From an uncultured Flavobacteriales bacterium (lineage in GTDB: Bacteria > Bacteroidota > Bacteroidia > Flavobacteriales_E > Vicingaceae), in the NCBI GenBank assembly GCA_913048175.1, contig CAJWVX010000014.1, forward strand, positions 1-37,526: a DNA stretch of 37,526 nt. The letters are read 5' to 3'. The notes under the pieces were generated by a model. It was given only the letters and a program-made list of their open reading frames with translations, made no database searches and was not told the DNA's origin. The first letter of the stretch is position 1, and every line of letters starts with the position of its first letter. A program made the translations under genes and the position numbers. This document shows, one piece after another, positions 1-37,526 of the stretch.

Positions 1-1759
1 CTTTTAAGGCATTCGCTTCTACTTTCGTAATTGGCGAACCTGCTATAAAAGCACATAAATCAATAAAATGACACGCTTCACCAATAATTCTTCCTCCACC
101 AACTTTCGGATCTTGTGTCCAATGGTCTGCAGGAAGTTTACCAGCATTTATTCTATAATTAATAGCTTTGGGTAAACTCTCGTTTAATTCCTTTTTTAAG
201 GCTACAATTTGTGGAGCAAACCTTCTGTTAAACCCAACCATTACTTGAGCAGAACTTTCACTCTCTGCAGCCTTAATTTCTTCTAACTCTTCCTTTGTTA
301 AAGAAAGTGGTTTTTCTACAAACACATTCTTATTTGCTTGCAAAGCCTTAATTACATAATTGGCATGTAAATGATGTGGTGTTGCTATAAAAATAGTATT
401 GATATCCTTATTGTTAATTACCTCATCAGCATCTCCCGTGCAATTATCAAAACCAAACTTGTTGGCAACATTCCTTGCAGTTGTTGCTCTTGCTGTAGCT
501 ACATTAATCAAATTTTCATTTGACAAATTAGGCAATAAAAAGTTTTGCGCGAATGAGCCTGCTCCAATAAAACCGATATTTACAGCTGAAGGACTGTAGC
601 TTTTGTTATTTATTTGAACAGTTCTTTTTAACTCCTTTGAAGTATCATATTCTAATACAATACCACATAAATGTTCTGATCTATCAACTATTAATTGATA
701 AGCATCTTTTGCATTTTCGAACGTAAATTGATGAGAAATTAAAGGCTCTAAATCCAAGCTTCCATTTTCTACCAAACCAACAAAAGCTTGCATGTTTCTA
801 TTCTCTGTCCAACGAACATACCCTATCGGATAATCATTTCCTTTTTGCTCATAATCGTTATCATAACGACCAGGCCCATAAGAGGAAGACATTCTTAAAT
901 CGATTTCTTTTTTGAAATAATGCTTTCTATCAAAACCTGTAGGAACTGCACCAACAATTACCACTTTGGCTTTTTTACGTGCTATTTCACCAGCAAAATT
1001 AACGGGTTCTAAAGAAGATGTACCCGCAGTAATAATAACTGCATCTGCACCATAACCATTTGTAATTTGTTCAATCACATTTCCAATAGCAGCATCAGTA
1101 CTATTAAACGCATTTTTAAAACCGTTTTTTCTAGCTAAATCTACTTGGTTTTGATCTATATCTGTAGCAATAACATTAATGCCTGAAGCTCTTAACAACT
1201 GAGCAGTTAACTGCCCAACTATTCCCAAACCAATTACTACACAATTTTCTCCTAAAGTTAATTCAGCCTGTCTAACACCTTGTAAAGCAATAGCACCAAT
1301 AGTAGCAAAAGCAGCACTTTTAACAATTGCTGGCTTTTCTATTTTAACACATAAATTTTTAGGCACCACCACTACTTCTGAATGGTTGGCTGTTTGACCT
1401 CCACAGGCTACAAATTCTCCTACTTTTAAATGTTTGATATCATCTGCAACAGCTATAACTTCTCCAGCACAACTATAACCTAATGGATTTGGCGATTCCA
1501 ATTTGTTCATCACCATTTTATAGGTTTTCATTACTCCATGCGTTTTAGCAGCAGTAATTACTTTTTTCACTTCTTCTTGGCGTGATTTTGCTTTACCAAT
1601 ATAACTTAAACGGGCATCTTTAACCGTTTTACCTTCTGTACCTGCACTAATTACAGAATAATGATTTCGGACCATTACTTGTCCTTCCCCTAAAGCAGGA
1701 AACGGAACCTCCAGTAATTGCATGTGTCCATCTTTTAAATTCTGTGTAAGTTGTTCCAT
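1..1759 (-). CDS. Bi-domain oxidoreductase: alcohol-dehydrogenase-like half plus Gfo/Idh/MocA half (3' end outside window)
   Basis: The reading frame is open from the ATG at 1757-1759 to the left edge, about 586 codons with no stop. The first ~370 residues read as a zinc-type medium-chain dehydrogenase: GYSCAGEV, then a Rossmann stretch VIGLGIVGQLTAQ, then GADAVIITAG. The second part restarts with NIGFIGAGSFAQNFLLPNL, a second nucleotide-binding fold, followed by IFIATPHHLHANYVIKAL and VFVEKPLSLT, typical of the Gfo/Idh/MocA family. The fusion implies two sequential NAD(P)-dependent steps on a sugar or sugar acid. Such fusions are known from Bacteroidota polysaccharide clusters, but the substrate is not known to me. 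It lies 114 bp downstream of an asparagine synthetase on the same strand and may share its transcript. Confidence 0.85.
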   Translation of the reverse strand, partial: MEQLTQNLKDGHMQLLEVPFPALGEGQVMVRNHYSVISAGTEGKTVKDARLSYIGKAKSRQEEVKKVITAAKTHGVMKTYKMVMNKLESPNPLGYSCAGEVIAVADDIKHLKVGEFVACGGQTANHSEVVVVPKNLCVKIEKPAIVKSAAFATIGAIALQGVRQAELTLGENCVVIGLGIVGQLTAQLLRASGINVIATDIDQNQVDLARKNGFKNAFNSTDAAIGNVIEQITNGYGADAVIITAGTSSLEPVNFAGEIARKKAKVVIVGAVPTGFDRKHYFKKEIDLRMSSSYGPGRYDNDYEQKGNDYPIGYVRWTENRNMQAFVGLVENGSLDLEPLISHQFTFENAKDAYQLIVDRSEHLCGIVLEYDTSKELKRTVQINNKSYSPSAVNIGFIGAGSFAQNFLLPNLSNENLINVATARATTARNVANKFGFDNCTGDADEVINNKDINTIFIATPHHLHANYVIKALQANKNVFVEKPLSLTKEELEEIKAAESESSAQVMVGFNRRFAPQIVALKKELNESLPKAINYRINAGKLPADHWTQDPKVGGGRIIGEACHFIDLCAFIAGSPITKVEANALK

Positions 1760-1873
1760 TATTTTAGTATTCAGTTTTTAGTTCTTTGCACTTGTGATTC
1801 AAAATTTTGATAAAATTATACAATTTCTATTCTTAGACAACTCCAATAATGACTATAAACCAGACACCAAAAA

Positions 1874-3736
1874 CTAATCTATGTACATTTTGTACCATTC
1901 TTGAAAAGAAATTAAGGCATAAATTAATGCTGAATTATCCTCTCGGCCCACTAAGTGGTTTTGAATAATTCGTTCTATGTCATCCATAGAAAATCCATCG
2001 ATAGACGAAAGTAAATTTCTATCTAACAACTCATTTATTTTTTCTTCTGAGCTAAAAATACTTCGCAAAGGCATTCCAAAACCTGCCTTACGTCTATTCG
2101 TAACATAATCTGGTAAATCTTTTTTAAAGGCTTCTTTTAATACTGTTTTAGTTACTCCAGTATTACTTAATTTATATTTTCTTGGAATTGTGTGGGCAAA
2201 TTCTATAATTCTATGATCTAAAAAAGGAACTCTACCTTCTACTCCATTTGACATGGTCATTCTATCTAAATAGGATAAATTTTTATGTAAGAAGTTTTCG
2301 TATTCAAACGTTTTAAAACAATCATAAGGATTCTTTCCTTCTGGGAAATAATCTTTTAAAATCTCTTTAGAGCTATTTTCCTTTCCTTTAAAAACAGACA
2401 ATGAATTCTCGTAATCTCCAACAATAGTGTATAAGCCATATCTATAATTAGGGTAACTATAATACTTCCCTAACTTATGTAAATATCGCCTAAATGCTTT
2501 AAATTTTCCGTTGCCTTGATCTATCGCAAAAAGTTGTTTAGCTATAAATTTAGAAAATGGTAGTTTACTTAACCAACTATCTAACAAAGTCATTTGATGA
2601 CCTGCATAACCTAAAAAAAGCTCATCAGCACCCATTCCGCTTAAAACAACTTTAGATTTTTTGGCAGCTGCCTTCGTAATTAAAAAAGAAGGTATTTGAG
2701 AACCATCCGCAATTAAATCATCACCATATTTAATGGTATTTCTTATCTGTTCTAAATTGGTATTATCACTCCCAATTGGAATTTCGGTCATGTTAATATT
2801 CCAATCTTTGGCTAATTGTTCAGCATATTGATAATCAGAAGTAGTTCCTTCTTTTTTAAGGTCTTTTGTTTCTTTACTTGCGCAAAAGTGAGCTATTTCT
2901 GGTTTATCTTTTAAAAATGAGGCTATGATAGAAGAATCTAAACCGCCAGACAAGAAAGTACCTAAAGGAACATCTGCCAACAATCTTTTTTCGGTAGCAT
3001 CTTTTAATAAAAATTTAATTTCTTTTTGAGCCTCACTAAAACTTAGGTTAGCATATTTAGTAGATTTATTTGGATCCCAATATCGTTTAATTTCAATAGT
3101 TGAATCATTTAAATCATACGCTAAATAGTGTGCAGGCTGCAATCGGTTAATACCCTTAAATAAGGTTTGGTTACCTGGTGAATACTTAAACACAAAATAA
3201 TTTTGTAAGTTTTCTGTAGCCAACTCCGCTTTAACTCCACTTTTTAAGATGGATTTAATTTCAGAACCAAAAATGAGTGCATCATTTTGATAAGAATAAT
3301 AGAGTGGCTTTACTCCTGCTCTATCTCTAATTAAAAATAGCTTATTCTTGTTTTCATCTAAAATAGCAATAGAAAAATCTCCATTTAAAAGCTCTAAGAA
3401 CTCCAATCCTTTTTGTTGATACAATTTTAGAATTACCTCTGTATCAGTATCTGATTTAAAGCTTTCGTTTTGTAAATACTCCTTTTTAAGCTCTGGGAAA
3501 TTGTAAATTTCTCCGTTATATACTAAGTAGATTGTTGCATCATCAGATACAAAAGGTTGATTTCCTTTTTCTGATAAATCGAGAATACTTAAACGCGTAT
3601 GCCCTAAACCAACATACTTATTATTAATTACTGTTTCGTATTCTCCAATAGCATCGGGACCACGATGCTGTAATGAAATCACCATTTTTGTTAATGGTAA
3701 TTTATTACTCGCTATATATCCTGTTAATCCGCACAC
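1874..3736 (-). CDS. asnB: Asparagine synthetase (glutamine-hydrolysing), AsnB-like amidotransferase
   Basis: 620 residues, the usual length of bacterial AsnB. The start is GTG at 3734-3736, chosen because Cys must be residue 2 as the N-terminal glutaminase nucleophile (MCGLTGYI). The glutaminase half has QHRGPDA and LVYNGEIYN. The synthetase half has the PP-loop SGGLDSS at about residue 263, then LSGMGADELFLGY and EGRVPFLDHR. The enzyme moves glutamine nitrogen to an adenylated carboxylate. In polysaccharide loci such copies often amidate uronic acids rather than make free asparagine; that role is inferred from context. The gene is the first of a minus-strand pair with the bi-domain oxidoreductase. 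A second, diverged copy sits at 10443-12368. Confidence 0.93.
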   Translation of the reverse strand: MCGLTGYIASNKLPLTKMVISLQHRGPDAIGEYETVINNKYVGLGHTRLSILDLSEKGNQPFVSDDATIYLVYNGEIYNFPELKKEYLQNESFKSDTDTEVILKLYQQKGLEFLELLNGDFSIAILDENKNKLFLIRDRAGVKPLYYSYQNDALIFGSEIKSILKSGVKAELATENLQNYFVFKYSPGNQTLFKGINRLQPAHYLAYDLNDSTIEIKRYWDPNKSTKYANLSFSEAQKEIKFLLKDATEKRLLADVPLGTFLSGGLDSSIIASFLKDKPEIAHFCASKETKDLKKEGTTSDYQYAEQLAKDWNINMTEIPIGSDNTNLEQIRNTIKYGDDLIADGSQIPSFLITKAAAKKSKVVLSGMGADELFLGYAGHQMTLLDSWLSKLPFSKFIAKQLFAIDQGNGKFKAFRRYLHKLGKYYSYPNYRYGLYTIVGDYENSLSVFKGKENSSKEILKDYFPEGKNPYDCFKTFEYENFLHKNLSYLDRMTMSNGVEGRVPFLDHRIIEFAHTIPRKYKLSNTGVTKTVLKEAFKKDLPDYVTNRRKAGFGMPLRSIFSSEEKINELLDRNLLSSIDGFSMDDIERIIQNHLVGREDNSALIYALISFQEWYKMYID

Positions 3737-3740
3737 AAAA

Positions 3741-3748
3741 CAAAGGTA
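3741..3748 (-). promoter_or_regulatory. Candidate -7 box of asnB (first copy)
   Basis: On the minus strand TACCTTTG matches the Bacteroidota TAnnTTTG element and ends only 4 nt before the GTG start. If used, the transcript would be leaderless or nearly so. No convincing TTG lies 18-21 nt upstream, so this is tentative. Confidence 0.35.
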
Positions 3749-4104
3749 TAAGATTTTGTTTATTATGCTGTTTAAGTATTGAATTTCTATCTATAAATAA
3801 TAATGTAATGAGAATAAAAGTAATTATCCGTAGAATTGAGTTTTGCGTATAATTATAAGAAATATTTATAACTGTAATTGACTTAAGTACAAAAATAAAA
3901 TATCCTAACAGAATGTATCATATAATTGCCCCAAACAAAGGTTTTTCAGGATCAGAAGTAGACTGAAAAAGTCTATATAAAGTAATTACAACGAAAATAA
4001 AGGGTTTTAACCTAAAATCTAAATTGGAGAATATTTATCAAGAATCTATCTCAAAATAAAATTGCCTTGTACCTTTCTTAAAATTAATATAAATTATTTC
4101 GCAA
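3749..4104. other. Non-coding stretch between divergent asnB and the pseudogene
   Basis: No reading frame of useful length is present. There is a 6-bp hairpin TAGACT/AGTCTA (3959-3964 and 3970-3975) without a T-run. A weak TACCTTTC lies shortly before the pseudogene start, one base off TAnnTTTG, and could be its old promoter. Nothing else was recognised. Confidence 0.4.
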
Positions 4105-5119
4105 GTGAAACGTCTCTTACTACTTTTATTACCACTTACGCTATACCTATTATCCATTTTTTTTAATCCTCATAGATTAAGATCCTCATTTATTAGAACA
4201 ATTGCATTTGAAGATTTAAAAAGAATTTATGACGTTGAAAATTCACAATCAATTCCCTATTTCTTTGAGGATACTACCTATTTATCAAAATTTGAAAAAT
4301 TCATACCCAATGATTTAAGAAATACTTCAGACCAAAAGACCACAATTAATGTTTTACAATTTTTGTGAAATAATTACACTAATAATAATGTGAAATTTCA
4401 AACACTAATCCCAGAATACCCAGAACTTATACTGGATAATTTGGTTCATAATAAAATGAGAGGTACATGTTATAATGATGCTATTTTATTTAACACACTT
4501 TTACAATCTGTAAATATAAAATCTCGGTTAATATCTTTTAATGGAGATGATGGCTTAGGTGGCAATGGTCACACCCTTTCTGAAGTATATTTTTCTGACT
4601 ATAAAAAATGGTGTGTAATAGACCCTCAACAAATTGCATATTTTACTGATAACAACTATGGGCATTCCATTATCAGCTGCAGAGCTCAGAAAAAAAGCAC
4701 ATAACAGCACTAAACAACTTTTTTATCAAGATATTATTATTAATCAAGATACTGGATAAAGTGTCTCACACAAAGATCTCTATGGTTTATACAAACAAAC
4801 TTCTACAGACTTCATTGTTTCGAATCGTAGCAATTTTCATTCGAAAACGCAGCACAACACATTACACAAAATAACTAATTCTTTAAGTTCAATAAGACTA
4901 TCTAATAATAGTAAACATTTAGAAAAACTTAGCCGTCTTTTACGCAGCCTATTTGATAAAAAAATAATCAATTATAGGTTAGTTGATAGCCATACTCCAG
5001 ACATCAACTTTACATATAACTATTACTTATTTCATCTTATAATTATTATTTGGCTTAGTACTATCATCCTGATTTTAAAGCTTTTATTATTTAAAAAGAA
5101 ATTTCCAGACAAACGTTAA
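4105..5119 (+). pseudogene. Decayed transglutaminase-like membrane protein gene
   Basis: Reading from the GTG at 4105, one protein of about 337 residues can be rebuilt across three lesions: an in-frame TGA at 4366-4368, a one-base gain near 4660 (a GGG run after TAT), and an in-frame TAA at 4757-4759. After the frame change the text continues GIPLSAAELRKKAHN and is open, apart from that one stop, to a TAA at 5117-5119. The middle carries a likely Cys-His-Asp triad of the transglutaminase-like fold: RGTCYNDAILF, GGNGHTLSEVYF and WCVIDPQ. There is a hydrophobic N-terminal segment and a C-terminal membrane helix (LIIIIWLSTIILIL). The length is 3n+1, consistent with a single net insertion. It converges with the GT4 gene ending at 5120, with no gap. 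The function of the intact relative is unknown. Confidence 0.8.
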
Positions 5120-6217
5120 TTATTTTTTTAAAACATTATTAAATACTTTTGATAAGTTGAGAACCATTTTCTCTTCTGTAAAATTGGAGAGATATAGATT
5201 TTTTGATTCCTCTGAAAACCTTCTCCTTAACTCCTTACTGACAATCAATTTCTCTAGTTTTTCTGCAATAATTTGAGGCGATTCTTGAGGCACAATAAAA
5301 CCATTTTCGCCATCTTTTACTGATTCTATTATTGCCCCTTGATCGGTTGCAATAACAGGTAATCCATTAGCCATTGCTTCCACAATTACCCAAGGATGGC
5401 CTTCAGGCATTTTAGGACAAAAAACAAACATATCGGCATCGGCAAACAATTGCATTTTAGCTTTACCGGATTGAGGAGGTAAAAGCGTTACATTCTCTAA
5501 TTTATTATCTGCTATTATTGCTAAACACTTTTGTTTAAAGTCTTCATCATCCCAAGCTCCGGCAGCATTCATTTTAAAGTTAGTAATTCCTTTCTCTTTA
5601 AGAATTACTAAAGCTTTTAATACATCATCGAAACTTTTAGATGCTAAAAAATTAGCTAAGTAAAGAACCGTTAATCCTTCTTCTGTTTTTGTTTGCAACT
5701 CATAGTCCCCTCCATTAGGAACAACAAATATTTTCTCTGTATCAAAATAGGCCTCAAACAAATATTTAAGATTGTTTCCTAAAACAATTACTCCTACACA
5801 TCTGCTTAATGCCTTTTTTACAAACCCATTGGTAAAGCTGCTTGCTGTTGCTAACCAGTTTTTAAAATTACTTCCCCTTAATTGTACAATAACTTTAGCA
5901 TATTTTGACCCTATTCTAATAAACGGTGCATCTTTTACAAAGCCCATTGTTGTTTGACTAATGGGAACAAGTATCAAATCTGGTTGTTCTTTTTTTATTA
6001 CAGCTTTGTACTTTCTGTATAATTCGAAACTCTTAAAAAGCTTCCCCAAACTCCACTTACCCATAGTAGCTACCTCTGCATTTATTCGAGTATCAAAATG
6101 CACCAACTTAAACTCCTCTTTTAAAGATGAATTAAGAATAATATTGGTGGCTATTGCAGGTCCAATTATAGGTGGTGGTAATTTACCAAGTATGAGTATG
6201 ATTGGTTTACCTGCCAT
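5120..6217 (-). CDS. Glycosyltransferase family 4 protein
   Basis: 365 residues with the two-Rossmann GT-B layout. The N-terminal acceptor side has the glycine/proline loop LGKLPPPIIGPAIATN. The donor-binding half has VLYLANFLASKSFDDVLKAL and the E-x7-E motif in MPEGHPWVIVEAMANGLPVIA, which contacts the nucleotide sugar in GT4 enzymes. It should add one sugar to the lipid-linked repeat unit at the cytoplasmic face. Its ATG overlaps by 1 nt (TAATG) the stop of the Wzy-like gene upstream, so the two are translationally coupled. Donor and acceptor cannot be told from sequence. Confidence 0.9.
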   Translation of the reverse strand: MAGKPIILILGKLPPPIIGPAIATNIILNSSLKEEFKLVHFDTRINAEVATMGKWSLGKLFKSFELYRKYKAVIKKEQPDLILVPISQTTMGFVKDAPFIRIGSKYAKVIVQLRGSNFKNWLATASSFTNGFVKKALSRCVGVIVLGNNLKYLFEAYFDTEKIFVVPNGGDYELQTKTEEGLTVLYLANFLASKSFDDVLKALVILKEKGITNFKMNAAGAWDDEDFKQKCLAIIADNKLENVTLLPPQSGKAKMQLFADADMFVFCPKMPEGHPWVIVEAMANGLPVIATDQGAIIESVKDGENGFIVPQESPQIIAEKLEKLIVSKELRRRFSEESKNLYLSNFTEEKMVLNLSKVFNNVLKK

Positions 6218-7464
6218 TAAACTTGTTGTTGTTTTGGTAAGGCTACAAAAGCAAAAACCGACATTGCTATATACATAAATGGTGGATAATAGGTTGGAAC
6301 AATACTAATTGAAAATAACATTAAAATGCCAAGCGTTCCGAATGCCAAATACCGACTACTAATAACCAATTTTTTAGCTTTATTATAAAACATAATGAGC
6401 AATACCAAATAGTAAAACAAGCCAAAATAACCAGATAAAAACAGTATTCGAATGTAATCATTATGAGAACCTACACCTACTACGTGATAAGAATATTCCA
6501 TACTTGTAGGGTAACCAAAAAATTGAGAAAATATACTTTCACTGGTAAACATTTCAATCATATCTGTCCACCGACCTACCCTTCCGTGCATTAACTTTTC
6601 AGAACCTTGTCCTCCTTCATAAACAGAAATATCCGTTTCTAATAATGGAGTTATCTTATCTTCAATAAGTGGCTGACCAAAAATGTAAAAAACCAAAAAG
6701 AAAAGCAATGAAAATATCAAAGCAGCACCTTTGTTAGCCTTAAAATTAAATACCATAAACAACAATAATAAGCCTATAAAAATAGTGTATGATGCTACAT
6801 GATGAATATTGATTAGGGTTAAAACACACAATCCTCCAACAATCAAAACCGTTCTAATCTGTTTACCTTTTGGTATTTCTCCTTTTCTAGAAAAATAAAA
6901 ATAGGTAACAATTAAAAAAGAAAATGCTAGATAAATCCCATAACTCACAACATCTCCAAAACTTCCTTGAATCCTATCCATACCTCTACTTTCTACTATA
7001 CGAATAGCTCCAAAAAACACTTCATACAACAATATTGCAGCTACAAAAACACCCGAGTATAAAAACGTAATTAATATACCATCTAAATCTTGTTTGTTTT
7101 GAATGAAGATCCGAGCAAAGAAGTATATATATATCGGAATTGATAATTTTAATAAATACTCTAAAGAAATCATGGATAAAGGATCGAAAAGTATGACAAA
7201 AAAGATACCTATAAACATAAATACTGACCATATCTTAAAGTACTTATCCAATTTTGATCGTTTTGGCTTATGCCGTTTAGCTATAGATATAATTACCAAA
7301 ATTGGCGTTAATATCCCAACAATGTATAAAGGAGATAATAGAGGTGAAATCTCTTTTAAAAAATAAAGGTTATCTATTATTGGGCGTAAAAGCACCAAAA
7401 CTATAAACCATCTTAATGTCCATGGTTTCGACTTCAGCCATATTTTCCAATTTTTAAACTTCAA
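6217..7464 (-). CDS. O-antigen ligase/polymerase (Wzy-like) membrane protein
   Basis: 415 residues with roughly ten or more hydrophobic helices and a large hydrophilic loop around residues 260-330. The C-terminal GSHNDYIRILFLSGYFGLFYYL matches the His-Asn ... Gly-x-x-Gly pattern of the Wzy_C/WaaL superfamily. It is likely the polymerase that links undecaprenyl-carried repeat units in the periplasm; a ligase role cannot be excluded. It lies between a formyltransferase gene upstream (37 bp gap) and a GT4 gene downstream (1-nt overlap). Confidence 0.85.
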   Translation of the reverse strand: MKFKNWKIWLKSKPWTLRWFIVLVLLRPIIDNLYFLKEISPLLSPLYIVGILTPILVIISIAKRHKPKRSKLDKYFKIWSVFMFIGIFFVILFDPLSMISLEYLLKLSIPIYIYFFARIFIQNKQDLDGILITFLYSGVFVAAILLYEVFFGAIRIVESRGMDRIQGSFGDVVSYGIYLAFSFLIVTYFYFSRKGEIPKGKQIRTVLIVGGLCVLTLINIHHVASYTIFIGLLLLFMVFNFKANKGAALIFSLLFFLVFYIFGQPLIEDKITPLLETDISVYEGGQGSEKLMHGRVGRWTDMIEMFTSESIFSQFFGYPTSMEYSYHVVGVGSHNDYIRILFLSGYFGLFYYLVLLIMFYNKAKKLVISSRYLAFGTLGILMLFSISIVPTYYPPFMYIAMSVFAFVALPKQQQV

Positions 7465-7501
7465 CGGCTTCTTTATTCTATTTAATGGATAGTAAAGTTG
7501 T

Positions 7502-8521
7502 TTATTTTATTTCTTTTTGATCATCAACTATTCCTTCATCATATCTTGTTGCTATATTCTGAATAATTTCCGCATTGTCGCCACTTTTTAAAACAGATTC
7601 AATGGCTAGTTTATTTATATCTATTCCACTAAATTGACTAACCAATAAAGAGCCCGTGCCTGTTTTTATTACGAATTGATTTAAAGAGATTGAAATATCT
7701 ACAATTGTTCCTGGCGCAACATTGCTATTAAACAAAGCAGTATCAAAAGGAAAAGCAACATCAATCACCAGTTTCTGACTATCCTCCGTAAAGGTAAATG
7801 CTGAAGGGTAAGGAAAAGAAACGGCTCTAATTAAATTGTATATTTCTTCTGAACTTGAATTCCAATCTATAAAACCATCCTCCATTGTTCTTTTTGGATA
7901 AAAACTAGACTCCAAAGGTGGTTGCTTAAAAAACTCAACCTCTCCAGAATCAATTAATGGAACATAAGTGGTTACCAACTGCTGCATTACATTTCTATTT
8001 TTGGCGTGCAAACTAGCAATATTGTCAAATTCATTAATATCAAACGTTTTAAAACCTATAATATCCCCTGCATCAATTTCAGGGTTATATCTAAATAAAT
8101 AGGTGGTAAATTTTCTATGTCCTGTAATTAATGACCAGTTTAAAGGAGATCTCCCTCTTCCTTTAGGCAAACCAAAAGCACTTCCATGCATTCCACAAGC
8201 AAATTTTCCAAGTGTTTTTAAGATTTGATTAGGGACAACTCTTTCCCACCCAATTACTAATAACAAATCTGTTTTTAATTGTTTGAAAAAATCTAAATCA
8301 ACTTCAGAATTCATATGATAGGTACTTGTCACATGGACATCAATTCCATTGCTTTCACAATAATCTACGAGCTCAGTACCCTTATAAAATGCTACTTTAT
8401 TTTTTGCTGAATTTTCTTTAGATAAAGTAACAACATTAGTAATATCAACTTTTTTAGAGATTACCAAATTGTTTAATAAATCTAAAGTTGTTCCTTTAGC
8501 ACCAAGAAGTGTAATTTTCAT
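7502..8521 (-). CDS. Sugar N-formyltransferase-like protein (methionyl-tRNA formyltransferase fold)
   Basis: 339 residues. The N-terminal formyltransferase domain contains LLLVIGWERVVPNQIL, then CGMHGSAFGLPKGRGRSPLNW and EIDAGDIIGF, which correspond to the catalytic His (H112) and Asp (D150) of 10-formyl-tetrahydrofolate enzymes. The Asn normally two residues before the His is Gly110 here. A C-terminal Fmt-like domain follows from about residue 215 (TMEDGFIDWNSSSEEIYNLIRA). Context in a polysaccharide cluster points to formylation of an amino sugar rather than of initiator tRNA. A PIG-L deacetylase is encoded divergently 79 bp away and could supply the free amine; that partnership is inferred. 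Confidence 0.82.
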   Translation of the reverse strand: MKITLLGAKGTTLDLLNNLVISKKVDITNVVTLSKENSAKNKVAFYKGTELVDYCESNGIDVHVTSTYHMNSEVDLDFFKQLKTDLLLVIGWERVVPNQILKTLGKFACGMHGSAFGLPKGRGRSPLNWSLITGHRKFTTYLFRYNPEIDAGDIIGFKTFDINEFDNIASLHAKNRNVMQQLVTTYVPLIDSGEVEFFKQPPLESSFYPKRTMEDGFIDWNSSSEEIYNLIRAVSFPYPSAFTFTEDSQKLVIDVAFPFDTALFNSNVAPGTIVDISISLNQFVIKTGTGSLLVSQFSGIDINKLAIESVLKSGDNAEIIQNIATRYDEGIVDDQKEIK

Positions 8522-8528
8522 TGATTTT

Positions 8529-8558
8529 TTTGGATTGATCTATAATATACTAACTTTG
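8529..8558 (+). promoter_or_regulatory. Promoter of the PIG-L deacetylase gene
   Basis: TTTG at 8529-8532 and TAACTTTG at 8551-8558 are separated by 18 nt, close to the Bacteroidota -33/-7 arrangement. Transcription would start near 8565, giving a leader of about 36 nt before the ATG at 8601. Confidence 0.55.
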
Positions 8559-8600
8559 ATTTTTCAATGTTATATTGAACAATAAAACTACATAAAGTTT

Positions 8601-9233
8601 ATGAACAACAAAAATACAATTCTGATACTAGCACCTCATACTGATGACGGAGAACTAGGTTGTGGAGGATTAATTTCAAAAATGATTGAAGAAGGGAAAA
8701 ATGTCTATTATGTAGCCTTTTCTTCCTGTAGTAAATCTTTGCCTGAGGGTTACAATGATTATACGCTAAAGAGAGAAGTTGCAGCATCTACAAAAGCTTT
8801 AGGAATACCTGCAGAAAACTTATTTGTATTCGATTATGAGGTTCGTATGTTCAAAAATTTTCGGCAAGAAATATTGGAAGAATTGATAAAATTACGCTCC
8901 ATAATTAATCCAGACATTGTATTTACTCCAAGTCAAAAAGATATACATCAAGATCATCAAGTCATTTCTGAAGAAACTATACGAACGTTTAAAAACATTA
9001 GTATACTTGGCTATGAAATGCCATGGAATAATTTATCATTCAATACCAGTTGTTTTGTTAAATTGAATGACGAACATATTCAAACAAAAGTTAACTCTCT
9101 AGCTAAATATGACTCTCAAAAAGGACGTCCTTATTTTCAAAACGATTATATAGAGGCACTTGCTCGTACTCGAGGAATTCAAATAGCCACTAAGTATGCA
9201 GAAGTTTTTGAAGTTATTCGCTGGATAATTTAG
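8601..9233 (+). CDS. PIG-L/LmbE family deacetylase
   Basis: 210 residues, normal for the family. Zinc-site motifs are seen: APHTDDGELGCGG at residues 11-23 (His13, Asp15, Asp16) and DIHQDHQ with His116 and His119. The family removes N-acetyl groups from GlcNAc-type sugars or other acetylated amines. It is the only plus-strand gene between two minus-strand operons and has its own promoter-like element. Placed opposite the formyltransferase gene, it may deacetylate an N-acetyl sugar that is then N-formylated. The substrate is not shown by the sequence. Confidence 0.9.
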   Translation: MNNKNTILILAPHTDDGELGCGGLISKMIEEGKNVYYVAFSSCSKSLPEGYNDYTLKREVAASTKALGIPAENLFVFDYEVRMFKNFRQEILEELIKLRSIINPDIVFTPSQKDIHQDHQVISEETIRTFKNISILGYEMPWNNLSFNTSCFVKLNDEHIQTKVNSLAKYDSQKGRPYFQNDYIEALARTRGIQIATKYAEVFEVIRWII

Positions 9234-9255
9234 TTGCTTTATGATATTGAATAGC

Positions 9256-10443
9256 TTAATCTACAAGAAAGCTTTCAGCTATAATTCCTTCAGCTATTTT
9301 TGAATAGGAATAGTTCGTTTTATTTATTTCAGCAAGCTTTCTTTTCAATTTTGTTCGATCAATTTTACTTAATTGTTCAGCAGCTTTTTCAATAGCTTGT
9401 ACAAATTCATTTTCATTAAAATACCAACCCGTTTCTCCTTCGTTTACAATATGACTAACATTAGGACGGTTAGGTAATACAACAGGAAGTCCTGTCCCCA
9501 TTGCTTCAAAAATAGATATTACAGCTGTTGGAAAATAAGCAAAATCAGCAGAAAGATATAATTCACGAACATTTTCGTGATCTAGAAATGGAAAACAATG
9601 GAATCTTCTTGAGAATTCCTTTTCTTCAATAAATTGTTTTAATTGATTACCGTACTCATCCTCAAAAAATCCAATAATAACGTAATGTAATACTTTGCCT
9701 GACTTGTTATAGTCATCCACAAAGTTGATTACATTCTCGAACCGTTTATGTTCGATAATACGAGTAGCTGTTATCAATATGAGATCATCTTCAGGAATAT
9801 TTAATTTCTCTCTACCCAATTTACATTCTTCTTCTACTAAAAAAAACTTTTCAATATCAAATCCTAAAGAAATATTTATATTTTTATCTACCAGTACAGG
9901 TCTTAATTCATTAGGTATAATTTTTTCTACAATCGAAACTGTTTCAGGTGTGTAAGAAAAAATATGATCAGAATGTTTAATGGCTTTTTTATATAAAGGG
10001 TGTTTTAAACTACTCTTTATTGAATCAAGAATTGGTTTTCGCTTTGATGGCTCATGATTATCTGAGTTATCTCCTAATAAAGTAATTAACTTATAAGATC
10101 TCTTTTTTCCATTAAGCAATGGTTTTGGAAACAATTTTCCCAAACCAATTACTAGAACAAGATTTGGTTTAAATTCCAGAACTTTATCTTCTAATCCTTT
10201 ACAAATAACCATTTGACCAACAGACAACCAAGGCTTTAACCTCGTAATAGTGTATCCATTTTCAGCGTGAGTTGTTACCCCAACCTTTAAAGGTTCTTGT
10301 AAAATGGCATTTAAATAAGCAGGCACCTGATCAGAGGTAAAGACATTAACTTTATGCCCAAGTTTGAAAAACTCTTTAGCCAAATACACTTCCATATAAC
10401 CCATAGATGGAAGAAAATGTCCGCACACAACTGCAATTTTCAT
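9256..10443 (-). CDS. Glycosyltransferase family 4 protein
   Basis: 395 residues, GT-B fold. The N-terminus MKIAVVCGHFLPSMGYMEVY has the usual loop for acceptor/donor phosphate. The C-terminal half has ILITATRIIEHKRFENVINF and, in place of the classical E-x7-E, AVISIFEAMGTGLPVVLPN, so the first Glu is Val/Ala here. It is the last gene of the nine-gene minus-strand run, and its ATG overlaps the asnB stop by one base (TAATG). It converges with the PIG-L gene at a distance of 22 bp. Sugar specificity is unknown. Confidence 0.87.
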   Translation of the reverse strand: MKIAVVCGHFLPSMGYMEVYLAKEFFKLGHKVNVFTSDQVPAYLNAILQEPLKVGVTTHAENGYTITRLKPWLSVGQMVICKGLEDKVLEFKPNLVLVIGLGKLFPKPLLNGKKRSYKLITLLGDNSDNHEPSKRKPILDSIKSSLKHPLYKKAIKHSDHIFSYTPETVSIVEKIIPNELRPVLVDKNINISLGFDIEKFFLVEEECKLGREKLNIPEDDLILITATRIIEHKRFENVINFVDDYNKSGKVLHYVIIGFFEDEYGNQLKQFIEEKEFSRRFHCFPFLDHENVRELYLSADFAYFPTAVISIFEAMGTGLPVVLPNRPNVSHIVNEGETGWYFNENEFVQAIEKAAEQLSKIDRTKLKRKLAEINKTNYSYSKIAEGIIAESFLVD

Positions 10444-12368
10444 TAGGCGTTTAAATTAAATATATTGTACCATTTAACTACTGAATAAGCTCTCCAGAAC
10501 TCACTTAGGTGAGATGCATTAGAAAAATCTTTATCACACAATTGTAATACATAATCCTTATCCATTAACGATGGCATATCACTGTCTTTCAACTCGGTTG
10601 TTAACGATGTCATCAATTCATTTTTCCAATCTTGTTGTGGCGTAACAAACCCCTTCTTATCTTTTCGCCACACCACTTTATCATCTAGCTTTTTATCCAA
10701 CATTTTACGCAACACATGTTTAGTCCATCCTCCATGTATTTTCTGATTGTTAGGTAAACTCCTTACAAAATCGACTAAACGATGATCTAAAAAAGGAACT
10801 CTTGATTCTATCGAAAACGCCATAGAGTTTCTGTCTTCATAACGCAGCAACTCATACATTCCATATTGAATGCTCAAATTAACATGCTCATCAAAAGTTT
10901 TCCCTCCTCTTTTTGGAATATCCAAACCCAATTCAGTTAACTTTTCGGATTTAATAAAACTATAACTCAACCGCTCTTTAGCTCTTAATTTTTGCTGTAA
11001 GTTTTTCGGCAAATAATAGTATGCAGCTCTTAACACTGCATTTTTCATTTGTGGCGTAAAGTTTTTCTTCAATTGAGTGTACTCTCTTAAAAAACGTACA
11101 AACTTTAATGATTTTAACAATTCAATTAAATGGATACCTGCGAAATTATAATATCCTCCTAATACCTCATCAGCCCCTTGTCCATCGAGTAAAACTTTTA
11201 CTTGATTTTGATTCACACATTTCATCACTTCCCACTGAGCAAAAATTGAAGTTGAACCTATTGGTAAGTCTTGATGATACATCATTTTATCCATATCCGC
11301 TACCAACGTTTTAGCTTCTGGGTAGGTATAAATATCTTTTACATTCGTCAATTGATTGGCTACCAATTTAGCATATTCAGATTCGTCAACCGTTTTATTT
11401 TGATAGGCTGCGGTAAATGTTTTAAGTGATTTACCTCTTAACTGTTGACTCGCACTATAAACAATTGCACTAGAGTCTAAACCTCCACTCAAACATGATC
11501 CTACTTCTACATCCGACCTTAAGTGCAAGCCCATAGATTGATTGAACAACTCTTCAAACTTTTGATTGTTAGAATGAGCACTTTCTTTATTTTCTGTCAA
11601 CTGATCTTCTACCGAAAAGTAATTTTCTTTAACACTCTTTTGTGTGCTTAAATTATAGGTATAATTACATCCTGGTTCTATATCTAGTATATTTTGAAAT
11701 AAATTTTGGTAAGGGTTTTGTGTTGTACCAAATGCTAAATAACTTCCTAAATTCTGATTAGAAACACTCTTATCTACAGCTTTCAATTTCAATAAAGCCT
11801 TTATTTCGGAAGCAAAAGCAAAACAATTGTTATTTTGATAATAATACAGTGGTTTAATTCCATATCGATCCCTAGAAAGAGTTAGTGTATTTTCTTGTTT
11901 ATTGTAAACAACAAAAGCCCACATCCCAACAAATCGATTGACACACTTTTTTCCCCATTCTATAAAGGCTTTTAATACTACTTCAGTATCTGAATCAGAT
12001 TTAAACGTATGTCCTTTTTGCTTGAGTTCTTGCCTAATTTCTTTGTAATTATAAACCTCTCCATTAAAAACCAGCACATAGTTTTCATCATCAGATATAT
12101 ATGGTTGATGGCCTAATTCCGATACATCTATAATTGACAATCTTCTATGTACTAACGCTAAATTAGAATTACTATTTATTTCTGAAATATGCTTTAATTG
12201 TTGTAGCGCTGCAATCGTATCTTTTCCTCTATAACTTTCAGCAGAATATTGATTAGCAACATAAAACCCTTCATCATCTGGTCCACGATGTTTAAGGGTT
12301 TGAGAAAGCTCAATTACCTCATTTAAATCTACTCCTGTTGGATTATATATTCCTGCTATTCCACACAT
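10443..12368 (-). CDS. asnB: Second asparagine synthetase (glutamine-hydrolysing), AsnB-like
   Basis: 641 residues. Cys2 follows the initiator Met (MCGIAGIYNPTG); the glutaminase half has KHRGPDDEGFY and LVFNGEVYNYKEI. The ATP-binding half has SCLSGGLDSSAIVYSA, LLDGQGADEVLGGYYNF and IESRVPFLDHRLVDF. All key motifs look intact. It is clearly diverged from the copy at 1874-3736, so it is not a recent duplication. It overlaps its neighbours on both sides by one base (TAATG junctions at 12368 and 10443), so it is embedded in the glycosyltransferase operon. A role in amidating a sugar acid of the repeat unit is likely but inferred. Confidence 0.93.
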   Translation of the reverse strand: MCGIAGIYNPTGVDLNEVIELSQTLKHRGPDDEGFYVANQYSAESYRGKDTIAALQQLKHISEINSNSNLALVHRRLSIIDVSELGHQPYISDDENYVLVFNGEVYNYKEIRQELKQKGHTFKSDSDTEVVLKAFIEWGKKCVNRFVGMWAFVVYNKQENTLTLSRDRYGIKPLYYYQNNNCFAFASEIKALLKLKAVDKSVSNQNLGSYLAFGTTQNPYQNLFQNILDIEPGCNYTYNLSTQKSVKENYFSVEDQLTENKESAHSNNQKFEELFNQSMGLHLRSDVEVGSCLSGGLDSSAIVYSASQQLRGKSLKTFTAAYQNKTVDESEYAKLVANQLTNVKDIYTYPEAKTLVADMDKMMYHQDLPIGSTSIFAQWEVMKCVNQNQVKVLLDGQGADEVLGGYYNFAGIHLIELLKSLKFVRFLREYTQLKKNFTPQMKNAVLRAAYYYLPKNLQQKLRAKERLSYSFIKSEKLTELGLDIPKRGGKTFDEHVNLSIQYGMYELLRYEDRNSMAFSIESRVPFLDHRLVDFVRSLPNNQKIHGGWTKHVLRKMLDKKLDDKVVWRKDKKGFVTPQQDWKNELMTSLTTELKDSDMPSLMDKDYVLQLCDKDFSNASHLSEFWRAYSVVKWYNIFNLNA

Positions 12369-13495
12369 TAAATTACGCCTCGATAAACTTCTATTAAATA
12401 TTTCCCAAAGTTGATTAAACCAAATCGATCTTCAATCTGTTTATGGATTTTATGTGCATTATAATTACTTCTATTCGTAATTAACTGATCCATTGCTGCG
12501 GCTATTTCCTCCACACTATCTGGTTGAACTAAAATACCATTTTTATCGTTCACAAATTCTTTTGGTGCAGTTTGATTCGTACAAACAACTGGCAACCCAG
12601 AAGCCAATGCTTCTGCGACAACTAAACCAAATGTTTCAAACCTACTCGGAAAAACAAGGAAACTGCTTGCTGCATATACCCTTGCAATTTCTGGTTTAGT
12701 TAATGTCCCTTTTAGCGTTACTTTATCTTGTAAATTGTTGTCTTTGATATAATTTTCTATGACTGTAAATTCCTCTCCATCTCCAACAATAGTCAATCGA
12801 TAAGCTGTATGGGTAGTACTTATTTTATGAAATGCTTTAAGGGTTCTTAACCCACCTTTAAACTCATCTAAACGACTGACAAAAGCTATGTTTTTGGAAT
12901 CGCTTGTAGAATCAGCCTTAAAAACATTCGTATTTACAGGATTGTATGATACCTCTACTTTTTCTTGAGAAATACCCAATTTCAACACCTCTTTTTTCTG
13001 ATGTTCACTTACCACCAATACCTTTGCTGCTTTATTGAAAACGAACTTAGAAATTCTACTTTTCAACCAACTGTTCAATACCCTCGAATAAGGGCCAGTA
13101 TGCTCTGTAACAATAAAAGGAACATTTAATTTCTTACCTATTAAATAAGCCAATGTTCCATTTAATACAGCTCCATGTGCATGTATAATTGTTGTATCTG
13201 AATAGGACGTTCCAAGCCTAACACCTTCTTTAAACCAAGTATAATACTTAAACGGTTTCAGTAGTGCATTCACCTTTTTGTCCGTTAAATTAACTCTTCT
13301 TACTTTAAATTGATTCCGAAAAACCTCATCTATAACTCCTTGTCGTTTTCCCGTTAAACGGAGATAAAGGGTTTGAGTATCAATTGATTCTACGCTTTTT
13401 AAATAATCTTCGATAAATACGCCCATCCAATCCCCTTCAAACTCAGGAAAAAGTTCTGGAAGCACTAACAGCTTGATATTTTCTTGATTATTCAA
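12368..13495 (-). CDS. Glycosyltransferase family 4 protein
   Basis: 375 residues. GT-B motifs: IIHAHGAVLNGTLAYLIGKK in the N-terminal half (a GT4-type HAH stretch) and, in the C-terminal half, IAFVSRLDEFKGGLRTLKAF followed by FPSRFETFGLVVAEALASG, with a complete E-x7-E motif. It most likely transfers one sugar to the undecaprenyl-linked oligosaccharide on the cytoplasmic side. The start overlaps the upstream methyltransferase gene by 4 bp (ATGA), and its stop overlaps the asnB start. Confidence 0.9.
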   Translation of the reverse strand: MNNQENIKLLVLPELFPEFEGDWMGVFIEDYLKSVESIDTQTLYLRLTGKRQGVIDEVFRNQFKVRRVNLTDKKVNALLKPFKYYTWFKEGVRLGTSYSDTTIIHAHGAVLNGTLAYLIGKKLNVPFIVTEHTGPYSRVLNSWLKSRISKFVFNKAAKVLVVSEHQKKEVLKLGISQEKVEVSYNPVNTNVFKADSTSDSKNIAFVSRLDEFKGGLRTLKAFHKISTTHTAYRLTIVGDGEEFTVIENYIKDNNLQDKVTLKGTLTKPEIARVYAASSFLVFPSRFETFGLVVAEALASGLPVVCTNQTAPKEFVNDKNGILVQPDSVEEIAAAMDQLITNRSNYNAHKIHKQIEDRFGLINFGKYLIEVYRGVI

Positions 13496-14217
13496 TCCTT
13501 CTTAAAGAGATAAGTATAATCACTTCCGAGTGATGCATTTTTATTTTTGCCAACATATCCAAACCATTTTCTGGTTAGACTATATTTTTTATCGTTAGAA
13601 AACAATTTAGAAAACCCTATAAATGATTGATTGTATCGAAACACTTTTTCACAAGTAAATCCTGCTTTCTTAAAACTACTTTCAACAGTACTTGCCGGCA
13701 CTTTATTGAGCTTGTATTTATCCTTACCAAACAACTTTCTAACACCTAAATACAACCGAATTAAAGTGCTATAAAAGTGGTCACTATTGGTATTTTGGAT
13801 AATAATTCTTCCGCCCTTTTTAACTTTACTTTGAATGTAGGTAAGAAATTTATCTACATCATCAATATGCGCCAAAATACCTAAAGAGATAATTAAATCA
13901 AAGGCTTCATTTTCAAACTTAGTATCAAATATATCTCCACAGGTAAAAGACACATTTTGAGCGTTCTCCTTTGCTGCAATCTCTTTTGCTAAGCCAATCA
14001 TATTTTCAGAAAAATCGACTAAAGAGAGCTGATTAAATTGATCGCTATTTTTTAATGAAATGTATCCGTTACCACAAGGCATATCTAACACATTATTGTA
14101 ATGTGCTTCGCCAAGTAACTCAGCTACCGTTTCTGTTCTAATTTTGATATTGTAATCAAAATTGAAATAAATATCGGTCTTCTCAAAAAATGTTTTCACT
14201 TCTGCCTTCCGCTCCAT
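13492..14217 (-). CDS. Class I SAM-dependent methyltransferase
   Basis: 241 residues. SAM-binding motif I is VLDMPCGNGYISL near residue 40, with the acidic residue at the end of strand 2 in LVDFSENMIGLAKEI, and motif IV-like FDLIISLGILAHIDDVDKFL. This is the Methyltransf_11/25 layout used for small molecules and sugars. As part of the glycosyltransferase operon, it probably methylates a sugar of the repeat unit or caps the chain end; the acceptor is unknown. It overlaps the downstream GT4 gene by 4 bp and lies 28 bp after the upstream GT2 gene. Confidence 0.88.
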   Translation of the reverse strand: MERKAEVKTFFEKTDIYFNFDYNIKIRTETVAELLGEAHYNNVLDMPCGNGYISLKNSDQFNQLSLVDFSENMIGLAKEIAAKENAQNVSFTCGDIFDTKFENEAFDLIISLGILAHIDDVDKFLTYIQSKVKKGGRIIIQNTNSDHFYSTLIRLYLGVRKLFGKDKYKLNKVPASTVESSFKKAGFTCEKVFRYNQSFIGFSKLFSNDKKYSLTRKWFGYVGKNKNASLGSDYTYLFKKD

Positions 14218-14245
14218 TCCTTCTTTTTTCTATAGGTTAAAGATA

Positions 14246-15049
14246 TTATTTCCACTTTTTAATTAGCCTTCTTTCATTCCAACTTTTAAGTCCTAAAATG
14301 TTTATAAAGAACATTGCTAATTTCCGTTTCAGATTTTTCGATTTGCATTTACCAATAAGTCCTTTCATCTTATTAGCATATGGCGATTGATAAGATTTTA
14401 AAATCTGATAGCCCTCTTCATAGGTTTTACAATTTGTAGCTGTTGCTCCACCAATTCTAAAAACAGTAAGTGCCTTTGGTAAATATTTAAACTGAAATCC
14501 GGCTTTATACGTTTTGTATATAAAATCATAATCAGCAGAAAGTTGGTATTTTTCATTAAAGCCTCCTACTTTATCGTACACCTTTTTTTTAACAAAGGTT
14601 GCTGGATGAAAAATAGGCATGGTCTGTTCCATTAGGCTAATATTTGGCTGTATTGCTTTAAAATACTCTTTATTATTAAGCGCTCTTAGCTTGGTTAAAT
14701 CACCATACACTACAGCTGCTTCATCTTCTTCAAATTGATTAACCACCAATTCTATTGTTTCTGGATAATAGTAATCATCTGCATTTAAAATGGCAATGAT
14801 CTCTCCATTAGCCAACCCCAAGCCCTTATTCATTGCATTGTAAATGCCTGTATCTTTTTCAGAAACAATTTGAGTGATTTTTGATTCGTATTTTTTAATA
14901 ATATCAAGAGTACCATCCGATGATAAACCATCAATAATAATATACTCGATGTTAGAATAGGTTTGAGCAACTACACTTTTAATGGATTCTTCGATATGCA
15001 CTTCTCCATTGTAAACTACAGTAATAATGGAGACTAATGGATTCATCAT
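14246..15049 (-). CDS. Glycosyltransferase family 2 protein
   Basis: 267 residues, GT-A fold. The N-terminus is VSIITVVYNGEVHIEESIKS, followed by YIIIDGLSSDGTLDIIKKYE. The DxD-type metal and donor site is ILNADDYYYPETIEL near residue 90, and LSADYDFIYKTYKAG is the acceptor-side acidic stretch. This closely follows the WcaE/PGL-like GT2 pattern. It overlaps the acyltransferase gene upstream by 4 bp (ATGA). Inverting transfer from a nucleotide sugar is expected; the donor is unknown. Confidence 0.92.
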   Translation of the reverse strand: MMNPLVSIITVVYNGEVHIEESIKSVVAQTYSNIEYIIIDGLSSDGTLDIIKKYESKITQIVSEKDTGIYNAMNKGLGLANGEIIAILNADDYYYPETIELVVNQFEEDEAAVVYGDLTKLRALNNKEYFKAIQPNISLMEQTMPIFHPATFVKKKVYDKVGGFNEKYQLSADYDFIYKTYKAGFQFKYLPKALTVFRIGGATATNCKTYEEGYQILKSYQSPYANKMKGLIGKCKSKNLKRKLAMFFINILGLKSWNERRLIKKWK

Positions 15050-15618
15050 TCTCTAAGTTTTAAGAGTTTTAATGGCGTTCCTCCATAAATACCATAAGGA
15101 ACTAATTCTATATTTTTTATTACCGTTGAATTAGACCCAATAAATGCACCTTTAGGAATTGTAACTCCCATCAATACGACACACCCCGCGGCAATACCTG
15201 TATCTTCCTCTATTATAATTGGCTCTGAAACATTACCCTGTAAACGGTAAGGTTGATTCTTTTTCATCTTATGAAAACTCCCTCTAATGCTTGAGTTCTC
15301 TGCAATGGCAGCCCAATTTCCAATTCGTATTTCTGATATGGTACTCAACAACACACTATCTGCCAACAACACATTATTACCAATTACCAATTTCCCTTCA
15401 TGTCCAATTTCAAAAGTTACACTTCTTCCAATAGTCACATCATTACCAATAGTAATGTTTTGTTTAGGTACGGCTCTCAATTTAGGAAACTCCATACACT
15501 TTAACCCTTTACCAACCTTGCATCCATGCAAGAATAAATAAAATTTAAAACACCGTCCTTTCCACCTATACTTATGGTTTCTGAATGCTTGTTCTATATA
15601 AACTATCAATCCAACCAT
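15046..15618 (-). CDS. Left-handed beta-helix (hexapeptide repeat) acyltransferase
   Basis: 190 residues. Hexapeptide turns run from about residue 50: NITIGNDVTIGRSVTFEIG, LVIGNNVLLADSVLL, IRIGNWAAIAENSSI, IIIEEDTGIAAGCVVLMGVT and AFIGSNSTVIKN. A His in SFHKM lies where the WbbJ/Xat-type enzymes have their catalytic histidine. It should move an acetyl (or other acyl) group from CoA to a sugar hydroxyl or amine in the cytoplasm. It sits between two glycosyltransferase genes, touching both (overlaps of 4 bp and 1 bp), so the acceptor is probably a repeat-unit sugar. Confidence 0.88.
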   Translation of the reverse strand: MVGLIVYIEQAFRNHKYRWKGRCFKFYLFLHGCKVGKGLKCMEFPKLRAVPKQNITIGNDVTIGRSVTFEIGHEGKLVIGNNVLLADSVLLSTISEIRIGNWAAIAENSSIRGSFHKMKKNQPYRLQGNVSEPIIIEEDTGIAAGCVVLMGVTIPKGAFIGSNSTVIKNIELVPYGIYGGTPLKLLKLRE

Positions 15619-16469
15619 TAGTTCTTCTCTAAATAAAAATTAGGAGTCTCCATTCCTTCTATCTGCTTAGCATATGCCTGAATTATACGAACCCAAGTAA
15701 ATTTATCTGTATCTGTTTGGGTTACTTCCCATTTTTTAAAAAACACTTTACCATTGACGCTACTGTATTTTTCAAAATCTGTTTCTATATTTTCTCCGTA
15801 AGAAAAGTCAGTGGTTTTAAATACTAAATTTTTCAAGCCTCCAATACAGTAATCTTTTATTACAATTCCGTTCAACACCAAACGAATTTCAAAATCCTGA
15901 TCCTCATATCCAACCCCTGGAAATCGTTCATCAAACCAACCATTTTTTTGAATAATTTGTTTACTCATTAAAAAATGACTCCAACTGGCATTAATTAATC
16001 CACAAGATTCATTTAAAATTCCTGAGCGCTCTAATTTCCCTCTAAAATTCGATGCTATTTTAATATCGTCATTAAAGATGAGTGTTTTATCCGTTTTTGA
16101 ATGAATAATGAGTTGATTCCATAATTTACTCAAGCTCTGTCCAGTATCGTAAGTGATTACATCTACATTTTTATACTGATTAAGTAACGCACTTATTTGC
16201 TTTAAGTAGCGTTGTTGAACTTCCGCGTCATAATAGCCATTAACAGCGATAACAATTTGAGTGTCTGGAAAAACAGTAACTAATCTTTTTATGAGAGGCA
16301 GAAAATGAATTTCGTAACGATTTACATAAGTTACAACACCAATACTATAATCAGAATTAATAACATCCTTAGCCACAGGGTTTGGTTTAAACATCCATAC
16401 CAAATCAATAAGCCACCATTTTAGGTTGCTCCAATAATTTTTCGAAAATCGAATTCCTTTTGCTATCAT
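15618..16469 (-). CDS. GT-A type glycosyltransferase (GT2-like)
   Basis: 283 residues. DYSIGVVTYVNRYEIHFLPL near residue 40 starts the nucleotide-binding strand. TLIFNDDIKIASNF provides a DxD-like metal site around residue 150. GVGYEDQDFEIRLVLNG resembles the ED-x-D stretch that binds acceptor in GT2/GT27-like enzymes. The opening RxYEIHF and WNQLI differ from standard GT2, so the exact family is uncertain. It lies 31 bp after the epimerase gene and overlaps the acyltransferase start by 1 bp, inside the same minus-strand operon. Confidence 0.78.
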   Translation of the reverse strand: MIAKGIRFSKNYWSNLKWWLIDLVWMFKPNPVAKDVINSDYSIGVVTYVNRYEIHFLPLIKRLVTVFPDTQIVIAVNGYYDAEVQQRYLKQISALLNQYKNVDVITYDTGQSLSKLWNQLIIHSKTDKTLIFNDDIKIASNFRGKLERSGILNESCGLINASWSHFLMSKQIIQKNGWFDERFPGVGYEDQDFEIRLVLNGIVIKDYCIGGLKNLVFKTTDFSYGENIETDFEKYSSVNGKVFFKKWEVTQTDTDKFTWVRIIQAYAKQIEGMETPNFYLEKN

Positions 16470-16500
16470 TAATTACAACTGTCTTTACTACTACAAAAAA

Positions 16501-17502
16501 TTATTTTTGGGCAACGCCCCATGCCGAAGGTAGGTTCTCGTATATTTCTATGTTATCGAATTCTTTACTACTTCTCACACCTGCTTGCTTAACCCATTCC
16601 GTCATTTCTTTAATACCATCCTCAATTGTGGTAAAATTATCAATTTCAAACACTTCTTTCACTTTAGAATGATCTGCATAAGCATGTTTTACTTCATTAC
16701 GTTCAGGTAAAAAATTTAACTCCTGATTCAGGTCCATTGCGTCCATAATAATAGATGCTAATTCTTTCACCGTATACTCTTTGTCAGCTCCGATATTAAA
16801 GACTTCATTAATAGCACCTTTATATTGATATGATTTCGCAATATAAGGCGCAACATCGTTAATATGGCTAAACGCACGCGTTTGCAATCCATCTCCGAAC
16901 ACAGACAATTGTTTACCCTGCATTAATTGATTCATAAAAATGCCAACAACATTCCGATACTTATCCCCTATGTTTTGATTTACGCCATATACATTATGAG
17001 GTCTAAAAACGATGTAGTCTAACCCAAACATTTCATGAGCTGCTCTCAAATCTTGTTCTACCGCATATTTAGCAATACCATAAGGATCTTCTGGCAATGG
17101 ATATGTCTCTTCTTTTATTGGTGGCTTTGCAGCACCATATACAGCAATTGAAGAGGTGAAAATAAAAGTTTTTATTTTATATTTAACTGAAGCATTAATT
17201 AAATTAATACTCCCTACAAGGTTATTTTCATAATTAAACCTTCTTATAAAATGACTTAGTCCTTCAGCTGCATAAGCTGCTAAATGGTATACATAGTCAA
17301 ATTGATGCTCACTAAACAACTCGTCTATTAAATCAACATCAGTAATGCTACCGTTAACAAATATTGCGTCAGCATCAACATTAGCCTCAAAACCTCCACT
17401 AAGATCATCCAAAACAATTACCTCATGATTTAATTTTAAAAGTTCTTTTACAACATGCGACCCTATAAACCCTGCTCCACCTGTAACTAATGACTTTGTC
17501 AT
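16501..17502 (-). CDS. NAD-dependent epimerase/dehydratase (extended SDR, UDP-glucose 4-epimerase-like)
   Basis: 333 residues. The GxxGxxG motif for NAD lies at Gly8, Gly11 and Gly14 (VTGGAGFIGSHV). LDDLSGG follows strand 2, TSSIAVYG carries the active-site Ser, and Tyr141/Lys145 form YxxxK (DPYGIAKYAVEQ). FRPHNVYG is also typical of sugar-nucleotide epimerases. It probably inverts or otherwise modifies a UDP-hexose or N-acetylhexosamine to supply a donor for the glycosyltransferases downstream. It is the first gene of the minus-strand run 17502 to 9256, behind a TAnnTTTG box. Confidence 0.9.
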   Translation of the reverse strand: MTKSLVTGGAGFIGSHVVKELLKLNHEVIVLDDLSGGFEANVDADAIFVNGSITDVDLIDELFSEHQFDYVYHLAAYAAEGLSHFIRRFNYENNLVGSINLINASVKYKIKTFIFTSSIAVYGAAKPPIKEETYPLPEDPYGIAKYAVEQDLRAAHEMFGLDYIVFRPHNVYGVNQNIGDKYRNVVGIFMNQLMQGKQLSVFGDGLQTRAFSHINDVAPYIAKSYQYKGAINEVFNIGADKEYTVKELASIIMDAMDLNQELNFLPERNEVKHAYADHSKVKEVFEIDNFTTIEDGIKEMTEWVKQAGVRSSKEFDNIEIYENLPSAWGVAQK

Positions 17503-17532
17503 AATTGAATTATATAATTGATATTAAAGTTA

Positions 17533-17540
17533 CAAAGCTA
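17533..17540 (-). promoter_or_regulatory. Candidate -7 box of the epimerase-led operon
   Basis: On the minus strand TAGCTTTG fits TAnnTTTG and lies 30 nt before the ATG at 17502. The expected -33 TTG is not clear (the region is T-rich). It would drive the nine-gene glycan operon. Confidence 0.4.
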
Positions 17541-17706
17541 ATCATACATTAAACATAAAAAAATGCTTGCATTATAAAATAGAATATATTTTAAACATTC
17601 TGTTAATTTACTCATAAGAATTGCTCAATTATCTTATTATGATGAAAAATCTTAATCTATTAAATTTTAATTAATTAACATTGCTATTCACAACTACAGC
17701 TTTCAG

Positions 17707-18447
17707 ATGATTGGTAAAATAATAAAGGCAATTAAATTTAAGAGCAAGTATCATGGCTTACACTTGCAACAAAAAGTGCATAATACATTTGTATCTAGCC
17801 CTAAGAAAGAAACCTACACTGACTCTGAAGAATACAACAAGATAATAGACCATGCGGTTGAACGATCTGATATTAACGAACATTTAACCACTATTTTTAA
17901 TGCAGGAATGGCAAGCAAACCTAAATTAATAGTTGAACTTGGCGTAAGAAGTGGTGAAAGTACTTTTGTATTAGAGAAAGTAGCTAAGATTTGTGATGCG
18001 ACTCTAGTAAGTGATGATTTAGACCCTTGCATTAACCCATCTAAATGGAAAAAATCGTTTTTTGTTCAGCAAGATGATATTACCTTTGCCAAAGATTTTC
18101 CTGACTTTTGTACAAGCAATAATATTAATGGTAAAATTGATTTATTGTTTATAGATACAAGTCATTTATATGAGCATACTGTCCAAGAAATTGATTCATG
18201 GTTCCCATTATTATCTGATAACTTTAAAGTAATATTTCACGACACAAACTTAAGAGATGTGTATTACAGAAATGATGGAAGCATGGGATTAGCTTGGGAT
18301 AATGACAGAGCTGTAATTAGAGCCATTGAGGAATACTACAACACTTCTTTTAATGAGCGTAAAGATTTTACAGCTACCATTGATGGTATACAAGTAACAC
18401 ATTATGCCAATTGCTGTGGACTAACCATTCTTGAAAAAGTAAATTAA
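17707..18447 (+). CDS. Class I SAM-dependent methyltransferase (Methyltransf_24/CmcI-like)
   Basis: 246 residues. SAM motif I is IVELGVRSGESTFVLEKV near residue 80. DLLFIDTSHLYEHTVQEIDSW and VIFHDTN resemble the metal- and substrate-binding stretch of CmcI-type and Methyltransf_24 enzymes, including an acidic-His pair. The C-terminal part is RAIEEYYN followed by a short beta region. It stands alone on the plus strand between two minus-strand glycosyltransferase transcripts. Sugar O-methylation is plausible from context only. Its TAA shares the palindrome TTAA with the stop of the convergent GT4 gene. Confidence 0.82.
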   Translation: MIGKIIKAIKFKSKYHGLHLQQKVHNTFVSSPKKETYTDSEEYNKIIDHAVERSDINEHLTTIFNAGMASKPKLIVELGVRSGESTFVLEKVAKICDATLVSDDLDPCINPSKWKKSFFVQQDDITFAKDFPDFCTSNNINGKIDLLFIDTSHLYEHTVQEIDSWFPLLSDNFKVIFHDTNLRDVYYRNDGSMGLAWDNDRAVIRAIEEYYNTSFNERKDFTATIDGIQVTHYANCCGLTILEKVN

Positions 18448-19589
18448 TTCAACAATCTTTTTAGTACCTGAATATTTGTAGATATAAAGAAATGTTCTGC
18501 AACATGTTGATGCGCCTTTTCTGTCAATTCTTTAACAATATTTTCATTTTGTATTAAATGATTTAAACGATTAGCCAATTCGTTAATATCGTTCACTTTT
18601 ACTTTCTCTCCTAATTCTCCTTGATTGGAAATATAGTCGAACGAACTCATTCCTGTTGTACCAACAATATAATTATTAAAAAAGAGTGCTTCAATAAAAG
18701 ATACCCCAAAAGATTCTAATACCGAGGTTAAACAAAACACTTTAGCTCTATTGTAGTATTCATACAGTGCAACTCTTTCATCTATCTGACCTGTATAAAA
18801 CACTTTATCTTTTAACTGTGGATAATCAATTATTAACTGATCAATTCTCTTATCAAAGTCATTATGAATTTCTCCCACAAAATAAACTTTCCACTTTTGC
18901 AAATCGAGCAAAGGAAGTGTAGCCAATAACATTTCGTAATTTTTATCAGCAGCACCAATTCTTCCTGTGGTTAAAATAATGTTCTCCTTTTCTTGAAACG
19001 TTTTTCTAACAGGAAAATGTTCTTTTAAATAATGATCATTGAGGTTATGACTTAATACTACCAATTTATCTTGCGTATCAGGATATTCTTTACCATAAGC
19101 TTTTAGTAAGTCATTAGAATCTACAGCTATTAAATCAATTTTTTGATGTGCTTTCTTTTCAAAAAATTTATGAAAAGAATTAAAAACTCCTTTTTTAGAA
19201 AAATTAATTCCTTTTTCTAAATCAGGAATGTGCATATCTTGCTTCAATAAAATTTTTCCGCTGGGATTTAGGAATTTATACAGCAACACCTGATAAATAT
19301 CTGCTTTGTTTAATTGCTGTACATGCAAAATATCAATATTTTTTGCTTCTTTTCTTAAATAACGTAATATAGCTTTCTCAAAAAACAAAATCAGCCCCTT
19401 CTCTTCAAGACGAACAATCGATTGATTTTTAGTCTCTGTTTTTAAAGTTGGATAATCCTTATCGCCATAACAAACTATGCTCGGTTGAACATTAGCCAAT
19501 TCTGAAAAAGCGTTACCGATTTGCCCAATATCTTTAGTAAGATGAGCATTATCAAGACCGGGGAAAATACAAACAAAATTTTTTTTCAT
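18444..19589 (-). CDS. Glycosyltransferase family 4 protein
   Basis: 381 residues, GT-B. IDILHVQQLNKADIYQVLLY in the N-terminal half, then ILTTGRIGAADKNYEMLLAT and the full E-x7-E motif in LTSVLESFGVSFIEALFF. It is transcribed alone on the minus strand from a good TTG-19-TACTTTTG promoter, with only 7 nt between the -7 box and the ATG. It is convergent with the Methyltransf_24-like gene and divergent from the FkbM gene. Donor and acceptor are unknown. Confidence 0.9.
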   Translation of the reverse strand: MKKNFVCIFPGLDNAHLTKDIGQIGNAFSELANVQPSIVCYGDKDYPTLKTETKNQSIVRLEEKGLILFFEKAILRYLRKEAKNIDILHVQQLNKADIYQVLLYKFLNPSGKILLKQDMHIPDLEKGINFSKKGVFNSFHKFFEKKAHQKIDLIAVDSNDLLKAYGKEYPDTQDKLVVLSHNLNDHYLKEHFPVRKTFQEKENIILTTGRIGAADKNYEMLLATLPLLDLQKWKVYFVGEIHNDFDKRIDQLIIDYPQLKDKVFYTGQIDERVALYEYYNRAKVFCLTSVLESFGVSFIEALFFNNYIVGTTGMSSFDYISNQGELGEKVKVNDINELANRLNHLIQNENIVKELTEKAHQHVAEHFFISTNIQVLKRLLN

Positions 19590-19596
19590 TATCCAA

Positions 19597-19626
19597 CAAA
19601 AGTAATTTATTAAGAATAGTTTACAA
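19597..19626 (-). promoter_or_regulatory. Promoter of the isolated GT4 gene
   Basis: On the minus strand TTG (19624-19626) is followed after 19 nt by TACTTTTG (19597-19604), a good Bacteroidota -33/-7 pair. The -7 box ends 7 nt before the ATG at 19589, which implies a leader of only a few bases. Confidence 0.55.
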
Positions 19627-19668
19627 CAGTAATTATTGAATACCTTTACTTTTCAATACAATTTTACA

Positions 19669-20328
19669 ATGACATATTACGGACAGTACCAGCAAGACAA
19701 ATATCTGGACAAGCTTTTTAAGCAAAAAAAGAATGGATTTTTTGTGGATATTGGCGCCCATGACGGAGAGACATTTAGCAACAGTTATTTTTTTGAGAAG
19801 GAAAGAAATTGGAAAGGCGTATGTGTAGAACCTATTCCTGAAATATTTTCAAAACTAGATCAAACTCGAAACTGTATTAAAATTAATGGTTGCATTTCAA
19901 ATAAGACTGGATCAGAAAAATTTCTAAGAGTAAGAGGTGAATTTGTTGACACCGAAATGTTAAGCGGTTTAGTTGAAGACTATGACTCACGACACTTAGA
20001 GCGTATAGACAGAGAGATTAAAGAGTATGGAGGAAGTAAAGAAGAGATTGAAGTAACTTGTTATGATATCAATAAAATCTTAACAGATAATCAAATCAAC
20101 CAAGTAGACTTTTTTACTATAGATACGGAAGGAAACGAATTGAAAATATTGAAAACGATTAATTTCGATCAGTTTGATTTTGACATATTTATTGTTGAGA
20201 ACAATTATGAAACAGATGAGATGAATGATTTGATGACCGCCAATGGTTTTAAACGAATTAAGAAAATTGGACATGATGAAGTGTATCGAAATAAAAATAA
20301 ATTGAGTTTTTTGCAAAAACTTTTTTAA
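19669..20328 (+). CDS. FkbM family methyltransferase
   Basis: 219 residues from the ATG at 19669. The frame is open upstream to a TTG at 19636, but the ATG fits the usual FkbM start, immediately before YYGQYQQDKYLD. Motifs: FFVDIGAHDGETFSNSYFFE (SAM motif I), GVCVEPIPEIFSKLD and VDFFTIDTEGNELKILKTI, all hallmarks of FkbM proteins. These enzymes O-methylate sugars and polyketides. It is divergent from the GT4 gene and lies 196 bp before the MBOAT gene. A capping or decorating role on the polysaccharide is inferred. Confidence 0.88.
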   Translation: MTYYGQYQQDKYLDKLFKQKKNGFFVDIGAHDGETFSNSYFFEKERNWKGVCVEPIPEIFSKLDQTRNCIKINGCISNKTGSEKFLRVRGEFVDTEMLSGLVEDYDSRHLERIDREIKEYGGSKEEIEVTCYDINKILTDNQINQVDFFTIDTEGNELKILKTINFDQFDFDIFIVENNYETDEMNDLMTANGFKRIKKIGHDEVYRNKNKLSFLQKLF

Positions 20329-20524
20329 CACCCTTATTCCCTCAACTAAGTCTGGTTTTAATTCCTCTAATAGAACAACATACGACTATTCCACGTTTTT
20401 CAAACGTTATTAACTTAGTATTTTTTTGATTTCACTCTACCCTATAAAAATTGTTTTTCTGCTAAAAAAGTCGTCTAGCATTCTAATTTTCTTTTACTTT
20501 GGTGCAAAGTTAACAAGACAGTAA

Positions 20525-21964
20525 ATGCTTTTCAACTCCTTCAATTTCTTATTTTTTTTTCCAGCAGTTGTTATACTCTATTTTGCGCTTAAGCACAAAT
20601 ATAGATGGGTATTCCTATTAATAGCCAGCTATTACTTTTATATGAGCTGGAAACCAGTCTACGCTCTCCTACTAATCTCATCTACTCTAATTGATTTTTA
20701 CTGTGGATTACAAATGAGTAAGTTATCTGACAAAAAAGACCGAAAGAAATTCCTTTGGCTAAGTATCGTTTCAAATTTTAGTGTATTATTTTTCTTTAAA
20801 TATTTCAATTTTTTAAATGATTCTATTAAAGAGGTATTCAGTTTTATGAGTATCTCAATAGAAATTCCGACACTGGAGATACTGTTACCAGTAGGTATTT
20901 CATTTTACACATTCCAAGCCGTAAGCTATAGCATCGATGTTTACCGAGGAAGTATGAAAGCCGAAACTAATTTGGGTCACTTTGCATTATACATTTCTTT
21001 TTTTCCTCAACTTGTTGCAGGCCCAATTGAACGACCAAGCAACCTACTACCTCAATTTAAAAAAGAAAAGAAGTTTAACTATCAATTAGCTGCTTCAGGA
21101 TTACGTTTAATGGCTTGGGGATTCTTTAAAAAACTGGTAATTGCTGATAACATTGCTGTTATTGTAAATAGTATTTATGCTCAGCATGACTCGGTTAGTG
21201 GTGGATGGCTATTAATTGGAGCCTTCCTGTTTACCATTCAAATTTATTGCGACTTTTCTGGCTATACAGACATCGCAATTGGTGCTGCCAGAGTAATGGG
21301 CTTTGATTTTATGAAAAACTTTAACCGCCCTTTTTTCTCCAAAAGTATTACTGAATTTTGGAGTAGGTGGCACATTTCATTAAGCACCTGGTTTCGTGAC
21401 TATCTATACATTCCTTTGGGAGGAAATAGAACCGTAAAATGGAGGTGGTATTACAATTTATTCATTACTTTCTTAATTAGCGGATTATGGCATGGCGCCA
21501 ATTGGACATTTGTCACTTGGGGAGCTATTCATGGTCTAACCATTGTTATTGAACGTTTTTTTAATGTTCAAATCTCTAAAAATAGGTTTATTCGATATTT
21601 TCAAATACTAGTCACTTTTACAATTCTAGTTTTAACATTTCATGTTTTTAGATCAGAAACAATTGAAAATTCACTCAATGGCTTTCATCGTTTATTTTCT
21701 GATTTACTCAGTTTTAAACTCTCTACTTTTTTGAATTTCGATTCTATTCAATTAAACATTATAAAGGTTGATTGGGTTATTATTGCTTTTGGAATACTGC
21801 TTTTATTCACTATTGAATTTATTCAACGAAAACATAAAATAGGCACCTTAATATATAAACTATCAACATGGAAAAGATGGATAATTTACTGTGTTTTTTT
21901 AATAACAATTCTTTTACTGGGAAAGTTTGAAGGCCCTCAAGAGTTTATTTACTTTCAGTTTTAA
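20525..21964 (+). CDS. MBOAT family membrane O-acyltransferase (AlgI-like)
   Basis: 479 residues and about ten or more membrane helices, the normal AlgI/DltB-like size. Key motifs: FPQLVAGPIERPSNLLPQF, then FWSRWHISLSTWFRDYLYIPLGGNR with conserved His283, then SGLWHGANWTFVTWGAIHGL with the catalytic His323. It moves an acyl group (usually acetyl) across the membrane for O-acylation of an extracytoplasmic polymer. Its stop overlaps the start of the SGNH-like partner (TAATG). This AlgI plus AlgJ/X arrangement is typical of polysaccharide O-acetylation modules. Confidence 0.95.
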   Translation: MLFNSFNFLFFFPAVVILYFALKHKYRWVFLLIASYYFYMSWKPVYALLLISSTLIDFYCGLQMSKLSDKKDRKKFLWLSIVSNFSVLFFFKYFNFLNDSIKEVFSFMSISIEIPTLEILLPVGISFYTFQAVSYSIDVYRGSMKAETNLGHFALYISFFPQLVAGPIERPSNLLPQFKKEKKFNYQLAASGLRLMAWGFFKKLVIADNIAVIVNSIYAQHDSVSGGWLLIGAFLFTIQIYCDFSGYTDIAIGAARVMGFDFMKNFNRPFFSKSITEFWSRWHISLSTWFRDYLYIPLGGNRTVKWRWYYNLFITFLISGLWHGANWTFVTWGAIHGLTIVIERFFNVQISKNRFIRYFQILVTFTILVLTFHVFRSETIENSLNGFHRLFSDLLSFKLSTFLNFDSIQLNIIKVDWVIIAFGILLLFTIEFIQRKHKIGTLIYKLSTWKRWIIYCVFLITILLLGKFEGPQEFIYFQF

Positions 21965-22884
21965 TGCTAAAATTATTTTTTAAAATAACAACCCTTTCAC
22001 TTGCTTCAAGCTTATTTATTATTGGCTTCTTTTTACTTAGTAGGGATAACGATAATCCACAACACAGTTTCTTAAAAGGCCGTTTTTTAAAACAAGAGCG
22101 ATTAAGCAATATTGAGACCCCTAGAGTTATTCTTTGCGGAGGATCTAATTTAGCATTTGGTATAGATACAAAATTAATACAAACTAAAACTGGATTGGAA
22201 ATTGTAAATATGGGACTAAGCAGAAGCTTAGGTTTACCATACATGCTAAAAGAATTAAAAGGAAAAGTAAAGGCAAATGACATTGTAATATTTGCTTTAG
22301 AGTTTGACTATTATTATAAAAAACAACTACTTGGTTTTACCCCTTTATTTATGATTGAAAACAATCTTAATAACCTGGAATATTTCAACAACAAAGATGA
22401 TTTAACAAGAATTATCAATTTTACTCCAAGATACCTACAAATCAAGATAAACCAGTTTTTGTCTAAATCAAACAATAATGCAAACCCAATTTATCACGAG
22501 AATGCATTTAATGAGTATGGAGATGTGATTTCTCATCTAGAGTTTGATAAAACTCCCAAAAATATTAATTATAATGTTTTTAATTTAGACCATAACACAA
22601 CAAACATAGCATTAATAAATAATTTTGTAGAAGAACACCCTGAGGCTAAAATATTCACAGTCTTTCCTTCTTTTCTTGAATCAAATTTTAAGATTCATCA
22701 AAAAGAAGTAGAGGCATTATATCAACTTATAAAAATTGAATCGAAAACAAAGTTTATTGGAAAGTCAGATAGTTTTGTTTTTCCTGACAATTACTTTTTT
22801 GATAGTGTCTATCATTTGAATAAGAAAGGTCGGAAATTACGTTCTGAAAGATTAGCAATCTTAATCAATTCAAAATGTAAATAA
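21964..22884 (+). CDS. SGNH-hydrolase-like O-acetylation partner of the MBOAT protein
   Basis: 306 residues with one N-terminal membrane segment (residues ~8-26), so it is anchored and mostly periplasmic. RVILCGGSNLAFGID places the block I Ser at residue 61, and FFDSVYHLNKKGR near the C-terminus supplies Asp280 and His284. This gives an SGNH/GDSL-type triad comparable to AlgJ, AlgX and similar periplasmic acetyltransferases. It probably takes the acyl group from the MBOAT protein and places it on the glycan. It is translationally coupled to that gene and followed by a strong intrinsic terminator. Confidence 0.82.
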   Translation: MLKLFFKITTLSLASSLFIIGFFLLSRDNDNPQHSFLKGRFLKQERLSNIETPRVILCGGSNLAFGIDTKLIQTKTGLEIVNMGLSRSLGLPYMLKELKGKVKANDIVIFALEFDYYYKKQLLGFTPLFMIENNLNNLEYFNNKDDLTRIINFTPRYLQIKINQFLSKSNNNANPIYHENAFNEYGDVISHLEFDKTPKNINYNVFNLDHNTTNIALINNFVEEHPEAKIFTVFPSFLESNFKIHQKEVEALYQLIKIESKTKFIGKSDSFVFPDNYFFDSVYHLNKKGRKLRSERLAILINSKCK

Positions 22885-22887
22885 ACC

Positions 22888-22915
22888 ACTATGGATTGAA
22901 AATCCATAGTTTTTT
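22888..22915 (+). terminator. Intrinsic terminator after the MBOAT/SGNH operon
   Basis: A 9-bp stem, ACTATGGAT (22888-22896) with ATCCATAGT (22902-22910), has a 5-nt loop and runs into six T residues, 4 nt after the stop codon. Confidence 0.9.
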
Positions 22916-23069
22916 AATATGTAAAAGAATAAATTGTTTTTTTAGCTACTCCAGTATACAATTATTTAAACTCATTTTTCTGCATCTGGATACCCGATTT
23001 CGCGTGCAAGGAGTAAGAGGCAGAAAATTCCACTCCTAAACCTCAATACATCAAAAAAAATAAGAAGCG

Positions 23070-23104
23070 AAAAAAAACCTTACTAAAAAAAGTATTCTAA
23101 GGTT
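23070..23104 (-). terminator. Intrinsic terminator after the flippase gene
   Basis: On the minus strand AACCTTA pairs with TAAGGTT (7 bp, plus 2 bp after a bulge) and is followed by a run of T residues (plus-strand A-run 23070-23077). It begins 5 nt past the flippase stop codon, ending the Wzc-Wzx transcript. Confidence 0.8.
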
Positions 23105-23108
23105 CATT

Positions 23109-24461
23109 TTACTTGTTCCAAAGACCTTTAGCGGTTCCGTTAATAATTTTCCAACATTGTATTGGTTGAAACAGAATACTAATTATAACACCACAACAAG
23201 TAGCCATTATAACTCCCGTACTTCCTAACTCTAAATTTCTTGCAAAAAAGATAGATAAAGGGATATTCAAAATTCCAACAAAAACTGAATGATATACGCT
23301 TAATTGCACTTTACCCACGCCACTTAAAAAATTCCCGAAAATCATTACACTAGTTACCAACATTACATAAATAGCCATCATTAATGATAAAGAAAAAGGA
23401 ACCTGAACCTTTGGCCCAACCCATATATTATATGCATAATTAGAAAACAGAAGCATTACAGCTGTAATAACAGCAAATCCTACCCATAAAAACATAACCT
23501 TTTTTATAGAATTCCGCATCCATTCAAAATCCTTTTTCACGAAAGCCTCGGTATAAGCCGACCAAAGAGATGAGCTAATTATTGTAAAAACCATTGTAAT
23601 TACCCCAAAATATTTATACGCAATATTGTAAGGAGTTACATCTTCTGGCCCTGAGGTTTGAGTAATAATTATATTATCTGTCATATAAATAATTAGTGCT
23701 GCTCCTTGCATAATAAAAAACCGTCCACTTAGGCTCAACAACCCTTTGGCATAAGAAAAATCTACATACTTTAAAGATGGTTTATACTTTTTGTAAGAAG
23801 TGTTAAAAAAGAATATCCCTGCTAAAAGTGGCACAACAAGGTTAACAATACTAAATGATGCTCCTAAATATAGCAACGATCCGTCTGTAGTTTTCATTAA
23901 AATAACGACTACTATTAAAGAAATTAAACTGGCAGCCGTATTAACGACACTGCTCATTGCAGGCCGTTGATCAGCAATGAAAATTATATTAATTAGTTTA
24001 ATTATAAACTGTAAACAAAACACCGTAAAAACAATAAAAACTAACTTCTCTATTTCAATTATATTGATAGATGTATTCAAAATTTCACCCCAATCTATAA
24101 ATTGATTAAAAAGAAAAAAAAGAAAAAAAAGAATTATTGATATAATCGTAATAATGACATAAGTGGTACTAATATATGTTCGTGCTAGCTCATATTTACC
24201 TTCAGCTTTTGCCGTTGCAAATTTATTACGTAGACCATTACCTAAACCAACATCAAAAAAATTAAACCATGTAATAACAGACATTAATGTAATCCATATC
24301 CCGTATTTTGTTGGATTTAAATAATCAATTGTTAAAGGGACTAAGATTAAACTAATGAGAATACTAATCCCTTTCAGGAAAATCGACCCTAAAATGTGTT
24401 TTTTTGCTTTAACAGATCGTTGGTGTCCCGAAAATAATTTATTAAGAATAGTACTAATCAA
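23109..24461 (-). CDS. Oligosaccharide flippase family protein (Wzx-like, MOP superfamily)
   Basis: 450 residues with about 12-14 hydrophobic helices. The N-terminal GSIFLKGISILISLILVPLTIDYLNPTKYGIW-type start (helix 1, then a Tyr-Gly-x-Trp turn) and GLGNGLRNKFATAKAEG are characteristic of Wzx/RfbX-like exporters. It should flip undecaprenyl-linked repeat units to the periplasm. Its first bases overlap the Wzc-like gene by 4 bp (ATGA), and a terminator follows the stop. Together with the Wzy-like protein at 6217-7464, it shows that this is a Wzx/Wzy pathway. Confidence 0.9.
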   Translation of the reverse strand: MISTILNKLFSGHQRSVKAKKHILGSIFLKGISILISLILVPLTIDYLNPTKYGIWITLMSVITWFNFFDVGLGNGLRNKFATAKAEGKYELARTYISTTYVIITIISIILFFLFFLFNQFIDWGEILNTSINIIEIEKLVFIVFTVFCLQFIIKLINIIFIADQRPAMSSVVNTAASLISLIVVVILMKTTDGSLLYLGASFSIVNLVVPLLAGIFFFNTSYKKYKPSLKYVDFSYAKGLLSLSGRFFIMQGAALIIYMTDNIIITQTSGPEDVTPYNIAYKYFGVITMVFTIISSSLWSAYTEAFVKKDFEWMRNSIKKVMFLWVGFAVITAVMLLFSNYAYNIWVGPKVQVPFSLSLMMAIYVMLVTSVMIFGNFLSGVGKVQLSVYHSVFVGILNIPLSIFFARNLELGSTGVIMATCCGVIISILFQPIQCWKIINGTAKGLWNK

Positions 24462-26848
24462 GACCTTCTAAAAATTCGTTTTAACAAACCCCTTTCCTTA
24501 TCCTCCTCATAATAGCCATAACCGTAGCCATAACCGTATCCATAGCCATAACCTGAACCACCATTTTTTACAGCATTAAACAGAATTGAGGCGTTATTTA
24601 ACTTCCCTTCTTTATATAACTGTCCAATATGTGATAAATGATCTTTCTTAGTAACATTTTGGCGAACAACAAATACCAACGCGTCTGCGTACTTACTTAA
24701 CAACAACGCATCCGTTACTAATCCAACTGGTGGTGAATCAATAATAATTGTGTCATATTCTTTTTTCAACATTTCCACTAATTGATCCATTCTATCATTC
24801 ATAATCAATTCTGAAGGATTAGGAGGTATAGGCCCTGAAGGAATAACATCTAAATTTTCTACACCTGATTTCTGTACAATTTCTTCTATTTTTTTTGCTC
24901 CTATCAAAAATGAACTAATTCCTTTATCGTTAGAAATATTAAAGTCTCCTACAATTTTTGGTTTTCTTAAATCTACACCTAATAGAACTGTCTTCTTGCC
25001 AGAAGCTGCAATAATTGAGGATAAATTCATTGCAGTATAAGTCTTTCCTTCTGAACCCACTGACGATGTAATTAAGATTACTTTCTGCTCTTTACCAGCT
25101 GCAAAATATTTTAAATTAGTACGTATCGACCTAAATGACTCTGCTATTAATGATTTAGGATTTTCTGACACCACCAATGCAGATGTTTCTTTACTTAAAC
25201 CAACAATACCTAAAATTGGCATTTTCGTAAGTTTTAAAATAATTTTCTTATCTCTTATAGTATCATCAAGTTGTTCTTTAAGAAAAATTAATCCTGTAGG
25301 AATTAATAATGAAAGCAACAATGCTAAAGAATAGGTTTTATTAGGGATAGGTCTGATTGGGTATGATGTAGAACGAGCGTCTTCTATAATACGGTTATCA
25401 GAAACCGAAGCTGCTAATGCTAATGACGTTTCTGCATCTTTTTGTAGTAAATACAAATACAAACTTTCTTTTACCCTATACTCTCTTTCAATACCTACTA
25501 ATTCTCTTTCTGTTTTTGGAATAGAACGTAATTCACTTTCTAAAGTAGCTAGTGATTTTATAGCCTGAGCTTTAGAAGCTTTTAACCCATTTTCGATACT
25601 CTTTATGTTCTGAATTAATTGTTTTCTTGTAGAAGTGATTTTTTGATTAATAGATATTGAGCTAGCACTCTCTCTTTTTACACTTTGCTGGATGTTATGC
25701 CTCTCAATTTCTAACACTGTTATTTTGCTAATCAGCTCAATTAATAAAGGGTCATCTATACCTAATGATGAAGGTGCAATATCAGCTAAACTGATATTAT
25801 CCATAACATAACCTCCTAAATATTCAATAAAACTTAATTTTAAATTGATATTAGAAAGTTCTCCATCCCGTGTCTTTACGTTTTCTAGAATCATTTCAGA
25901 TTGTGAACTAACATCGATAATACCTTTATCTACTTTAAAATCTTGCCGTTCAACTTCAATTTCTTTCAATTCAAAAGAGATTTTTTTTAATTGACTTGCG
26001 ATAAAATTAGCAGTACTGCTCGCAATTTTATTCTTTTCTTGAGTATCATTCTCTAAATATACTTCTACTAAGGTATTTAAAAAATCAACTCCTCTTTGGG
26101 GTATTACATCATCAACACTAAGCATTACAACAGAAGAGCTCTTACTTGGTTGTTCTACTTTCAGTTTTGCCGAATAAAATTCAACATTACTGGCAATACT
26201 ATTAAATTTTATTCTAAAGTTCTTCTTCTCATAGGATATGTCATTAAATAAATCAGCATCAAAATGGGGTCTTTTATTTACAGTAAGCCTTCCTATAGGT
26301 AAATTAATAGTTTCATCAAACAAATGTTCCTTTTTATAAGTACTACCGTTTTGTTGTATAGTATAACTTAACTCAAACTTATCCTCATTAATAATATTTA
26401 CAAAAAAGAAATTGGTGTACCCGTAAAAATTTAATGAATCGTTGTTTATTTTGATTGGAGATTCAGTATACACCTCCATCTTTTTAACATTGCCAACTAG
26501 ATAATATAGCTTATCTACTTCAAGCTGTTCCAATACTCTTTTTAAAATTTTTCGAGACCTTAGAATCTCTATCTCATTTTCAATGTTCTTACTTACATTA
26601 TAAACATCCAAATCTTTTAATAATTCTTGCGTTCCAAGACTAGTACTCTTATCATCTTTAATTAAGACTTTTGCAGAGATACTGTATACTGGTTTTACAT
26701 ACCAATTATAAAAATAGGCACAGCTAAACCCAATAATCAATGCTAGAGCATAGATATACCAATACCGAAGGTAACTAAATAGAAATCCCTTTAAATTAAA
26801 TTCTACCCGTTCTTCCTCAAAATTTTCTCCTGGAGCGCTCTCTTGCAT
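24458..26848 (-). CDS. Polysaccharide co-polymerase and tyrosine autokinase (Wzc-like)
   Basis: 796 residues. The N-terminal Wzz domain is between two membrane helices (about residues 30-52 and 510-530), with a long coiled-coil periplasmic part between them. The cytoplasmic BY-kinase domain has Walker A SSVGSEGKTYTA (~residue 598), Walker A' VLLGVDLRKPKI and Walker B TIIIDSPPVGLVTDALLL. The tail has seven Gly-Tyr pairs plus an extra Tyr before EED, a tyrosine cluster for autophosphorylation. It controls chain length and export of the Wzx/Wzy polymer. Wza is not in the window. The gene overlaps the flippase gene by 4 bp. Confidence 0.95.
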   Translation of the reverse strand: MQESAPGENFEEERVEFNLKGFLFSYLRYWYIYALALIIGFSCAYFYNWYVKPVYSISAKVLIKDDKSTSLGTQELLKDLDVYNVSKNIENEIEILRSRKILKRVLEQLEVDKLYYLVGNVKKMEVYTESPIKINNDSLNFYGYTNFFFVNIINEDKFELSYTIQQNGSTYKKEHLFDETINLPIGRLTVNKRPHFDADLFNDISYEKKNFRIKFNSIASNVEFYSAKLKVEQPSKSSSVVMLSVDDVIPQRGVDFLNTLVEVYLENDTQEKNKIASSTANFIASQLKKISFELKEIEVERQDFKVDKGIIDVSSQSEMILENVKTRDGELSNINLKLSFIEYLGGYVMDNISLADIAPSSLGIDDPLLIELISKITVLEIERHNIQQSVKRESASSISINQKITSTRKQLIQNIKSIENGLKASKAQAIKSLATLESELRSIPKTERELVGIEREYRVKESLYLYLLQKDAETSLALAASVSDNRIIEDARSTSYPIRPIPNKTYSLALLLSLLIPTGLIFLKEQLDDTIRDKKIILKLTKMPILGIVGLSKETSALVVSENPKSLIAESFRSIRTNLKYFAAGKEQKVILITSSVGSEGKTYTAMNLSSIIAASGKKTVLLGVDLRKPKIVGDFNISNDKGISSFLIGAKKIEEIVQKSGVENLDVIPSGPIPPNPSELIMNDRMDQLVEMLKKEYDTIIIDSPPVGLVTDALLLSKYADALVFVVRQNVTKKDHLSHIGQLYKEGKLNNASILFNAVKNGGSGYGYGYGYGYGYGYYEEDKERGLLKRIFRRS
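24509..24553 (-). repeat. Gly-Tyr codon repeat in the Wzc-like tail
   Basis: Seven consecutive Gly-Tyr codon pairs (six-base unit GGNTAY) plus one Tyr codon. Synonymous third bases vary (GGT/GGC/GGA, TAT/TAC), which indicates selection on the peptide rather than a fresh DNA slippage product. Confidence 0.9.
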
Positions 26849-26866
26849 TAATCTGTTTTACAAAAA

Positions 26867-26874
26867 CAAAAATA
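26867..26874 (-). promoter_or_regulatory. Candidate -7 box of the Wzc/Wzx operon
   Basis: TATTTTTG on the minus strand fits TAnnTTTG and lies 18 nt before the ATG at 26848. No clear -33 TTG is seen at the normal spacing. Confidence 0.35.
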
Positions 26875-26897
26875 CAACTTTGTTCATTGATACATCA

Positions 26898-28136
26898 CTA
26901 TTCAATAACTATTACTTCAACCCGAATATTTTTCATGGCCTGGCTCATATTCTTAGGTTTAGAAACCACTTCACGATCTCCCCCATAACCTTCAGTTCGT
27001 AATTGAGTTTCAGACACTCCATTTTTAGTTAAGTATGTTTTAATCTTTTCTGCTCTTAATTTGGATAACTTTTTTGAACTTCCTTTAAAGTTCCAATCCT
27101 CTCCTAAATGAGCATATCTTTTAGATTTTTTAACCATCCTATTTCCATTTGTATGACCTTGTATTTCAAAAACATTCTTTTTATTTTCCAGAATAAAACT
27201 CAGTAACTTATTTAATTCTTCTTTGGATTCTTCCTTTAACACATAAGTATTAGGATGAAAATATACTTTTCTCATCACTAATTTATCTCCTACTTCTATT
27301 GGGTTTAATTTAATGGTAACTCTTCCCGAAATTATTTTAACAGTATCTTTAAATACTTTATATCCAAGTTTTTTTACTGAAACAAACAGCAACGAATCAA
27401 TATAACTTTCAATAATAAAACCACTATCTATAAGAGATATAAAATTTTGGTTTAAATCATTATTAACACCTCTTATAGCAACCAAAGCCTCAACATTTTC
27501 TTTTGTTTTATTATTTATAACCAAACAATGAACATTTGCATTTATTTTTTTATCCGCTACTATTACTTCTTCTTTTATATCTATATTAGATGCTAATACT
27601 TCCTCATCTTGCTCTTCTACTTCTAATTCTACCTTAATAATTTCTTCCATAACGTCTTCAACACAATCATTTTGGATAGCTTTATTTTTTAATGTTCCTC
27701 TTGAGGTTTTTAATTCTAAATTGTGGCCACAACCATTACCACTAATATAAATTACATTTAAATAGTAAATATCTCCTTTGCCAAAACTTAGCTCTCCTTT
27801 TTTCTTATTAAGAAAAGGCTTGAGATTATTCTTTACAAGATCATAACAGTAGTTATTACCTTCTATTTTATAAATTAAAAGCTCGTAATCATCCTCAGAA
27901 TTAATAGCACTCATTTCGTATTGCAAAGATTCTTCGTCTTTAGAATATAATTCATACCAATAAGTGTATTTATCTTCAGATTGATAATGTATTTCATCAA
28001 TCTTTTCAGAAGGTAAAATTGAAGAGATTTCAATTTTATTTGTGTTAAGACAACTTGTAAATTGCTCTTGAGCTAAAAGAATAGAATTAGTAGCAACTAA
28101 AGAAAATAGAATAATAGTAAGTTTAATGTACCTCAT
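26898..28136 (-). CDS. OmpA family outer-membrane/peptidoglycan-binding protein
   Basis: 412 residues. A signal peptide lies at 1-22 (ends NSILLAQ). The middle has an acidic stretch (~170-190) and a carboxypeptidase-regulatory-like beta domain (~205-275). The C-terminus (~285-410) is an OmpA-type domain, with VYFHPNTYVLKEESKEELNKL, IQGHTNGNRM, KLSKLRAEKIKTYL and LRTEGYGGDR; the Asp normally seen in the peptidoglycan contact (TDxxG) is Asn here (HTNGN). The periplasmic domain should bind peptidoglycan. It shares strand with the Wzc gene but has its own -7 box, so a direct role in polysaccharide export is not shown. Confidence 0.85.
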   Translation of the reverse strand: MRYIKLTIILFSLVATNSILLAQEQFTSCLNTNKIEISSILPSEKIDEIHYQSEDKYTYWYELYSKDEESLQYEMSAINSEDDYELLIYKIEGNNYCYDLVKNNLKPFLNKKKGELSFGKGDIYYLNVIYISGNGCGHNLELKTSRGTLKNKAIQNDCVEDVMEEIIKVELEVEEQDEEVLASNIDIKEEVIVADKKINANVHCLVINNKTKENVEALVAIRGVNNDLNQNFISLIDSGFIIESYIDSLLFVSVKKLGYKVFKDTVKIISGRVTIKLNPIEVGDKLVMRKVYFHPNTYVLKEESKEELNKLLSFILENKKNVFEIQGHTNGNRMVKKSKRYAHLGEDWNFKGSSKKLSKLRAEKIKTYLTKNGVSETQLRTEGYGGDREVVSKPKNMSQAMKNIRVEVIVIE

Positions 28137-28143
28137 AGATAAA

Positions 28144-28151
28144 CAAAAGTA
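28144..28151 (-). promoter_or_regulatory. Candidate -7 box of the OmpA-family gene
   Basis: TACTTTTG on the minus strand ends 7 nt before the ATG, the same box and spacing as at the GT4 gene at 19589. A -33 element is not evident. Confidence 0.45.
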
Positions 28152-28235
28152 AAATGAAACTACCTTCCTTATTTTGAAAATCAGAATAGTTTTTAACGTT
28201 ACTATTTTAACATCAAAAACAAAAATATCTTTATT

Positions 28236-29666
28236 TTATGCTATTTTATAAAACTTCTCATTGAAGTTTACCAAATACAACTCTTTTTTTGCTCTGGTAA
28301 TAGCTGTATAAAGCCAACGTAAATATTCTACGTTTATCATTTCATCGGTTAAATAACCTTGATCTACAAAAACAGCATCCCACTGTCCGCCTTGCGATTT
28401 ATGACAAGTAATGGCATAAGCAAACTTCACTTGCAAGGCCTGATAATAAGGGTTTTTTCGGATTAATTCGTTTCTTTTTTTTCGATTATTCTCATAAGAA
28501 TAGTCTTCAGAAACTGCTTCATACAATTCTTTAAATTTATCTGATGGCATTGATGGAGATTCTGATAAAATGCTATCCATTAAAATCTTTACATCCAGAT
28601 CTGGTTCATTAGGGTAATCAATCATCCTTATCGTTAAGTTAGCAAATCGAAATCCGTACATCTCCTCCTCCCCTATAATTTTTAATATCTCAACAATATC
28701 TCCATTTGCAATAAACCCAGCTTTGGCATCATCAGTTAACCAGAAGTAGTTATTCTTTACAACCATCATATAATCTCCTGCTGCCAACTCATCTTCTAAC
28801 CATTTTATACGAGCCCTAATCTGTAAATTAAAAAGGTTTGCTCTTTTATTACTCCTTGTAATTAGCATTACATTATCATCACCAAACTTTCCGTAAGCAT
28901 CACTCAAATCATCCTCTAACTCTAAACCCGTAATCACTTTTACATCAGGTTTATTAACTGAATTAAACAATGGTAAATCGTTATCACCTAAGGCAATTTT
29001 ACCTCTTAGGTAAGTAGCATTAGTCAATATTGCAGAATCCTTGCCTTGTCTAACAACCTCACTTAATTCATTAAATTCTAAATTTAAATGATACGAAGCT
29101 GCTAAAAAGTTTTCATCTAAAGCTGGACTTATCTCCATTCCAACAGGTGGTAACTGAGCTGTATCACCAATCAGAACTAACTTACAATTAACTCCATAAT
29201 AAACATATTCTAATAGATCATCTAACAAGCTTTTACTTTCGCCCCAATCTCTTGAGCTTAAAGCTCCTCCATCACTTATCATTGAGGCTTCATCAATCAA
29301 AAAAACTGTATTTTGAAATTTGTTTTGTTTTATCGTTGCTCTTGTATAACCATCCCCTCCACTTTGAAGTTGATAAATCATTTTATGAATTGTAAATGCA
29401 GGCTTGTTTGCATAATTAGACAATACTTTTGCCGCACGACCTGTTGGTGCCAGTAAAACCGAATCGAAATTAATAACTGGAAGTGTTTTAACTAATGCTC
29501 CCACTAAAGATGTCTTACCCGTTCCTGCGTACCCCTTTAAAACAAATAAATGTCTTTTTGCTTTCAAAAAAACAAAATCGGTTAACTCCCCAATTACTTC
29601 TAATTGGTTTTTAGTTGGCTGATAACCAAAGTTTTCTAATAAAGATTTGTAAAATAAGTTTTGCAT
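28236..29666 (-). CDS. RecD-like ATP-dependent DNA helicase (AAA_30 / UvrD_C_2)
   Basis: 476 residues, superfamily 1B helicase. Walker A is LKGYAGTGKTS (Gly45-Thr52), followed by LLAPTGRAAKVL (motif Ia), VFLIDEASMIS (motif II), LVLIGDTAQLPPVG (motif III), AYAITCHKSQGGQWDAVFVD (motif V) and LYTAITRAKKELYLVNF (motif VI). It is shorter than RecD2 and lacks the N-terminal extension, resembling the Dda-like proteins common in Bacteroidota. A role in DNA repair or recombination is inferred. It lies outside the polysaccharide locus. Confidence 0.92.
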   Translation of the reverse strand: MQNLFYKSLLENFGYQPTKNQLEVIGELTDFVFLKAKRHLFVLKGYAGTGKTSLVGALVKTLPVINFDSVLLAPTGRAAKVLSNYANKPAFTIHKMIYQLQSGGDGYTRATIKQNKFQNTVFLIDEASMISDGGALSSRDWGESKSLLDDLLEYVYYGVNCKLVLIGDTAQLPPVGMEISPALDENFLAASYHLNLEFNELSEVVRQGKDSAILTNATYLRGKIALGDNDLPLFNSVNKPDVKVITGLELEDDLSDAYGKFGDDNVMLITRSNKRANLFNLQIRARIKWLEDELAAGDYMMVVKNNYFWLTDDAKAGFIANGDIVEILKIIGEEEMYGFRFANLTIRMIDYPNEPDLDVKILMDSILSESPSMPSDKFKELYEAVSEDYSYENNRKKRNELIRKNPYYQALQVKFAYAITCHKSQGGQWDAVFVDQGYLTDEMINVEYLRWLYTAITRAKKELYLVNFNEKFYKIA

Positions 29667-29953
29667 TAAGTCATATCATTTCCTCTCAAATAACAGCAGT
29701 AAGCAAATTGAATTCCTCAACTTGCCTTCTTCTATCTTTAAAAAGACCCCAATTTTAAGTAGGATAAGTTCAACCCAATACTTTATTTAATTCTTTCAGA
29801 ACTCACAAAAATATTGTTGCACTAAATTAACCTTTAATGTTCTTATCCTGCCTTTTGTTAATTAATAAATATTTTTATACTATTAATTTTACTTTGAGAG
29901 TTATTAAAGGAGAAAAAATGTAGATTTGTGACAAATTGATATAAAATATACTT

Positions 29954-30553
29954 ATGAAAATTGGAATTCAGTTTGGTTTAGCAATATTAGCAGGGTTTAT
30001 TGCTTACATGATTTGGGATAGTATCGATAGTAAAATTGTTTTAACAGAAACTGTTAAAGTGAGAAGAACTGAAGTTAAAGCAAGATTAACACAAATTAGT
30101 GATGCTCAAATTGAGTATAAAAAAATAAGAGGTGCTTATGCAGGCTCTTTTGATGCTTTAACTGATTTTTTAAAAAATGACTCGATTGTTCAAGTGAAAA
30201 TGGAAGGTGAAGTTCCTGATAGCTTATTAGGAAAAGAGGCTTTGGCTTTAGAAATGGGAATCATTAAAAGAGATACAACGAAAATTCCTGTTAGAGAAAT
30301 ATTATTTACAGATAACTTTGATGAAATTGTAGCCAATTTAGCGATAATACCTAATACTGATGGCAAACAATTTACAATTAAAGCAGGTGCTATTGAAAAA
30401 CACAAAAACCAAGTTCCTGTTTTTGAAGTAAATGCAGCTTTAACTGATATTTTTATGGGATTAGAAACTGACAATGAAGGTTATGATATGACCAAATTTA
30501 TGGCTGTTGGATCAATGGAAGAACCTAAAACTAATGGGAACTGGAAAGATTAA
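29954..30553 (+). CDS. Small single-pass membrane protein of unknown function
   Basis: 199 residues. An N-terminal membrane segment (residues 5-22, IQFGLAILAGFIAYMIW) is followed by a charged helical region, then RLTQISDAQIEYKKIRGAYAG. That stretch looks like the start of a pseudopilin-type globular head (a residue pattern often seen after pilin-like helices), but no prepilin peptidase site is seen. The rest is soluble and acidic. The gene precedes DUF3822-rsmD and ends at a strong terminator, so it is probably monocistronic. I do not recognise a function; pilin-like architecture is only a suggestion. Confidence 0.75.
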   Translation: MKIGIQFGLAILAGFIAYMIWDSIDSKIVLTETVKVRRTEVKARLTQISDAQIEYKKIRGAYAGSFDALTDFLKNDSIVQVKMEGEVPDSLLGKEALALEMGIIKRDTTKIPVREILFTDNFDEIVANLAIIPNTDGKQFTIKAGAIEKHKNQVPVFEVNAALTDIFMGLETDNEGYDMTKFMAVGSMEEPKTNGNWKD

Positions 30554-30574
30554 AACAATCTTATTACAATATAG

Positions 30575-30604
30575 AAAGGATATGAATTTTCATATCCTTT
30601 TTTT
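30575..30604 (+). terminator. Intrinsic terminator
   Basis: An 11-bp stem AAAGGATATGA / TCATATCCTTT (30575-30585 and 30590-30600) with a 4-nt loop continues into seven T residues, 22 bp after the stop of the membrane protein gene. Confidence 0.93.
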
Positions 30605-30622
30605 ATATCTTTACTTTTTTTA

Positions 30623-31486
30623 ATGTCAAGCTTAAAACCACATATTAGTTCATTTGATAAATCGTATGTGTCGAGTAATACGAAACATTATAAGCTATAT
30701 ATTGAACTTAGCAATAATGGCTTAAAGCAGACTGTTTTTGATACTCAAAACAATACATTTATAGGGTTTGAAGCATATCAATTTTCAGATATTCATAATG
30801 ATTATTCTTTAGTTGAACCATTAAAAGAAGTAATTGCTAATAATTTGATTTACGAAAATGAATTTGAAGCCATTTTTATAGCTTTAGTCAATAACAGATC
30901 TACTTTGGTTCCGAATGCTATTTTTAAAGCTGATAAGCTAGAAAGCTTTCATCAATTTAATTTTACGAAACAAGAAGAGGACCAGTTTTTCTCTGATCAA
31001 CTAATTAATCTTTCTGCTCATAATATTTATAGCATTCCAGATTTTATAACTGACTTGTTTAGTAATTTAAAAAATGTAAAGTTCAAACATTTTTCTTCTG
31101 CACTAATTGAATCTTCTTTGCTTCATGCAAAAAAAGAAAAAGCACTATCTTTAATTCAAGTACATATTTTACCTTCTTCATTTCAGATTATTGCAATAAA
31201 GAATCAAAAATTAGAATTGTACAATTCATTTCTTTATCAAAGTAGTGAAGATTTTATTTATTATCTGTTATTTATTTTAGATCAATTAGACGTAAATAAT
31301 GAAGAGGCTTCAATTTTATTAACTGGGCATGTAGAAAAAAACTCAGTTATTTATTCCATACTGTACAAATACATTAAAACATTGACTTTTGGCAAGCGTC
31401 CAGAAAATTTAAAGTTTAGTTATATTTTTGAGGAAACACCTCAACACTTTCACAATGCCTTATTTAACCAATTTCTATGCGAATAA
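30623..31486 (+). CDS. DUF3822 family protein
   Basis: 287 residues. The sequence and the position immediately before rsmD fit DUF3822, a family found in Bacteroidota. The N-terminal part (LYIELSNNGLKQTVFDTQNN, then FIGFEAYQF) and the later VHILPSSFQIIAIKNQKLELYNSF recall the two halves of an actin-like ATPase fold, but no clear phosphate loops are seen. The gene overlaps rsmD by 10 nt, which implies coupling. Function unknown; a link to ribosome maturation is only suggested by the neighbour. Confidence 0.78.
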   Translation: MSSLKPHISSFDKSYVSSNTKHYKLYIELSNNGLKQTVFDTQNNTFIGFEAYQFSDIHNDYSLVEPLKEVIANNLIYENEFEAIFIALVNNRSTLVPNAIFKADKLESFHQFNFTKQEEDQFFSDQLINLSAHNIYSIPDFITDLFSNLKNVKFKHFSSALIESSLLHAKKEKALSLIQVHILPSSFQIIAIKNQKLELYNSFLYQSSEDFIYYLLFILDQLDVNNEEASILLTGHVEKNSVIYSILYKYIKTLTFGKRPENLKFSYIFEETPQHFHNALFNQFLCE

Positions 31487-32010
31487 TTAGTGGCTCACAC
31501 AAAAGTAGAAGAATAATTGCGCCTAAAGGTTTGCCTGCAAGACCAACAACTGATTACGCTAAAGAAGGATTATTCAATTTAATTGGAAATGAATTTGATA
31601 TTGACAAATGTGATGTTTTAGATTTATTTGCTGGTATTGGAGGTATTACATTTGAATTTGCATCAAGAGGTGCTAAAAAAATTGTTTGTATCGATCAACA
31701 TAGCGGATGCATCAACTTTATTAAAAAAACAACTATGGAGTTAGGTTTTGACCAAATACGTGTTTTAAAAAATGATGCCTATCGTTTTCTTAAAAAATGT
31801 GATGGACAATTCAACATTATTTTTGCTGATCCCCCTTATGATTTAAAAAATATTAATCAAATTCCTGAGTTAGTTTTTGAAAAAAAACTACTTACAGAAA
31901 ATGGTTTACTAATACTCGAACACGATAAGAGTTGGGACTTTTCTGACTCTCCCAATTTTTATCTTCACAAAAATTACAGCAATGTAAACTTTAGTATTTT
32001 TCAGTATTAA
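31477..32010 (+). CDS. rsmD: 16S rRNA (guanine-N2)-methyltransferase RsmD
   Basis: 177 residues, the usual RsmD size. MRIISGSHKSRRI and RPTTDYAKEGLFNLI are the family N-terminus. VLDLFAGIGGITFEFASRGA is SAM motif I, and ADPPYDL (residues 117-123) carries the DPPY motif that binds the target guanine. It methylates N2 of G966 (E. coli numbering) in 16S rRNA. Its start overlaps DUF3822 by 10 nt and its stop overlaps the MATE gene start by 1 nt (TAATG). Confidence 0.95.
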   Translation: MRIISGSHKSRRIIAPKGLPARPTTDYAKEGLFNLIGNEFDIDKCDVLDLFAGIGGITFEFASRGAKKIVCIDQHSGCINFIKKTTMELGFDQIRVLKNDAYRFLKKCDGQFNIIFADPPYDLKNINQIPELVFEKKLLTENGLLILEHDKSWDFSDSPNFYLHKNYSNVNFSIFQY

Positions 32011-33341
32011 TGCTACAAAATATATCCTATAAAAACATTTGGAAAATTGCACTTCCAATAATTATTAGTGGTGTTGCTCAAAATGTAGTAACAGTTACTG
32101 ATACTATGTTTTTAGGTCGACTTGGCAATGTTGAACTTGGAGCTGCTGGCAATGCCGGTATTTTATATTTCCTTTTGGTACTTTCTGGAATGGGTTTTAC
32201 AACTGGAGCTCAAATTATAATAGGAAGAAGAAATGGGGAACAAAACTTCACTCAAATAGGAAAAGTATTTGATCATTGTATTTATTTCATTATCCCACTA
32301 AGTATTCTTCTGTTTGTTTTTATAAAACTCTTTTCCCCTTTTTTACTAGAAAGTATCACCCAATCTAAAAGCATTTTAGCTGCAGCAACAGATTTTTTAA
32401 GTTATCGTATTTACGGTTTGTTTTTTGCTTTTTTACTTGGAGCATTTGTTGCTTTTTACATTGGAACTACCAAAACAAGAATCCTAATTTATGTTACTCT
32501 CATCATGATGATTGTAAATGTTTTTTTAGATTATTCCCTCATCTTTGGTAATTTTGGATTTCCAAAAATGGGAATAAAAGGAGCTGCTTTAGCATCTGTA
32601 ATATCAGAGATATGCGCTTTAGGTTTTCTTATTGTATTTACACTTAAAAAAATTGATCTTAACAAATATAATCTCTTTAATTTCTCAAAATTTGATATAG
32701 AAATTCTTAAACGAATTACCAAGGTTGGCGGACCAATGATGTTGCAAAACTTCTTGTCAATCAGTTCTTGGTTTATTTTTTTTATAATTATTGAGAAAAT
32801 TGGAGAACGTGAATTAGCTATCTCTCATATTATAAGAAGTATTTATATGGTACTTATGATTCCGTTATTTGGATTTAGCTCAGCTACTAATACATTAGTA
32901 AGTAACCTTATCGGACAAGGAAACAAACATTTAGTATTAACACTAGTTAAAAAAGTTACTTTTTTAAGTTTAGCCTGCACCTCTATTGCCCTTCTTTTCA
33001 ATATATTTTTACCAACACAAATAATTGGTTTTTATACTTCCGACTCTTCTTTAATACAAGAAACAGTACAAACTTTAAATGTTATCAGCGGAACTATGTT
33101 TTCTTTTGCTATTGCTTTTATTTTCTTTAACGGTGTTAGTGGTACAGGTGATACTCAAACAGCACTTCTAATAGAATTTATTACGATATCCATCTATTTG
33201 GTAGCTACCTACTATATTGCAATTATATTACAGTCCTCTTTACCTATAGTTTGGTGTTCCGAATTCATCTATTTTACATTATTAGGTAGTTTGTCTTTTG
33301 CCTACCTGAAATGGGGAAAGTGGGGTGCAGCTAATATTTGA
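32010..33341 (+). CDS. MATE family efflux transporter
   Basis: 443 residues with 12 hydrophobic helices in two homologous halves. The first half starts IWKIALPIIISGVAQNVVTVTDTMFLGRLG, broken here as ALPIIISGVAQNV and TDTMFLGRLG, the standard MATE opening. The second half begins KVGGPMMLQNFLSISSW. FFNGVSGTGDTQTALL is the conserved helix 11-12 stretch. It exports organic cations or related compounds with Na+ or H+. It is coupled to rsmD by a TAATG junction and followed after 4 bp by the peroxidase gene. Confidence 0.93.
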   Translation: MLQNISYKNIWKIALPIIISGVAQNVVTVTDTMFLGRLGNVELGAAGNAGILYFLLVLSGMGFTTGAQIIIGRRNGEQNFTQIGKVFDHCIYFIIPLSILLFVFIKLFSPFLLESITQSKSILAAATDFLSYRIYGLFFAFLLGAFVAFYIGTTKTRILIYVTLIMMIVNVFLDYSLIFGNFGFPKMGIKGAALASVISEICALGFLIVFTLKKIDLNKYNLFNFSKFDIEILKRITKVGGPMMLQNFLSISSWFIFFIIIEKIGERELAISHIIRSIYMVLMIPLFGFSSATNTLVSNLIGQGNKHLVLTLVKKVTFLSLACTSIALLFNIFLPTQIIGFYTSDSSLIQETVQTLNVISGTMFSFAIAFIFFNGVSGTGDTQTALLIEFITISIYLVATYYIAIILQSSLPIVWCSEFIYFTLLGSLSFAYLKWGKWGAANI

Positions 33342-33345
33342 TGCT

Positions 33346-34326
33346 ATGAAACACTGGAAGTGCCTCATAATAGTATTCTTTTTTATAAGCTGCTCAGAAC
33401 AGAACACAAAAATCATACTCGAAAAGCCGAGTATAAATACTAAAGTAGAACTAGGCAAAGAACTTTTTTTTGATCCTATTCTTTCTTTAGACAAATCAAT
33501 TTCATGTGCAAGCTGTCACCAGCCAAAATTTGCTTTTGCAGATAACAAAGCTTTTTCTACTGGTGTAAACGATAGTTTAGGCACTAGAAATACTCCCTCA
33601 GTAATGAATATGGCAAGTAGATCATTTTTCTTTCATGATGGTAGAGCACCTAGCTTAGAAGCACAAGCTATAATACCAATTGAAAACGCTGAAGAAATGA
33701 ACCTTTCTTTTGAAGAAGCTATTAGTAGAATTAAAAAGAATAAAGAATATCTTAATTTATTTAAGAAAATTTATAAAGGTGAACCCAACTCAGCCAATAT
33801 TACAAATGCTCTTGCAGAGTTTGAACGAAGTTTAGAAAGCGATGGCAGTGCTCCACATGACATTTGGATGAAGGACATTGATACAAATGCACTAACGATT
33901 TCACAACAACGAGGAAGGGAAATCTTTATTTCGGATGAATTTAAATGTTTTGAATGCCATTTTGGTCCAGATTTTACTGGAGATGAGTTTAAAAACATTG
34001 GATTATTTGATGGCAAAGTATTACTAGATAAAGGCCGATTTGAAGTTACAAAAGACTCTAACGATATTGGAAAATTTAAAGTGCCAGGATTAAGAAATAT
34101 TGGTTTAACGGCACCTTACATGCATAACGGAATGTTTAATACCCTTGAAGAAGTAATAGACTTTTACAGTAATCCATATGACTTTGTAGAAAAGCCAATC
34201 AATCTAGACACCTTGATGGTTGAACCATTAAATTTCTCAGCACAACAAAAGCAAGATCTAGTTAACTTTTTACATTCACTTACAGACGAGAATATTCCTT
34301 TTAGAGATTACAAAACTGAACAATAA
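33346..34326 (+). CDS. Di-haem cytochrome c peroxidase-type lipoprotein
   Basis: 326 residues from the ATG at 33346. An upstream in-frame GTG at 33325 would overlap the MATE gene and spoil the signal peptide. The lipobox is FFIS-Cys16. Two c-type haem sites are seen: CASCH (Cys54-His58) and CFECH (Cys201-His205). GTRNTPSVMNMA, FFHDGRAPSLEAQA and VPGLRNIGLTAPYMHNG are family signatures of CcpA/MauG-like proteins. It should reduce H2O2 in the periplasm or oxidise a partner. The next 420 bases hold no gene. Confidence 0.93.
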   Translation: MKHWKCLIIVFFFISCSEQNTKIILEKPSINTKVELGKELFFDPILSLDKSISCASCHQPKFAFADNKAFSTGVNDSLGTRNTPSVMNMASRSFFFHDGRAPSLEAQAIIPIENAEEMNLSFEEAISRIKKNKEYLNLFKKIYKGEPNSANITNALAEFERSLESDGSAPHDIWMKDIDTNALTISQQRGREIFISDEFKCFECHFGPDFTGDEFKNIGLFDGKVLLDKGRFEVTKDSNDIGKFKVPGLRNIGLTAPYMHNGMFNTLEEVIDFYSNPYDFVEKPINLDTLMVEPLNFSAQQKQDLVNFLHSLTDENIPFRDYKTEQ

Positions 34327-34699
34327 ACGCTAAGTTTATTTAATAATAGTTTATATCCTAAATTAATTTATAATTCCCTTATAGAATAAAACCGTTAAAA
34401 CACTACACACAAAATCGTTACAAAAAAACCTAATTCAGTAGAGATCTTATTCACATTTATTTGAGAGTGAAGATAAGTTACCGTTCACAATAAAAAAGTG
34501 ACCGTTAAATGAAAAAAATAGCTTTTTCATTTTTCTATCCTCATAATGTATATTTTTAACTAAAATATAACAGTGCAACATATCTTCATTTGTAGTCGTT
34601 TGTAAACTGTAATATTTTAATGAAATTTAAATCTTAACCCAACAAAAGTAACGGCTATAACTAATATTGAACTAAATTAAAAAACAAAGCCTATAAGCT
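34327..34699. other. Non-coding stretch before the cassette array
   Basis: No useful reading frame. ACCGTT appears three times (in about 34390-34510), twice beside a GTTCAC/GTGACC inverted pair. A weak AT-only hairpin ATGAAAAA/TTTTTCAT lies at 34509-34530, before a short T-run. A minus-strand TACTTTTG lies near 34645 without a gene behind it. Compositionally this marks the change from core genes to the array. Confidence 0.45.
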
Positions 34700-34740
34700 G
34701 GGTATATGTCACAAGTGACACATACCCAATTGTTAGCAAA
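34700..34740. repeat. 28-bp palindrome and first cassette core site
   Basis: GGGTATATGTCAC (34700-34712), AA, GTGACACATACCC (34715-34727) is an inverted repeat with 12 of 13 pairs. It runs directly into TTGTTAGCAAA (34730-34740), whose exact complement is found after the gene that follows (35652-35662). It could be an attachment-type boundary, the end of a lost cassette, or an operator. Confidence 0.6.
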
Positions 34741-34746
34741 CATAAA

Positions 34747-35646
34747 ATGAAGATACTCTATATTATAATATTAACTACAGTGATTTCAGTTACATGTTAT
34801 GGTCAAGAATTTCCTCCACAAAAACTTGAGCAATTCGACTTTACTTCAATTGAAACTAAAGTTTCCGCTAATCAAAAACTCAACATACTGAAAAGGTTAG
34901 TTTTTTCGGAGTATTTAATGCCAACAGAATTTAAAACTACTGAATCTTATGATTTTGAAAATTACCACCTTTTAGATTTTAACGCAGATGGGAAACTTGA
35001 CATTATTTATGATGGAAGAAACCCCATGGGAATAGAAACTAATAATGTTGTTTTCTTCCTGAATAGAGAAGATTCATTAATACCAGTAATTAAGTTGAAT
35101 GGAGATTTTACGAAAATTGAAATACAAAAGAGTCAACTTGTAGGTTTTCAGCTACTTAAATCACCTTGCTGTGCTAATTTCATCTATAGAATCGAGGATT
35201 ATAAATTCAGTTATTCTAACGATTGTTTTGAACCTATAAATGGCAATCATGAATATTATAAATATTGGTACGGTCAAGTAAATGACTTTGAATTTTGTGT
35301 TTCTCTAATTAGTAAATATGCCTATGTAAAGAAGACAGAATTTCCTACGAAGATTGAATTTAATAGAAGTTCAATTGTTACGAGTAAGGTCTATTTGACT
35401 CCAAAGCCGTCTGAACCATCTAATATAGATTTCAAGGAATATAAAGTGGCATTCAATTATATGGACAACAAAGCAATATCTCAATTGCCAGAAGGAACAA
35501 TCTGTGAAGTTTTATCCGAAAAAATGAATGAAAAAGGTAATACATTTTGCTTTGTTGTATTAGTACTCAACGAAGAAGAAAAAAACTATATGAATCGTAT
35601 TAAATTCAAACATTATGGTTGGCTAAATAAGGAGAAATTGAAGTGA
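34747..35646 (+). CDS. Secreted protein with Ca-binding-like motif and SH3-like tail (cassette 1)
   Basis: 299 residues. A signal peptide is likely cleaved near residue 19 (SVTCYG, QE). LLDFNADGKLDIIYDG (Asp77, Asn79, Asp81, Asp85) matches the DxNxDGxxD calcium loop of FG-GAP/VCBS and EF-hand-like modules. The C-terminal ~100 residues start VYLTPKPSEPSNID and end YGWLNKEKLK, a bacterial SH3-like layout (short beta strands, final Gly-Trp). A Cys pair CC occurs in the middle (SPCCANF). The gene fits tightly between its two core sequences: the ATG is 6 nt after one and the stop 5 nt before the other. Function unknown. Confidence 0.75.
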   Translation: MKILYIIILTTVISVTCYGQEFPPQKLEQFDFTSIETKVSANQKLNILKRLVFSEYLMPTEFKTTESYDFENYHLLDFNADGKLDIIYDGRNPMGIETNNVVFFLNREDSLIPVIKLNGDFTKIEIQKSQLVGFQLLKSPCCANFIYRIEDYKFSYSNDCFEPINGNHEYYKYWYGQVNDFEFCVSLISKYAYVKKTEFPTKIEFNRSSIVTSKVYLTPKPSEPSNIDFKEYKVAFNYMDNKAISQLPEGTICEVLSEKMNEKGNTFCFVVLVLNEEEKNYMNRIKFKHYGWLNKEKLK

Positions 35647-35651
35647 AAACA

Positions 35652-35897
35652 TTTGCTAACAATCTATATATAATATGCCTTGTTGCGAGCATTTTAGCTT
35701 TGCGAAACTTGGGCAATTAATGCCATAATTTTTGCTAATGCTTTTTAATAACAAATTAGCGAGCTGCATTCTCGCTTTGTAAATTGACAAGGTTGTCGTT
35801 ACTAAGTTGTTGCAGTAGCGGGGAATCCTCACAAAAATTATTACTTTTAAGCATTGAACAAACTAAACGCACATTTCATATAGTTGCGTTGGGCAAT
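35652..35897. repeat. attC-like 246-bp repeat, copy 1
   Basis: Begins with TTTGCTAACAA (core of cassette 1) and ends with GTTGGGCAAT (core of cassette 2, 35888-35897). Shared with copy 2 are TTGCGAGC at 35683, CCATAATTTTTGCTA at 35723-35737 and a 26-base identical block at 35827-35852. ATAATTTTTG pairs with CAAAAATTAT across ~100 bases. Inside lies the hairpin GCGAG/CTCGC (35759-35763, 35771-35775). The whole can fold as one nested imperfect palindrome. Confidence 0.75.
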
Positions 35898-35911
35898 ATA
35901 AAAACACTGAA

Positions 35912-36667
35912 ATGAAAAAAATCATCTACTCCTTATTAATTATAGTATTTACTTCCTCTTGTGCCTTTCACCAAGGAATGATGACTGGTAGTGCATCTAT
36001 TTCAAACGGAAAATTCTCTATTGTTGATTTCGCCACTGGTACGGCAACCACTAAGCAGATATTTGGTATTGGTGGTCTAAATAGTGACGCTCTAGTGTTA
36101 GAAGCAAAAAGAAATCTATACATAAATCATCCACTAAAAAGAGGGCAAGCGCTAGCAAATCTAACAGTTGACTTTAAGCGAGAATTTTACTTTATTATAT
36201 TTAAGACAAGAGTAACTATCACTGCAGAAGTTGTTGATTTTAATCTAGCTCCAACAGATCAAGCATTTGAACAAATCAACAAAAAAATTATAAGAAGTAT
36301 GCCTACAAATCTTCGAAATTTCAACATTGGAGAAATAATTTTAATTACACTAAACGACAACAGAAAAGATGCTAGGATAATCGGATTTAAAAATGAAACT
36401 GTAATTGTTCAATATAACAGTAATAATAATTTATTAAAAACCAAAAAACTTAATCTTAATAAGATATTCAAGACAAAAATATCTTCAAAAAACATTGAAC
36501 TCTATGGTTACCAAATCAACCAGGTTGTCCAGTTTGAAACTGATAACTTTATAAAAAAAGAGGGGAAAATAGTCGGTCTAAATAATACTCATGCTTGGGT
36601 TGAATATCAAAATATCAAGAAATTAGATTGGATTTCAGTTACATTAGCAAGTTTAGAAAAAGAATAA
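35912..36667 (+). CDS. Lipoprotein with two Tudor/SH3-like repeats (cassette 2)
   Basis: 251 residues. The lipobox TSS-Cys17 predicts a lipoprotein. Residues ~25-125 (VDFATGTATTKQIFGIGGL, then DFKREFYFIIFKTRVTITAEVVDF) resemble small Bacteroidota lipoproteins of the DUF6567 type; that family name is from memory. After it come two similar ~45-residue beta units at about 137-182 and 200-246 (ARIIGFKNETVIVQY and GKIVGLNNTHAWVEY), a Tudor/KOW-like pattern. A fusion of an unknown domain to ligand- or sugar-binding barrels is possible. It starts 14 nt after its 5' core and ends 4 nt before its 3' core. Confidence 0.75.
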   Translation: MKKIIYSLLIIVFTSSCAFHQGMMTGSASISNGKFSIVDFATGTATTKQIFGIGGLNSDALVLEAKRNLYINHPLKRGQALANLTVDFKREFYFIIFKTRVTITAEVVDFNLAPTDQAFEQINKKIIRSMPTNLRNFNIGEIILITLNDNRKDARIIGFKNETVIVQYNSNNNLLKTKKLNLNKIFKTKISSKNIELYGYQINQVVQFETDNFIKKEGKIVGLNNTHAWVEYQNIKKLDWISVTLASLEKE

Positions 36668-36671
36668 AAAC

Positions 36672-36917
36672 ATTACCCAACAAGCTTTATATTGCATTTA
36701 GGTTGCGAGCAGTTTAGCTTTTTGACAAGTTGGTCAGTTAGCACCATAATTTTTGCTATCAGTTTCTAGCAACTATTTAGCAAGTTGCATCCTTGCTTTG
36801 GGCTTGGTAAGGGTTTACTTCTTTGACAATGTTTTGCTTGGGAAGCCTCACAAAAATTATTACTTTTAAGCGTTCAAGCAACTTTTCAAACGCAACATAC
36901 AGTTGTCATTACCATAC
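36672..36917. repeat. attC-like 246-bp repeat, copy 2
   Basis: Begins with ATTACCCAAC (core of cassette 2) and ends with ATTACCATAC (core of cassette 3, 36908-36917), giving the same 246-bp length as copy 1. Shared blocks: TTGCGAGC at 36703, CCATAATTTTTGCTA at 36744-36758 and the 26-base block at 36846-36871. The inner hairpin is GCAAG/CTTGC (36780-36784, 36792-36796), so both sides have changed together relative to copy 1. Confidence 0.75.
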
Positions 36918-36929
36918 ATACTGCTTTAG

Positions 36930-37406
36930 ATGCCAAGAATTGAAATTCGAACAGAAATTAATGCTGAAAAGGAGATTGTTTTTGATCTTTCCAGAAGTAT
37001 TGATTTGCACAAAATATCCACAGAAAAGACAAATGAGGAAGCAATTTCTGGAATAACAACTGGGTTAATTGGAATGAATGAAAGCGTAACTTGGAGAGCA
37101 AAACATTTCGGATTTTATCAAAACTTGACATCAAAAATTACTGCTTTTGATAGACCTAATTACTTCGCTGATGAAATGTTAAATGGAGCATTTAAAGAAT
37201 TTAAACACGAACACCATTTTACGAGTCTTAATGGAAAAACAATAATGACCGATTATTTCGATTACAAATCACCTCTCGGAATATTAGGAGAATTAGCAGA
37301 TTATTTATTCCTTGAAAATTATATGACTCGCTTATTAGAAGATAGAAATAGAATTATTAAAGAATTTGCGGAATCTGATAACTGGAAAAGTATATTAAAT
37401 AGCTAA
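36930..37406 (+). CDS. SRPBCC family ligand-binding protein (cassette 3)
   Basis: 158 residues, a full-length single START/SRPBCC domain. The first strand is PRIEIRTEINAEKEIVFDLSR; SVTWRAKHFGFYQNLTSKI and YFADEMLNGAFKEFKHEHHF are the central strands; MTDYFDYKSPLGILGELADYL leads into the long C-terminal helix (LLEDRNRIIKEFAE). This matches the SRPBCC proteins common in bacteria as small hydrophobic-ligand binders. No signal peptide, so it is cytoplasmic. An overlapping frame at 36823-37056 is rejected as a shadow. Ligand unknown. Confidence 0.88.
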   Translation: MPRIEIRTEINAEKEIVFDLSRSIDLHKISTEKTNEEAISGITTGLIGMNESVTWRAKHFGFYQNLTSKITAFDRPNYFADEMLNGAFKEFKHEHHFTSLNGKTIMTDYFDYKSPLGILGELADYLFLENYMTRLLEDRNRIIKEFAESDNWKSILNS

Positions 37407-37424
37407 ATAACTTGATGAACTAAC

Positions 37425-37526
37425 GTATGGTAACATTGTGTAAGTTACATGCTCTCTTAACTTAAAGTCTTTGCTTTCTAATGGGTTTTGTAGCGTGTTT
37501 CCCATAATTTTTGCTTGTGCTTTCTT
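37425..37526. repeat. attC-like repeat, copy 3 (cut by the window edge)
   Basis: Begins with GTATGGTAAC, complementary in 9 of 10 bases to the 5' core of cassette 3. CCATAATTTTTGCT at 37502-37515 is the conserved block of copies 1 and 2. About 100 of an expected ~246 bases are visible. Confidence 0.65.

Follow-up and report, generated by a model that had tools for sequence, protein, structure and literature searches.

A gene cassette array in a Vicingaceae contig and a putative integron-like capture system of the Bacteroidota with a XerA/IntI-like recombinase

We read the right end of the 37,526-nt DNA stretch analysed here (termed the window) as an array of gene cassettes belonging to an integron-like capture system of the Bacteroidota, a reading to which we assign a probability of roughly 0.88. 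Its recombinase would be provided in trans from another contig of the same genome, C143; the activity of this enzyme is inferred. The system is integron-like in its working, but it is not an integron in the strict sense, as a test that defines IntI fails. The window makes up the whole of contig C14 in a draft assembly of 3.5 Mb and 252 contigs (estimated contamination 3.4%), so that no sequence can be read to the right of its end. Most of it (2-26848) resembles a polysaccharide synthesis and export cluster, with glycosyltransferases, asparagine synthetases and a Wzc-like protein.

Cassettes and recombination sites in the window

Positions 34695-37526 comprise an attI-like palindrome followed by three single-gene cassettes, all of which point in the same direction. 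An integrase is absent from the window itself. The features, with the sequence upstream of the palindrome, are as follows:

34662..34669, plus strand: weak -7-box-like sequence TAATATTG (consensus TAnnTTTG), read from the sequence, upstream of attI
34695..34732, plus strand: attI-like primary site, AAGCT, palindrome GGGTATATGTCAC-AA-GTGACACATACCC (34700-34727) and AATTG
34733..35888, plus strand: cassette 1 including its attC; gene 34747-35646, 299 aa, no Pfam match
35651..35897, plus strand: attC-like site 1; R'' 35651-35660, R' 35888-35897; member of the repeat family, folds with R''/R' and inner stems
35889..36908, plus strand: cassette 2 including its attC; gene 35912-36667, 251 aa, DUF6567 (Pfam)
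36672..36917, plus strand: attC-like site 2; R'' 36672-36681, R' 36908-36917
36909..37526, plus strand: cassette 3, attC cut by the contig end; gene 36930-37406, 158 aa
37425..37526, plus strand: attC-like site 3, incomplete (contig end); R'' 37425-37434; CCATAATTTTTGCT block common to sites 1, 2 and 3

The original prediction had described three single genes, each flanked by a complementary pair of cores of its own, and this is what we observe, with all three in one orientation. The start core of cassette 1 (GTTAGCAAA) and its R'' (TTTGCTAAC, ending at 35660) are complementary over 9 bases in a row. The ends of cassette 2 (GTTGGGCAAT/ATTACCCAAC) match at 9/10 positions and fit GTTRRRY/RYYYAAC, as had been proposed, and those of cassette 3 ((A)TTACCATAC/GTATGGTAAC) likewise reach 9/10, with a conserved A/G mismatch past the core (TTACCATAC/GTATGGTAA). 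The gene of cassette 3 has only a weak polyketide-cyclase-like Pfam match below the cut-off. Measured from core to core, attC sites 1 and 2 span 247 and 246 bp (spacers of 228 and 227 bp; stop-to-ATG gaps of 265 and 262 bp), and the claim of repeats of exactly 246 bp is thus correct to within one base. The shared middles that had been noted correspond to conserved blocks of 74-77% identity in the two sites. The third site, taken to start at 37435, is truncated where the contig ends. The sites were also thought to be about twice as long as a usual attC, which describes those of the window but cannot be generalised: spacers in relatives amount to only 53-154 bp.

Aligned copies begin with NNNYAAC-AAGCTTTATATTGCATTT and end with AAACGCAACATACAGTTG-NN-RTT, and R''-L'' pairs with L'-R', which is the layout of integron attC sites. 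The base preceding TT is part of the upstream site, and the sequence from TT onwards belongs to the next cassette; G|TT is the crossover point in integrons. According to our proposal, each circular cassette would bring its own complementary R''/R' pair, and because it does so, both ends would stay with the cassette after insertion and the middle would look like a repeat. None of the attC and attI sequences examined scored above the gathering score of an Rfam family.

The interpretation as integron cassettes was largely right, but it had missed the attI-like palindrome at 34700-34727 that heads the array. We predict the crossover at this site between 34732 and 34733, the segment 34695-34736 reading AAGCTGGGTATATGTCACAAGTGACACATACCCAATTG|TTAG. 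Beyond the two complete attC sites of the window, the genome contains 15 further copies of the repeat, several of them at contig ends, and the expectation that the same repeat would recur with different genes between its copies was met. In total we count 17 attC copies and about seven attI-like sites. Contig C49 (L009) carries four attC copies at intervals of 4-5 kb; the ORFs between them reach about 1100 aa, unlike single-gene cassettes. That the array in the window is still mobile is an inference.

The recombinase and its linkage to arrays

Three tyrosine recombinases of the genome score above the Pfam cut-off. One of them, the 392-aa integrase on C143 (L034:130-1308; domains PF00589 and PF13495), has a palindrome nearly identical to that of the window directly 3' of its stop codon (AAGCTGGGTATGTGTCACTAGTGACACATACCCAATTG|TTGG). 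It had been suggested to look for a tyrosine recombinase, either IntI- or XerC/D-like, to the right of the window; the integrase turned up on this other contig and does not qualify as an IntI. Its best NCBIfam match is XerA (NF040815; 220.9 bits versus a cut-off of 220, other family members 190-227), whereas the integron integrase model TIGR02249 yields 185 bits versus a cut-off of 265 (other members 191-211; a true IntI used as control in the same test, 389.6). In an alignment to IntI4 (PDB 2a3v), about 43 residues are missing from the C143 integrase, and the missing region is the one that defines IntI (PMC9668308). The additional IntI-specific domain required of canonical integrons is not present. 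On these sequence grounds, we class the enzyme as XerA/IntI-like and not as an IntI. In a phylogenetic tree the recombinase family clusters with XerA-like enzymes and IntI falls outside on a long branch, which leaves the branching order unsure.

The enzyme further carries an extra N-terminal domain of about 75 aa, the structure of which is confidently predicted (pLDDT 92). Fold comparison gave weak similarity to XPB-DRD (Z 6.2) and HARP (Z 4.3), neither of which stands out, and there was no credible match among PDB sequences. The domain was found in 67 of 395 genomes of the phylum, a rough measure for the prevalence of this recombinase type, not of arrays. XerA/XerC-like recombinases (NF040815; PDB 5hxy, 4a8e) are the best-scoring family and the best match in sequence and fold, but differ in lacking the N-terminal domain and the linkage to cassette arrays. 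A 123-aa ORF with cysteine motifs and no Pfam match lies head to head with the integrase (L034:1370-1741, plus strand).

Relatives were found by scanning named genomes with the integrase as query. In members of the same genus and family, the integrase gene is followed by the same kind of palindrome, and in other genera by arrays. Those behind related integrases in Flavobacterium enshiense, Algibacter onchidii, Seonamhaeicola aphaedonensis and Rufibacter have the same anatomy; Winogradskyella ursingii and Aequorivita sinensis contain fewer copies. In Algibacter onchidii, a Flavo-1 RNA (RF01705) is located directly upstream of the integrase (L069:9844-9922, minus strand).

This co-location of integrase, attI-like site and arrays bears on two other explanations. 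The array could be a CALIN, with classical attC sites left clustered after a true IntI of a canonical integron had built it, in which case the XerA-like gene would be unrelated. The attC architecture, the G|TT crossover and the GTTRRRY-like cores all match integrons, and the window has no integrase. Yet none of the 41 genomes searched encodes an IntI above the family cut-off, and palindromes and arrays are found behind the XerA-like gene, which makes this explanation unlikely. It is also conceivable that the XerC/XerD pair of the host moves the cassettes, with the extra recombinase as a mere passenger, considering that the genome encodes two other Xer-type recombinases. A passenger would not explain why the linkage recurs over genera and families, and we regard this alternative as highly improbable. 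In the reading we prefer, the XerA/IntI-like recombinase would join attC sites, placed at the 3' ends of single-gene cassettes, with attI-like palindromic sites by cutting at G|TT; its role as the catalyst is inferred.

Cassette ends, strand preference and attI-like sites in related genomes

Each of the genera with arrays has an attC family of its own. The shorter cassettes mostly contain one plus-strand gene with a stop codon a few bases before R''. Among 51 cassettes, end complementarity was 10/10 in 20, 9/10 in another 20 and 8 or less in 11. It exceeded that of mismatched pairs in five of six groups, with permutation p values of <=5e-5 in the same-genus relatives, F. enshiense and Rufibacter, 0.0005 in Algibacter and 0.0015 in Seonamhaeicola. 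The exception was the genome of the window, where complementarity taken alone was not significant (p 0.15, n=5 cassettes, four of them long or decayed, several of 3.6-5 kb). We also looked for cassettes shared among environmental genomes of the genus, and rejected the sole long match (75%), which is not within a cassette in the second genome.

The attC sites show a bias towards the bottom strand. Mismatches past the core turn into G-T wobbles on the bottom strand only in 44 cases and on the top strand only in 4 (p 1.5e-9), and the bottom strand of reconstructed attC sites was the more stable one in 28 of 30 (p 2.6e-6). This is the polarity of integron attC sites, which are used as folded bottom strands (PMC8618304), and the attC described here would most likely work in the same way; that the single-stranded form is the substrate is inferred. 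Neither of the two complete attC copies of the window clearly favours one strand (top and bottom -33.3 and -30.6 for site 1, -30.3 and -32.1 for site 2).

The attI palindrome keeps its shape in relatives and changes its letters. In 18 sites, 10 of 13 pairs have two-sided changes and pairing holds in 90% of cells, a result that was not reached by any of 500 shuffles. The inverted repeat could nevertheless be a dyad protein site instead of a hairpin, which is not excluded. A covariance model gave 82 matches in 12 of 14 genomes of the genus, seven of the places being in the genome of the window; two genomes (G003 and G007), unlike most of the genus, had neither an attI-like site nor a strong integrase match. 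Where an attI-like site adjoins an integrase in the contexts examined within the genus, the gene ends 42-50 bp upstream of the crossover. Most attI-like sites, including that of the window, have no adjacent integrase. The idea that such orphan sites are integrase remnants was rejected, with no integrase sequence found alongside. Among 25 attI-like sites whose first gene is closed, there are 13 at which this ORF terminates at a 9-10/10 complement of its start core, a value reached by 4% of mismatched pairs (permutation p <=5e-5). A single genome would hold several dispersed attI platforms together with one or few integrases.

Incoming cassettes would land behind a promoter just upstream of attI. 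The weak -7-box-like element of the window is a possible cassette promoter, and promoter function is inferred here as elsewhere. At 15 of 20 homologous sites the same region contains a perfect TAnnTTTG (the Bacteroidota -7 box), usually about 25 bp before the palindrome. Beside integrases, this box mostly overlaps the end of the integrase gene, so that the predicted promoter and the 3' end of the gene would coincide at these loci.

With integrons, the system shares single-gene cassettes in one orientation, cassette-internal complementary R''/R', the G|TT crossover, attC sites with R and L stems and bottom-strand bias, an attI and a predicted promoter heading the array, and genome-specific attC families. 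In contrast to integrons, its recombinase falls short of the IntI cut-off, lacks the IntI-specific insertion and carries an additional N-terminal domain; the 3' end of the integrase gene faces attI, and several dispersed copies of attI, a palindrome that covaries, are present per genome.

Resistance cassettes on plasmids

The recombinase gene next to tet(X3) on pHH1107 and Acinetobacter plasmids (xerD/tnpF) encodes a relative from the same family (43.5% identity), and a palindromic attI-like site with a -7 box is situated between the two genes. Contexts such as Acinetobacter ISCR2-xerD-tet(X)-res have been reported without treating xerD as a cassette integrase (PMC7530245, PMC8693923); another study found no integrons next to tet(X14) and asked whether XerD mobilises tet(X) (PMC7473080). 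The pdif modules of Acinetobacter plasmids are small gene modules, too, and thought to be moved by tyrosine recombinases, but they are delimited by 28-bp sites composed of two 11-bp arms plus a 6-bp spacer (PMC7530245) and have neither a folded attC nor an attI. A literature search retrieved no description of the present system; coverage of subscription papers and preprints was limited, and an earlier description is not excluded.

A Sphingobacterium plasmid carries tet(X2) with 10/10 complementary ends and a complete attC. On a Riemerella plasmid, the order is lnu(I)-relE/HTH-blaOXA-tet(X)-estT-phosphotransferase-APH(3'), with attC-like sites in between. Ends matching at 9-10/10 were found for tet(X), aadS, ere(D), OXA-347, lnu(I), estT, APH(3') and others, and those of erm(F) match at 9/10 as judged by eye. 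The ends of tet(X3) and of one blaOXA do not match, and the contexts of tet(X4) and tet(X6) contain no complete cassette. The plasmid end scan tries many positions, and 20% of mismatched pairs also score 9 and 3% score 10; in view of this high chance level, the weight of the argument rests on breakpoints.

Identical tet(X), aadS, ere(D) and estT cassettes occur on Bacteroidota plasmids behind different neighbours, and similarity breaks at the predicted G|TT. For tet(X), five different upstream sequences all break at |TT. Downstream of the OXA-347 attC comes tet(X) in Riemerella and a different sequence in Myroides and B. thetaiotaomicron, again with the break at G|TT. The exchange of identical cassettes at this position is observed, and the crossover rests on comparative breakpoints only, not on biochemical evidence. 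It remains to be considered that the repeats are 3' UTR or MITE-like elements merely lying between unrelated genes, in line with their palindromic nature and their number. Neither cassette-specific complementary ends nor identical cassettes with flanks breaking at G|TT would then be expected; this explanation is contradicted for the system as a whole, where we give it next to no credence, and could hold only for decayed copies, e.g. some of those on C49.

Returning to capture by the XerA/IntI-like recombinase, this system also appears to lie behind the assembly of known antibiotic-resistance genes on plasmids, tet(X), aadS, ere(D) and erm(F) among them. We consider it probable that it represents a second integron platform, common in Bacteroidota, with a Xer-clade recombinase that lacks the IntI domain and acts in trans on many attI sites dispersed over each genome, and that resistance genes including tet(X), erm(F), aadS, OXA-347, ere(D), estT and lnu(I) were assembled as cassettes there before they spread to Bacteroides, Riemerella and, for tet(X), Acinetobacter. 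This suggests that the IntI domain is dispensable for cassette capture, and in this way the proposal that integrons arose from Xer recombinases becomes testable. The system likewise offers a specific explanation, open to testing, for how tet(X) came to be mobile next to xerD, the question raised in PMC7473080, and a reservoir that can be searched for resistance genes before they arrive in pathogens.

A mobilizable plasmid of Pontibacter kalidii, pls1 (L185), combines a complete integrase, an attI-like site and cassettes beside tra (transfer) genes. On plasmids of B. thetaiotaomicron, Myroides, Riemerella and B. fragilis (L189, L190, L191, L192), erm(F) is inverted across an attC shared with another cassette, as we would expect if the folded site were used on the other strand.
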